Shown one piece after another: positions 1 through 64,000 of a stretch of 64,000 nt of DNA. Made by a program: the position numbers and the translations under genes. Location: assembly GCF_004336805.1 (NCBI RefSeq), contig NZ_SJXM01000015.1, forward strand, positions 1-64,000, given 5' to 3'. Each line of letters begins with the position of its first letter. Position 1 is the first letter of the stretch. Under the pieces are notes generated by a model. It was not told the origin of the DNA. It searched no databases and was given only the letters and a program-made list of their open reading frames with translations. Source of the DNA: Aeromicrobium sp. IC_218 (GTDB lineage Bacteria > Actinomycetota > Actinomycetes > Propionibacteriales > Nocardioidaceae).

Positions 1-568
1 CCTGCGGGCCGTCGCGGTCGACCCGGAGCCGTCCGCGGACGCGCTGCTGAACCGGGTCGCGCGCGGCGACGAGAAGGCGTTCGCGGCGCTGTACGACGAG
101 CTCGCCCCCGCGGTGCTCGGCCTCGTGCGCCGCGTCCTGCGCGACCCCGCCCGCTCCGAGGAGGTGGCCCAGGAGGTCTTCCTGCAGGTGTGGCAGCGCG
201 CCCACCGCTTCGACGCCGACCGCGGCCGCGCCCGCACCTGGGTGCTCACCCTCGCGCACCGCCGCGCCGTCGACGCCGTGCGTCACGACCAGGCCGCGGC
301 CGACCGCGACAAGCGCTACGACTGGACCGGCGGCCCCGAGCACGACGAGGTCGTCGAGGAGGTGACGACGCGCCTGGAGCACGAGCAGGTGCGTCGCTGC
401 CTGGGCTCGCTCACCGACCTGCAGCGCGAGGCCGTGAACCTGGCCTACTACCGCGGCTACACCTACGCCGAGGTCGCGTCCCTGCTCGAGGCCAACCCGG
501 CCACCGTCAAGACCCGCATGCGCGACGGACTCATCCGCCTGCGCGACTGCCTGGGGGTGCCCGCATGA
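1..568 (+). CDS. sigK: ECF sigma factor, SigK family (5' end cut by window)
   Basis: Group 4 (ECF) sigma factor that directs RNA polymerase to a small stress regulon. The reading frame is open from base 2 to the TGA at 566-568, about 188 residues. This is close to the usual length of SigK, so only a few N-terminal residues are likely missing. Region 2 is seen in DEKAFAALYDEL, SEEVAQEVFLQVWQ and TWVLTLAHRRAVD. Region 4 is LTDLQREAVNLAYYRGYTY followed by the helix-turn-helix NPATVKTRMRDGLIRLR. A GTG at 113 would truncate region 2, so it is not the real start. The stop overlaps the next start (ATGA), coupling it to the anti-sigma factor. The SigK assignment rests on this pairing and on region 4 similarity. 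A generic ECF sigma is the alternative. Confidence 0.88.
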   Translation, partial: LRAVAVDPEPSADALLNRVARGDEKAFAALYDELAPAVLGLVRRVLRDPARSEEVAQEVFLQVWQRAHRFDADRGRARTWVLTLAHRRAVDAVRHDQAAADRDKRYDWTGGPEHDEVVEEVTTRLEHEQVRRCLGSLTDLQREAVNLAYYRGYTYAEVASLLEANPATVKTRMRDGLIRLRDCLGVPA

Positions 569-1284
569 CCATCGACCCGCACCTGCTGAGCGGCGCCTAC
601 GCGCTCGACGCCCTGGACGACGACGAGCGCCGCGCCTTCGAGCAGCACCTGGCCGAGTGCCCCGACTGCGCCGAGGAGGTCCGCGGCTTCGAGGCGACCG
701 CCGCGCGGCTGGGCGACGCGGCGTCCGTCCCCGTGCCCGACCACCTGCGCGCCGCCGTGCTCGACCAGGTCCGCCGGACGCCGCAGGAGCGTCCGGTCGT
801 CGTGCCGATGCGGCGCCGCCGGCGCCTGGCCGGCTCGCTGGCCGCGGCGGCCGTCGCCGCCGCCGTGCTGGGCGGCGTGACGGTCTACGCCGTCGACCAG
901 CACCAGGAGGCCGAGCAGCTCCGCGTCCACCAGTCCGAGGTGAACCGCGTGCTGGCCGCTCCGGACGCCGAGCTCGCGACCACCGAGGCGCGCGGCGGCG
1001 GCACCGTCAAGGTGGTGGTGTCGGCCGAGGCCGACCGCGCCGTGATGGTGCTCGCCGACCTGCCCGAGCTCGGCGACGACCAGGACTACCAGATGTGGAC
1101 CCAGGTCGGCGACGAGATGGTGAGCGCCGGCGTCGTGCCGCGCGACGAGCAGGGCGCCGTCGGCACCCACGTGATGGACGACGTCGACCAGGTCTCGGCC
1201 GTCGCCCTCACGGTCGAGCCGGCCGGCGGCTCCGACGGTCCGTCGTCCGATCCGATCGCCCTGGTGGAGACGCCGCGCGCCTAG
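565..1284 (+). CDS. rskA: Anti-sigma-K factor RskA-like membrane protein
   Basis: Holds the preceding sigma factor inactive at the membrane. The protein has 239 residues. The N-terminal cytosolic anti-sigma domain carries the zinc-type motif H-x3-C-x2-C (QHLAECPDC). A basic stretch (RRRRRLAGS) is followed by one transmembrane helix (about residues 93-113, AAAAVAAAVLGGVTVYAV), and an extracytoplasmic RskA C-terminal domain contains the family-like DYQMWTQVGDEMVSAGVV. In the family, release is by regulated intramembrane proteolysis. That is not visible in this sequence. It starts with ATG in a 4-bp overlap with the sigma gene, and its stop overlaps the stop region of the convergent peptidase gene by 4 bp. 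Confidence 0.85.
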   Translation: MTIDPHLLSGAYALDALDDDERRAFEQHLAECPDCAEEVRGFEATAARLGDAASVPVPDHLRAAVLDQVRRTPQERPVVVPMRRRRRLAGSLAAAAVAAAVLGGVTVYAVDQHQEAEQLRVHQSEVNRVLAAPDAELATTEARGGGTVKVVVSAEADRAVMVLADLPELGDDQDYQMWTQVGDEMVSAGVVPRDEQGAVGTHVMDDVDQVSAVALTVEPAGGSDGPSSDPIALVETPRA

Positions 1285-2594
1285 ACGTGCTGGGTCAGGA
1301 GCTCGCGGAAGAACACGATGCCGCGCTCCAGGCTGTCGACGCGCAGGTGCTCGTCGGCGGCGTGGATCGCGTCGCGCTGCTCGCGGGTCATGTCGAACGG
1401 GCTGAACCGGTAGACCGCGTCGCTGATCCGCGTGAAGTGCCGGCTGTCGGTGCCGCCGGTCTGGACGTACGGCACCGGCGCGGCCCCGTCGAGCTCCTCG
1501 ACGATGACGTCGCTGAGCAGGGCGAACGCCTCGTTGTCCGTGCGCGAGACCGGTGGCGGGTTGGCGCCCCGGGCCGAGGCGATCTCAACGTCGAGGCCCT
1601 CGAGAAGCGACGTGAGCCGCTCGGTGAGCTGCTCGATGGTGTCCCCGACCGCGAGCCGGACGTTGACCGTGGCGCGGGCCTCCTGCGCGAGCACGTTCGA
1701 GGCCGGGCTGCCGGACAGTCGCGTCACCGCCATGGTCGTGCGGGCGATCGCGTTCGTCTCGGGTCCGAGCCGGCTCAGCAGCATCGCCATGGGCCGGTTG
1801 ACCTTGTCGGCGCGGCGCAGCACGGCGCCCACCGGCGCCGGGGTCAGGTCGGCCAGGTGGCGCATCATCTCGACCACCGGCTCGCTCAACCGGGCGGGCG
1901 CCGGGTTCTCCTCGAGCCGGACGATGGCGCGGGCGAGCCGTGCGGTGGCCCCGTCGCGCGGCGGCGTGGAGGCGTGGCCGCCAGCACCGCGGGCGACCAG
2001 CTCGACGTCGACCGTGCCCTTCTCGACGATGGCGATCATCGCGGTCGGGCCCTTGACCATGGGGAACGCGCCCTCGACGACCGCCCCGCCCTCGTCGTTG
2101 ACCAGCCACGGCCGGACTCCCGCGGCCTCGAGGTGGTCGACGACGCGGCCGGCCCCGTCGCCGAAGACCTCCTCGTCGTCGCCGAAGGACAGGTAGACGT
2201 CGTGCTCCAGGATCACGCGGTCGGCGAGCATCCGCTCGACCGCCTCGGCCACGGCGACCAGGTGGCCCTTGTCGTCCAGCGCCCCGCGGCCCCACACCGC
2301 ACCGTCGACGACGGCGCCGTCGAACGGGTCCCGTCGCCACTGCTCGGCCGGCGCCGGCACGACGTCGTAGTGGGCCATGAGGACGATCGGCTTCTCCGCC
2401 GACCGGCCGGGCCAGCGGAACAGCATCGAGCCGCCGATCATCGTCAGCTCGAGCCGCTCGTGCAGCAGCGGGTACAGCCGGGCGAACGTCTCACGGAAGC
2501 GGACGAACTCGGCCTCGTCGCGCTCGTCGGCGGCCGAGACGGTGCGGCACGAGATCAGCTCGGCCAGGTTCGCCGCGGCGTCGCGCTCGCTCAT
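1281..2594 (-). CDS. M20-family zinc peptidase/deacylase (ArgE/DapE/ACY1 type)
   Basis: Predicted di-zinc amidohydrolase of 437 residues that cleaves a peptide or N-acyl amino acid; the substrate is unknown. Metal and catalytic motifs are visible: MAHYDVVP (H75, D77), GRGALDDKG (D107/D108), SFGDDEEVFG (E141/E142) and the late GGTDSRHF histidine motif. The middle segment (GGHASTPP) marks the dimerisation/lid domain insertion. This layout matches the carnosinase/PM20D1-like branch. The start is ATG at 2594. It overlaps the stop of the 27-codon minicistron lying between this gene and the MFS gene, so translation is probably coupled to that unit. It is convergent with rskA. Confidence 0.88.
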   Translation of the reverse strand: MSERDAAANLAELISCRTVSAADERDEAEFVRFRETFARLYPLLHERLELTMIGGSMLFRWPGRSAEKPIVLMAHYDVVPAPAEQWRRDPFDGAVVDGAVWGRGALDDKGHLVAVAEAVERMLADRVILEHDVYLSFGDDEEVFGDGAGRVVDHLEAAGVRPWLVNDEGGAVVEGAFPMVKGPTAMIAIVEKGTVDVELVARGAGGHASTPPRDGATARLARAIVRLEENPAPARLSEPVVEMMRHLADLTPAPVGAVLRRADKVNRPMAMLLSRLGPETNAIARTTMAVTRLSGSPASNVLAQEARATVNVRLAVGDTIEQLTERLTSLLEGLDVEIASARGANPPPVSRTDNEAFALLSDVIVEELDGAAPVPYVQTGGTDSRHFTRISDAVYRFSPFDMTREQRDAIHAADEHLRVDSLERGIVFFRELLTQHV

Positions 2595-2674
2595 CGGCGG
2601 ACCTCCGTGAGGGTCGAACGGTACGGACGTCCGCCGACCGCGGTGCTGGACCGTCGCTCGCTGCGCTCGCTCAT
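2595..2674 (-). repeat. 80-bp MSERSER minicistron, copy 1
   Basis: Self-contained 80-bp unit on the minus strand between the MFS exporter and the M20 peptidase. Its ATG (2672-2674) overlaps the MFS stop as ATGA. It encodes 27 residues beginning MSERSER and containing GGRP, and its TGA (2591-2593) overlaps the M20 start as ATGA. GGAGG lies about 7 nt before the M20 ATG. It shares exact length, the first 20 bases after the start nucleotide, the central GGCGGnCGTCCG and the terminal GGAGG with the tandem pair at 55601-55760. The region between these blocks is diverged. The peptide may have no function beyond relaying ribosomes. Confidence 0.8.
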
Positions 2675-4149
2675 CGGAGCACCTCCGTCACCGCGGCGGC
2701 GTCCGGGTCGGCGAAGGCCAGCCGCGGGACGAACAGCAGCAGCACCGTGGCCACCACCGCGGTGGCCGAGCACACGATCCACACGGTGTAGTAGCCCGAC
2801 AGCGACCCGGCGGTGTGGTCGGACGCGACCGTGCCGGCCTCGACGGCCAGGGCGACGCCGAAGACGCACGAGGCGAACGAGCCGCCCACGGTCTTGGCGG
2901 TGTTGGTCAGGCCGGTGGCGACGCCGGTGCGTCCCTCGGGCGCGGCGGCCGCGGCGGTCGCGGGCAGCGCGGCGACCAGCGCCCCGGACCCGAGGCCCGC
3001 GACGACGATGCAGGCCAGCACCTGCGCGACGGAGTCGTGCAGCGGCACCAGCGCGGCGTAGCCGACGGCGACCAGGCCGGTGGCGCCGATGAGGCAGGCC
3101 CGCGGCGCGATCGCCTGCGACACCCGCCCGAACAGCAGCGCGCCGACGAGCAGCGAGAGCACGTAGCCGCCGATGATCGGGGCCACGCTGGACGAGTCCA
3201 GGCCGAGCCCGAACCCGTACTCGTCCGGATCGGTCTGCGCGAAGGTCGACAGCGGGATCTGCGCGCCGAGCACGCTCACGCCGAACAGCAGCGCGGTCGC
3301 CTGCACGGGCCACATCGCCGGCTGGCGCATGACCCGCAGGTCGATGAGCGGGTCGGCGGTGCGCAGCTCGTGCCGCGCGAACGGCACCAGCACCGCCAGG
3401 CCGGCGGCCATCGTCAGCCACGGCCACGGCGATCCCGCGCCGACCAGGCGGACGAGCGACAGCCCGCCGGTCACGGCGAGCAGGCTGACGCTGACCAGCG
3501 CGAGCCCGACGCCGTCCAGCACGCCCTCGGCCCGCTCGTGGTCGCTCTCGACGTAGCGGTGCACGACCACCACGACGGCGGTGGTGAGCACGGCCGGGAC
3601 GGCCAGCACGATCCACAGCGAGTCGGTCAGGCCGGTGAAGACACCGGCGCTCAGGGCGCCGGCGATGGCCCCGGCCTCGAGCGCGGCGACGATGACGCCG
3701 GTCGCCCGGCGGGTGGCCGCCGCCCGGTCGGGCAGGCCGATGCTGCGCCGGTAGATGAGCGCGACCTCGAGCGGGAGCCAGACGGTGAAGACGCCCTGGA
3801 GCGCCCAGAAGACGAGGTAGGCCGGGAAGCTCGACGACAGCGCGATGCCCCAGGTGGCGACCGCCGTGACGACGGCCGCGACGAGCAGCAGGCGCTGGTG
3901 CCCGACCAGGTCGCCCAGCTTCGACAGCGCCGGCACGACCAGCGCGGAGACCAGCAGCTGCGCGGCCTCCAGCCAGTTGATGTCGGCGTCGCTGACGTCG
4001 AGGTGGCGGGCCACGTCGGTCGCCAGTGGCGTGTAGTAGCCCTGCAGGAAGCCGCTGACCAGCTCCACGAACACCAGGGCCCCCACCAGCCCGGCGCCGA
4101 CGGAGCCCACGCGGCGGGCGCGCGGGGCGGTCGTCTTGTCGTCGCTCAC
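2671..4149 (-). CDS. MFS drug/metabolite exporter
   Basis: Integral membrane transporter of 492 residues with about 12-14 hydrophobic segments, of the DHA2-like (EmrB/QacA) branch of the major facilitator superfamily. The early segment FLQGYYTPLATDVARHLDVSDADINWLEAAQL and the loop SKLGDLVGHQR (motif A-like) support this. The substrate cannot be told. The start is GTG at 4149. A TACGCT -10 box lies at 4156-4161 exactly six bases upstream, so the transcript is probably leaderless. It is divergent from the CHAP protein gene. The stop overlaps the start of the 80-bp minicistron, which links it to the M20 peptidase; an exporter paired with an amidohydrolase is a plausible functional unit, but this is inference. 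Confidence 0.85.
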   Translation of the reverse strand: MSDDKTTAPRARRVGSVGAGLVGALVFVELVSGFLQGYYTPLATDVARHLDVSDADINWLEAAQLLVSALVVPALSKLGDLVGHQRLLLVAAVVTAVATWGIALSSSFPAYLVFWALQGVFTVWLPLEVALIYRRSIGLPDRAAATRRATGVIVAALEAGAIAGALSAGVFTGLTDSLWIVLAVPAVLTTAVVVVVHRYVESDHERAEGVLDGVGLALVSVSLLAVTGGLSLVRLVGAGSPWPWLTMAAGLAVLVPFARHELRTADPLIDLRVMRQPAMWPVQATALLFGVSVLGAQIPLSTFAQTDPDEYGFGLGLDSSSVAPIIGGYVLSLLVGALLFGRVSQAIAPRACLIGATGLVAVGYAALVPLHDSVAQVLACIVVAGLGSGALVAALPATAAAAAPEGRTGVATGLTNTAKTVGGSFASCVFGVALAVEAGTVASDHTAGSLSGYYTVWIVCSATAVVATVLLLFVPRLAFADPDAAAVTEVLR

Positions 4150-4155
4150 CGGCGC

Positions 4156-4161
4156 AGCGTA
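4156..4161 (-). promoter_or_regulatory. -10 box for MFS gene, leaderless spacing
   Basis: TACGCT on the minus strand, followed by six bases (GCGCCG) and the GTG start. No convincing -35 box is seen. The spacing would place transcription start at or next to the start codon. Confidence 0.5.
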
Positions 4162-4319
4162 TGCCCTGGACGGGGCGACGCGGGGCGGTTCGCCCGGACG
4201 TCCGAGGGACGCTCCCAGCGCTCAGGTCGGGGCTCGTCCGGCCGATGGGAACGGATCGACGGGTGGTCCCATCCGTCACTCCCGTCCCAACTCTCGATTC
4301 CAGGTTGAGATTTTTCGTG

Positions 4320-4325
4320 TACTCT
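4320..4325 (+). promoter_or_regulatory. -10 box for CHAP gene, leaderless spacing
   Basis: TACTCT followed by six bases (CACGGC) and the GTG at 4332. The arrangement mirrors the divergent MFS promoter 160 bp away. No Shine-Dalgarno sequence precedes the GTG. Confidence 0.5.
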
Positions 4326-4331
4326 CACGGC

Positions 4332-6188
4332 GTGTCGCGACCCCGTCTTGCCGCCCTGGTGCTAGGTGCCGTGCTGGCCGCCCTGCTCCCTGCCGCGCCC
4401 AGCAGCGCGGCCTCCGCGAGCGCCACCCTGTGCACCGGGGTGGAGGCGTGCCGCAAGGCCGGCTACTCCGACTTCGGGTACGGCACCGCGAACACCAAGA
4501 TGTACTGGAACATGTTCAGCGGCGCGAACTGCACGAACTACGCCGCGTACCGCCTGATCACCAGCCAGGGCGTCACCAGCACCCGGCCGTGGTCGGGCAG
4601 CGGCAACGCCAAGAACTGGGGCGTCGCGATGTCGCAGTACCTGACGCAGACGCCGACGGTGGGCGCCATCGCCTGGTTCCCGTACAGCGGGTCGGCCGGC
4701 CACGTCGCCTACGTCGAGAAGGTCGGCACGAAGTCGATCATCATCTCCGAGTCCAGCTGGGGCGGCCCCATGCTGCGCTGGCGCCAGATCAACCGTGACG
4801 ACTCCGGTCGCTGGCCCAGCGGCTTCCTGGTCATGAGCCTGCCGAACCTGGCCAAGCCGACGGTGTCGGGCACGGTCAAGGTGGGCGCGACGCTGAACGC
4901 GTCCACCATCACCCCCGCGCCGAAGGTCGCCGCCGACTCGATCACCTACCGCTGGCAGGCGGACGGCAAGTCGATCTCCGGCGCCGGCACGCAGTCGTTC
5001 AAGCCGACCCAGGAGCAGCTGGACAAGTCCCTGTCCGTCCGCGTCGTCGTCAAGCGCGGCACCCTCGAGACGTCCACGCTCTACTCCGCCGCCAGCCGGG
5101 TCCTGCCCGGCAGCCTGGCCACCACGGTCCGCCCCGCCCTGTCCGGCACCGCGCGCGTCGACCAGGTCGTCCGCGCCACCAGCGGCACCTGGAACGTCCC
5201 CGGCACGACCTTCCGCTACCAGTGGATGGCCGACGGGAAGCCGATCCCCGGCGCCACGTCGGCGACGCTGACCGTCCCCGGCTCGGCCGCGGGCAAGAAG
5301 CTCACGGTGGCCGTGTCGGCCAGCCGAGCGGCCTACAGCACCACCACCGTCTCGTCGGTCGCCGTCGCCGTCCCGTTCGGCACCCTGACGGTCAAGCGTC
5401 CCGCCACGGTCAAGGGCGGCGGCGCGGTCGGCGCGACCGCGACGGCCGACGCCGCGTTCTCGCGCGACGACGTCACCGTCCGCTACGCCTGGACGCTCGA
5501 CGGCGTGCCCGTCCCGGGCGCGACCGGACGCACGTACACGCCCCGGGCGCAGGACCGCGGCAAGCGGCTCGCCGTCGTCACCACGGCCTCACGCAGCGGC
5601 TACGTCGACGTCTCGTCCACGTCCGTGGCCGGGTCGGCGATCGTGAACGGCACCATGCGCCGCACCGCCCCGACGCTGCGCGGCACGCCCGCGGTGGGCC
5701 GCGACCTGGCCGTCAACGGCCTGTCGTGGGCGCCGGGTGCGCGCTACCAGTACCGCTGGCTCGCCGACGGACGCGTCGTGAGCGGCGCGACGGGCGCGCG
5801 CCTGACGCTGACCCCGCAGCTGCGCGGCAAGCGCATCTCGGTGCAGGTGACGGGCACCGCGTCCGGGTACGACGCCGCCACCGCGACCTCGGCGGCCACC
5901 GTCCGGGTGGCCAACGGCACGATCAGCGCCTCGGTGACGGTCAAGGGCACCGCGAAGGTGCGCGGCAAGCTCAAGGCGACCGTGGCGGTCAAGCGCCCGA
6001 CCACCGGGCAGCGCACGGTCCGCTACCAGTGGCTGCGCGACGGCCGCTCGATCAAGGGTGCGACGAGCTCGACGTACCGCCTCGCGACGGCGGACCGCGG
6101 CCACCGGGTGTCGGTGAAGGTCACGGTCGGCTCGTCGGGCTACACGACCAAGCGGATCACCAGCCGGCGCACCGGCACCGTCCGCTGA
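4332..6188 (+). CDS. Secreted CHAP-domain cell-wall hydrolase with five Ig-like repeats
   Basis: Predicted exported peptidoglycan amidase/endopeptidase, 618 residues from GTG 4332 (an in-frame GTG at 4317 is the alternative). A signal peptide spans about residues 1-27 (SRPRLAALVLGAVLAALLPAAPSSA). The CHAP domain spans about residues 35-155, with the catalytic pair Cys67 (NCTNYAAYR) and His124 (AGHVAYVEKV), and Glu140 in IIISESSWGG as the likely third residue. Five tandem repeats of about 80-90 residues follow, each with a core like YRW-x2-DG-x3-GAT and ending G(K/H)-x5-V. These resemble bacterial Ig-like wall- or carbohydrate-associated domains. The repeat region is Lys/Arg-rich and lacks an LPxTG anchor, so the protein is likely released or bound to the wall non-covalently. 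Confidence 0.85.
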   Translation: MSRPRLAALVLGAVLAALLPAAPSSAASASATLCTGVEACRKAGYSDFGYGTANTKMYWNMFSGANCTNYAAYRLITSQGVTSTRPWSGSGNAKNWGVAMSQYLTQTPTVGAIAWFPYSGSAGHVAYVEKVGTKSIIISESSWGGPMLRWRQINRDDSGRWPSGFLVMSLPNLAKPTVSGTVKVGATLNASTITPAPKVAADSITYRWQADGKSISGAGTQSFKPTQEQLDKSLSVRVVVKRGTLETSTLYSAASRVLPGSLATTVRPALSGTARVDQVVRATSGTWNVPGTTFRYQWMADGKPIPGATSATLTVPGSAAGKKLTVAVSASRAAYSTTTVSSVAVAVPFGTLTVKRPATVKGGGAVGATATADAAFSRDDVTVRYAWTLDGVPVPGATGRTYTPRAQDRGKRLAVVTTASRSGYVDVSSTSVAGSAIVNGTMRRTAPTLRGTPAVGRDLAVNGLSWAPGARYQYRWLADGRVVSGATGARLTLTPQLRGKRISVQVTGTASGYDAATATSAATVRVANGTISASVTVKGTAKVRGKLKATVAVKRPTTGQRTVRYQWLRDGRSIKGATSSTYRLATADRGHRVSVKVTVGSSGYTTKRITSRRTGTVR

Positions 6189-6218
6189 GCCGGGCGGGCA
6201 CGACGCCCGCCGGACGCG

Positions 6219-6255
6219 ACCGCGCCCGCCGTCCCCTCGGGGCGGCGGGCGCGGT
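6219..6255. terminator. Bidirectional hairpin terminator
   Basis: A perfect 13-bp stem, ACCGCGCCCGCCG with its complement, around an 11-base loop, lies between the convergent CHAP and map genes. No clear T-tract is present on either side. The placement and stem strength support a shared terminator. Confidence 0.75.
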
Positions 6256-6278
6256 ACGTCGGTCGCGGGACGCGCCGG

Positions 6279-7094
6279 TCAGTCGCCGGCGTACGGGGCG
6301 CCGAGCGCCTCGAGCGCGGCACGGCCGCCGTCGGGGGCGGTCAGCACCCACAGCCCGTCCGCAGTGACGGCGACGCTGTGCTCGAAGTGGGCGGCCCACG
6401 ACCCGTCCAGGCTGACGACCGTCCAGTCGTCCTCGAGCGTGCGGGTCTGCGACGTGCCGAGGGTGATCATCGGCTCGACCGCGACGGCCATGCCGGCCTT
6501 CAGCCGCGCACCCTTGCCCGGGCGACCGACGTTCGGGACGTCCGGCGGCTGGTGCATGGCCGTGCCGATGCCGTGGCCGGTGTACCCGGTGACGATGCCG
6601 TACTCGCCCTGGGCGGCGACGTAGGTCTGCACGGCGTGGCCGACGTCGCCGACCCGTCCGCCGTCGCGCAGGGCCGCGATGCCGTGCCACATGGCCTGCT
6701 CGGTGACGTCCAGCAGCCCCTGCACACGGTCGGGGGCCTCCCCCACCGCGACGGTGATCGCGGAGTCGCCGTGCCAGCCGTCGACGACGGCGCCGCAGTC
6801 GATCGAGACGACGTCGCCCGCGGCGATCACGCGGTCACCGGGGATGCCGTGGACGACCTCGTCGTTGACCGACGTGCAGATGACGGCCGGGAAGCCGTGG
6901 TAGCCCAGGAAGTTCGACGTCGCGCCCAGCTCGGCGATCGCGTCACGCGCGATCGCGTCGAGGTCGGCGGTCGTCATGCCGGCGGCGACCTGCTCGCGCA
7001 GGCGGGCCAGCGTGTGGGCGACGACCAGGCCGGCCTCGCGCATGACGCGCAGCTGGGCCGGGGTCTTGAGCTCGATCCCGCGGTCGAACAGCAC
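6279..7094 (-). CDS. map: Methionine aminopeptidase, type I
   Basis: Removes the initiator methionine from nascent proteins in the cytosol. The 271-residue length fits type I enzymes without an N-terminal extension. Metal ligands are all present: D99 (SIDCGAV), D110 (GWHGDSA), H174 (GHGIG), E207 (VEPM) and E238 (FEHSV), with the substrate-binding H82 in VVHGIPG. The GTG start at 7094 lies 5 bp after the adk stop. Gene order secY-adk-map is the classical actinobacterial arrangement, so the three are probably one transcript. Confidence 0.96.
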   Translation of the reverse strand: MLFDRGIELKTPAQLRVMREAGLVVAHTLARLREQVAAGMTTADLDAIARDAIAELGATSNFLGYHGFPAVICTSVNDEVVHGIPGDRVIAAGDVVSIDCGAVVDGWHGDSAITVAVGEAPDRVQGLLDVTEQAMWHGIAALRDGGRVGDVGHAVQTYVAAQGEYGIVTGYTGHGIGTAMHQPPDVPNVGRPGKGARLKAGMAVAVEPMITLGTSQTRTLEDDWTVVSLDGSWAAHFEHSVAVTADGLWVLTAPDGGRAALEALGAPYAGD

Positions 7095-7099
7095 GGAGC

Positions 7100-7662
<563 letters not shown>

Positions 7663-7663
<1 letters not shown>

Positions 7664-8967
7664 TAACGCAGGAACCCTTCGTAGTTGCGCTGCTGGAGCT
7701 GGCTCTCGATCTGCTTCACGGTGTCCAGGCCGACGCCGACGATGATGAGGATCGTCGTGCCGCCGAACGGGAAGTTCTGGCTTGCGCCGAGGACCGCGAC
7801 CGCGATCATCGGGATCAGCGAGATGAGCGCCAGGTACGTCGCGCCGGGAGCCGTGATGCGGCTCAGGACGTAGCCGAGGTACTCCTGCGTCGGGCGGCCC
7901 GCGCGGATGCCCGGGATGAAGCCGCCGTACTTCTTCATGTTGTCGGCGATCTCCTCCGGGTTGAAGGTGATCGACACGTAGAAGTAGGCGAAGAAGATGA
8001 TGAGCAGGACGAACACCGTCATGTAGAGCGGGTGGTCGCCCTTGACGAAGTTGTCGTTGATCCACTGCGCCCAGGGCTTGTCCTGGTTGAACTGCGCGGC
8101 CAGGGCCGGGAGGTACATGAGGCTCGAGGCGAAGATGACCGGGATGATGCCGGCCTGGTTGACCTTGAGCGGGATGTAGGTGGACGAGCCGCCGAACATG
8201 CGGCGTCCGACCATGCGCTTGGCGTACTGCACCGGGATGCGGCGCTGGGCCTGCTCGATGAAGATGACGCCGGCGACGACGACGAGGCCGACCAGGCAGA
8301 CGATCGAGAAGGTCGTCCAGCCGTTCTGCTGCTTGATCTGCCACATGGCGCCGGGGAACGTGGCGACGACCTGCGTGAAGATCAGCAGCGACATGCCGTT
8401 GCCGACGCCGCGGTCGGTGATGAGCTCGCCGAACCACATGATCACCGACGTGCCGGCGACCATCACCAGGACGATGAGCAGGAAGGACAGCACGCTGTCC
8501 TGGTTGTAGAGCAGGGCGCCGCAGTCGATGCCGCCGAAGAGCTGGCCGCTGCGGGCGAGCGCCACGATGCCGGTGGCCTGCAGCACGGCCAGACCGAGGG
8601 TCAGGTAGCGCGTGTACTGCGTGATCTTGGCCTGGCCGGACTGGCCCTCCTTCTTCAGCGCCTCCAGTCGCGGGATGACCACGACGAGCAGCTGAAGGAT
8701 GATGCTGGCGGTGATGTAGGGCATGATGCCCAGCGCGAACACCGTCAGCTGGAGCAGTGCTCCGCCGGAGAAGACGTTGATCAGCGCGAACAGGCTGCTG
8801 TTGTCACCGGACGACGCGAGGTCGACGCAGCGCTGCACGTTCGGCACGTTGATGCCGGGTGCGGGCACGGTCGAGCCCAGTCGGAAGAGCACCAGGATGC
8901 CCAGGACGAACAGCATCTTGCGACGCAGCTCGGGCGTCTTGAACGCGTTAGCGAAGGCGCTGAGCAC
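7663..8967 (-). CDS. secY: Protein translocase subunit SecY
   Basis: Central channel of the Sec translocon in the plasma membrane, 434 residues with ten hydrophobic segments. Family landmarks include [11 protein letters not shown] at the N terminus, [22 protein letters not shown] and the C-terminal [16 protein letters not shown]. The GTG at 8967 is chosen because AGGAGG lies just upstream. The upstream in-frame ATG at 9009 would add 14 residues (AARGDPG) not found in the family. A terminator hairpin separates it from rplO, so it is likely transcribed from its own promoter in 8970-9057. Confidence 0.95.
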
Positions 8968-9057
8968 GACGTTCCTCCTCGAGTGCCCGGGGTCTCCCCG
9001 GGCGGCCATGGATGGGCGGGCGGCAGACCCGCCTCGCAGACTCTAACAAGACACAAA

Positions 9058-9090
9058 ATCCGCCGGGACTCCCGTGGGGTCCCGGCGGAT
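9058..9090 (-). terminator. Intrinsic terminator at end of S10-spc operon
   Basis: A perfect 12-bp stem (ATCCGCCGGGAC with its complement) with a 9-base loop is followed on the minus strand by TTTTGTGT. It lies 13 bp past the rplO stop and upstream of secY, so it should end ribosomal operon transcription before secY. Confidence 0.8.
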
Positions 9091-9102
9091 CCTGTGACGG
9101 AC

Positions 9103-9543
9103 TCACACCTCGGTGGTGCTGCCTCCGGCGGCTTCGATCTTGTCCTTGGCCGAGGCCGAGAACTTGTGCGCGGTGACCTGGACCTTGACGGTCAGGTCGC
9201 CCTGGCCGAGCACCTTGACCTTGTGGCCCTTGCGCACGGCGCCCGCACCCACGAGGGCGTCGACGTCGATCGCGCCGCCCTCGGGGAAGAGCTCGGAGAT
9301 GCGGTCCAGGTTCACGACCTGGTACTCCTCGCGGAAGGGGTTCTTGAAGCCCTTCAGCTTGGGGAGACGCATGTGGATCGGGACCTGGCCGCCCTCGAAG
9401 CCGACCGGCACCTGGTAGCGGGCACCGGTGCCCTTGGTGCCACGGCCGGCGGTCTTGCCCTTGGAGCCTTCACCGCGACCCACACGGGTCTTCGCGGTCT
9501 TGGCGCCGGGGGCAGGACGCAGGTGGTGAAGCTTGAGCGTCAT
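9103..9543 (-). CDS. rplO: 50S ribosomal protein L15
   Basis: Large-subunit assembly protein of 146 residues. It opens with [15 protein letters not shown] and has the Gly/Lys/Arg-rich [19 protein letters not shown] segment that enters 23S rRNA. It is the last gene of the S10-spc unit, one base after the rpmD stop, and is followed by a terminator. Confidence 0.97.
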
Positions 9544-9544
9544 G

Positions 9545-9726
9545 TCAGTCGACCTCCTCGACGGTGACGAGGTGCGGGATGGTGTTGATCATCCCGCGGA
9601 TCTCGGGGCGGTCCTCGACGACGCTGATGTCGCCGATGCGCTTGAGGCCCAGCGAACGCAGCGTGTGGCGCTGGTTCTGCTGGCGACCGATGCCCGACTT
9701 GACCTGGGTGACCTGCAGCTTGGTCA

Positions 9727-9727
<1 letters not shown>
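9545..9727 (-). CDS. rpmD: 50S ribosomal protein L30
   Basis: 60-residue protein, full length for bacterial L30 ([12 protein letters not shown] start, [12 protein letters not shown] core). Its ATG shares one base with the rpsE stop, so translation is coupled. Order rpsE-rpmD-rplO is standard. Confidence 0.97.
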
Positions 9728-10329
<602 letters not shown>

Positions 10330-10369
10330 GAGGCACTCCTCTTGTCAGTCATGTTCGTGCAGCCGGTCA

Positions 10370-10753
10370 TCAGAACGTCAGCCCCTTCTCGCGCGCGCCG
10401 TCAGCCAGCGCGGCGACACGGCCGGCGTACTTGTTGCCGGCGCGGTCGAAGACGACCGTGTCGATGCCGGCGGCCTTCGCACGGTCGGCGACGAGCTCGC
10501 CGACCTTGCGCGCCTTGGCGGACTTGTCGCCCTCGAACGAACGCAGGTCCGACTCCATCGTCGAGGCCGACGCGAGCGTGCGGCCCTCCAGGTCGTTGAC
10601 GACCTGAGCGACGATGTGCTTGCTCGAGCGGGTGACGACCAGGCGCGGACGCTCGGCCGAGCCGCTGAGCTTCTTGCGGCCGCGGATCTGACGACGCAGG
10701 CGCGACGCGGTGCGGCCCTTGACGGTCTTGTTGTGCTTGATGGAGATCGCCAT
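10370..10753 (-). CDS. rplR: 50S ribosomal protein L18
   Basis: 5S rRNA-binding protein of 127 residues, with [14 protein letters not shown] and [18 protein letters not shown] near the N terminus and [24 protein letters not shown] at the C terminus. It starts 2 bp after the rplF stop. Confidence 0.97.
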
Positions 10754-10755
10754 GG

Positions 10756-11298
10756 TTACTTACCAGCCTTTCCGGCCTTGCGCAGGACACGCTCGCCGGC
10801 GTACCGGACACCCTTGCCCTTGTACGGCTCGGGCTTGCGCAGCTTGCGGATGTTCGCCGCGACCTCGCCGACCTTCTGCTTGTCGATGCCGAGGACCGCG
10901 AACTTCGTGGCCGACTCGACGGTGAAGGTGATGCCCTCGGGCGCCTCGATCGGGACCGAGTGGCTGAAACCGAGGTTCAGCTCGATCGCGGACGGGCCCT
11001 TGGCCAGCACGCGGTAGCCGACGCCGACGATCTCGAGCTTCTTCTCGTAGCCGTCGGTGACGCCCACGATCATGTTGTTGACGAGGGTGCGCGACAGGCC
11101 GTGGAGGGCCTTGCTACGACGCTCGTCGTTCGGGCGCTCGACGAGCAGCGATCCGTCCTCGCTCTTGGCGACGGTGATCGGCTCGGCGACCGAGTGCGAG
11201 AGCTCGCCCTTCGGACCCTTGACGGTGACGTCCTGGCCGTCGATCGTCACGGTGACGTTCGCGGGCACGGGAACGGGGATCTTGCCAATGCGCGACAT
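10756..11298 (-). CDS. rplF: 50S ribosomal protein L6
   Basis: 180-residue protein at the factor-binding site of the large subunit. It contains two L6 repeats, the opening [12 protein letters not shown] and the C-terminal signature [15 protein letters not shown]. It is followed by rplR and preceded by rpsH with a 13-bp gap. Confidence 0.97.
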
Positions 11299-11311
11299 GA
11301 AACGTCCCCTC

Positions 11312-11719
11312 TCACCAGACGTAGGCGAGGACTTCTCCGCCTACACCCTTGCTGTTGGCCTCACGGTCGGTGAGCAGTCCCTGGGACGTGGAGATGATCG
11401 CCACGCCGAGACCGCCCAGGACCTTGGGCAGGTTGTTGGACTTCGCGTACACGCGCAGGCCCGGCTTGCTGATGCGGCGGATGCCGGCGATCGAGCGCTC
11501 GCGGTGCTTGCCGTACTTCAGCGTGATGGTGAGCGACTTGCCCACCTCGCCCTCGCTGGGCTCCTTCACCGAGAAGTCGGTGATGTAGCCCTCGCGCTTC
11601 AGGATCTCGGCGACGCCGGCCTTCAGCTTCGAGAACGGCATGGTCACGGAGTCGTGGTACGCCTGGTTGCCGTTGCGCACACGCGTGAGCATGTCCGCGA
11701 TCGGGTCCGTCATTGTCAT
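11312..11719 (-). CDS. rpsH: 30S ribosomal protein S8
   Basis: 16S rRNA-binding assembly protein of 135 residues starting [16 protein letters not shown]. The upstream of two closely spaced ATGs is chosen because actinobacterial S8 usually begins MTMTDP. The C-terminal [22 protein letters not shown] is diagnostic. S8 is the known feedback regulator of the spc operon in E. coli; control here is not evident. An 89-bp gap separates it from rpsN. Confidence 0.97.
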
Positions 11720-11808
11720 TGCTGTGTTTCCGTTCCTGCCGCGGTTTCACATCCCGTCCCAGCCGCCGGAGCGGACGGTGTGGGAGGACCTACGGCATCA
11801 GAGGTGAA

Positions 11809-11994
11809 TTACCAGGAGCTCTTGGTGATGCCCGGGAGCTCGCCGCGGTGCGCCATCTCGCGAAGGCAGATGCGGCAGAGGCCGAACTTGCGGAAGACCG
11901 CACGCGGACGACCGCAGCGCTGGCAGCGGGTGTACTCGCGCACCGCGAACTTCTGCTTGCGGGCCTGCTTGACCCGGAGGGCAGTCTTCGCCAT
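11809..11994 (-). CDS. rpsN: 30S ribosomal protein S14, zinc-binding type
   Basis: 61-residue short S14 (type Z). It has the zinc ribbon cysteines C24-x2-C27 (YTRCQRCGR) and C40-x2-C43 (GLCRICLRE). Many actinobacteria also keep a cysteine-free paralogue used under zinc limitation. None is in this window. It starts one base after the rplE stop. Confidence 0.97.
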
Positions 11995-11995
11995 G

Positions 11996-12556
11996 TCAGT
12001 TCTCCTTGTAGGGGAAGCCGAGGAGCTTGAGGAGCGCGCGCCCCTCCTCGTCGGTGGTCGCCGTCGTGACGATGGTGATGTCCATGCCGCGCTGACGATC
12101 GACCTTGTCCTGATCGATCTCGTGGAACATGACCTGCTCCGTGAGACCGAACGTGTAGTTGCCCCGGCCGTCGAACTGCTTCGGCGACAGGCCGCGGAAG
12201 TCGCGGATGCGCGGGAGCGCCAGCGTCAGCAGGCGGTCCAGGAACTCCCACATGCGGTCGCCGCGCAGCGTGACGTGCGCGCCGATCGGCATGCCCTCGC
12301 GCAGCTTGAACTGCGCGATGGACTTGCGGGCCTTGGTGACCTGCGGCTTCTGGCCGGTGATCGCGGTGAGGTCGCGCACGGCGCCCTCGATCAGCTTGCC
12401 GTCCTTGGCCGCGTCGCCGACACCCATGTTGACGACGATCTTGGTCAGGCCGGGGACCTGCATGACGTTCTTGATCTCGAGCTGGTCACGCAGCGCGGGG
12501 AGGATCTCCTCGCGGTAGCGGGCCTTGAGACGAGGGATCTCGGTCGTGGTCGCCAT
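11996..12556 (-). CDS. rplE: 50S ribosomal protein L5
   Basis: 5S rRNA-binding protein of 186 residues. Visible signatures are [39 protein letters not shown] and [23 protein letters not shown]. It follows rplX with a 2-bp gap. Confidence 0.97.
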
Positions 12557-12558
12557 GC

Positions 12559-12921
12559 TCAGATCTCCTTTCCGGTCTTCTTGGCGATGCGCACGGAGCG
12601 CTGGGCCTCGTACGTGGAGCCGTCGGGGCGACGCTTGGTGACGTCGTCGCGGCGGTAGCCGACGCGCGACGTCGTCTTGCCGTCGTCGCCGTCGACCAGC
12701 AGCTGCACGTTCGAGACGTGGATCGACGCCTCGGCGGTGATGATGCCGCCCGTGGTGCCGGCGCCGGGCTGGCCGGCCTTGGTGTGCTTCTTGACGCGGT
12801 TGACGCCCTCGACGACGACGCGCTGCGCGTCGGTCAGGACCTCGATGACCTTGCCCTCGACACCCTTGTCCTTGCCGGCGATGACCTTGACCTGGTCACC
12901 CTTCTTGATGGACAGAGCCAT
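12559..12921 (-). CDS. rplX: 50S ribosomal protein L24
   Basis: Assembly-initiator protein of 120 residues. The start is ATG at 12921 ([11 protein letters not shown]), one base after the rplN stop. A longer in-frame extension to 12981 runs back into rplN and is rejected. The KOW motif is [20 protein letters not shown]. Confidence 0.96.
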
Positions 12922-12922
12922 C

Positions 12923-13291
12923 TCAGAGCACCTCCGGAGCGAGCGAGATGATGCGCATGAACTTCTTGTCGCGAAGCTCACGGCCGACCGGGCCGAAGAT
13001 GCGCGTGCCGCGCGGGTCTCCGTCGGCCTTCAGGATGACGGCCGCGTTCTCGTCGAACTTGATGTAGGAACCGTCGGGACGACGGCGCTCCTTCACGGTC
13101 CGGACGATGACGGCCTTGACGACATCACCCTTCTTGACGTTTCCGCCGGGGATGGCGTCCTTGACGGTGGCGACGATCGTGTCACCGATGCCGGCGTAGC
13201 GCCGGCCGGAGCCGCCGAGCACACGGATGCAGAGGATCTCCTTCGCACCGGTGTTGTCGGCGACCTTGAGTCGCGACTCCTGCTGAATCAT
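12923..13291 (-). CDS. rplN: 50S ribosomal protein L14
   Basis: 122 residues, with family signatures [19 protein letters not shown] and [20 protein letters not shown]. It sits at the subunit interface. First gene of the classical spc section, 10 bp after rpsQ, with no separate promoter evident. Confidence 0.97.
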
Positions 13292-13301
13292 CGATCGTCT
13301 C

Positions 13302-13586
13302 CTACTTGGCCTTCTCGAGGACCTCGACGACGCGCCAGCGCTTGGTCGCCGACAGCGGTCGCGTCTCCATGATGCGGACGCGGTCGCCGACGCCGGCGGC
13401 GTTGGTCTCGTCGTGGGCCTTGAGCTTGGTGTTACGGCGCTGGACCTTGCCGTAGAGGGCGTGCTTGACGTGGTCCTCGACGTTCACGACGACGGTCTTG
13501 TCCATCTTGTCGCTGACGACCAGGCCCTCACGGACCTTGCGGGCGCTCCGCTCGTTCACGGCATCTTCCTTCTTGTTCGCGCTCAT
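13302..13586 (-). CDS. rpsQ: 30S ribosomal protein S17
   Basis: 16S rRNA-binding protein of 94 residues from ATG 13586, which overlaps the rpmC stop (ATGA). Core motifs are [11 protein letters not shown] and [22 protein letters not shown]. The N-terminal [17 protein letters not shown] is a short charged extension common in actinobacteria. Confidence 0.96.
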
Positions 13587-13816
13587 GCCGAGACCTCGTT
13601 GTCCTCGACGATGCCCAGCTCGCGCTCGCGCAGGACCGTGTAGATCCGGGCGATGTCCTTGCGGACGGTGCGCAGGCGGGCGTTGTTCTCGAGCTGACCG
13701 GTCGCGTTCTGGAAGCGGAGGTTGAACAGCTCCTCCTTCGCCTCGCGCAGCTTCTCGGCCAGGTCGTCGGCCGACAGGCCACGCAGGTCGGCGGCGGTGG
13801 TGGCGTTCGCCATCAC
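13583..13816 (-). CDS. rpmC: 50S ribosomal protein L29
   Basis: 77-residue helical hairpin protein at the exit tunnel, a docking site for SRP and trigger factor in the family. It contains [20 protein letters not shown] and [16 protein letters not shown]. The start overlaps the rplP stop by 4 bp. Confidence 0.96.
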
Positions 13817-14229
13817 TGATCACCCTCTCGCGTGATGAATCGGGCCTTCATGGGCAGCTTGTGGATCGCGCGGCGCATCGCCTCGCGGGCCACGTCCTCC
13901 GGGACGCCGGACAGCTCGAACATGACGCGTCCGGGCTTGACGTTGGCGACCCACCACTCGGGCGAGCCCTTGCCCGAGCCCATGCGGGTCTCGGCGGGCT
14001 TCTTGGTCAGGGGACGGTCGGGGTAGATGTTGATCCACACCTTGCCGCCACGCTTGATGTGACGCGTCATGGCGATACGAGCGGACTCGATCTGTCGGTT
14101 GGTCACGTAGTGACCCTCGACGGCCTGGATGCCGTACTCGCCGAACGCCAGCTGCGTGCCACCCTTGGCCATTCCACGGCGCTTCGGGTGGTGCTGCTTG
14201 CGGTACTTGACCCTGCGGGGAATCAGCAT
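13813..14229 (-). CDS. rplP: 50S ribosomal protein L16
   Basis: 138-residue protein lining the A-site region. It opens [14 protein letters not shown] and carries [20 protein letters not shown]. The ATG shares one base with the rpsC stop (TGATG), coupling translation. Confidence 0.97.
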
Positions 14230-15020
14230 CAGCTGGCCTCTCCACTCGGCGCCGCAGCGGCCTCGGCCGCGGGCGCAGCCTCGGTGGCCTGCGCGTCGCG
14301 AGCGGGACGCTCGGGACGACGACCACCACGGGCGGGACGGCGACCACCGGGGGCCGCGGCGCGCTTGGCGGCCTCGGCCTCGCGCTCGGCGCGGGTGCCG
14401 GCGACCTCGCCCTTGTAGATCCAGACCTTCACGCCGATGCGGCCGAAGGTCGTCTTGGCCTCGTAGAAGCCGTAGTCGACGTCCGCACGCAGGGTGTGCA
14501 GCGGCACGCGTCCCTCGCGGTAGAACTCCGAGCGGCTCATCTCGGCGCCGCCGAGACGGCCCGAGCACTGGATGCGGATGCCCTTGGCGCCCGAGCGCAT
14601 GGTCGACTGCATCGCCTTGCGCATGGCGCGACGGAACTGCACACGACCGGAGAGCTGCTCGGCGACGCCCTGGGCGACCAGCTGCGCGTCCATCTCCGAG
14701 TTCTTGACCTCGAGGATGTTCAGCTGCACCTGCTTGCCGGTGAGCTTCTCCAGGTCGCCGCGGATGCGGTCGGCCTCGGCGCCACGGCGGCCGATGACGA
14801 TGCCCGGACGCGCGGTGTGGATGTCGACGCGGACACGCTCACGCGTGCGCTCGATCTCCACGCGGCTGATGCCGGCGCGATCCATGCCCTTGGTCAGCAG
14901 CTTGCGGATCTTGACGTCCTCGCCGACGTAGCTGCTGTACAGCTTGTCCGCGTACCAGCGGCTCTTGTGGTCGGTCGAGATGCCCAGTCGGAAGCCGTGC
15001 GGGTTGATCTTCTGTCCCAC
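14229..15020 (-). CDS. rpsC: 30S ribosomal protein S3
   Basis: 263 residues from GTG 15020 (start [14 protein letters not shown]), which shares one base with the rplV stop (TAGTG). The KH domain [19 protein letters not shown] and the mRNA-entry region are present. From about residue 215 there is an Ala/Arg/Pro-rich tail ([18 protein letters not shown]) common in high-GC actinobacteria. Confidence 0.96.
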
Positions 15021-15442
15021 TAGCGGTTCCCACCCTTCTTGTTCGTGTCGTCCGCAGGCTGCACGACCACGGTGATGTGGCTGGTGCGCTTGAGGATGCG
15101 GTTGGCAGCGCCCTTGGCGCGCGGCCGCCAACGCTTCATGGTCGGGCCCTCGTCGACGAGGACCTTGCTCACGACGAGGTTGGCGCGGTCGAGCTCCTCG
15201 GTGCTGGTCGCGTTGGCCACGGCCGACGCGACGAGCTTGTAGAAGACCTCGGAGGCGGCCTGCGGCGCGAACTGCAGGGTCGCCAGGGCGCTGTCGACGT
15301 CGGCGCCGCGCACGAGCGCGGCCACACGGCGGGCCTTCTGCGGGGTGACGCGCACGAAGCGCGCGACCGCGAAGGAGCCGGCCTCGTCACCGAGGAGGCT
15401 GTCCCGACGGGCGCTGGAGTTCTGACGGGTCGCGGCGGTCAT
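15020..15442 (-). CDS. rplV: 50S ribosomal protein L22
   Basis: Exit-tunnel protein of 140 residues. The family normally begins near ARYVRVSPRKARRV. Here the equivalent [15 protein letters not shown] starts at about residue 26, so there is an N-terminal extension of roughly 20 residues. The ATG at 15442 overlaps the rpsS stop by 4 bp, which supports the long form. The C-terminal [13 protein letters not shown] is conserved. Confidence 0.94.
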
Positions 15443-15720
15443 CGGCGCTTCGCCTTCCGGTCGTCCTTCTCGTGGCCACGGAAGGTGCGCGTGGGCGCGA
15501 ACTCTCCGAGCTTGTGGCCGACCATCGAGTCGGTGACGAAGACCGGGACGTGCTTCCGGCCGTCGTGCACGGCGATCGTGTGTCCGATGAAGGACGGCAG
15601 GATCATCGAGCGGCGCGACCAGGTCTTGATCACCTGGTGGGTTCCGGCCTCGTTCTGAGCGTCCACCTTCTTCTCGAGGTGGCCGTCGATGAACGGGCCC
15701 TTCTTCAAACTACGCGGCAT
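15439..15720 (-). CDS. rpsS: 30S ribosomal protein S19
   Basis: 93 residues, canonical opening [15 protein letters not shown] and the signature [20 protein letters not shown]. It lies in the 30S head beside S13. It follows rplB with a 14-bp gap. Confidence 0.97.
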
Positions 15721-15734
15721 GGGTCAGTCCTTCC

Positions 15735-16565
<831 letters not shown>

Positions 16566-16586
16566 GGAAAATCAGTCCTCGTCGTC

Positions 16587-16892
16587 TCAGGCGCTCGGCG
16601 CCGAGAAGATGTCGATGGTCTGGCCGGCCGCGACCGAGACGATGGCGCGCTTGGTGTCCTTGCGCTTGCCCTCGCCGGTGCGGGTACGACGGACCTTGCC
16701 CACGCGGTTGAGCGTGTTCACGGCCGTGACCTTGACGCCGAAGATGTTCTCCACGGCGATCTTGATCTCGGTCTTGTTCGCGTCCGGGTGCACCTCGAAG
16801 GTGTACTTGTTGTCCTCGATCAGACGGTAGGTCTTCTCGCTGACGACCGGGGCGAGCAGGACGTCACGGTGGTCCTTGCGCTGCGTGGTCAC
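16587..16892 (-). CDS. rplW: 50S ribosomal protein L23
   Basis: 101-residue exit-tunnel rim protein ([33 protein letters not shown]). The GTG start overlaps the rplD stop as GTGA. Confidence 0.96.
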
Positions 16893-17833
16893 TTGCTACC
16901 TCCTGCGGTGAAGCCCGCGGCCTGGGCCGTCTCGGCGGAGTCGAACCACACCTCGGCCTCGGCGTCGGCGTAGCCGGCGTCGTCCGCGGTGTAGTAGGAG
17001 CCGGCAGCACCCTTGACCTCGTGACCCTTGGGCGCGTTGCCGCTCTTGAGCGGCGCCTTCGAGCCCGGGCCGTACGGCTGGGTCTTGGTCGCACCCTCGG
17101 TGGCGGCCTCGGCCGGAGCCTCGGTCGTCTCGGCCTTGGGAGCGGCGGCCTTCTTGGGCGCGGCCTTCTTCGGGGCGGCGGCCGGAGCCGGGGCCTCGGT
17201 GACGGCGGCGCTCAGCTTGACCGTCTCGACACCCTCGGCCGAGCGAGCGGCGACGAAGGCGTCGAACGCGGCCTGCGTGAAGACCACGTCGTCGCTGCGG
17301 ACGACGTCGTAGGTGTTGAGCTGGTCGTAGCTGATCAGCCAGACCTGCTTGGCGTTGCGCAGGCTCTTGATCGTCAGCTCGTCGTTGCGGTCGATGACCA
17401 CGAGGACGCGCGGACGGGTCGAGATGGCGAGCAGCGCCTCGACGGCGGCCTTGGTCGACGGGTTGTCACCCGTGACCAGGCTGTCGACGACGTGCAGGCG
17501 ACCCGAGCGGGCCCGGTCCGAGAGGGCACCGCGCAGGGCGGCGGCCTTCATCTTCTTGGGCGTGCGCTGGTCGTAGCTGCGCGGCGTCGGGCCGTGCACC
17601 ACGCCACCACCGGTGTACTGGGGAGCGCGGATCGAGCCCTGACGGGCGCGGCCGGTGCCCTTCTGGCGGTACGGCTTCTTGCCACCACCGCGGACCTCGC
17701 CGCGGCTCTTGGTGTCGTGCGTGCCCTGACGGGCGGCAGCGAGCTGCGCGGTGACGACCTGGTGGATGAGCGGGACGTTCGTCTGCGCACCGAACAGGTC
17801 GACGGGCAGGTCGACGTCGACGGTCTTCGCCAT
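16889..17833 (-). CDS. rplD: 50S ribosomal protein L4 with C-terminal extra domain
   Basis: Exit-tunnel and assembly protein; in E. coli L4 also represses its own operon. It has 314 residues from ATG 17833, 4 bp after the rplC stop, against about 205-225 in most bacteria. Residues 1-208 are ordinary L4, with the tunnel loop [20 protein letters not shown] at about 53-72. Residues 209-255 are an Ala/Pro/Lys linker with repeats of APKK. Residues about 262-308 form a compact segment ([12 protein letters not shown], then [16 protein letters not shown]) whose end resembles the short sunset-type motif found at ends of other actinobacterial secreted or ribosomal proteins. That domain assignment is from memory of the pattern, not a search. 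Confidence 0.93.
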
Positions 17834-17837
17834 GGCG

Positions 17838-18494
17838 TCAGGCTCCCTTCGCGGCGTTGCGGATGACGACGAGCTGGCCCTTGGGACCGGGCACGGCGCC
17901 CTTGACGAGGATGAGGCCCTTCTCGACGTCGACCGCGTGAACCTTGAGGTTCTGCGTGGTGACGGTGTCGGTGCCCATGTGGCCGGCCATGCGCAGGCCC
18001 TTGAAGACGCGACCCGGGGTGGCGCAGCCACCGATCGAGCCCGGCTTGCGGTGGTTGCGGTGCGCGCCGTGCGAGGCGCCCACGCCGGCGAAGCCGTGAC
18101 GCTTCATGACGCCGGCGAAGCCCTTGCCCTTGCTGGTGCCGGTGACGTCGACGACGTCGCCCGCGGCGAAGATCTCCGGGGAGACCTCCTGGCCCAGCGT
18201 GTAGTCGGCGATCAGCTCGGTGCGGATCTCGACGACGTGGCGGCGGGGGGTCACACCGGCCTTGGCGAAGTGGCCGGACTCCGGCTTGTTCACCTTGCGG
18301 CCGGCGATCTCGCCGAAGCCGATCTGGACGGCGGTGTAGCCGTCGGTCTCCTGCGTGCGGATCTGCGTGACGACGTTGGTGTCGGCAGCGATCACGGTCA
18401 CGGGGATGACGCGGTTGTCGGCGTCCCAGACCTGGGTCATGCCGAGCTTGCGGCCGAGGAGGCCGCGCGCGTTCGCGGTGGAAGTCGTGCTCAT
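17838..18494 (-). CDS. rplC: 50S ribosomal protein L3
   Basis: 218-residue early assembly protein reaching the peptidyl-transferase centre. It contains [13 protein letters not shown] near the start and [30 protein letters not shown], the glutamine/asparagine loop region. It is separated from rpsJ by 14 bp. Confidence 0.97.
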
Positions 18495-18508
18495 AGGTCG
18501 TCTACCCC

Positions 18509-18817
18509 TCAGAGCTTGATCTCGATGTCGACGCCGGCAGGCAGGTCGAGTCGCATGAGCGAGTCGACGGTCTTGGGCGTCGGGTCGATGATGTCGATGA
18601 GCCGCTTGTGCGTACGCATCTCGAAGTGCTCGCGGCTGTCCTTGTACTTGTGGGGCGAACGGATCACGCAGAACACGTTCTTCTCGGTCGGCAACGGCAC
18701 CGGCCCGGCCACCTTCGCACCCGTGCGCGTGACCGTGTCGACGATCTTGCGCGCCGAGGTGTCGATCACCTCGTGGTCGTAGGCCTTGAGCCTGATGCGG
18801 ATCTTCTGTCCCGCCAT
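18509..18817 (-). CDS. rpsJ: 30S ribosomal protein S10 (NusE)
   Basis: 102-residue S10, also the NusE antitermination factor in the family. It contains [20 protein letters not shown] and [20 protein letters not shown]. It is the first gene of the operon, preceded by a leader of about 270 nt. Confidence 0.97.
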
Positions 18818-19091
18818 GCTCTCAGTTCGTCCTTCTCGTCGTTTACCGCTTGTCGTTCTCGCCCCGGCCGGGGGAGAACGGCTACTCCCCCTCCGACCCC
18901 CGAGGTCGGGCGTGTCGCGGCGCGCAGCGCCATCGATGTGCCGATCTCGAGTTGGTGAGTTGGGCCTGCAGCCCCTCCGAGGAGGTTCCGCGAGCCAGGC
19001 AGGTTCTCAGGTCCGGCGACGTCGCTGACCCCGGCCCCGAGGGGGAGATCCTGCGACGACGCCCCAGCGAACCCACCGGAGCAACCTGACT
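18818..19091 (-). other. Leader of S10 operon
   Basis: No gene is seen here. The minus-strand leader contains GAGGGGGAGTAG...CTCCCCC, a 7-bp G-rich hairpin with a loop of about ten bases (plus strand about 18871-18894), then a purine-rich stretch before rpsJ. It could hold an L4-type or other regulatory structure, but no known family could be assigned by eye. Confidence 0.4.
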
Positions 19092-19121
19092 AGTCTGTCA
19101 GACGATCCCCCGATAGCACAA
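19092..19121 (-). promoter_or_regulatory. Candidate promoter of S10-spc operon
   Basis: TTGTGC (19116-19121) and CAGACT (19092-19097) with an 18-bp spacer on the minus strand. Start of transcription would be near 19085. Match to consensus is partial. Confidence 0.45.
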
Positions 19122-19292
19122 ATCAGGTCCGCGCGGCCTGCGTCACGGCGTCCGTGGCGCGTCGCGGCCCCGGGTGGCACGCTCCCCCGGGCTCGGCCAG
19201 GGTGAACATGACAACTTTCTCATCTGGTGCTCGGGGGCACGCAGGACGAGTCCTGTCCGTCCACCCGGCGCCGCTTCCTCCCAGGAGCCAGC

Positions 19293-19901
19293 TTGCGTCC
19301 CATGCCCCTCGCCGTCCTCGCCGCGGCCGCCGTCCTGACTCTCGCCGCCTGCGGCGGCTCCGACGACTCCGAGTCCGCGGACTCGACCCCGTCGGCCTCG
19401 GCGGAGACCAGCGCGACCCCGGAGCCCGCCGAGACGAGCGGAGCCCCGGCCGCGGAGCAGACGCAGCTGAAGGTCGACGAGACCATCCAGGACGACGCCA
19501 TGGGCGACACGGTGAAGATCACCGGCGTCGTGCGCGACTTCCCGGTGACGTCCAACACCGCCATCGCCGAGGGCGGCGGCGAGTGGGTGCTGGTGCAGAT
19601 CGACGCCACGTCCGGCGAGAAGTACTCCGGCGGGCTGTCGGGCGTGTTCTCGCTGTACACCCCGGACGGCACGCTCGCCGGCGCGAGCACCACGATCGTC
19701 GACGGCGACATGGAGGCCGCGGGGTTCACGCCCTTCGAGGCTCCCGACGCCGGCGAGCAGGGCACGGGCTGGCAGGCGTTCCAGGTGAACACGCGGGCCG
19801 ACGCCTACCAGCTGCAGTACAAGCGCCTGGGCGCGAACGTCATCGGCAGCGACCAGACCATCCCGACGAAGGTCTGGAAGGTCGACCTGCCGACGTCCTG
19901 A
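19293..19901 (+). CDS. Secreted lipoprotein, DUF4352-like
   Basis: Predicted lipid-anchored exported protein of 202 residues; function unknown. The start is TTG at 19293, because AGGAG at 19283-19287 is five bases upstream; ATG 19302 and an upstream ATG at 19227 fit less well. The signal peptide ends in the lipobox LTLAAC, followed by a Ser/Asp/Thr/Pro-rich spacer (to about residue 60). The globular part has GEWVLVQIDATSGEKYSGGLSGVFSLYTPDG and a late GTGWQAFQV, the general layout of Ig-like DUF4352 lipoproteins. It is monocistronic, followed by a strong terminator. Confidence 0.75.
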   Translation: MRPMPLAVLAAAAVLTLAACGGSDDSESADSTPSASAETSATPEPAETSGAPAAEQTQLKVDETIQDDAMGDTVKITGVVRDFPVTSNTAIAEGGGEWVLVQIDATSGEKYSGGLSGVFSLYTPDGTLAGASTTIVDGDMEAAGFTPFEAPDAGEQGTGWQAFQVNTRADAYQLQYKRLGANVIGSDQTIPTKVWKVDLPTS

Positions 19902-19910
19902 GCTTCGCGT

Positions 19911-19944
19911 CGAGGGCCCCGCACCGGAGGGTGCGGGGCCCTCG
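19911..19944. terminator. Bidirectional hairpin terminator
   Basis: A perfect 15-bp stem (CGAGGGCCCCGCACC and complement) with a GGAG loop lies between the convergent lipoprotein and AraC genes. The 12-bp core is identical to the terminator at 47208-47243. Confidence 0.85.
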
Positions 19945-19959
19945 GTACGTCCGGAGGGC

Positions 19960-20994
19960 TCAGCCGCGTCGGGTGCGCGGTCCCGTGCCGAACCAGCGCC
20001 GGTAGGCATGGGCGAACCCGGCCGCGTCGGCGTACCCCAGGCGGGCCGCCACGTCGTCGGTCGACAGGCCCGACTCCAGCAGCCCCGGAGCCGCGCTGCG
20101 CCGGACGTCCTCGAGCACCTCGCGGTAGGTCGCCCCGGACTCGGCGAGCCGCCGGCGCAGCGTGCGCTCGCTCGTGCCGAGCGCCTCGGCGACGTCCTTC
20201 ATGGCCGCGCCCGAGGGGAGCAGCTGGGAGACCAGGACCCGCACCTGGTCGAGCCCGGCGTCACCGCGCCGGGCCGAGGCCAGGTCGGCACACAGCCGCG
20301 AGCACCAGGCGTGGGTCGCGGCGCTGGCCTGCGGCAAGGGGGTGTCGAGCAGCGCGGGGTCGAGCACCAGCGCGTCGGTGGCGCTCCCCCACCGCGGCTC
20401 GGTGCCCAGGACCGCCCGGTACGGACGCGGGTCGGCGGGGGCCTCGCCGCTGAGCTGCACGGCCACGCCCGCCTCGGCCCCCGGCAGCGCCTCGCGCATG
20501 AGCTGGCAGATGGCGGCGAGGTCGCGCTCGGCCAGGAACCGGCCGACGTCGTCCGGGACGTCCGGCGGACGCCGCACCGTGACCCGGACGCCGCGCTCGT
20601 CGCCGGTGACCGACGGCGTGGCGAACGAGTGGCTGAGGTCCAGGAACCGCAGCCCGACCTCCATGGCGGCGCCGAAGGTGGGGGCGGACTGCATGGCGAA
20701 GCCGAGCACCCCGAACGTCGTCAGGTGGTAGCGCCGGCCCAGCTCGACGGCGGGGACGCCCCGCCGGGTGAGCTCACGGGCGACGTTGGCCATGACGTCC
20801 AGCTCCTGGCGGGCGGTCATCATCGCGTCGGGGTCGCGGCCGTCCACGGGCAGCCGGACGCCGGCGAACACGGCCGAGCGGGGCACCTTGAGCGCGTCGG
20901 TGAGGCTCAGCACCGGCTCGAGCCCGGCCGCGGCGCGCGGGAAGTCCCAGCCGGCCTGCGAGGGCAGCAGCGCGAGGGACATGGCCGTCATCAT
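19960..20994 (-). CDS. AraC-family transcriptional regulator (OruR/arabinose-bd type)
   Basis: DNA-binding regulator of about 344 residues. The N-terminal two-thirds is an effector domain of the kind found in OruR/ArgR-like AraC proteins (RYHLTTFGVLGFAMQSAPTFGAAMEVGLRF). The C-terminal AraC helix-turn-helix pair covers roughly the last 85 residues (MKDVAEALGTSERTLRRRLAESG; LSTDDVAARLGYADAAGFAHAYRRWFG). The start is set at ATG 20994 (MMTAMS). GTG 21027 and ATG 20982 are alternatives. It is divergent from the monooxygenase-GMC-decarboxylase genes with about 60 bp between, so it is the natural candidate regulator of them. Confidence 0.85.
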   Translation of the reverse strand: MMTAMSLALLPSQAGWDFPRAAAGLEPVLSLTDALKVPRSAVFAGVRLPVDGRDPDAMMTARQELDVMANVARELTRRGVPAVELGRRYHLTTFGVLGFAMQSAPTFGAAMEVGLRFLDLSHSFATPSVTGDERGVRVTVRRPPDVPDDVGRFLAERDLAAICQLMREALPGAEAGVAVQLSGEAPADPRPYRAVLGTEPRWGSATDALVLDPALLDTPLPQASAATHAWCSRLCADLASARRGDAGLDQVRVLVSQLLPSGAAMKDVAEALGTSERTLRRRLAESGATYREVLEDVRRSAAPGLLESGLSTDDVAARLGYADAAGFAHAYRRWFGTGPRTRRG

Positions 20995-21040
20995 GCCGTA
21001 TCTGGCCGCTGACGTGCTCCCGGTCACACTCGTCCGCGCC

Positions 21041-21046
21041 TAGCCT
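21041..21046 (+). promoter_or_regulatory. -10 box for monooxygenase operon
   Basis: TAGCCT, seven bases before the GTG start, implies a nearly leaderless transcript. No good -35 is visible, as expected for an activator-dependent promoter beside a divergent AraC gene. Confidence 0.45.
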
Positions 21047-21053
21047 GCCGAGG

Positions 21054-22514
21054 GTGAGCACCCCACGAGTCCGAGTCCTGGTCGTCGGCGCCGGCTTCGG
21101 CGGCCTGGCCGCGGCCGCCGAGCTGCAGCGCACCGGCGTCGCCGACGTGCAGGTGCTGGAGCGCGCCGACGAGGTCGGCGGCGTCTGGCGCGACAACACC
21201 TATCCCGGCGCCGCCTGCGACGTGCCGTCGGCGCTGTACTCGTGGTCGTGGGCGTCCGACCGCCCCTGGGGCCGGCGGTACGCACCCCAGCCGGAGATCC
21301 TCGACTACATCCGCGAGACCGCCGCCCAGCGCGGCCTGCGCGACCTGGTCCGCACCAAGACCGCGGTGACCGGCGCGCGCTACGACGAGACGAGCGGCAC
21401 CTGGCACGTCACGACCGCCGACGGCGAGACGATCGAGACCGACGTCGTCGTGTCGGCGGTCGGCCAGCTGTCCGAGCCGGTCGTCCCCGACCTGCCCGGC
21501 CGCGAGACGTTCGCCGGCCCGGCCTTCCACTCCGCGCAGTGGCGCCACGACGTCGACCTGACCGGCAAGCGGGTGGTGGTGGTCGGCACCGGCGCCAGCG
21601 CGATCCAGTTCGTGCCGCGCGTGGCCGAGCAGGCCGCGCACGTCACGGTCGTGCAGCGCTCGGCCCCCTACGTCGTCCCCAAGCCCGACCACCGGCACGG
21701 CCGGCTCCACCACGCCGTCCTGGACCGGCTCCCCCGCCTGCGCCGGCTCGAGCGCACCGCGATCTTCCGGCTCACCGAGCAGCTCAACGCCGCGCTGGGG
21801 CAGGACGGCCTGCTCACCTGGGTGCTGCGCGGCGTGTGGCGGATGCACCTGCGCCACCAGGTCAAGGACCCGGCGCTGCGGGCGCGGCTGGTGCCCGACT
21901 ACCCGCTGGGCTGCAAGCGGCTGCTGTTCTCCAACGAGTGGTACCCGGCGCTCGACCGGCCCCACGTGGACGTGGTGACCGAGCGGATCGAGCGCATCGA
22001 GCCCGCCGGCGTCCGCACCGCCGACGGCGTGCTGCACGAGGCGGACGTGCTGCTGTGGGGCACCGGGTTCGCGGCCACCGACTTCCTGTCGACGCTCACC
22101 GTCACCGGCGTCGGCGGGCGCGACCTGCACGAGCAGTGGGCCGACGGCGCCAGCGCGCACCTGGGCGTCGCGGTGCCCGGGTTCCCCGGCTTCTACTGCC
22201 TGTACGGCCCGCACACCAACCTGGGCGGCAGCTCGATCCTGGGCATGCTCGAGCCCCAGGCGCGCTACGTCGCCCAGCTGGTGCAGCGCCGCGCGGAGCG
22301 GCCCGGCACGCGGCTGGACGTCCGGCCCGACGTCGCCGCCGCCTTCGAGGACGAGATGCGCACCCGCCTGGACGGCAGCGTGTGGACCGGCTGCGCCAGC
22401 TGGTACCGCGGCAGCGACGGGCACATCAGCACGAACTGGCCCGGCCGCACGGCCGAGTACGCCCACCGGCTCGAGACCGTCCGGTGGTCCGACTACGAGG
22501 AGGTGCCCGCGTGA
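21054..22514 (+). CDS. Flavin monooxygenase, Baeyer-Villiger type
   Basis: FAD- and NADPH-dependent oxygenase of 486 residues, probably inserting oxygen next to a ketone carbonyl; substrate unknown. Motifs in order: FAD-binding GAGFGG (12-17), LERADEVGGVWRDNTYPGAACDVPS typical of this family, the fingerprint F153-x-G-x3-H159-x3-W163 (ending WR rather than WP), and NADPH-binding GTGASA (178-183). The C-terminal GTGFAATDFL is also conserved. First gene of a three-gene unit; its stop overlaps the GMC start (GTGA). Confidence 0.87.
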   Translation: MSTPRVRVLVVGAGFGGLAAAAELQRTGVADVQVLERADEVGGVWRDNTYPGAACDVPSALYSWSWASDRPWGRRYAPQPEILDYIRETAAQRGLRDLVRTKTAVTGARYDETSGTWHVTTADGETIETDVVVSAVGQLSEPVVPDLPGRETFAGPAFHSAQWRHDVDLTGKRVVVVGTGASAIQFVPRVAEQAAHVTVVQRSAPYVVPKPDHRHGRLHHAVLDRLPRLRRLERTAIFRLTEQLNAALGQDGLLTWVLRGVWRMHLRHQVKDPALRARLVPDYPLGCKRLLFSNEWYPALDRPHVDVVTERIERIEPAGVRTADGVLHEADVLLWGTGFAATDFLSTLTVTGVGGRDLHEQWADGASAHLGVAVPGFPGFYCLYGPHTNLGGSSILGMLEPQARYVAQLVQRRAERPGTRLDVRPDVAAAFEDEMRTRLDGSVWTGCASWYRGSDGHISTNWPGRTAEYAHRLETVRWSDYEEVPA

Positions 22515-24265
22515 GCGAGGCCCAGCACGACTACGACGTCCTGGTCATCGGCTCGGGGTTCGGCGGCAGCGTCACCGCCCTGCGGCTCACCGAGAAGGGC
22601 TACCGCGTCGGCGTCCTCGAGGCCGGCCGCCGGTTCGCCGACGACGAGCTCGCGAAGACGTCCTGGCGGGCGCGCGACTACCTGTTCGCGCCGGCCGCCG
22701 GGCTGCTCGGCATCCAGAAGATCACCCTGCTCAAGGACGTCCTCGTGCTGAGCGGCGCGGGCGTCGGGGGCGGGTCGCTGGTCTACGCCAACACGCTGTA
22801 CGAGCCGAAGGAGGGCTTCTTCCGCGACACGAGCTGGGCGCGGTTCACCGACTGGAAGGCCGAGCTCGCGCCCGCGTACGACCAGGCGAAGCGGATGCTC
22901 GGCGTCGAGGCGTACCCGCGCATCACCCCGTCGGACGAGGCGGTGCTCGGTGCCGCCCGGGCGATGGGCGTGGAGGACACGTTCGGCCCGACCGACGTCG
23001 GCGTGCTGTTCGGCGAGAGCCGCGGGATCGCACCGGGCACGAAGGTCGCCGACCCCTACTTCGGCGGCGTCGGGCCCGAGCGGACCACCTGCATCCACTG
23101 CGGCGACTGCATGACCGGGTGCAACGTCGGGGCCAAGAACACCACCGTGAAGAACTACCTCTACCTGGCCGAGCAGGCCGGGGCCCGGGTGCACGCGTTG
23201 ACCACCGTCACCGACGTCCGGCCGCTGCCCGGCGGCGGCTACGCGGTGCACACGCGCGGGACGAACAACGCCGCGCGCCACCGCACGACGGTGCTCACCG
23301 CCGACCAGGTCGTGTTCAGCGCCGCCGCGATCGGCACCCAGCGGCTGCTGCACCGGCTGCGCGACAACGGGTCGCTGCCCGGGCTGTCGCCGCGGCTGGG
23401 CCAGCTCACCCGCACCAACTCCGAGGCGATCCTGGGCGTCCGCACGCACAAGCCGGCGGCCGACTACAGCCAGGGCGTCTCCATCACGTCCTCGATCCAC
23501 CTGGACGACCACACCCACCTCGAGCCGTGCCGCTACGGGCCGGGCAGCAACACCATGGGCCTGCTCATGGCGATGATGGTCGACCCGGTCGACGGCAAGC
23601 GCCGCCTCGGCGTCGGCCTGCGCAACATGTGGCGCAAGCGGCGGTCGCTGCTCTGGTTCCACGACCCGCGGCGCTGGTCGCAGGAGACCATCCCGCTGCT
23701 GATCATGCAGACGTACGACAACTCGCTGTCGACGTTCACCCGCAAGCGGCTCGGCCGCCGGGTGATGTCGACGCGCCAGGGCGAGGGCGAGCCGAACCCG
23801 ACCTGGATCCGGCTCGGCCACGAGGCGGCGCGCGCGATCGCGAAGCACACCGGCGGCGAGCCGGCCGGCACGTGGCTGGACCTGGTCGACATCCCGACCA
23901 CCGGGCACCTGCTCGGCGGCGTGCCCATGGGCGAGGACGCCGACCGCGGCGTCATCGACCCGTACCACCGGGTGCACGGCTACCCGGGCCTGCACGTCAT
24001 CGACGGCTCGGCGGTGTGCGCGAACCTGGGCGTCAACCCGTCGCTGACCATCACCGCGATGTCCGAGCGGGCCGTGTCGCTGTGGCCGAACAAGGGCGAG
24101 GCCGACCCGCGCCCGGCGCCGGGCGAGCCCTACCGCCGGCTCTCCCCCGTCGCCCCGCGCCGTCCGGTCGTGCCGGAGACCGCCCCGGCCGCGCTGCGGC
24201 TGCCGGTCGTCGAGGTGCGCCAGGGCGACGCCGCCCGCCGCGCCGCCCAGCCGGAGCCGGCGTGA
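22511..24265 (+). CDS. choD: GMC-family oxidoreductase, ChoD (cholesterol oxidase)-like
   Basis: FAD-linked alcohol oxidase/dehydrogenase of 584 residues, closely resembling mycobacterial ChoD along its whole length (YDVLVIGSGFGGSVTALRLTEKGYRVGVLEAGRRF opening with the FAD motif at 14-19; SGAGVGGGSLVYANTLY; C-terminal VIDGSAVCANLGVNPSLTI). It has a four-cysteine cluster, C194-x2-C197-x2-C200-x3-C204, like a 4Fe-4S site. ChoD is annotated as a cholesterol oxidase, but its physiological substrate is uncertain, so the steroid link is inference. GTG start, 4-bp overlaps on both sides. Confidence 0.85.
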   Translation: MSEAQHDYDVLVIGSGFGGSVTALRLTEKGYRVGVLEAGRRFADDELAKTSWRARDYLFAPAAGLLGIQKITLLKDVLVLSGAGVGGGSLVYANTLYEPKEGFFRDTSWARFTDWKAELAPAYDQAKRMLGVEAYPRITPSDEAVLGAARAMGVEDTFGPTDVGVLFGESRGIAPGTKVADPYFGGVGPERTTCIHCGDCMTGCNVGAKNTTVKNYLYLAEQAGARVHALTTVTDVRPLPGGGYAVHTRGTNNAARHRTTVLTADQVVFSAAAIGTQRLLHRLRDNGSLPGLSPRLGQLTRTNSEAILGVRTHKPAADYSQGVSITSSIHLDDHTHLEPCRYGPGSNTMGLLMAMMVDPVDGKRRLGVGLRNMWRKRRSLLWFHDPRRWSQETIPLLIMQTYDNSLSTFTRKRLGRRVMSTRQGEGEPNPTWIRLGHEAARAIAKHTGGEPAGTWLDLVDIPTTGHLLGGVPMGEDADRGVIDPYHRVHGYPGLHVIDGSAVCANLGVNPSLTITAMSERAVSLWPNKGEADPRPAPGEPYRRLSPVAPRRPVVPETAPAALRLPVVEVRQGDAARRAAQPEPA

Positions 24266-24864
24266 GCACGCCGTACCCGCCGGAGCCCTGGCACCTGGTC
24301 GGCCGCGGGCTGATCACGACGTGGCGCGTGCCGGTCGGCGCGGTCCCGGCGCTGCCGCCGGGCGCCCGTCCGCTGCCCCTCGGGCCCGGACACGCGGCGG
24401 CCGTGACGATGCTGGTCGACTACCGTCCCGGCGGCGACCTGGCCTACCGCGAGCTGCTGGCCGGCGTGCTCGTGCGGGTCGGGCGCCGTCCGGCGCTGAG
24501 CGTCACCGACATCTGGGTCGACAGCGAGGCCTCGCTCGCCGGCGGACGCGCGCTGTGGGCCGTGCCCAAGCAGCTGGCCTCGTTCGGTCCCGGACGCCAG
24601 ACGTCGGTGGCCGCCGACGGCCGGCTGCTGGCCACGGTGGGCGAGGACGGCGTCGGCCGCCTGGCCGCACCGGTGCGCGTCGCCAGCCGCATCGCCCAGG
24701 AGCGGGACGGCCGGACGCTGGTCAGCCGCGTCGCGGCGTCCGGGCGGCTGCGACCGGCCCGGCTCACCTGGCACGTGCCCGCCCGCAGCCCCTTGGCCTG
24801 GCTCACCGCCGGACGTCCGCTCGTCTCGGTGGCCGCCGACCCGTTCTCGATGACCTTCGGCTGA
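24262..24864 (+). CDS. Acetoacetate decarboxylase-like protein
   Basis: Protein of 200 residues with the acetoacetate decarboxylase (ADC) fold signature. LLAGVLVRVGRRPALSVTDIWVDSEASLAGGRALWAVPKQLASF contains Lys103 at the position of the Schiff-base lysine. Many ADC-family members act as aldolase-dehydratases rather than decarboxylases, so the reaction is open. The GTG start overlaps the GMC stop (GTGA), so it is translated with the two oxidoreductases. It is convergent with the cbiX-like gene, 7 bp apart, with no obvious hairpin between. Confidence 0.75.
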   Translation: MSTPYPPEPWHLVGRGLITTWRVPVGAVPALPPGARPLPLGPGHAAAVTMLVDYRPGGDLAYRELLAGVLVRVGRRPALSVTDIWVDSEASLAGGRALWAVPKQLASFGPGRQTSVAADGRLLATVGEDGVGRLAAPVRVASRIAQERDGRTLVSRVAASGRLRPARLTWHVPARSPLAWLTAGRPLVSVAADPFSMTFG

Positions 24865-24871
24865 CCGCCGC

Positions 24872-25564
24872 TCAGCGCGCGGCGGCCAGCGCCGCCGGCA
24901 CCGCGCAGCGGTCGGCGACGAGGTCGACCAGCCGGTGGTCGGGCGTGCGGTCGTCGAGCAGCGGCGCGGAGACCCGGTCGGCCCCCGCCTCGCGCATGAG
25001 GTCGTCGAAGTAGCCGGGCGCGAGCAGGTAGTCGGCCACGACCACGCGGCGTCCCGGACGCCGCACGCGCGCCACCACGTCGGGCAGCCGCTCGCCGGTG
25101 CCGCCGAGCACGCCGACCGGCACGGGCGCCCCCCACGCCCGGGACAGGCGCCGGGCGGTGAGCGCGAGGTGCGCCTGCCCGGACGGGTCCCGGGTGCCCG
25201 CGGCGCCGAGCACGACCTGGTCATCCGGGCTCGCGCCGGCCTCGGCGAGCCGGTCCAGCAGCACGTCGACCAGGCGAGGGTCCGGCCCCATCGGCCCGGC
25301 GACGCTCACGCCCGGACGGTCGGCGGCCCGCGCGACGTCCACGCGGGTGTGGAAGCCGGCCGACAGCAGCAGCGGGACGACCCGGCGGGTGGCCCAGCGT
25401 CCGTCGCCGGCGGCGAGCACCGCCTCCAGGCTCGGCTCCTGCACGTCGACGAACGACTCCTCGAGCGGGCCGACCACGCGGCGCAGGGCGTCGGCGAGCG
25501 ACGCGACCGCGCGGCGTCCGCGGGGGTCGCGGGTGCCGTGGCTGGCGACGACGATCTGGTGCAC
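24872..25564 (-). CDS. Sirohydrochlorin chelatase-like protein (CbiX)
   Basis: Predicted metal chelatase of 230 residues for the sirohaem branch, supplying cofactor to nitrite reductase. The N-terminal half has both catalytic histidines, His9 (VASHGTRDP) and His72 (LLSAGFHTRVDVA). The C-terminal half repeats the fold but lacks them (LGAAGTRDPSG, LLAPGYFDDLM), as in two-domain CbiX proteins. GTG at 25564 is chosen because AGGAGG lies five bases upstream. Its own promoter carries the same 21-bp motif as nirB and narK, so co-regulation with nitrate assimilation is strongly suggested. Confidence 0.85.
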   Translation of the reverse strand: MHQIVVASHGTRDPRGRRAVASLADALRRVVGPLEESFVDVQEPSLEAVLAAGDGRWATRRVVPLLLSAGFHTRVDVARAADRPGVSVAGPMGPDPRLVDVLLDRLAEAGASPDDQVVLGAAGTRDPSGQAHLALTARRLSRAWGAPVPVGVLGGTGERLPDVVARVRRPGRRVVVADYLLAPGYFDDLMREAGADRVSAPLLDDRTPDHRLVDLVADRCAVPAALAAAR

Positions 25565-25587
25565 GGGTACCTCCTGGGTCACCGACC

Positions 25588-25608
25588 ACGCTAGGAAGCG
25601 CGTGTTTC
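25588..25608 (-). promoter_or_regulatory. Nitrate-regulon promoter motif, cbiX copy
   Basis: Minus strand GAAAC-N5-CTTCC-TAGCGT. The last hexamer fits a -10 box and GAAAC fits a GlnR half-site. Further upstream GTCAC lies 33 bp before GAAAC (three 11-bp steps), as in GlnR arrays. About 23 nt of leader with a Shine-Dalgarno follow. Confidence 0.65.
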
Positions 25609-25676
25609 GGGCCCGTCCGCCGCGCGCAAACCCTGCGTGACGGCGACCTCTCGTCACCGGGCGTGCGGCTGTGAGG

Positions 25677-26807
25677 TCAGGCGCCGGCGAGCTCGAGCCG
25701 GTAGCCCCGCTTGACCACGGTGCGGACGACCTCGCGCCCGACCGCCTCGCGCAGCCGCGCCACGGCGACCTCGACGGTGTGCGGGTCGCGGCTGTCGCCG
25801 GGCAGGACGTCGAGCAGCTCGTCGCGGCTGCGGACGCGTCCGGGGTCGGCGGCCAGGCAGCGCAGCAGCGCCAGCCCGCCGGGCGAGACCGGGAGCGGCG
25901 TGTGGTCAAGCGTGGCGGCGGTGGCCCGCACGCGCAGCATCCCGGCCGGCGTGGGCAGGGCTCCCTCGTCGTCGCCGAGGTCGAGCACGAGGCTGCGCAG
26001 CAGCGCGCCCAGCCGGGCGCGGGGCGGCACCAGGACGTCCAGGCCGAGGTCGCGCAGCGGGGCGGCGGTCACCTCGCCGACCGCGGCCAGCCGCAGCATC
26101 CCGGCGTCGACCAGCCCCATGACCGGTCCGAGCGCCTGCTCGGCCCGCAGCGCCTCCAGCCACGCGGCGGCGCCGGGCGCGGACGTGAACATGACCGCGT
26201 CGTAGCCGCCGGCGGCGGCCTCGCGCGCCGAGCGGCGGACCGCCTCGGGGTCGGCCGGCGGGCCCCAGCGGTAGACGACCAGGCTCGAGGTGGTGGCCCC
26301 GGCGGCGGTGAGGTGCCGCTCGAGGCCGTCGTCGCCGGCCCCGTGGTGCTGCACGACGATGCGCTGGCCCGCGACGCCGTCCGCGCGCAGGAAGTCGGCG
26401 ATCTCGGCGGACGTCTCGGACTCGGCCACCCAGTCGGGCACCAGGCCGGCGGCCTGCAGGGCGCCGCGGGCCTTGGGACCGCGGGCGACCACGCGGCTGT
26501 GCTGCAGCGACTCGATCAGCTCGTGGCCCAGGCCCACGGCCTCGGCGGTGTCCAGCCAGCTGCGGAAGCCGATGCCGGTGGTCACGACGACGACGTCCGC
26601 GGGCCGCTCGACCAGGGCGCGCGTCTCGGCGACGAGGCTCTCCTCGTCGATGTGGGACTCGACGCCGAGCGAGGAGGCGACGACGACGGACGCCCCGCGG
26701 CGCTGCAGGGCGTTGACGATGTCGTCGGCACGGCGCTGCGCGGTCACCAGGACGCGCGCGCCGCTGAGGACCGGACCGAGCGGGGACGTCGGCACCGCGT
26801 CGCTCAC
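25677..26807 (-). CDS. nnaR: NnaR-type nitrate regulator (HemD-like domain + winged helix)
   Basis: 376 residues. Residues 1 to about 260 resemble uroporphyrinogen-III synthase (LSGARVLVTAQRRADDIVNALQRRGA; GYDAVMFTSAPGAAAWLEAL). The last 100 residues are an OmpR/PhoB-type winged helix (LPVSPGGLALLRCLAADPGRVRSRDELLDVLPG; VEVAVARLREAVGREVVRTVVKRGYRLEL). This fusion, in a nirBD operon, is the layout of NnaR, which acts with GlnR to activate nitrate assimilation in Streptomyces and mycobacteria. A bifunctional HemD enzyme is the alternative. The GTG start overlaps the nirD stop by 4 bp. Confidence 0.85.
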   Translation of the reverse strand: MSDAVPTSPLGPVLSGARVLVTAQRRADDIVNALQRRGASVVVASSLGVESHIDEESLVAETRALVERPADVVVVTTGIGFRSWLDTAEAVGLGHELIESLQHSRVVARGPKARGALQAAGLVPDWVAESETSAEIADFLRADGVAGQRIVVQHHGAGDDGLERHLTAAGATTSSLVVYRWGPPADPEAVRRSAREAAAGGYDAVMFTSAPGAAAWLEALRAEQALGPVMGLVDAGMLRLAAVGEVTAAPLRDLGLDVLVPPRARLGALLRSLVLDLGDDEGALPTPAGMLRVRATAATLDHTPLPVSPGGLALLRCLAADPGRVRSRDELLDVLPGDSRDPHTVEVAVARLREAVGREVVRTVVKRGYRLELAGA

Positions 26808-27154
26808 GCCACCCCCTTCGCCTCGTCCGCCGCCACCGCGACCTCGACCTGTCCGCCGGCGACCCGCACCGGCCACACGCGCAGGCGCACCGCCGGGTCG
26901 TCCAGGCACTGGCCGGTCGCGAGCGAGAAGACCTGCTTGTGCAGGGGCGATGCTACCGTCGCCAGCTCCCCACGGGACCCGACCAGGCCACGGGCCAGGA
27001 CGTTGGCGCCGGTGAACGGGTCGCGGTGGTCGACCGCGTGCACCGCGCCCGACGCGAGCCGGAACAGCGCCACCTGCTCCCCACCGACCAGGGCGGCCGC
27101 ACCCCGGTCGGGCACCAGGTCGTCCAGCGCGCACACCTGCGTCCATCCGCTCAT
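26804..27154 (-). CDS. nirD: Nitrite reductase small subunit
   Basis: Rieske-fold partner of NirB, 116 residues. The fold is recognisable (VDHRDPFTGANVLARGL; ATVASPLHKQVFSLATGQCLDDP), but the Rieske ligands are absent: SPLH replaces CPLH and no C-x-H pair precedes it. This is normal for NirD, which does not bind a cluster. The ATG overlaps the nirB stop (ATGA). Confidence 0.93.
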   Translation of the reverse strand: MSGWTQVCALDDLVPDRGAAALVGGEQVALFRLASGAVHAVDHRDPFTGANVLARGLVGSRGELATVASPLHKQVFSLATGQCLDDPAVRLRVWPVRVAGGQVEVAVAADEAKGVA

Positions 27155-29727
27155 GCCGGGACCTCCGCCCCACGCACCGGGATGGTCGCCCCGCCGATGA
27201 GCACGGCCCGCTCCTGCTCGGTGGCCGGACGCTTCTGGCCGCGCTCCTGGACGTACGCGAGGTCGGGGTCGCCGACGTCCGGGGCGTTGACGAACGCGCT
27301 GAACCGGCGCAGCTTCTCGGGGTCCGCCAGGGTGGCGGCCCACTCGTCCTCGTACCGGTCGACGTGGCCGGCCATCGCGGCGTCGAGGTCGGCGGCGATG
27401 CCGAGCGAGTCGTCCATGACGACGGCCCGGACGGCGTCCAGCCCACCCTCGACCGACTCCAGCCACGTCGCCGTGCGCTGCAGCCGGTCGGCGGTGCGCA
27501 CGTAGTACATGAGGAACCGGTCGATCGTGCGCACCAGCTCCTCGGTGCTCAGGTCCTCGGCGAGCAGCTGGGCGTGGCGCGGGGTGAAGCCGCCGTTGCC
27601 GCCGACGTACACGTTCCAGCCCTGGTCGGTGGCGATCACGCCGACGTCCTTGCCGCGGGCCTCGGCGCACTCACGGGCGCAGCCGGAGACGCCGAGCTTG
27701 ATCTTGTGCGGCGAGCGCAGGCCGCGGTACCGCAGCTCGAGCGCGACGGCCAGGCCGACCGAGTCCTGCACGCCGAACCGGCACCAGGTCTGCCCGACGC
27801 AGGACTTCACGGTGCGCAGCGACTTGCCGTAGGCGTGCCCGGACTCGAAGCCGGCGTCGACGAGCCGCTGCCAGATGGCCGGCAGCTGCTCGATGCGGGC
27901 GCCGAACAGGTCGATCCGCTGGCCGCCCGTGATCTTGGTGTACAGCCCGAAGTCCGCCGCGACCTGACCGATGGCGATCAGCCCCTCGGGCGTCACTTCC
28001 CCGCCGGGGATGCGCGGGACGACGGAGTACGTGCCGTCCTTCTGCATGTTGGCCATGACGTGGTCGTTGGTGTCCTGCAGCGCGGCGTTCTCGCCGTCCA
28101 GGACGTGCCCGTGACCGAGGCTGGCCAGGATCGAGGCCACCACCGGGCGGCAGATGTCGCAGCCGCGCCCGGTGCCGTGCCGGTCGACCAGCTCGCTGAA
28201 CGTGGTGATGCCGCTGACCCGCACGACGTCGAACAGCTGGGCCCGGCTCAGCGCGAAGTGCTCGCACAGGGCGTCGCTGACCTCGACGCCCGCGGCCTCG
28301 AGCTCGGCGTTCACCAGCGTCTTGACCAGCGGCAGGCAGGACCCGCAGCTCGTCCCCGCGCGGGTGCACGCCTTCACCCCGGCCACGTCGGTGCACCCGC
28401 CGTCGGAGACGGCGCATCGGACGCTACCGGCGGTGACGTTGTTGCACGAGCACACCGTCGCCTCGTCCGGCAGGGCCCCGGCGCTGGGCGGCTCGACGCC
28501 GTCCGGCAGGAGCCAGGCGGTCGGGTCGCCGCCGAGCGGGTTGCCGACCAGCGGCCGCAGCGTCGTGTAGGCGGACGCGTCGCCGACCAGCACGCCGCCG
28601 AGCAGGGTCGAGGCGTCGTCGCTCAGCACGAGCTTCTTGTAGACGCCCGCGACCGGGTCGGCGTACACGACCTCGAGGCTCCCGGCCGTGGCGGCGAACG
28701 CGTCGCCGAAGCTGGCCACGTCGACGCCGAGCAGCTTCAGCTTCGTCGACATGTCAGCACCCTCGAACGTGGCCTCGCCGCCGAGCAGCCGGTCGGCGAC
28801 GACCTCGGCCATCGTGTAGCCCGGCCCCACCAGGCCCCAGACCCGTCCGGCGATGCACGCGACCTCGCCGATCGCGTACACGTCGGGGTCGCTGGTGCGG
28901 CAGGCGTCGTCGGCCAGCACGCCACCGCGCTCGTGCACGTCCAGCCCGGCGGCCCGGGCGAGCTCGTCGCGCGGGCGGACGCCGGTGGCGAGCACGACCA
29001 CGTCGGTGGCCAGGCTGTCGCCGTCGGCGAAGTCCATCTGCTTGACCCGGCCCCGCCGGTCGCGGCGGATGCGCGAGGTGGCGGTGGACGTGCGGACGTC
29101 CACGCCGAGACCCTCGACGATGCGCCGCAGCGCCTCGCCGCCGGCCCGGTCGACCTGCACCGGCATGAGCCGGTCGGCGAACTCGACGACCGTCGCGTGG
29201 GCGCCCAGCTGGTCCAGCGCGCCCGCCGCCTCGAGACCGAGCAGCCCACCGCCGACCACGACGCCGCGGACCGGCGGACGTCCCTCGCCCTGGCGCTCGG
29301 TCACCCAGGCGCGCAGCTCGGCCACGTCGTCGACCGTCCGGTAGACGAAGCACCCCTCGGCGTCCGTGCCCTCGATCGGCGGGACGGCGGCGTACGAGCC
29401 GGTGGCCAGCACGAGCGCGTCGTAGGCGTGGGTCGTGCCGCGCGCGGTGACGGTGCGGGCCTCGCGGTCGATCGCCGAGACCGGCGAGCTGCGGTACAGC
29501 CGGACATCCGGCTCGCGCCACAGCGCCTGGTCGCCGAGCAGCAGCTCGTCGGCGTCGCGCAGCGTGAAGAACGACGTCAGCGCGACGCGGTCGTAGGGCG
29601 GCCGGCTCTCCTCGCCGAACACCTCGATCGTCCAGTCCCGGGTGGCGCCGCGCTCGACCAGCGCCTCGACCAGCCGCCGGGCGACCATGCCGGCCCCGAC
29701 GACCACGAGCCTCTTCTTCTGGGTCAT
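27151..29727 (-). CDS. nirB: Nitrite reductase (NADH) large subunit
   Basis: Sirohaem/Fe-S/FAD enzyme reducing nitrite to ammonium in the cytosol, 858 residues. Order: FAD/NAD(P)H domain (VVVGAGMVARRLVEAL; VVVGGGLLGLEAAGAL), a BFD-like 2Fe-2S domain (C-x-C in VCSCNNVT and C-x4-C pairs to TSCGSCLPLV), a second short Cys pair (GRGCDICRP), and the sulfite/nitrite reductase domain with C-x5-C (CVGQTWC) and C-x3-C (CARECAEA) holding 4Fe-4S and sirohaem. The start ATG lies six bases after a -10 box, so the mRNA is probably leaderless. First gene of nirB-nirD-nnaR. Confidence 0.96.
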   Translation of the reverse strand: MTQKKRLVVVGAGMVARRLVEALVERGATRDWTIEVFGEESRPPYDRVALTSFFTLRDADELLLGDQALWREPDVRLYRSSPVSAIDREARTVTARGTTHAYDALVLATGSYAAVPPIEGTDAEGCFVYRTVDDVAELRAWVTERQGEGRPPVRGVVVGGGLLGLEAAGALDQLGAHATVVEFADRLMPVQVDRAGGEALRRIVEGLGVDVRTSTATSRIRRDRRGRVKQMDFADGDSLATDVVVLATGVRPRDELARAAGLDVHERGGVLADDACRTSDPDVYAIGEVACIAGRVWGLVGPGYTMAEVVADRLLGGEATFEGADMSTKLKLLGVDVASFGDAFAATAGSLEVVYADPVAGVYKKLVLSDDASTLLGGVLVGDASAYTTLRPLVGNPLGGDPTAWLLPDGVEPPSAGALPDEATVCSCNNVTAGSVRCAVSDGGCTDVAGVKACTRAGTSCGSCLPLVKTLVNAELEAAGVEVSDALCEHFALSRAQLFDVVRVSGITTFSELVDRHGTGRGCDICRPVVASILASLGHGHVLDGENAALQDTNDHVMANMQKDGTYSVVPRIPGGEVTPEGLIAIGQVAADFGLYTKITGGQRIDLFGARIEQLPAIWQRLVDAGFESGHAYGKSLRTVKSCVGQTWCRFGVQDSVGLAVALELRYRGLRSPHKIKLGVSGCARECAEARGKDVGVIATDQGWNVYVGGNGGFTPRHAQLLAEDLSTEELVRTIDRFLMYYVRTADRLQRTATWLESVEGGLDAVRAVVMDDSLGIAADLDAAMAGHVDRYEDEWAATLADPEKLRRFSAFVNAPDVGDPDLAYVQERGQKRPATEQERAVLIGGATIPVRGAEVPA

Positions 29728-29733
29728 GGCTCG

Positions 29734-29754
29734 ACGGTAGGAAGGCCAGGTTTC
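29734..29754 (-). promoter_or_regulatory. Nitrate-regulon promoter motif, nirB copy
   Basis: Minus strand GAAAC-N5-CTTCC-TACCGT, then CGAGCC and the nirB ATG. GTAAC lies 22 bp upstream of GAAAC (two 11-bp steps). Spacing predicts a leaderless nirB transcript. Confidence 0.65.
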
Positions 29755-29772
29755 CTGCCCCGGCGCCCGCGG

Positions 29773-31233
29773 TTACGTCGCCGGAACGGATCGCTCACGC
29801 GGCGTCGTCGCCGGCTGTGAGGCCGGCGGGTCCACCTGCTCCAGCCACTGCGCGACGCCCTGGACGAGCACCCGGCACCCGCCGCAGCCCGTCGTGGCGC
29901 GGGTGCGGTCGGCCAGCGCGGGGACGCTCGTGCACCCGTCCTCCCAGGCGGCCACGAGGTCGCCCTTGGTCACCCCGTTGCAGCGGCAGACGGTGGTCGC
30001 CGCCGGCATCGTCGTGGGACTTCCGGACGTCGTGGGCGCCGCCCCGGACGTCCCGAGCAGCAGCTGGAGCGGGTCCGGGGGCAGGACGCCGGGCCGTCCG
30101 ACCTGCGTCGCCAGGTGGGCGGCGAGGTCGCCGTCGCCCACGCAGGTGAAGCCGGCCAGCTCGTCGTGGCGCACGACCAGCTCGACGTGGCGTCCGGCGT
30201 GCGGGTCGTGGACGGCGAGCACCCGGTCCTCCGGCCCGGCTCCGGAGCCACGGACCCCCTCGGTGACGACGTCCAGGCCCACCGCCTTGAGCCGCATCGC
30301 GGCGCCGGCGACGGTCGGGGCCGGCGCTGCCGCGGCCCCGGCCAGGCGGCGCGCGAGGGCGGCGGCCTGCTGCCAGCCGGGGCCCACCAGTCCGCTCGTG
30401 CCCTCGGGCGTGCGGGCGCAGTCGCCGATGGCCGACACCCGGGGGTCGTCGGTCGCCAGGTCGGCACCGACCACCACGCCACGGTCGACCGCGAGCCCGG
30501 CCGCCCGGGCCAGCCGGGTCTCGGGCTCCGAGCCGCAGGCCAGCACCAGCAGGTCGGCCTCGACGGTGCCGCTGTCGAGCCGCACCCCGGCGACCCTCCC
30601 GTCGACGGTCTCGACCGCCTGCAGCACCGCGGACGCGCGGACGTCCAGGCCCAGCCCGTGCAGCGCGCGGCCGACGACCTCGCCGGCCACCGGGTCGAGG
30701 TCGCGGGCGAGCACGGTCGGAGACGCCGAGACGAGCGTGACGGGCGCGCCGCGGTGGGCCAGGGCGCACGCCGCCTCCAGCCCCAGCGGGCCGCTCCCCA
30801 CCACCACCGCGCGCCGCGCACCGCGCGCGGCGACCTCGACGGCCCGGGCGTCGTCCAACGAGCGCAGCACGTGCACGCCCCGCGGCATCGTGTCGCCCAG
30901 ACCGTCGACCGGCAGCCGGCGGGCCCGGGCGCCGGTGGCCAGCACCAGGTGGTCGTAGGCGAACGTCCGCTCGGCCGTCGCCACGACGCGGCGCTCGCGG
31001 TCGACGTGCAGCGCCTCGGACCCGCCCCACACCCGCACACCGGCGGCCGGACGGGGAAGCGTCAACGAGGCGGCCTCGACCCGGCCGGCCAGCAGCTCGG
31101 TCAGCAGCACGCGGTTGTACGGCGCGTCCGGCTCGGCGCCCACCAGGTCGACCTCGGCGTGCGGCGCCAGCCGGGCGAGGTCGTCGGCGAACCGGTGGCC
31201 CACCATGCCGGCGCCGACCACCACGACCCTCAT
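29773..31233 (-). CDS. FAD oxidoreductase with C-terminal BFD-like 2Fe-2S domain, NasA partner
   Basis: 486 residues, resembling the N-terminal half of NirB but without the sirohaem domain. The FAD/NAD(P)H-binding part has VVVGAGMVGHRFADDL and VVVGSGPLGLEAACAL. The C-terminal BFD-like motif has VCRCNGVTKGDLVAAW and TTGCGGCRVL (C-x-C and C-x2-C). It probably passes electrons from NAD(P)H to the adjacent nitrate reductase, as NasB/NasC-type subunits do. The ATG overlaps the nasA stop (ATGA), so the two are co-translated. Last gene of narK-nasA-reductase. Confidence 0.85.
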   Translation of the reverse strand: MRVVVVGAGMVGHRFADDLARLAPHAEVDLVGAEPDAPYNRVLLTELLAGRVEAASLTLPRPAAGVRVWGGSEALHVDRERRVVATAERTFAYDHLVLATGARARRLPVDGLGDTMPRGVHVLRSLDDARAVEVAARGARRAVVVGSGPLGLEAACALAHRGAPVTLVSASPTVLARDLDPVAGEVVGRALHGLGLDVRASAVLQAVETVDGRVAGVRLDSGTVEADLLVLACGSEPETRLARAAGLAVDRGVVVGADLATDDPRVSAIGDCARTPEGTSGLVGPGWQQAAALARRLAGAAAAPAPTVAGAAMRLKAVGLDVVTEGVRGSGAGPEDRVLAVHDPHAGRHVELVVRHDELAGFTCVGDGDLAAHLATQVGRPGVLPPDPLQLLLGTSGAAPTTSGSPTTMPAATTVCRCNGVTKGDLVAAWEDGCTSVPALADRTRATTGCGGCRVLVQGVAQWLEQVDPPASQPATTPRERSVPAT

Positions 31234-33311
31234 CGGACGGCCCGCTCGACGGTCACCGCGCACACCTTCAGCTCGGGCATGCCCGAGACGGGGTCGGTCG
31301 CGTCGTTGGTCACGGCGTTGACCAGGTCGTCCCCGGCGAAGTGGAACGGGACGAACACGGTGTCCGGGCGCACCTGCGCACTGACCCGCGCCGGCGCGGT
31401 CATCGTGCCGCGCGCCGAGGTGACGACCACGTCCTCGTGCCCGTCGAGCCCGATGCGGGCCGCGAGCGTGGGGTGGATCTCGACGTAGGCGCCGGCCTGG
31501 CTGCGGTTCAGCCGCTCGACCCGACGGGTCTGGGCGCCGGACTGGTAGTGCTCGAGCAGGCGTCCGGTCACCAGCCACACCGGGGCGTCCGCCCGCACGA
31601 CGTCGTCCGGACCACGGGGCCGCACCGGCACCATCCGGGCCCGGCCGGACGCCGTGGGGAACCGCTCGCCGAAAGGGCGCGGCGTGCCGGGGTGGGACGT
31701 GTCGGGGCACGGCCAGAAGAGCGCCTCCCCCGCGTCCAGCCGCTCGTAGCTGATGCCCGCGTAGTCGGCACGGCCGCCGGCGCTGGCCCGGCGCAGCTCG
31801 TCGAACACCTCGCGCGGGTCGGTCGACCAGGTGCCCGGTGCGTCGAGCCGTCGAGCCAGCTCGGCCATGACCCACAGCTCGTCGCGGACGCCCGGCGGCG
31901 GCTCGACCGCGCGGCGCCGGCGCAGCACGCGGCCCTCGATGCCGGTCATGGTGCCCTCCTCCTCGGCCCACTGGGTGACCGGCAGGACGTAGTCGGCCAG
32001 CAGCGCGGTCTCCGACGGCACCACGTCGCACACGACGAGCAGGTCGAGCGACTCGAGCCGGCGCCGGACCGCGCGGGCGTCGGGGGCGCTGACGACGGGG
32101 TTGCTCCCGTGCACGAGCAGGGCGCGCGGGCCGCCGGGACGCCCGAGTGACGCCAGCAGCTCGACGGCCGGGACGCCGGGACCGGGCAGCACGTCGGGGT
32201 CCACGCCCCACACCCCCGCGACGTGCTCGCGCGCGGCAGGGTCGGCGATGGAGCGGTACCCGGGCAGCTGGTCGGCCTTGAGCCCGTGCTCGCGCCCGCC
32301 CTGCCCGTTGCCCTGGCCGGTGAGCGCGCCGTAGCCGCCGCGCTCGGCCCCGACCAGGCCCAGCGCCAGGGCGAGGTCGATCGCCGCGGTCACCGTGTCG
32401 GCGCCGTCGACGTGCTGCTCGCTGCCGCGGCCGGTCAGCACGAACGCGCCCCGTCCGCCCCGGTGCGGGCTGGCGTCGGCGAGCAGCCGGGCCACCCGGC
32501 GCAGCGCCGTCGCCGGCACGCCGGTCGTGGACGCGACCCGTTCGGGCCACCACTCGGCGACCGCGGCCCGGACGTCGTCCACCCCCTCGACCCGCTCGGC
32601 CAGGTACGCCTCGTCGGCCAGCCCCTCCCCCAGCACGACGTGCAGCAGGCCCAGCAGCAGGACGAGGTCGGTGCCGGGCACCGGGGCGAGGTGGACGCCG
32701 GCGCCGTCGTCGGTCAGCGCCGCGGTGGCCGAGCGCCGGGGGTCGACGACCACCAGCCCACCGCGCTCGCGCACGGCGGCCAGGTGCTGGACGCTCGGCG
32801 GCATCGTGTCGGCCAGGTTGCTGCCGAGCAGCAGGACGGCGTCGGCGTCGGCGAGGTCGGCCAGCGGGAACGGCAGCCCGCGGTCCAGCCCGAGAGTCCG
32901 GTTGGCGGCCGCCGCCGCGGCGGCCATGCAGAACCGGCCGTTGTAGTCGATGAACCGGGTCCGCAGCGCGAGCCGGGCGAGCTTGCCCAGCTGGTAGGCC
33001 TTCTCGTTCGTCAGGCCGCCACCGCCGAACACCGCGACCTCGTCACGGCCCAGCGCCCGCAGCCGGTCGGCGACGTCGTCCAGCGCCTCGTCCCATCCGA
33101 CCGGCTCGAGCGCTCCGGACGCCGTGCGCCGCAGCGGCTCGGTGAGCCGGTCGGGCACGCGGAGCAGCTCCGGGCTGGTCCAGCCCTTCTGGCACATGCC
33201 GCCGCGGTTCGTCGGGAAGTCGCGCGGCTCCGCGGCCAGGTCGCCGGCTTCCGTGCCGCTCAGCCGCTGGGCGCACTGCAGGGCGCAGTACGGGCAGTGG
33301 GTGTCGGTCAC
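31230..33311 (-). CDS. nasA: Assimilatory nitrate reductase catalytic subunit
   Basis: Molybdopterin (MGD) and 4Fe-4S enzyme reducing nitrate to nitrite in the cytoplasm, 693 residues. The N-terminal cluster motif is C6-x2-C9-x3-C13-x26-C40 (HCPYCALQC...GGMCQKG). Molybdopterin oxidoreductase signatures include GGGGLTNEKAYQLGK, FIDYNGRFCMA with the expected Cys ligand to Mo, LLGSNLADTMPP and GYGALTGQGNGQGGREHG. The C-terminal dinucleotide-binding domain contains LVTGRLLEHYQSGAQTRR. No signal peptide is present, which separates it from periplasmic NapA. It lacks the C-terminal BFD domain of some NasA proteins; that domain is on the next gene. GTG start, 4-bp overlap with narK. Confidence 0.93.
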   Translation of the reverse strand: MTDTHCPYCALQCAQRLSGTEAGDLAAEPRDFPTNRGGMCQKGWTSPELLRVPDRLTEPLRRTASGALEPVGWDEALDDVADRLRALGRDEVAVFGGGGLTNEKAYQLGKLARLALRTRFIDYNGRFCMAAAAAAANRTLGLDRGLPFPLADLADADAVLLLGSNLADTMPPSVQHLAAVRERGGLVVVDPRRSATAALTDDGAGVHLAPVPGTDLVLLLGLLHVVLGEGLADEAYLAERVEGVDDVRAAVAEWWPERVASTTGVPATALRRVARLLADASPHRGGRGAFVLTGRGSEQHVDGADTVTAAIDLALALGLVGAERGGYGALTGQGNGQGGREHGLKADQLPGYRSIADPAAREHVAGVWGVDPDVLPGPGVPAVELLASLGRPGGPRALLVHGSNPVVSAPDARAVRRRLESLDLLVVCDVVPSETALLADYVLPVTQWAEEEGTMTGIEGRVLRRRRAVEPPPGVRDELWVMAELARRLDAPGTWSTDPREVFDELRRASAGGRADYAGISYERLDAGEALFWPCPDTSHPGTPRPFGERFPTASGRARMVPVRPRGPDDVVRADAPVWLVTGRLLEHYQSGAQTRRVERLNRSQAGAYVEIHPTLAARIGLDGHEDVVVTSARGTMTAPARVSAQVRPDTVFVPFHFAGDDLVNAVTNDATDPVSGMPELKVCAVTVERAVR

Positions 33312-34843
33312 ACGCCGGCCCTCGCCATCGGTGCGCCCCGCCGCAGGTAGACCGCCCACGCGACGACCGCGCACACGACGTAGAAGCCGGTGAAGACGAC
33401 GAACGCGGTCTGCACCGCCTCGATCGGGTCGCTCACCCACGGGGACCCGAAGGTGATCGGGATGAGGAAGCCGCCGATCGCGCCGACCGCCCCGGCCAGT
33501 CCGATGACCGCGGACGCCTCCTTCACCGAGCGGGCGCGTGCCGCGGCCCGCGCCGGCGTCCCCTCCTCGGTGCCGGTGTCGGCGTACGAGCGCCAGATCG
33601 CCGGGATCATCCGGTACGTCGACCCGTTGCCGGCGCCCGCGGCGGCGAACACGACCAGGAAGGTGAGCAGGAACCAGCCGAACAGGCCGGTGTTGTGGTC
33701 GACCGCCGCGACGACGTCGGGCGCGTAGGCGAACGTGGCCGGGTCGACGCCGTCGGTCGGCTGGGCCGGCACCGGCTCGAGCGACCGCAGCGTGGCCAGG
33801 ACGCCCAGGGTCCCGGCCACCATGAGCGCGAAGCAGCCGACGGTCACCCGCGCGCCGCCGAGCCGGTCGGCGAGCCACCCGCCGAACGGGCGGGCCACCG
33901 AGCCGACGAGCGCCCCGAGGAAGGCGAAGTAGGCGAAGTTCACGCCGATGCCGTCCACCCCCGGCACCGGCTGGTTCCAGAAGTTCAGCTTGATGAGCAG
34001 CGGCATCGCGGCGGAGTAGCCGATGAACGAGCCGAACGTGCCGACGTACAGGAACGACATGACCCAGGTGTGCCGGTAGCGGACGACCGACAGCTGCTCG
34101 CGCACCGTCGAGCGGGCGCTGCGCAGGTTGTCCATGCCGGCCCAGGCCCCCGCGGCCGCGACCACGGCCAGCGCGGCGTACAGCAGACCGGCCCGCTCCA
34201 GGTGGATGCCGGACTCGGCCGCCTTGACCAGCCCGAACAGCCCGGCGCCACCGACGACCACGGGCAGGAACAGCTGGATGATCGCCACGCCGAGGTTGCC
34301 GCCCGCGGCGTTGAGCCCCAGCGCCGCGCCCTTGCGCTCGGCCGGGTAGAAGAAGTTGATGTTGGCCATGGACGAGGCGAAGTTGCCGCCGCCCAGGCCC
34401 GCGGTGGCCGCGACGAGCACGAGCACCCAGTACGGCGTGCCGGGACGCTGCACGACCACGACGAACAGCAACGTCGGGACGAGCAGCAGCACCGCGCTGG
34501 CGATCGTCCAGTTGCGGCCGCCGAACCGCGGCACCGCGAAGGTGTACGGCACCCGAAGCAGCGAGCCGACCAGGTTCGGCACGGCGAGCAGCCAGAACAG
34601 CTGCTGGGCGGTGAGGTCGAACCCGGCGCTCGCCATCATGGCGGCGCTGACGCTCCACAGCAGCCACACCGAGAAGCCCAGGTGCTCGGCGAAGATCGAC
34701 CAGGCCAGGTTCCGCCGGGCGACGCGCTGCCCGGTCCGGGCCCAGAACTCCGGGTCCTCGGGCTCCCAGTGGTCGATCCAGCGTCCGGGACGCCGGGTCC
34801 CGGAGGTCCGCTCCGGCGCGATCTCGCGTACGTCGGTCGTCAT
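33308..34843 (-). CDS. narK: Nitrate/nitrite transporter NarK
   Basis: MFS transporter of 511 residues with about 12 transmembrane helices. Nitrate-porter landmarks are visible: the arginine in LLRVPYTFAVPRFGGRNW, the nitrate signature AGLGGGNFASSMANINFFYP, the second arginine in GSVARPFGGWLADRLGG, and the late GAVGAIGGFLIP. A roughly 40-residue hydrophilic N terminus precedes helix 1. GGGGAG lies five bases before the ATG. It heads the operon narK-nasA-reductase and should supply substrate to NasA. Confidence 0.94.
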   Translation of the reverse strand: MTTDVREIAPERTSGTRRPGRWIDHWEPEDPEFWARTGQRVARRNLAWSIFAEHLGFSVWLLWSVSAAMMASAGFDLTAQQLFWLLAVPNLVGSLLRVPYTFAVPRFGGRNWTIASAVLLLVPTLLFVVVVQRPGTPYWVLVLVAATAGLGGGNFASSMANINFFYPAERKGAALGLNAAGGNLGVAIIQLFLPVVVGGAGLFGLVKAAESGIHLERAGLLYAALAVVAAAGAWAGMDNLRSARSTVREQLSVVRYRHTWVMSFLYVGTFGSFIGYSAAMPLLIKLNFWNQPVPGVDGIGVNFAYFAFLGALVGSVARPFGGWLADRLGGARVTVGCFALMVAGTLGVLATLRSLEPVPAQPTDGVDPATFAYAPDVVAAVDHNTGLFGWFLLTFLVVFAAAGAGNGSTYRMIPAIWRSYADTGTEEGTPARAAARARSVKEASAVIGLAGAVGAIGGFLIPITFGSPWVSDPIEAVQTAFVVFTGFYVVCAVVAWAVYLRRGAPMARAGV

Positions 34844-34888
34844 CGCCGCTCCCCTGTGCGGGCCGGCCCGGTGCCGGCGCTCGCGTCG

Positions 34889-34909
34889 AGGCTAGGAAGC
34901 CGATGTTTC
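34889..34909 (-). promoter_or_regulatory. Nitrate-regulon promoter motif, narK copy
   Basis: Minus strand GAAAC-N5-CTTCC-TAGCCT, about 45 bp upstream of the narK ATG. GTCAC repeats occur farther upstream. The leader after the -10 is about 40 nt and contains a Shine-Dalgarno. Confidence 0.65.
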
Positions 34910-34982
34910 GCCTGCGGTCGTCCGCCGGTGACTTCCGGTGACGAACCGCTCACAGCCGCCGGTGGCCGCGCGTGAGAACGAC

Positions 34983-35016
34983 GAAGCCCCCCGGACCCGA
35001 AGGTCCGAGGGGCTTC
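34983..35016 (-). terminator. Terminator after tuf
   Basis: An 8-bp stem (GAAGCCCC and complement) continues, after one internal mismatch, into a CGGACC/GGTCCG stem with a small loop. It lies 19 bp past the tuf stop and ends the str operon. Confidence 0.8.
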
Positions 35017-35034
35017 AGCGCTGGTGTCAGCAGG

Positions 35035-36228
<1,194 letters not shown>

Positions 36229-36319
36229 TGTGGGCTCCTCCTGGGATTGTTGTTGCTGTTGAACGCCGTTGGGTCCCGCGAACGGACACCTCAGGCCACC
36301 TTAACGGACGGACCGTGGA

Positions 36320-38431
<2,112 letters not shown>

Positions 38432-38517
38432 GTGGCGTCAGTTCCTTCGAAAGTCTGCTGTCAGGTCTGGGAAGTCCAGCGGGCGTCGCGCGAGCGCGGA
38501 CTCCCCGGTGACTCGAC

Positions 38518-38988
38518 TTACCAGCGGTAGTGGGCGAAGGCGCGGTTGGCCTCGGCCATCTTGTGCGTGTCCTCACGCTTCTTGACCGAGCCGCCGAGGC
38601 CGTTGCTGGCGTCGAGGAGCTCGTTCATCAGGCGCTCGGCCATCGTCTTCTCGCGACGCTCGCTGGAGTACTTGACCAGCCAGCGCAGGGCGAGCGTGGT
38701 CTGGCGCGAGGCGCGGACCTCGATCGGGACCTGGTAGGTCGCACCGCCGACGCGGCGGCTCTTGACCTCGAGGGTCGGCTTCACGTTGTCGAGTGCGCGC
38801 TTCAGCGTGATGACCGGATCGGTGCCGGTCTTCTCGCGGGTGCCCTCCAGGGCGGTGTAGACGATGCGCTGCGCGACCTGCTTCTTGCCGTCGAGCAGGA
38901 TCTTGTTGATCAGCTGGGTGACCAGCTGGCTCCCGTAGACCGGATCGGTCTCGATGGGACGCTTCGGGGCGGGACCCTTGCGCGGCAT
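38518..38988 (-). CDS. rpsG: 30S ribosomal protein S7
   Basis: 156-residue 16S 3'-domain organiser ([24 protein letters not shown] start). In E. coli it represses the str operon. Its ATG shares one base with the rpsL stop (TGATG), so the two are coupled. Confidence 0.97.
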
Positions 38989-39362
38989 CAGCTCTTCTCC
39001 TTCTTCGCGCCGTAACGGCTGCGAGCCTGCTTGCGGCCCTTGACACCCTGGGTGTCGAGCGAGCCACGGATGATCTTGTAACGGACGCCCGGGAGATCCT
39101 TCACACGACCGCCGCGGACGAGGACGATCGAGTGCTCCTGCAGGTTGTGACCCTCACCGGGGATGTACGCGGTGACCTCGGTGCCGCTCGAGAGGCGGAC
39201 ACGTGCAACCTTGCGCAGCGCGGAGTTCGGCTTCTTGGGGGTCGTGGTGTACACGCGAGTGCAGACACCGCGACGCTGAGGCGAACCCTTGAGGGCCGGC
39301 GTGTTGGTCTTGACCACCTTGCTCTGGCGGCCCTTGCGAACCAACTGGTTGATCGTGGGCAC
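38988..39362 (-). CDS. rpsL: 30S ribosomal protein S12
   Basis: 124 residues from GTG 39362 ([14 protein letters not shown]), the standard length. A longer in-frame extension is not family-like. The streptomycin-response positions are wild type ([22 protein letters not shown]). AGAAGGAAG precedes the start. Confidence 0.97.
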
Positions 39363-39458
39363 TACGAACTTCCTTCTGCAGAATGGATGTTGCCTGGAGG
39401 GCGCGGGCCCTCGAAGTGGGCACGCACGTCGGCCCGAAGATTTCGGGCACGGTCTCAA

Positions 39459-39487
39459 AGACTACCGGGTGGGGTCTGGCGGGTCAA
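39459..39487 (-). promoter_or_regulatory. Promoter of str operon
   Basis: Minus strand TTGACC (39482-39487), 17-bp spacer, TAGTCT (39459-39464). It is a good vegetative sigma match with a leader of about 90 nt to rpsL. Confidence 0.75.
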
Positions 39488-39528
39488 AATCGCCCCGTCA
39501 AGCGTGACACGCCGGGACGCCGTCCGGG

Positions 39529-40284
39529 TCACAGGCCGAGCGGGCCGGCCAGGAACGCGGTCGCGGCGTCGCCCCGGACGTCCAGCCGGTCGGTGCCGAC
39601 GCGGCCCCACAGGCCCAGGTAGAGGTCGGCCGCGGTGCCGCGCACCAGGGCCTCGTGCGGCGTGCCGGCCGGACGCACGACGGGCAGGTCGCCCGGCTCC
39701 AGCACCCACGCGTCGTCGGTGTCGGTGGTCTCCAGCCGGATCGGCGCCTCGAGGGTCGGCGGCACGCCGCGCAGCGCCCGCACGCGCAGCATCACGGTGA
39801 GCAGCTCGTCGACGCCGTCCGCCGCCACCTGGGCGTCGGGGCCCCAGCCCTCGGCACCCGGCCAGCCGTCCTCGGGCAGCCCGAGGGCCACCGCCAGGTC
39901 GACGGTGTGGACGAGGGTCTCGTGCAGCTGGCGCCGGCGCCAGAAGCCCGCCGTCTCGTGCAGCTGTGCCCAGTTCGGCACCGGCTCGGCCGGGTCGACG
40001 GCCTGGAGCGCGAGCACGAGGGCGGAGGCGCAACCCGCGTACCAGTCGGTGAGCGAGCCGAGCACGAGCGGCTCCGGCGTCTCGACCAGCGTGCCGCCGA
40101 GGACGACCGCGCCCGCCTTGCGGTGCATCGTGCCGAGGTGGACGGCCAGGTCGCGCACCGACCAGCCGGGGCAGGTCGGCACCGGGAGGTTCTCGTCGGC
40201 CTCCCCCAGCAGCGTCACGAAGCGGGCCATCTGCTCGCCCAGCACCGGCAGGTGGTCCAGGCGCATCGGTGCGTGCTCAGTCAT
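39529..40284 (-). CDS. Maleylpyruvate-isomerase/DinB-like mycothiol-dependent family protein
   Basis: 251 residues with the N-terminal DinB-like four-helix metal domain of the mycothiol-dependent maleylpyruvate isomerase family ([36 protein letters not shown] supplies the later histidines) and a small C-terminal domain. Metal ligands are plausibly the histidines in VHLG and ETLVHTVD. The reaction is unknown. The ATG overlaps the end of the FAD/Fe-S dehydrogenase by 8 bp, so it is the last gene of that operon. The neighbours do not explain its role. Confidence 0.75.
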   Translation of the reverse strand: MTEHAPMRLDHLPVLGEQMARFVTLLGEADENLPVPTCPGWSVRDLAVHLGTMHRKAGAVVLGGTLVETPEPLVLGSLTDWYAGCASALVLALQAVDPAEPVPNWAQLHETAGFWRRRQLHETLVHTVDLAVALGLPEDGWPGAEGWGPDAQVAADGVDELLTVMLRVRALRGVPPTLEAPIRLETTDTDDAWVLEPGDLPVVRPAGTPHEALVRGTAADLYLGLWGRVGTDRLDVRGDAATAFLAGPLGL

Positions 40285-43105
40285 GGACGGATCCTCCGGA
40301 CAGCAGCTGGGACAGGTGGACGGCCTGAACGTCGACGAGGTCGTCGAGCTGGGTGCGGCACGAGAAGCCGTCGGCCAGCACGACCGCGTCCGGGCCCGCG
40401 GCGCGCACCGCCGGCAGCAGCTGGGTCTCCGCGACGGCCACGGACGTCTCGTAGTGGCCCTTCTCCACGCCCCAGTTGCCGGCCAGCCCGCAGCAGCCGC
40501 TGAGCCGCGTGACGGTGACGCCCGCGCGCTCGAGCACGGCGAGGTCGGCCTCGAAGCCCAGGACGCTGGACTGGTGGCAGTGCGGCTGGACGACGACCTC
40601 GGTGCCGGTCAGGTCCGGCGGGTTCCAGCCCTCGGTGCGGGTGAGCAGCTCCGACAGGGTGAAGACGCCCAGGGCCACCTGCGCGGCGCGCGGGTCGTCG
40701 ACGAGCTCCACGGCGTCCGAGCGCAGCGCGGCCAGGCACGACGGCTCGAGCCCGACGACCGGCACACCGGCGGCGACGTACTCGTGCAGCACCTCGACGG
40801 TGCGGCCGAGGATGCGCCGGGCGGCGTCGAGCTGGCCCGTGGTGATCCAGGTCAGGCCGCAGCAGGCGGAGCGGTCGAGCAGCTCGACGTCGTAGCCGGC
40901 GGCCTCCAGCACCTCGACGGCGGCGTGCCCGCCGGCGGGGGCGAAGTACTCGGTGAACGAGTCCGACCACAGCAGCACGCGGGGCCGCGCGGCGGCGGGG
41001 CGGGTGCGGGCGTGCCGGGTGAACGGCTTCGCGGCGAAGGCCGGGATGCTGCGCCGCTGGTCGATGCCCGAGACCCAGCGGGCCAGGTGGGCGACTCCGG
41101 GCGTGCGCAGCAGGACGTTCGTGAGCCGCGCGAACGGCGCGCCCAGCCGGGCCCACAGCGGCAGCTTGCCCATGACGTAGTGGCTGCGCGGGCGCACGCG
41201 TCCGGCGTACGTCTGGTGCAGCACCTCGGTCTTGTAGCTGGCCATGTCGACGCCGGTGGGGCAGTCGTGCAGGCAGCCCTTGCACGACAGGCACAGGTCG
41301 AGCGCCTCGTGCACCTCCGGCGAGCGCCAGCCCTGGTCGACCAGGCGTCCGTCGACCATCTCCTGCAGCGTGCGGGCACGGCCGCGCGTGGAGTCCTTCT
41401 CGTTGCGGGTCGCCTGGAAGGAGGGGCACATGACGCCGTTGGTGCCGCGGTTGTCGGCCAGGCACTTGCCCACGCCGGTGCAGCGGTGCACGGCCTGGCC
41501 CAGGTCGCCGTCGTCGTGCAGCAGGCGCAGCCCGGTGCGGCGCAGCGGCGGGGCGTGGCCGCGGCCGGAGCCGCGCAGGTCGTCGTCGAACGGGGCCGGG
41601 CGCACCAGGACGCCGGGGTTGAGCACGTCGTCGGGGTCCAGGACGCCCTTCACCTGCTCGAACAGCCGGATGGCCTTCGGCGAGTACATGGCCGGCAGCA
41701 GCTCGGAGCGGGCACGGCCGTCGCCGTGCTCGCCGGACAGCGAGCCGCCGTGGCTCGCCACCAGCGCGGCGGCGTCCTGCAGGAAGGAGCGGTAGACGCT
41801 GCGGCCGCCCACCTCGTCCAACGGGAACGTGATGCGCACGTGCACGCAGCCGTCGCCGAAGTGGCCGAACGGCTCGCCCTGCACCTGGTGGTCGTCCATG
41901 AGCCGCTCGAAGTCGCGCAGGTAGGCCCCGAGCCGCTCGGGCGGCACCGCGGCGTCCTCCCAGCCGGCGAGCGCGGGCCGGTCCCAGACGCGCGACGCGA
42001 GGCCGGCGCCCTCCTCGCGGATGCGCCACAGCACGGCCTGCTCGGCGCGCGACGTCACGTAGCGCGCGGCGCGGGCCGACGACGCCTGCTCGATCCGCGC
42101 GGCGCGGTCGGCCAGCTCGGTCTCGTCGTGGCCGGCGATCTCGACGTAGAGGTAGCCGCCGCCCTCGGGCATGTCGGGCACCGCGGACGCGCCCTTGGCC
42201 GCGCGGTAGACCTGCACGATGCGCGCGCCGAGTCCCTCGCAGGCGACCGGCTCGAACGGGAGCAGCGCCGGCACGTCGTCGGCGGCCTCGGCCATCGTGG
42301 GGTAGGCCAGCAGCACCATGTGCCGGTGCGGCGGCTCGTCGACCAGGTCGATGGTCGCGCCGAGGAAGACGCCCAGCGTGCCCTCGGTGCCGGCCATGAA
42401 CGAGGCGACGTCGAAGCCGCGCTCGGGCAGCAGGTGCTCGAGGCTGTAGCCGGAGACCTGGCGGCCGAAGCGCCCGAGCTCGGTGCGCACGGTGCCGAGG
42501 TCGGCGCCGACCACCTGCTCGAGCCGGTCCAGGGTCGGGGACGCGGTGCGCTCGCCGCGGCGCAGCGTCAGCCGCTCCCCCGCGGCGGTGAGCACGTCCA
42601 GGCCGGCGACGTTGTCGGCGGCGCGGCCGTAGCCCAACGCGCGGTTGCCGCACGCGTTGTTGGCGATCATGCCGGCGACCGTGCAGCGGGTGTGCGTGGA
42701 CGGGTCGGGGCCGTAGCGCAGGCCGAGCGGCGCTGCGGCGCGCTGGACGACGGCGTGCACGGCGCCGGGGTCGACCCGGGCGGTGCGCGACTCGGCGTCC
42801 ACGTCGTGCACGCGGTTCATGTGCCGCAGGAAGTCCAGGACGACGCCGGTGCCGATCGCGTTGCCGGCGATGGAGGTGCCGGCACCGCGGGAGGTGAGCG
42901 GGGTGCCGGTCTCGCGGCACGCGTCGAGCACGGCGGCGACCTCGTCGGCGTCGTGCGGGCGGACGACCACCTGCGGCACGACGCGGTACAGCGAGGCGTC
43001 CGTGCTGTACATCGCCCGGGTCAGCGTCGAGTCGTCGACGTCCGCGACGCCCCGGCTCCGGAGCGCGGCGACGACGTCGACCGCGGCGTCCGGGACGACG
43101 CTCAC
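40277..43105 (-). CDS. FAD-linked dehydrogenase with Fe-S domains, YdiJ/D-2-hydroxyacid type
   Basis: About 942 residues from GTG 43105 (the adjacent GTG at 43108 is possible). Order: FAD-binding-4 domain (VVVRPHDADEVAAVLDACRETGTPLTSRGAGTS; TVAGMIANNACGN), FAD-oxidase C domain (PFGHFGDGCVHVRITFP; GEHGDGRARSELLPAMYS), then 4Fe-4S ligands (CTGVGKC...MCPSFQATRNEKDSTRGRA; CLSCKGCLHDCPTGVD) and CCG domains (SACCGLTW; SGCCGLAGNWG). This is the architecture of E. coli YdiJ, a D-2-hydroxyglutarate dehydrogenase. D-lactate dehydrogenase is the main alternative. It overlaps the upstream transhydrogenase by 4 bp. Confidence 0.83.
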   Translation of the reverse strand: MSVVPDAAVDVVAALRSRGVADVDDSTLTRAMYSTDASLYRVVPQVVVRPHDADEVAAVLDACRETGTPLTSRGAGTSIAGNAIGTGVVLDFLRHMNRVHDVDAESRTARVDPGAVHAVVQRAAAPLGLRYGPDPSTHTRCTVAGMIANNACGNRALGYGRAADNVAGLDVLTAAGERLTLRRGERTASPTLDRLEQVVGADLGTVRTELGRFGRQVSGYSLEHLLPERGFDVASFMAGTEGTLGVFLGATIDLVDEPPHRHMVLLAYPTMAEAADDVPALLPFEPVACEGLGARIVQVYRAAKGASAVPDMPEGGGYLYVEIAGHDETELADRAARIEQASSARAARYVTSRAEQAVLWRIREEGAGLASRVWDRPALAGWEDAAVPPERLGAYLRDFERLMDDHQVQGEPFGHFGDGCVHVRITFPLDEVGGRSVYRSFLQDAAALVASHGGSLSGEHGDGRARSELLPAMYSPKAIRLFEQVKGVLDPDDVLNPGVLVRPAPFDDDLRGSGRGHAPPLRRTGLRLLHDDGDLGQAVHRCTGVGKCLADNRGTNGVMCPSFQATRNEKDSTRGRARTLQEMVDGRLVDQGWRSPEVHEALDLCLSCKGCLHDCPTGVDMASYKTEVLHQTYAGRVRPRSHYVMGKLPLWARLGAPFARLTNVLLRTPGVAHLARWVSGIDQRRSIPAFAAKPFTRHARTRPAAARPRVLLWSDSFTEYFAPAGGHAAVEVLEAAGYDVELLDRSACCGLTWITTGQLDAARRILGRTVEVLHEYVAAGVPVVGLEPSCLAALRSDAVELVDDPRAAQVALGVFTLSELLTRTEGWNPPDLTGTEVVVQPHCHQSSVLGFEADLAVLERAGVTVTRLSGCCGLAGNWGVEKGHYETSVAVAETQLLPAVRAAGPDAVVLADGFSCRTQLDDLVDVQAVHLSQLLSGGSVHD

Positions 43106-44403
43106 CACAGCTCGAGCGAGCCGCGCAGGATGCCGGCCAGGTCGTCGGCCGAGGCCTCGCGCGGCGCGGTGGCGAGCAGGCGCTGCTGCTTGAGCGTGCC
43201 CTCGACCAGCGAGTCGACGTCACCCTCGCCGTAGCCGACCTCGGCCAGGCCCGACGGCACGCCGATGTCGCGCATGAGCCGGGTCAGCACGTCGGGCAGC
43301 AGCGAGGCCGGGTCGTCGCCCGGGGTCGCGCCGGGCTCGAGCAGCTGGGCCGCGCGGACGTGGCGCTCGGGGGCCGAGGAGAAGGTGAACCGGAACGCCT
43401 CGGGCGCGGTGAGCGACACGGCCATGCCGTGCGGCACCATCGCGTGGTCGTCGCCGTCCAGCACGGGGTAGCCCTCGGGCCGGAAGTCGCGCACCTGCCC
43501 GGCGACGGGATAGGCGTTGGCGTGCGGGATGTGGACGCCGGCGTTGCCGAAGCCCAGGCCGGCGAACGTCGCGGCGAGGGCGACCTCGGTGCGCGCGTCC
43601 AGGTCGTCGCCGTGGCTGACCGCCCGGCGGAACGAGCCGGCGAGCAGGCTCATCGACTTCTCGCTCCACATGTCCGAGATCGGGTTGGCGCCGCAGTACG
43701 GCACCCGCTGCTCGGCGGTCTTGCGCTCGTAGCTGGTGTAGCCGCGGGCGGTGTAGCTCTCCAGGGCGTGGCACAGGATGTCCATGCCGGCCGCGGCGGT
43801 GACCTGCGACGGCTGGGTGATCGTCAGCTCGGGGTCGACGACGGCCATCGTCGGGCGCAGCCGCGCGTGCGAGATGCCGGTCTTCACGTGCTGGTCGACG
43901 ACGTCCAGGACGCAGATGGTGGTGCTCTCGCTGCCGGTGCCGGTGGTGGTCGGCACCGCGACGAGGGGGAGCAGCGGCTTCTCGGGCGCCTTGCCCCCGC
44001 CGACCGGGGCGTTGACGTAGTCCATGAGCTCGCCGTCGTTGGTGAGCATGAGGTTGACCGCCTTGGCGGTGTCGATCGCGCTGCCGCCGCCCACGGCGAC
44101 GACCGCGTCGAACGGGGAGGCCGCGCGGGCGGCGTCCACCGCCTCGGCCAGGCTGCGGTCGGTCGGCTCGACCCGGACCCGGTCGAAGACGACGACCTCG
44201 ACGCCCGCGGCCCGCACGGCCTCGGCCATCTCGGCCGGACGCCCGGTGGCCGCGACCCCCGGGTCGGTCACCAGCAGGACGCGCCGGGCGCCGAGCTGGC
44301 GCAGGTCGTGGCCGAGCTCGTGGCGCGCTCCCACGCCGAACTTGAGACCGGGCGCTCCATAGGTGAAGACGGTCTCGGGGCTGGTCGGGACGATGCTGGT
44401 CAC
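43102..44403 (-). CDS. Hydroxyacid-oxoacid transhydrogenase (iron-type ADH family, ADHFE1-like)
   Basis: 433 residues, closer to animal ADHFE1 than to ordinary iron alcohol dehydrogenases. It has RVEPTDRSLAEAVDAAR, VAVGGGSAIDTAKAVNL, VPTTTGTGSESTTICVLD, MDILCHALESYTARGY (metal ligands D and H), ANPISDMWSEKSM and FGNAGVHIPHANAYPVAG. ADHFE1 converts 4-hydroxybutyrate + 2-oxoglutarate to succinic semialdehyde + D-2-hydroxyglutarate without free NAD. GTG start at 44403 with GAGGAGG upstream; a TATCCT -10 candidate is at 44431-44436. It is co-translated with the dehydrogenase. Confidence 0.85.
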   Translation of the reverse strand: MTSIVPTSPETVFTYGAPGLKFGVGARHELGHDLRQLGARRVLLVTDPGVAATGRPAEMAEAVRAAGVEVVVFDRVRVEPTDRSLAEAVDAARAASPFDAVVAVGGGSAIDTAKAVNLMLTNDGELMDYVNAPVGGGKAPEKPLLPLVAVPTTTGTGSESTTICVLDVVDQHVKTGISHARLRPTMAVVDPELTITQPSQVTAAAGMDILCHALESYTARGYTSYERKTAEQRVPYCGANPISDMWSEKSMSLLAGSFRRAVSHGDDLDARTEVALAATFAGLGFGNAGVHIPHANAYPVAGQVRDFRPEGYPVLDGDDHAMVPHGMAVSLTAPEAFRFTFSSAPERHVRAAQLLEPGATPGDDPASLLPDVLTRLMRDIGVPSGLAEVGYGEGDVDSLVEGTLKQQRLLATAPREASADDLAGILRGSLELW

Positions 44404-44497
44404 GCGGCCTCCTCGGGGCGATGCCCTCCGAGGATACGACTGCCGTCGGGCTGGGCGGGCTCCACTACCCTGGTGCGGACCCGGGAGAAGAGGACTC

Positions 44498-45634
44498 ATG
44501 AGGACGAAGCGACTGCTCGCCGCCGTGGCGACGCTCGGCATGCTCACCGCGACCGCCGCCTGCGACGGTGGCTCCGCGGAGACCGCCGACCCCGAGGCGA
44601 CCGCCTCGACCGCGTCGCTGAGCGACCAGGTCGGCGACCACGAGTCCGGTCCCGACAGCCCGATCGGCTACGGCATGCGCGTCCCGCGCGGCGCCACCCA
44701 GCTCGGTCCGCTCGTCCGCTACCGCAGCGACGCGCTCGTCGCCGCCTACCAGGCCGACCTCGACGCGGCCGTGGCGCAGAAGAAGGCCGAGGACGAGGCC
44801 GCGCTGCAGGAGGAGCTGGAGGACGGCGAGACCCCGCCCACCCCCACGCCGACGCCGACCAACCGACCCAGCGACGACACCTACGACCTGCTCGAGGAGC
44901 AGCCGTCGCCCGACGTCACCATCTCGGCCATGCGCATCGACGGGGAGCCGTCCGACGTCGTGCACCGCATGCTCGGCCAGATCGCGGCCGTCCTGCCCGA
45001 CAACGAGATCGACCCGGCGAACCTGGCCGCCTACTGCCCCGTGCAGGCCGGCCGCTACACCGGCTGCCACCTGGCCGAGCGTGGCCTGACCGGCGGCGGC
45101 CGCGACGTCTCGATCACCCTGGACGTCGCCGTGGGCTCGCTGCAGACCCGCACAGGCTTCCCCGCCTCCGACGGCGACCCGGTGATGGTCCTGCAGATCG
45201 CCTACGCCGGCGACCCGCGCGAGGGCCAGGAGGGCAAGGAGACCGAGGGCATCGACGACATGCCCGACCCCGACGCCACCGCCCCGGTCACCGAGGCGGT
45301 CTGGCCGCGGATGGACCTGGCCGCCCCGGCCGACTCCCCGCTGCTGGGCGGCACGTGGACGCTCCCCGAGGACGCGACCCTGCTGCTCACCAGCGACCGT
45401 CCGTCGTTCGTCATGGTCCAGCTCCCGCAGTTCGCCGACGCCGACGAGCTCGCCCGCTCCTGGGCGTCCGGTGCCGGTGAGCCGGTCACCAACACGATCG
45501 AGGAGCTGAACGAGATCACCACGACCTACACCGGTCGCACGATCGACGGCAGCCGCGCGTTCGGCGCGTACGTGGCCACCGGCCGCGGCGCCTACGCCTT
45601 CCTCATGCGTCAGGCCGCGCCGGCCCAGCGGTAG
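44498..45634 (+). CDS. Secreted lipoprotein of unknown function
   Basis: 378 residues from ATG 44498. The N-terminal signal is MRTKRLLAAVATLGMLTATAAC with the lipobox ATAAC. A charged helical segment near residues 75-110 is followed by PTPTPTPTNRP, a short proline-threonine spacer. The C-terminal part contains two cysteines (AYCPVQAGRYTGCHL) that could form a disulfide, and a repeated stem resembling VSITLDVAVGS. No domain is recognised. A possible -10 (TACCCT) lies at 44466-44471. It is convergent with the Nudix gene and overlaps it by 25 bp. Confidence 0.7.
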   Translation: MRTKRLLAAVATLGMLTATAACDGGSAETADPEATASTASLSDQVGDHESGPDSPIGYGMRVPRGATQLGPLVRYRSDALVAAYQADLDAAVAQKKAEDEAALQEELEDGETPPTPTPTPTNRPSDDTYDLLEEQPSPDVTISAMRIDGEPSDVVHRMLGQIAAVLPDNEIDPANLAAYCPVQAGRYTGCHLAERGLTGGGRDVSITLDVAVGSLQTRTGFPASDGDPVMVLQIAYAGDPREGQEGKETEGIDDMPDPDATAPVTEAVWPRMDLAAPADSPLLGGTWTLPEDATLLLTSDRPSFVMVQLPQFADADELARSWASGAGEPVTNTIEELNEITTTYTGRTIDGSRAFGAYVATGRGAYAFLMRQAAPAQR

Positions 45635-46071
45635 CCGTCGAGCGTCCGCAGGACGTGCTCGACCATCGGCAGCACCGGGTAGTCCGGGCCGCCGACCTCG
45701 CTGAGCTCCACCCAGCGCACCACGTCGGTGCTGCCGCCCACGTCGACGACGTGCGGCTCCTGCGCTACGTCCACGCGCACGGCGTAGAGCACGTGCACCC
45801 CGTGGTAGTCCTCGTAGGCGTCGTCGCGGCCGACGTCCACCACGTGCACGTCGTGGACGTCCACCAGCCGCGCGTCGAGGGCGGCCAGCCCGGTCTCCTC
45901 GTGCAGCTCGCGGCGCACCGCGTCGTGCGGGGACTCCCCGTGGTCGACGCCGCCCCCGGGCAGCGTCCAGGTTCCGGCCGGGAAGCCGACCGGGCTGATG
46001 CGGGTGAGCAGGATGCGCGAGTCGCGCAGGGCCACGGCGTACGCGCCGAGGCGTTGGGTGCGGCGCGTCAC
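45610..46071 (-). CDS. Nudix hydrolase
   Basis: Cytosolic pyrophosphohydrolase of 153 residues acting on a nucleoside-diphosphate-linked compound. The Nudix box G-x5-E-x7-REU-x-EE-x-GU is complete (GGGVDHGESPHDAVRRELHEETGL). The start is GTG 46071, because GGAGGAG is upstream; an in-frame extension to 46206 is not supported. It is divergent from the acyltransferase. Its 3' end overlaps the lipoprotein gene by 25 bp. Confidence 0.88.
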   Translation of the reverse strand: MTRRTQRLGAYAVALRDSRILLTRISPVGFPAGTWTLPGGGVDHGESPHDAVRRELHEETGLAALDARLVDVHDVHVVDVGRDDAYEDYHGVHVLYAVRVDVAQEPHVVDVGGSTDVVRWVELSEVGGPDYPVLPMVEHVLRTLDGYRWAGAA

Positions 46072-46122
46072 GGGGGTCTCCTCCGGCCTCGTTCTCGACA
46101 GGAAGCCCTCAGGCTTCGCCTC

Positions 46123-46128
46123 TAGAGT
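46123..46128 (+). promoter_or_regulatory. -10 box for acyltransferase gene
   Basis: TAGAGT, ten bases before the ATG at 46139. The leader is therefore very short. No -35 is convincing at 16-18 bp. Confidence 0.4.
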
Positions 46129-46138
46129 CAAGCACACG

Positions 46139-47173
46139 ATGACTGAGCTCGCCCCGCTGCAGACGACCACCCAGCCCGTGAAGAAGCGGGTCGCGTACCT
46201 CGACAACGCCCGCTACTGGGTGATGTTGCTCGTGGTGATCGGCCACTCGCTCACCGACCTCGTGGTGATGGACTCCGCGCGCGGCGTCTACACGTGGATC
46301 TACCTGTTCCACATGCCGTTCTTCGTGCTCATCTCCGGCTACACGGCCCGCAACTACGTCGGCGACCAGCGCCAGGTGCGGCGCATGATCAGCACGCTCG
46401 TGGTGCCGTACCTGCTCGTCGAGCTGAGCCTGCAGCTCATCACCAAGCACTACGACGGCTCCCCCGAGCACCTGATGCCGCTGTCGCCGCAGTGGCTGGG
46501 CTGGTTCATGGCGGCGCTGATCATCTACCGCCTCACGACGCCGATCTGGCGGACGGTGCGCTACCCGATCACCATCTCGATCGTCATCTCGCTGCTCGCC
46601 GGCCTGATCGAGATCCCCAACGTCCTGGCCCTGCCCAAGGTGCTGGGCTTCCTGCCGTTCTACGTCATCGGCATGCACTTCAGCCGGGACCGCTTCATGG
46701 CCCTCGGCCAGTGGCGCATCCGCATCGCGTCCGCCGCCCTGCTCGCCGGCTCGTTCGTCGTCTGCCAGCTGTACGCGTCGGACTGGACGACCGAGTGGCT
46801 GCTGTGGAAGATGCGCTACGACGAGGCGCCGCTGGAAGCCGGCCCGATGGACGGCCTGGCCGTGCGCGCCTTCCTCATCGTCGTCGGCCTGGTGCTGTCG
46901 CTGGCCTTCCTGTCGCTCGTGCCGCGGCGCGAGTCGTGGACGACGCGCTTCGGCTCACGCACCTTCTACTGCTACCTGCTGCACGGCTACGTGATCATCC
47001 TGCTGGACCGCCAGTTCGACCTGTGGGCCAAGCTCGAGCCGTACGGTGCCGTGTCGGTCCTGGGCTGCATCGCCGCGGCCGTCGTGCTGGCCAACCTGCT
47101 CATGACCAAGTCGGTGGCCGACCTGTTCCGCCCGGTCTTCGAGCCCCAGCTGACCTGGCTGTTCAAGAAGTAG
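46139..47173 (+). CDS. Membrane acyltransferase, acyltransferase-3 family
   Basis: 344 residues with about ten transmembrane helices. The N-terminal RVAYLDNARYWVMLLVVIGHS has the family Asp-Asn-x-R and the His of the active site; YLFHMPFFVLISGY follows. It probably transfers an acetyl or other acyl group to a cell-surface sugar or lipid. The acceptor is unknown. ATG at 46139, with the coding frame starting MTELAPLQTTTQ. It ends at a strong shared terminator. Confidence 0.85.
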   Translation: MTELAPLQTTTQPVKKRVAYLDNARYWVMLLVVIGHSLTDLVVMDSARGVYTWIYLFHMPFFVLISGYTARNYVGDQRQVRRMISTLVVPYLLVELSLQLITKHYDGSPEHLMPLSPQWLGWFMAALIIYRLTTPIWRTVRYPITISIVISLLAGLIEIPNVLALPKVLGFLPFYVIGMHFSRDRFMALGQWRIRIASAALLAGSFVVCQLYASDWTTEWLLWKMRYDEAPLEAGPMDGLAVRAFLIVVGLVLSLAFLSLVPRRESWTTRFGSRTFYCYLLHGYVIILLDRQFDLWAKLEPYGAVSVLGCIAAAVVLANLLMTKSVADLFRPVFEPQLTWLFKK

Positions 47174-47207
47174 CCCGCCCCGCACCCGGCGTCCGCGCCG
47201 GGGACGA

Positions 47208-47243
47208 CGAAGGGCCCCGCACCGTGAGGTGCGGGGCCCTTCG
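47208..47243. terminator. Bidirectional terminator between acyltransferase and rpoC
   Basis: A perfect 16-bp stem (CGAAGGGCCCCGCACC and complement) with a GTGA loop, one further A-T pair outside. It serves rpoC on the minus strand and the acyltransferase on the plus strand. Its core equals the hairpin at 19911-19944. Confidence 0.9.
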
Positions 47244-47254
47244 TGTTCAGCTGC

Positions 47255-51079
<3,825 letters not shown>

Positions 51080-51132
51080 GTAGCTCAGTTACCTTTCACC
51101 AAAAATTCGAACGAAGGCGGGGAAGTGTGACG

Positions 51133-54597
<3,465 letters not shown>

Positions 54598-54701
54598 GAG
54601 TGATCCTTCCGAGGGCTCGCAAGCGATGTAAACTCTGTTTCGGCGCACGCCACGAGATCCCGGTCAAGGGCACAGGGAGGTCAAGGCAGGCGCGAAAGAT
54701 C

Positions 54702-54731
54702 AGTCTAGCCCCACGACACTCCAGAACTCAA
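54702..54731 (-). promoter_or_regulatory. Promoter of rpoBC
   Basis: Minus strand TTGAGT (54726-54731), 18-bp spacer, TAGACT (54702-54707). The leader to the TTG start is about 100 nt. Confidence 0.7.
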
Positions 54732-54740
54732 CCCCGGTCC

Positions 54741-54766
54741 TTGACAAGTTCCTGAGGAACGGTCAA
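54741..54766. promoter_or_regulatory. Palindrome upstream of rpoB promoter
   Basis: TTGAC-aa-GTTCC-TGA-GGAAC-g-GTCAA, two nested inverted repeats that end 10 bp upstream of the rpoB -35. Possible operator. It is unlike the actinobacterial LexA box. It could also be part of the adjacent mce terminator region. Confidence 0.5.
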
Positions 54767-54779
54767 AGTAGGTCGCTTC

Positions 54780-54802
54780 CGGCCCCGCCCCGAGCGGGGC
54801 CG
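54780..54802 (-). terminator. Hairpin after mce operon
   Basis: A 9-bp stem CGGCCCCGC and complement with a 5-base loop, about 34 bp past the last mce-associated gene, with no T-run. It is a likely operon end before the rpoB promoter. Confidence 0.6.
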
Positions 54803-54835
54803 TCGTCATGTCCGGGCCGGACGACGTCGTGCACC

Positions 54836-55600
54836 TCACAACGCGCGAATGTCGTCGACCAGCCAGCGCCCGTCGACCCGCTTCATCGAGACCACGACCC
54901 GGTTGCCGAACACGGTGGGCTCCTGGGTGTCGGCGGTGACCCGGGCCTGGTCGAAGAACACCAGCACGGACGCCCGGTCGTCGGCGCACTCGTCGCCGCA
55001 CTCGCGCGGAGCAGCGCTCCGCGTCACGGTGCGCACCTGCACCTGGCGCTGCGGGGCCAGCTCGTCCAGCGCCGGCGCGATCGAGTCGAACTGCTCGGCG
55101 AAGCCGTCGGTCATCAGCGCGGTCGCGTCCTGCTCGTGCTGCTCGAGCTCGTCGAAGCGGTAGCTGAACACCGTCTCCATCGCCGTGCCCGCGGCGGCGG
55201 CCGCCTGGCGCTGCGCGGAGGCCACGTCGTCGTCGCCCTGCCAGCGGTCGTAGCCGTCGACCGCCGCCCAGGCGCCGAGCCCGAGCGCGACGAGCGCCAG
55301 CACGGTCAGCGGGACGACGACCCGCAGCGCGGCGCGCGACAGCCGGCGGCGCGGCGGACGCGCGGCCTTGGACTCCTCGCGACGGGCGCGCTTCTCCGCG
55401 CGGCGCTCGGACCGGGTGGGGCCGGCGGGCTCGCTCGGTGCCACGTCGGCCGGCCCGGCGCCGCTCGACGCCGGTCGCGCCGGGGCGACCGGCCGGGTCG
55501 GACGCGGTGCCGACGTGGCCGGACGCCGCGCCGGGGCGCCGGTTCCCGGGCGGGTCTCGCCGGCGATCCGGCGGCGCTGGGGGCGCTGCGCCTCGCTCAC
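54836..55600 (-). CDS. Mce-associated membrane protein
   Basis: 254 residues from GTG 55600. The first 95 residues are Pro/Arg/Ala-rich and basic, then a single transmembrane helix (about 96-118), then an extracytoplasmic domain with VFSYRFDELEQHEQDATALMTDGFAEQF and a final VSMKRVDGRWLVDDI. That last motif is typical of Mce-associated (Mas) proteins that stabilise Mce complexes. The start is directly preceded by two copies of the 80-bp minicistron, whose last Shine-Dalgarno would serve it. Confidence 0.8.
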   Translation of the reverse strand: MSEAQRPQRRRIAGETRPGTGAPARRPATSAPRPTRPVAPARPASSGAGPADVAPSEPAGPTRSERRAEKRARREESKAARPPRRRLSRAALRVVVPLTVLALVALGLGAWAAVDGYDRWQGDDDVASAQRQAAAAAGTAMETVFSYRFDELEQHEQDATALMTDGFAEQFDSIAPALDELAPQRQVQVRTVTRSAAPRECGDECADDRASVLVFFDQARVTADTQEPTVFGNRVVVSMKRVDGRWLVDDIRAL

Positions 55601-55760
55601 GGGCGTCCCTCCTGGAGGAAGTCATGGTGCGGACGGCCGCCCGCGAGAGTCGGCATGGTTCGCTCGCTGCGCTCGCTCACGGGCGTCCCTCCTGGAGGAA
55701 GTCATGGTGCGGACGGCCGCCCGCGAGAGTCGGCATGGTTCGCTCGCTGCGCTCGCTCAC
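55601..55760 (-). repeat. Two exact tandem copies of 80-bp MSERSER minicistron
   Basis: Bases 55601-55680 and 55681-55760 are identical. On the minus strand each copy starts GTGAGCGAGCGCAGCGAGCG, encodes 27 residues (MSERSER..., GGRP, ending EGRP), and ends TGA inside the next GTGA. The first GTG overlaps the stop of the 55757-56356 gene and the last TGA overlaps the GTG of the 54836-55600 gene. AGGAGG lies about 8 nt before each following start. With the copy at 2595-2674 this makes three units of the same length. Confidence 0.9.
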
Positions 55761-56356
55761 TGGCCCTCCTCCTGCTGCTGCGGCTCTCCCTCGGACGGCG
55801 GCTGACCGGTCTCGGCGGTCATCGCCGCGATGCTCTCGAAGTCGTCCACCTTCCAGGCGCCGTCCTGGCGCAGGAAGGCCACCTTCCAGCGGAAGTGGCG
55901 GCGCACCGCGGCCTTCTGGTCGGTGTTGGACACCGACGCGTCGACGGCCACGAGCACCTCGGCCGAGTCGGGGTCGAAGGAGTCGATGGCGACGGCCAGC
56001 ACCTCGGGGTCACTGCTGCGCTGCTTGCGCGAGGCCAGGGTGCCGAAGATCGCCTCGGTGACCTGGTCGAACTGCTCGCGGTAGTCCGTGGTCAGGAGCC
56101 CGGACATGCGCTCCTGGTAGTCGTCGAGCTCGGCGACGTCGTAGGTGTTGTACGCGGTGGCGAAGTCGTTCGCCGCCGTGACGAGGTCCTGGCGGGACGA
56201 CGCGTCGTCGTCGCCGGCGAAGGCGCGCGGCACGACGAGCCCGACGACGCCGACCAGCACGCCCACGACGACGAGCGCCGTGAGCAGCCGGACGATCCCT
56301 CGGGGCGGTGCGTCGGTCACCTCGCCGTGCTCGGTCCCAGAAGCAGCGCGCTCCAT
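55757..56356 (-). CDS. Mce-associated membrane protein
   Basis: 199 residues: a short cytosolic N terminus, one transmembrane helix (about residues 21-45), and an extracytoplasmic domain with the Mas-like TTDYREQFDQVTEAIFGTL and KVAFLRQDGAWKVDDFE. The C-terminal tail is Gln/Glu-rich. The ATG at 56356 is about 40 bp inside the mceF gene, so translation is coupled. Its TGA overlaps the start of the first tandem minicistron. Confidence 0.82.
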   Translation of the reverse strand: MERAASGTEHGEVTDAPPRGIVRLLTALVVVGVLVGVVGLVVPRAFAGDDDASSRQDLVTAANDFATAYNTYDVAELDDYQERMSGLLTTDYREQFDQVTEAIFGTLASRKQRSSDPEVLAVAIDSFDPDSAEVLVAVDASVSNTDQKAAVRRHFRWKVAFLRQDGAWKVDDFESIAAMTAETGQPPSEGEPQQQEEGQ

Positions 56357-57507
56357 GTGTTCTCTCCCTCGGTGGACGGCTTCCCCTCCGAAGCCGCAGG
56401 CGGTCGGTTCACGGAGGACGTCCTCGAGCCGCGCGGCACCAGGTCGGGGTCGGCGCAGTCGGTGCCGACGTCGAACTCGGCCGGCGAACGGTCCTCCGGA
56501 GGCCGGTCCGCGGCAGTGTATCCAGCCTCGCAGGCCTTGGGCTGCGGCGTCAGGACCAGGCCGAAGGACGCGTCGTAGCGTCCGTCGGGGCCCTTGTCGA
56601 CCACGCTGTAGGAGCCCTGGACGAGGTACGGGTACAGGATGTAGATGGCCTGCAGGCCGGCCGTGCGGCGCGACAGCGGCTCGATCGAGGACGTCAGGTT
56701 GCCCAGCAGCTCGGTGAGGTTCTCCTCGTTCTCCCCCACGACGGCGTCGACGAGCGCGGCGCTGTCGGACCCCTCGTCGAGCAGCCGCCGGATGTCCGGG
56801 TCGGCGTCGACGAGCGTGTCGGAGAGCAGCCGCAGGTCGCGCGAGAACGAGCCGATCTGCTCGCTCTTGTCGACCTGCGTCTGCAGCACCGAGTCCGAGT
56901 CGCGGATGAGCCGGCGCGTGGCGTCGAGGTTCTCGGTCGCGTCGGCGACGACCTCCATCGAGGTGTCCAGGATGCGCGACAGGTCGGCCCCGACGCCCTC
57001 GAAGGCCTGGCCGAGCTCGTCGACCACGACGGCGAGGTCCTGGGTGTCGACCGAGGCGACCAGGTCGTTGACGTCGAGCAGCACGGTCGCCGTGTCGAGC
57101 GGGATGCGCGTGTCCTCCTGGGCGATGGTCGAGCCCTCGGCCAGGTACGGCTCGCCGTCGGCGCGCGGGCGCAGGTCGACGTACTGCTCGCCGATCGCGG
57201 ACTTGTTGGCCACGCGGGCCTCGACGTCGGCCGGGATGCGCGGGGCGTCGTCCTCCAGGTCGAGCCGGGCCTCCACGCCCTCCTCGACGAACTGCAGGTC
57301 GCCGACGCGCCCCACGCCGATGCCGCGGTAGGTCACCTCGGCCCCGACGAAGATGCCGCCGGAGTCGGCGAAGGTCGCCACGACCGGGTAGGTGCGGTCG
57401 ATCACGAGCCGGTCGAGCTCGGCGTAGCGGCCGCCGACGAACGCGCCGCCGAGCACCGTGATCAGCGCGAACACGATCAGCTGGACCTTGGTCAGTCGGG
57501 TGATCAT
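56317..57507 (-). CDS. Mce-family protein MceF-like
   Basis: 396 residues. One N-terminal helix (RLTKVQLIVFALITVLGGAFVGG) is followed by the Mce/MlaD domain (YRGIGVGRVGDLQFVEEGVEARLDLED) and a long helical region. Mce proteins form a hexameric tunnel carrying lipids or sterols across the envelope. As the sixth Mce gene, MceF is the expected position. The ATG overlaps the mceE stop by 4 bp. Confidence 0.88.
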   Translation of the reverse strand: MITRLTKVQLIVFALITVLGGAFVGGRYAELDRLVIDRTYPVVATFADSGGIFVGAEVTYRGIGVGRVGDLQFVEEGVEARLDLEDDAPRIPADVEARVANKSAIGEQYVDLRPRADGEPYLAEGSTIAQEDTRIPLDTATVLLDVNDLVASVDTQDLAVVVDELGQAFEGVGADLSRILDTSMEVVADATENLDATRRLIRDSDSVLQTQVDKSEQIGSFSRDLRLLSDTLVDADPDIRRLLDEGSDSAALVDAVVGENEENLTELLGNLTSSIEPLSRRTAGLQAIYILYPYLVQGSYSVVDKGPDGRYDASFGLVLTPQPKACEAGYTAADRPPEDRSPAEFDVGTDCADPDLVPRGSRTSSVNRPPAASEGKPSTEGENTWSALLLGPSTAR

Positions 57508-58892
57508 CGGGTCACCACCGGGTCGAGGAGGGCCGCGGCCAGGTCGGTGCGCGGGACGCCGGCCGGGACGCTGAGCGTCGTGGGCACGGCGGCGGCACCC
57601 ACCGCGGGGCGGCAGAGCCGGAAGAGTCCGCAGAACCAGTTGTCCGGCTCCTCGGCCGCGGGCTCGTCGCCCTGGCCCGGCGTGGGCGCCGTGCTGGGCG
57701 CCGGCGCCGGGGCCTGCCCGGACGGCTGCTTGCCCGGCACCGGCAGCGACGGGGCGGGAGTGGTGCCGCCCGGCGTCCCGGACTGCTCGGGGACGTAGCC
57801 CCGCACGAGGCCGAGCAGGTCGTCCAGCGGCTCACCGGCCTTCTGCGGGTCGCCGCGCAGACCGCCGCCGATCGCGTCCAGCAGGCCGTCGAGGTCGAGC
57901 ACCTGGGCCAGCGTGTCGGCCCCGAGGTCGATGCGCATCGACAGGTTCGTGTAGTCGCCCGGGTCGTAGGCCTTGGCCTCCTTCAGCGTCTTGCCGACGA
58001 TCGCGTCGGTGAACGGGAAGGTCAGCAGCGCCTGGAACGAGGTGACCAGGTCGTCCGCGGCCGTGCCGAGGTTGGTGAGCGTGGGCTGGAGCGCCTTGAG
58101 GTCGGCCACGACGTCCTCCTTGGACGCGCGCACGACCCGGGTGCCGACCTCGCTGAGCTCCTCGAGACCCTCGAGCAGCGTCACGAGCGCCTTGCGCTGG
58201 CCGTCGACGACGCGCAGCGCGTCGGGCACCTGGTCCAGGGCGCCGGTGATGGCCTTCTCCTGCTCCTGCGTGCGGCGGGCGAGGCGGTCGACCTTCTCGA
58301 GCGTGGTGAGGATGCGCGCCTTGTTGTCGTCCAGGCGCGCGGCCAGGTCGCCGGCGTTGGTGAGCAGCCGCTTGACCTCGGCCTCGTTGCCGTCGAGCGC
58401 GCGGTTGAGCTCGCGGACGATGGTCTGGGTCTTCTCCAGGCCGCTGCCGTTGAGCAGCAGCGAGGCGGCGCTCAGCACCTCCTCGACCTCGGGGTTGCGT
58501 CCGGTCTGGCTCAACGGGATGGTGTCGCCGTCGTCGAGCTCGCCGGCCGCGCCCTGCTCGGGCGCCTCGAGCGACACGAACTTCTCGCCCAGCAGGCTGG
58601 TCTGGCGGATCGTGGCCCGCGCGTTGTCGGGCAGCTTCACGTCGCGGTTCAGCGTGAGGTCGACCTCCGCCGTCCAGCCGTCGAGCCGCACGTCGCTGAC
58701 CTTGCCCACCGGGACCTCGTCGACCCGCACGCCGCTCTGCGGCACCAGGTCCAGGACGTCACGGAACTGCACCGTGACGGTGTAGGGGTCGTCGCCGACG
58801 TCGGCGCCGCCGGGCAGCGGGACGTCGTAGGGCGACATCGAGCAGCCCGAGAGCAGGGCGGCCGCGACGCCGGTCACCAGGATCCGCTTCAC
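57504..58892 (-). CDS. Mce-family lipoprotein MceE-like (LprN type)
   Basis: 462 residues from GTG 58892, in a 4-bp overlap with mceD. A signal peptide ends in the lipobox ALLSGC, as for MceE/LprN, which anchors this subunit by lipid. The MlaD domain (VTVQFRDVLDLVPQSGVRVDEVPVGKVSDVRL) is followed by coiled-coil helices, and a long Pro/Ala/Gly-rich C-terminal segment (GTTPAPSLPVPG...). Confidence 0.88.
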   Translation of the reverse strand: MKRILVTGVAAALLSGCSMSPYDVPLPGGADVGDDPYTVTVQFRDVLDLVPQSGVRVDEVPVGKVSDVRLDGWTAEVDLTLNRDVKLPDNARATIRQTSLLGEKFVSLEAPEQGAAGELDDGDTIPLSQTGRNPEVEEVLSAASLLLNGSGLEKTQTIVRELNRALDGNEAEVKRLLTNAGDLAARLDDNKARILTTLEKVDRLARRTQEQEKAITGALDQVPDALRVVDGQRKALVTLLEGLEELSEVGTRVVRASKEDVVADLKALQPTLTNLGTAADDLVTSFQALLTFPFTDAIVGKTLKEAKAYDPGDYTNLSMRIDLGADTLAQVLDLDGLLDAIGGGLRGDPQKAGEPLDDLLGLVRGYVPEQSGTPGGTTPAPSLPVPGKQPSGQAPAPAPSTAPTPGQGDEPAAEEPDNWFCGLFRLCRPAVGAAAVPTTLSVPAGVPRTDLAAALLDPVVTR

Positions 58893-60100
58893 GGCGCCAC
58901 CCCCAGCATGTCCTCGATGGAGTCGTTGACCCGGTCGGGCTGCGTCGTGGCGACGGTGCCGCCCGTCGCAGGCACGCCGACCGCGGCCCGGTTGCGGGCG
59001 GCGGAGCCCTCGGCCGTCTTGCCGCCGCCGGTGAGACCGCCCAGCAGGTCGCCGACCGTCTTGCACAGGTCGGTGGACTCCTTGCCGCTCTCGCCGAGCA
59101 GCGTGCACAGGAAGGTCTTCGGGTCCTCGAGCCCGCCGAACAGCATCTTCTCGATGTTGCTGCGGTTGTCGAGGGTGCCGTAGCGGCCGTTGTAGGTGAG
59201 GGCGACGTTCGAGAGCGCGGTGGGCGCGTCGACGGCCACCTGCTCGAGCGCGTCGCGGTGCTTGACCAGCACCCGCGAGATGGACGTCAGGTCGGCCACG
59301 TCCTTGCCCAGCACCGAGCGGTTCTCCTTGACCAGGTCGCGCACGTCGACCAGGGCCAGGCCGAGCTGGTCGACCGTGGCCGCGAGGTCCTCGCGCTCCC
59401 CCTCGAGCACCTTCGCGACGTCCGCGGTGCTGTCGTTGAAGCTGCGGACGGTGGCGTCGTTCTCGCGCAGCATGGCCACGAACTCGGAGATCTCGCGCAC
59501 CGAGCCGAACAGGTCGTCGGAGCTGTTCTCCAGGGTCTGGCTGAGCTGTCCGACGTCACGGATGGTGTCGTTGACCTGCTGGCCCTCGCCGTCGAGCTGG
59601 CGCGCGCCGGCGTCGAGCAGCTTGCTCAGCGAGCCGTCCTTGTTGGCGCCCTTCGGGCCGAGCGCGACCGACAGGTCGTCGAGCGACTCGTAGACCTGGT
59701 CGAGCTCGACCGGCACCGCGGTGCGGTCGTGCGGGACGTGCGCGGACGCCTTCAGCTTCGCGCCCTTCGTGTAGGCCGGGGCGAGCTGGACGAACCGGTC
59801 ACCGACCACCGAGGGCGAGACCAGCACGGCCTTCACGTCGGCGGGCAGGTCGACGTCGCCCTGGTACTCGATCGTGGCGCGGACCACGTCGCCGCGCGGC
59901 TCGAGCTTCGTCACCCGGCCGACCGGCACGCCGAGCACCTTGACGTCCGAACCCTCGTACAGGCTGTTCGTCGCGGTGAAGTCGGCGGTGATCGTCTTGG
60001 TGCCGTCGCGCTCGCTCAGCACGACGACCGCGGCGACGACCAGGGCCAGGAGGACCAGCGCGGACAGGATCCGGCCGGTGCGGGACAGCAGCGCGCTCAC
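58889..60100 (-). CDS. Mce-family protein MceD-like
   Basis: 403 residues. N-terminal helix (RILSALVLLALVVAAVVVLS), MlaD domain (TATNSLYEGSDVKVLGVPVGRVTKLEPRG), then a helical tail. The short hydrophobic start fits membrane anchoring. It is coupled to mceC and mceE by 4-bp overlaps. Confidence 0.88.
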   Translation of the reverse strand: MSALLSRTGRILSALVLLALVVAAVVVLSERDGTKTITADFTATNSLYEGSDVKVLGVPVGRVTKLEPRGDVVRATIEYQGDVDLPADVKAVLVSPSVVGDRFVQLAPAYTKGAKLKASAHVPHDRTAVPVELDQVYESLDDLSVALGPKGANKDGSLSKLLDAGARQLDGEGQQVNDTIRDVGQLSQTLENSSDDLFGSVREISEFVAMLRENDATVRSFNDSTADVAKVLEGEREDLAATVDQLGLALVDVRDLVKENRSVLGKDVADLTSISRVLVKHRDALEQVAVDAPTALSNVALTYNGRYGTLDNRSNIEKMLFGGLEDPKTFLCTLLGESGKESTDLCKTVGDLLGGLTGGGKTAEGSAARNRAAVGVPATGGTVATTQPDRVNDSIEDMLGVAP

Positions 60101-61092
60101 TTCGTCACCCCCAGGGCTTCCTTGAGCTGCTGGGCCAGGCCGAGGTTCGGCGGCAGGCCCGCGATGTAGGAGTCGAACCAGGGTCCGGACCCCAGCGCGT
60201 TGGCGAACACGGTGTCGAACGGCGCCATGACCCGCAGCGCCTCGTCCAGGCTCGCCTCGTGCTTGCGCAGCATCGTCGTGACCTTGCCCAGCTGGGTGAG
60301 CGCCGGCTTGAGGTCGGCGCGCGTGTCCTTGACCAGGCCGCGCAGCTCGGTGGAGATGCGCTGGGTCGACACGAGCAGGCGGTGGATCTCGTCGCGACGG
60401 GCCGACACGGCGCTGAACAGGACGTCGGAGTCCTCGAACAGCGTCTGCAGCTCCTCGTTGCGCGAGCTGACCACCGTGGTGACGGTGCGCAGGTTGCCCA
60501 GCAGCGACTGGATCTGCTCGTCGCGGGCGGCGAGATTGCGCGACACGGCCGAGACGCCGCGCAGGGCGCCGCGGAACTCCTCGGGCGTGCGCTGGGCGAC
60601 GTCGGACAGCGTCGTCAGGGCGGTGCTGATCTGCTGCACGTCGAGCCGGTCGGTGGTCTCGCTGAGCTCGGAGAACGCCTCGACCACGTTGTACGGCGCG
60701 ATGGTGCGCTCGAGCGGGATCGTGGCGCCGGCCTCGAGGTCGCCCTCGCCCTGCGGCGTGAGCGCGAGGTACTCCGCGCCCAGCAGCGTCCGGACCTTGA
60801 TCTGCGCGGACGTCTCGGACCCGAGCTCGGCGCCCTTGTCGAGCTGGAACCGGACCTTCACCCGGTCGCCGTCCAGGGCGATCGCCTTGACCTCGCCGAC
60901 GGGGACGCCGGCCACGCGGACCTCGTCGCCGGACTGCAGCGCGCCGACCTCGGCCATCTCGGCGTAGTAGGTGTCGCCACCGCCGATCAGCGGCAGCTGA
61001 TCGGCCCGGAAGGCGGCCAGCATCATCGCCCCGATCGCGGCGAAGCCGACGATGCCGATCGTGGTGTGGTTGCGCTCGCGGAAGGGCTTCAC
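60097..61092 (-). CDS. Mce-family protein MceC-like
   Basis: 331 residues from GTG 61092, which overlaps the mceB stop (GTGA). N-terminal helix (TTIGIVGFAAIGAMMLAAF), MlaD domain (AEVGALQSGDEVRVAGVPVGEVKAIALDG) and helical tail ending near FDSYIAGLPPNLGLAQQLKEALG. Confidence 0.87.
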   Translation of the reverse strand: MKPFRERNHTTIGIVGFAAIGAMMLAAFRADQLPLIGGGDTYYAEMAEVGALQSGDEVRVAGVPVGEVKAIALDGDRVKVRFQLDKGAELGSETSAQIKVRTLLGAEYLALTPQGEGDLEAGATIPLERTIAPYNVVEAFSELSETTDRLDVQQISTALTTLSDVAQRTPEEFRGALRGVSAVSRNLAARDEQIQSLLGNLRTVTTVVSSRNEELQTLFEDSDVLFSAVSARRDEIHRLLVSTQRISTELRGLVKDTRADLKPALTQLGKVTTMLRKHEASLDEALRVMAPFDTVFANALGSGPWFDSYIAGLPPNLGLAQQLKEALGVTK

Positions 61093-62162
61093 GACTCGCA
61101 CCTCGCTCCGCCGACCTGCAGGCCGTCGTCGCCGCCGATCTGCAGGCGGGTCTCCTCGTCCAGGCCGAGCAGCGGGATGCTGGGCAGCTCCACCACGCCC
61201 TTGATGTCGCACAGGTAGAAGTTGAAGTACGAGCCGTACGACGCCGACGTGCCGAGCTTCTTCATCTTGATCGGCAGGATGTCGAGCGAGGTCGCGGTCT
61301 GCTGCAGGTTCTTCTTCGTGCTGAGCTTCTTGGTCAGCGTGTTGAGCTGGCGGACGTCCTCGGTCAGCGCGGGACGGCCCTCGACCAGCAGGTCGGACGT
61401 CTCGTCGGTGAGGTCGGAGACCGCGTCGACCGAGTCCAGGATCGCGTTGCGGTCCTGCTTGAGCCCGGTGACGAACTGCTGGAGCGTGTCGATCATGTCG
61501 CCCAGCTCCTCGTCGCGGCGCCCGACGGTGTCGAGCACGTCGTCGAGGTTCACCACGACGTCGCCGATGAGCTCGTCGCGCTCGGCGAGCGTGCCGGTCA
61601 GCGACGCGGTGCGGTCGAGCAGCCGCTCCACCGAGCCGCTCTCGCCCTGCAGCGTCTGGATGATCTCGTAGGCCAGCTTGTTGGTGTCGTCGGGCGAGAG
61701 CGCCTGGAACACCGGCTTGAACCCGTTGAGCAGCACGTCCAGGTCGAGCGCCTCCTCGGTGCGCGAGTCCGGGATCGTCGCGCCGTCCTTCAGCGGGGAC
61801 TGCGCGCCGTCGGCGCCCTGGCTCAGCGCGATGTAGCGCTGGCCGACCAGGTTGCGGAAGCGGATCTGCGCGTGGGTGTTCTCGGTCAGCCGGTGGTCGG
61901 CGTCGACCTCGAAGGTGACCAGCGCCTGGTCGCGGTCGTGGATCTCGATCTTCTCCACCGCGCCGACCGCGACGCCGGCGATGCGGACGTCGTCGCCCTT
62001 GGCCATGCCGGTGACGTCCTGGAAGACCGCCCGGTACTGCGTGCGCTCGCCGAACGAGCCGTTGCCGAGCAGCAGCATGAGGAACACGGTGGCCACGGCG
62101 GTGGCGGTCAGGAACGCCACGAGCTTGACCAGCGCGGCGATCGAGGCCTTATCGAGCTTCAT
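61089..62162 (-). CDS. Mce-family protein MceB-like
   Basis: 357 residues with N-terminal helix LVKLVAFLTATAVATVFLMLLLG, MlaD domain (YRAVFQDVTGMAKGDDVRIAGVAVGAVEKIEIHD) and a conserved NLVGQRYIAL. ATG overlaps mceA by 14 bp. Order in the operon supports the B position. Confidence 0.88.
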   Translation of the reverse strand: MKLDKASIAALVKLVAFLTATAVATVFLMLLLGNGSFGERTQYRAVFQDVTGMAKGDDVRIAGVAVGAVEKIEIHDRDQALVTFEVDADHRLTENTHAQIRFRNLVGQRYIALSQGADGAQSPLKDGATIPDSRTEEALDLDVLLNGFKPVFQALSPDDTNKLAYEIIQTLQGESGSVERLLDRTASLTGTLAERDELIGDVVVNLDDVLDTVGRRDEELGDMIDTLQQFVTGLKQDRNAILDSVDAVSDLTDETSDLLVEGRPALTEDVRQLNTLTKKLSTKKNLQQTATSLDILPIKMKKLGTSASYGSYFNFYLCDIKGVVELPSIPLLGLDEETRLQIGGDDGLQVGGARCES

Positions 62163-63495
62163 CGACCCGCACCTCCGATCCGCGGACGACCGGGCTCAGC
62201 AGCAGCCCGCCGACGTCGGGCACGTCGGCCTCGCCGAGACCGAGCTGGGCCCGCAGCAGGGTGTCGAGCGCGTCGCGCTCGGCCGCGCCGTCGGTGACGA
62301 CGCTCGGCTGGACGGCCTCGCCGAGGCCGCCGGCCGGCGCGCGGAACTTGTTGTGGTCGCCCTTCAGGCCGACCAGCTCGTACAGCTCGGCCGAGCCGCC
62401 CGGGAACGGGTTCTCCTGGTCGTAGGGCGGGTTGGGCAGGTCCAGGCAGGTCGGGTCGGTGAGCGGGCTCTCGAGCGCCTTGCGCGTGAGCGCCGCCCGC
62501 TCGTCCTTCTCGTAGCCGGTGGGCTGGCCGGTGAGCGGCAGCAGCTCGAGCTTGATGTGCACGGTGTTGTCCCGGTAGACGTCGTCGAGCTTGGGGATGA
62601 TGTTGGCCATCCCCTCCAGGAAGCAAGGGAACGCGCGCGAGTACTCGGCGGTGATCTGGAGCGCCTCGCGCGAGAGGGCCGGCAGGTCGACCAGGTTGTC
62701 CTCGTTGGCCCGCAGCAGTGCGTCCAGGCGGCCGGTCAGCTCGTCGCCCTCCTGGAAGAACGCGGCCAGCTGCGAGCGCTTGGCCACGATGGTGTCGCCG
62801 GTGACGACGGCGTTGCTCAACAGGCGGCCGAGGTCGGGCATCGCGTCGGCGTAGGTGTCGGCGACCGTGCCGAGCTTCTCGACGTCGTCGATGAGCTGGG
62901 GCACCTCGGGGTTGATCTCCGCGAGGTACGCGTCGAGGTCGACGAGCATGTCGCCGAGCCGGTCGCCGCGGCCCTCCAGGGCGGTGGACAGCGCCGACAA
63001 CGTGTGGCCGAGGTCCTCGGGCGAGACCGCCTCGAGCACCGGGTAGAGGTTGTTGAGCAGGGTCTCGACCTCGATCGGCACCTCGGCGCGCTCGATGACG
63101 TCGCCGGCCTGCAGCGTCCGGTCGCCGACCTGCTCGGGCGCGACGAGCTGGACGTACTTCTCGCCGAACAGCGTCTTGGGGACGATGCGGGCGCTGACGT
63201 CGGCCGGGACGGAGTCGATGGCGTCCGGGTCCATGGCGATCTGCATCGTCACGCCGTCGCCGTCGGTCTCGACCTCACGCACCTGGCCGACGATCATGCC
63301 GCGCAGCTTCACGTCGGCGTCGCTGCCCAGCGACAGGCCGACGTTGGACGCCTTCATGGTCACCGGCACGGAGTCGACGAACTTCTTCTCGAAGAACGCG
63401 TAGGTCAGCCAGACGAAGAACACGAGCAGCGCGACGAAGCCGACGCCGAGCACGCGCAGGCTGCTGGGCCGTTCCAGGACGGGGGTACGAGGCAT
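62149..63495 (-). CDS. Mce-family protein MceA-like
   Basis: 448 residues. Helix VLGVGFVALLVFFVWLTYAFF, MlaD domain (ASNVGLSLGSDADVKLRGMIVGQVREVETD), then a helical part with EVETLLNNLYPVLEAVSPEDL and an extended C-terminal region. First Mce gene after the permease, whose stop shares one base with this ATG. Confidence 0.88.
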   Translation of the reverse strand: MPRTPVLERPSSLRVLGVGFVALLVFFVWLTYAFFEKKFVDSVPVTMKASNVGLSLGSDADVKLRGMIVGQVREVETDGDGVTMQIAMDPDAIDSVPADVSARIVPKTLFGEKYVQLVAPEQVGDRTLQAGDVIERAEVPIEVETLLNNLYPVLEAVSPEDLGHTLSALSTALEGRGDRLGDMLVDLDAYLAEINPEVPQLIDDVEKLGTVADTYADAMPDLGRLLSNAVVTGDTIVAKRSQLAAFFQEGDELTGRLDALLRANEDNLVDLPALSREALQITAEYSRAFPCFLEGMANIIPKLDDVYRDNTVHIKLELLPLTGQPTGYEKDERAALTRKALESPLTDPTCLDLPNPPYDQENPFPGGSAELYELVGLKGDHNKFRAPAGGLGEAVQPSVVTDGAAERDALDTLLRAQLGLGEADVPDVGGLLLSPVVRGSEVRVDEAR

Positions 63496-64000
63496 CAGCC
63501 GGCCAGCCTCACGGTCGTGGTCGTGCCCCAGATCGCCATGGAGGCGAGCAGGTCGACGACGTTGATGGCCACGATCGAGGTGCGGACCGCCTTGCCCACC
63601 GCGACGCCGACGCCCGCGGGGCCGCCGGAGGCGTAGTAGCCGTGGTAGCAGTGGATGAGGATGACCACGACGGCGAAGACGAGCACCTTCGCGAAGCTCC
63701 AGAGCACGTCCTCGGGTGGCAGGAACGCGTTGAAGTAGTGGTCGTAGGTGCCCGGACTCTGTCCGTTGATCTGGGTGACCGTCAGCCGGGTCGCGAAGTA
63801 GGACGACAGCAGGCCGACGACGTACAGCGGGACGACGGCGATGAGGCCGGCGATCACCCGGGTCGTGACCAGGAACGGCAGCGACGGGATGGCCATGACC
63901 TCGAGGGCGTCGACCTCCTCGGAGATGCGCATCGCGCCGAGCTGGGCGGTGAAGCCGCAGCCGACGGTGGCGGCCAGCGCGATGCCGGCGACGATCGGCG
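63495..64000 (-). CDS. MlaE/YrbE-family permease subunit (5' end beyond window)
   Basis: Membrane permease of an ABC-type lipid importer; the visible part is the C-terminal half (residues after an unseen N terminus). It reads GIALAATVGCGFTAQLGAMRISEEVDALEVMAIPS, the conserved cytosolic coupling-helix motif of YrbE/MlaE, followed by at least four hydrophobic segments. mce operons usually hold two yrbE genes. This one precedes mceA directly, so it is the YrbE-B position. Confidence 0.88.
   Translation of the reverse strand, partial: PIVAGIALAATVGCGFTAQLGAMRISEEVDALEVMAIPSLPFLVTTRVIAGLIAVVPLYVVGLLSSYFATRLTVTQINGQSPGTYDHYFNAFLPPEDVLWSFAKVLVFAVVVILIHCYHGYYASGGPAGVGVAVGKAVRTSIVAINVVDLLASMAIWGTTTTVRLAG

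Follow-up and report, generated by a model that had tools for sequence, protein, structure and literature searches.

Dispersed MIRU-type units of Aeromicrobium and other actinobacteria: mini-cistrons that probably insert at DTGA gene starts

Introduction

The MIRUs of mycobacteria, a basis of tuberculosis strain typing, were reportedly described by Supply et al. in 1997. REP elements are short, hairpin-forming and dispersed as well, adjoin a fixed tetranucleotide and, to our knowledge, carry no coupled ORF. MIRUs are 40-100 bp long and are scattered in dozens of copies, which stand alone or in tandem and vary in number (excerpts of PMC12548453, PMC4213456 and PMC2734929). In its excerpts, the 2025 review PMC12548453 speaks of MIRUs for many mycobacteria and presents them as apparently mobile elements that insert at start codons, their ORF being coupled to the gene with a -4 nt spacing; this coupling likely permits insertion with little effect on expression. 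The MIRUs of the senX3-regX3 region are stated in the excerpted text of PMC4213456 to be confined to M. leprae and the M. tuberculosis complex.

Here we describe a tandem pair of 80-bp units in the window (i.e., the whole analysed stretch of 64,000 nucleotides from Aeromicrobium sp. IC_218) and the family to which this pair belongs. In our opinion, these dispersed units are probably mobile mini-cistrons of the MIRU type, which insert at DTGA gene starts and are transparent to translation.

A tandem pair between two Mce-associated genes

The minus strand of positions 55601-55760 consists of two identical 80-bp units arranged head to tail (Table 1). Each mini-cistron comprises GTG and 26 further sense codons (VSERSERTMPTLAGGRPHHDFLQEGRP), followed by a TGA that overlaps the next GTG as GTGA. 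The site thus has three coupled junctions in place of one, the left GTGA holding the upstream stop and the right GTGA the downstream start. The preliminary description, made from the letters alone, had recognized the two identical units, the start codon with 27 sense codons and the GTGA overlap in both of them, and the AGGAGG set for the following start, and in all this it was right (the spacing is 7 nt), but it left the minus strand unstated, and the head that it quoted as having 21 bases has 20.

Table 1. Features of the window (positions of the whole stretch)
Feature	Positions	Strand	Remarks
Unit 1 (upstream copy)	55681..55760	-	80 bp; starts on the GTGA of the upstream gene's stop
Unit 2 (downstream copy)	55601..55680	-	identical to unit 1; start codon of the downstream gene directly after
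Mini-cistron 1	55677..55760	-	27 codons + TGA
Mini-cistron 2	55597..55680	-	27 codons + TGA
AGGAGG	55608..55613	-	7 nt ahead of the downstream gene's GTG; second copy at 55688-55693
Putative hairpin, 5' arm, unit 2	55631..55646	-	unit 1: 55711-55726; covariation over 24 copies
Putative hairpin, 3' arm, unit 2	55597..55612	-	unit 1: 55677-55692; holds most of the Shine-Dalgarno, the GTG start and the overlapping TGA
Upstream gene, 199 aa	55757..56356	-	TGA within left GTGA; weak resemblance to OmamC / Rv0361_Cterm
Downstream gene, 254 aa	54836..55600	-	starts on right GTGA; distant relative of the upstream protein
Further single unit	2591..2674	-	80 bp; coupled ORF; ATGA at both ends; loop TACCGT intact

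The flanking genes had been called Mce-associated. This is supported by three MlaD/Mce4_CUP1 genes located just upstream of the pair, by a weak match of the upstream protein to OmamC (9r33, E 0.0017) and by the kinship of the two flanking proteins (the upstream protein as query finds the downstream gene with 28% identity, E 1.1e-9). The match of the upstream protein to Rv0361_Cterm falls below the family cut-off; the downstream protein gave no Pfam hit and only sub-threshold matches in NCBIfam.

Chance is excluded by far as the origin of the repeat, the window 80-mer matching 25 places in its own genome (BLAST, E <= 1e-3). The identity of both units could also result from an assembly artefact duplicating one of them. 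We find this scarcely credible, as tandem units spaced by 80 or 83 bp are present in single-contig genomes (G005 and G006) and in many named genomes; furthermore, an array of 160 bp is short in comparison to usual read or insert lengths.

Length and reading frame of the units

A scan of named genomes revealed at least 119 stretches with two heads 71 to 93 bp apart. The 80 loci listed from these contain 91 tandem units, which belong to 16 named genera of actinobacteria and 4 looser labels (taken from record titles), with Aeromicrobium, Nocardioides, Actinopolymorpha, Micromonospora, Nocardia, Kitasatospora, Streptomyces, Microbispora, Nonomuraea, Planotetraspora, Catellatospora and Phytohabitans, among others. 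For the window, it had been noted that 80 is not a multiple of three and that each copy therefore shifts the frame to a 4-bp overlap. This rule proved to be general: in 85 of the 91 tandem units at the listed loci, the length is 2 mod 3 and the stop of the ORF coincides with the next unit's DTGA. The lengths of these 85 (71, 74, 77, 80, 83 and 89 bp) vary between and within genera by multiples of three. The other six (from Nonomuraea, Pseudonocardia and Nocardia) are 0 mod 3 and open through, and none of the 91 is 1 mod 3. As a whole, the set ranges from 71 to 89 bp, with 54 units measuring 80 bp. The search pattern required the TGA in every head, but left length class and reading frame free; the binomial figure for the rule, 5.5e-32, is overstated, since the copies are related and the frame counts are not independent events.

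Copies read individually behave similarly. We read 35 copies in the IC_218 genome (compared to 38 covariance-model matches; the first 25 rows are the BLAST hits minus the partial head C25:110505 plus the neighbouring unit C3:19788, and ten copies were read later), and 32 of them are singly coupled. Two copies, C13 and C11:263873, measure 81 bp, and their open frame continues to a later DTGA; C3x, which has 82 bp and a premature stop, is an outright rule-breaker. Among 42 further copies of the genus (38 hand-picked from fetched loci and four initially omitted, i.e., one coupled copy, two 84-bp units of L219 and one gene-fused head), 37 are singly coupled, two of them being 104 and 113 bp long. 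The uncoupled ones are two 84-bp units of A. piscarium that are open in frame, the gene-fused heads at L210 and L196, and L040 with a 1-nt overlap. As 60% of shuffled units also keep 25 codons open, an open frame by itself says little about any given copy; the weight is carried by the joint rule of length class, open frame and a stop on the next start.

Several loci deserve mention on their own. L219 (G009, A. piscarium, C12) is an array of 84-bp units (0 mod 3) which form one open repeat frame before a coupled end. At C9 (L015), a partial third unit at the N-terminus of the gene behind the pair looks truncated and fused in frame, and the gene N-termini at L210 and L196 likewise look like truncated units fused in frame; VSERSERTVTERSE precedes a gene of G010. 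The element may thus reshape protein starts through the in-frame fusion of truncated units. L026 (G203, Nocardia genus group) has three heads at 78-bp spacing, apparently fused in frame before a gene that resembles sepF.

Distribution of the family

Besides the window pair, the IC_218 genome possesses tandem pairs on contigs C9, C23, C3 and C11. A covariance model built from 24 copies (alignment A2 with 24 rows, W1 being excluded as identical to W2) matched 43 of 49 Aeromicrobium genomes, with 0 to 71 matches each (E <= 0.01, at most 92 scored candidates per genome). A search of related genomes had been proposed along with the preliminary description. Beyond the genus, the model matched 44 of 117 genomes in the order, including 11 from the genus of the window, and 7 of 296 genomes of a phylum sample (2 from this genus), the matches outside the genus being weak in both cases. 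Among the phylum loci that were read, L027 lacks the head, and L028 and L029 are merely head-like strings in a different setting. Within the family of Nocardia, to which GTDB assigns the mycobacteria as well, 10 of 201 genomes contain the exact head and 191 lack it. In an even sample across the phylum, just 7 of 396 genomes possess it, so that "widespread" means here scattered over many genera rather than common. The plasmid and phage collections gave no match to the family consensus, and Rfam gave no RNA-family match for positions 55300-56000 at E <= 0.5.

Occupied and empty sites

The junction of the window was compared in the best 30 of 42 genomes with a match to the upstream gene (49 genomes of the genus were searched). 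The unit is absent from 27 of the 30, and in 25 of these 27 the two genes simply overlap by the 4 bp of a DTGA. The remaining cases are IC_218 itself with two units, G044 with one divergent unit and G049 with an unrelated palindromic insert. The unit therefore appears to have entered at the DTGA stop/start overlap, with both codons kept. Judged from these junctions, the insertion site is a DTGA start, as described for MIRUs.

The nearest relative, G010 (A. massiliense JC14, upstream protein 91% identical), is likewise empty at the window junction, which reads ATGA. We compared its genome with that of IC_218 at 18 of 21 IC_218 junctions, namely the window junction and 17 others (C13, C22 and the C3 pair were left out). 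The element is common to both genomes at six of them (C17, C11a, C21, C24a, C25b, C11c). At nine, G010 is free of the element and has DTGA at the gene start (the window junction, C25a, C20, C19, C24b, C9, C11b, C24c and C11d, with small differences just upstream of the empty gene start at C24c and C11d). Three (C23a, C23b, C3x) are altered in G010, with the full unit missing. Such presence and absence at orthologous junctions, with stop, start and frame kept, matches the trace that a mobile, translation-transparent element would leave.

Almost all copies are located right at the start of a gene. Landing at operon junctions, one of the early suggestions, is indeed usual, but the copies at C19 and C21 precede a seemingly leaderless gene. 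The empty C19 site of G010 has its gene start 7 nt after a TACTCT hexamer; the unit was therefore placed before a probably leaderless gene and not between two genes. In IC_218, TACTCT and TACCCT are located 7 and 6 nt ahead of the first GTG of the unit at C19 (L010) and C21 (L011), respectively, as at leaderless starts.

The array was also expected to extend or contract without breaking the coupling. At one orthologous site, G005 has three units and G051 four, and the frame rule is kept in 85 of the 91 tandem units, as expected.

The first bases of the left and right tetranucleotides correlate over 21 IC_218 sites (GG 15, AA 3, AG 3, GA 0; Fisher 0.015). A target-site duplication was considered and appears less likely, as the empty C9 site reads ATGA and its occupied right end GTGA, and as the right base covaries with the hairpin. 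For the same reasons, we favour the reading that the element brings its own right-end DTGA.

The insert at the Mce junction of G049 (L182, G049:C55:25033-25143) is an unrelated, strongly folding sequence of 107 bp, which leaves a coupled ORF with a 4-bp overlap as well. As a query, it hit G049 and G009 with 18 listed matches apiece, some representing both strands of one place.

The start-site hairpin

In the IC_218 copies, the middle of the unit is predicted to pair with its 3' end in a 14-pair stem. Over 24 copies, 96.4% of the stem cells pair (89.9% when shuffled). Nine of the 14 pairs changed on both sides, with 22 such cells compared to 4.7 in shuffles and none of 500 shuffles as high; the test is biased towards the hairpin, as the structure was derived from the same alignment. 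If the stem is slid, pairing drops to 30-50%. In C11c and C11d, which start with ATG instead of GTG, the opposite base of the stem is changed too. Furthermore, in 111 distinct units of all genera, the body of a unit is matched better by its own 3' arm than by arms exchanged within the genus (8.15 versus a mean of 6.96 and a maximum of 7.29 in 200 permutations). Units of Aeromicrobium, Micromonospora, Phytohabitans, Actinopolymorpha and Verrucosispora have a strong stem; it is middling in Microbispora, mixed in Catellatospora, and weak in Kitasatospora, Streptomyces, Nonomuraea, Planotetraspora, Pseudonocardia and Dactylosporangium.

For the start region, the predicted openness amounts to 0.16 with the unit, 0.28 with the arm shuffled, 0.39 without the arm and 0.38 at six empty sites; it is lower with the unit in 17 of 20 IC_218 cases when compared to the shuffled arm and in 19 of 20 when compared to the armless version. 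The window array is an exception, as the predicted openness of its start region is 0.25 and falls to 0.14 when the arm is shuffled; C9 and C11c are exceptions of this kind as well. The fold of the window unit is no better than that of shuffles (z -0.33, 68 of 200 as good; the range over eight units is -0.33 to -2.81). Taken jointly, the IC_218 copies are thus predicted to bury the Shine-Dalgarno and the start codon in a hairpin, for which the window copy alone is unconvincing. This hairpin may make the hand-over of ribosomes obligatory, or it may serve the movement of the element.

The units could also be a regulatory cassette, in which hairpin and mini-cistron would tune or gate the downstream gene, the tandem copy number would set the level, and copies would be kept as useful. 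The covarying hairpin at the start, the start region predicted to be less open than at empty sites and the change of copy number at an orthologous site are all in line with this, as is the correlation between the repeat length of an M. tuberculosis MIRU-VNTR and the mRNA level of the next gene, reported in the excerpted part of PMC2734929 (that repeat is of another build, with 55 and 79 bp corresponding to 37+18 and 37+26+16). However, the genes behind the copies look unrelated (judged from the N-termini as read), the copy number per genome goes from 0 to 71, and the full unit is missing at 12 of the 18 orthologous junctions in G010. We regard such a regulatory function as possible, though rather unlikely.

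The loop hexamer

A TANNNT hexamer is present in the loop region of 65 of 72 distinct Aeromicrobium-group units (13% in shuffles), and in 46 of these 65 it is located 29 nt before the start. It occurs in three codon phases (52, 12 and 1 units), which speaks for a signal at the level of nucleic acid; it might represent a -10 box. In both copies of the window, CACCAT stands in its place, and the hexamer is found in 0 of 70 units of other genera (5% in shuffles). A -35 element was sought upstream of it over four spacings, and 4 of 6 letters were matched only twice.

These data bear on the possibility that the unit is a portable promoter. Transcripts would then start from the loop -10 hexamer inside the hairpin and lack its 5' arm, leaving the Shine-Dalgarno open. 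The frequency of TANNNT in the Aeromicrobium group in more than one codon phase is compatible with this, and senX3-regX3 intergenic DNA with MIRUs is reported to drive regX3 (PMC4213456, excerpt). Against it stand the missing -35 match, the CACCAT of the window copies and the units of other genera without TANNNT, and a promoter function appears doubtful to us.

The hexamer bears on the encoded 27-residue peptide as well. The frame is kept in nearly every copy, and the ratio of non-synonymous to synonymous changes is 0.74 in the ORF frame compared to 1.08 and 1.28 in the other two, as selection for the peptide would predict. Nevertheless, the entropies of the three codon positions are nearly equal (0.59, 0.57 and 0.63; ratio and entropies refer to 19 distinct sequences, one of which, C11b, is 3 bases short), TANNNT is retained even where it falls in another codon phase and the peptide differs, and the peptides differ among genera beyond the SERSER head. 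Selection acting on the peptide is therefore improbable.

Proposed mechanism

In the preferred reading, that of a mobile mini-cistron, the element would insert beside the DTGA of a gene start, usually a 4-bp stop/start overlap, and seemingly bring its own right-end DTGA. Its 3n+2 length and its open frame would turn the insertion into a mini-cistron, so that the upstream stop, the downstream start and the hand-over of ribosomes can survive. Extra units could be added head to tail with the same outcome. In Aeromicrobium, the hairpin would bury the downstream Shine-Dalgarno and start; a ribosome ending the mini-cistron would open the hairpin and start anew at the GTGA. What we infer here is that mobility caused the dispersal, that the mini-cistron is translated and that re-initiation takes place, and we take the architecture to be selected chiefly for making insertion harmless.

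The preliminary description had proposed a relay cassette or an operon-junction repeat. Both fit the comparative data (the unit lengths, 37 of 42 coupled genus copies, occupied and empty DTGA sites, three versus four units at one site), but the proposal omitted that mycobacterial MIRUs share the architecture and that a start-site hairpin belongs to the unit. In a version that we put forward only tentatively, the units would be scattered relay cassettes, the hairpin shutting the start to free ribosomes so that it is reached by hand-on only, with one relay step per unit, and the loop promoter in Aeromicrobium would be a second, ungated entry.

A family of the same architecture in many other genera, for which empty sites, a frame rule supported by counts and a covarying hairpin are available, makes the retention of the coupled ORF in MIRUs, as well as their movement, testable in harmless bacteria, and the filled and empty junctions of sister species are ready natural experiments.

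Comparison with known systems

Like REP elements, the units are short, hairpin-forming, dispersed and situated beside a conserved tetranucleotide. Moreover, the 5' arm pairs with DTGA through its first letters, as might be expected if they were hairpin elements of the REP/RAYT or IS200/IS605 type moved by a Y1 transposase of the host. However, a search for the Y1 transposase (PF01797) was negative in all 49 genomes of the genus and positive in 5 of 14 control genomes, and the units carry a coupled ORF. We consider such an origin highly improbable. With the termination-reinitiation coupling of leader mini-cistrons they share the DTGA overlap, the Shine-Dalgarno before this overlap and a start within a structure that a ribosome could open; in contrast, the leader here is a repeated unit found at many unrelated genes.

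Among open-licence PMC papers, we found no description of such units in actinobacteria outside mycobacteria, and the excerpts of PMC11133741 do not mention MIRUs. Accordingly, the architecture as such is already known from mycobacterial MIRUs, and what appears to be new is its occurrence in MIRU-type units outside mycobacteria.

The likeness to MIRUs, which is drawn from published descriptions of their architecture, comprises four features. The first is the unit size of about 40-100 bp (71-89 bp in the listed tandem units), which two single genus copies of 104 and 113 bp exceed. The second is the presence of many dispersed copies, some in tandem and in variable number (three versus four units). 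The third is an internal ORF that overlaps the start and stop of its neighbours (32 of 35 copies in the IC_218 genome, 37 of 42 in the genus, 85 of 91 in tandem units), and the fourth is the insertion at DTGA, i.e., at start codons, as judged from filled and empty sites. The units differ from MIRUs in their hosts, which are Aeromicrobium and other non-mycobacterial actinobacteria, and are further characterized by a covarying start-site hairpin and, in Aeromicrobium, by the TANNNT of the loop. On this descriptive basis, they share the architecture of MIRUs.
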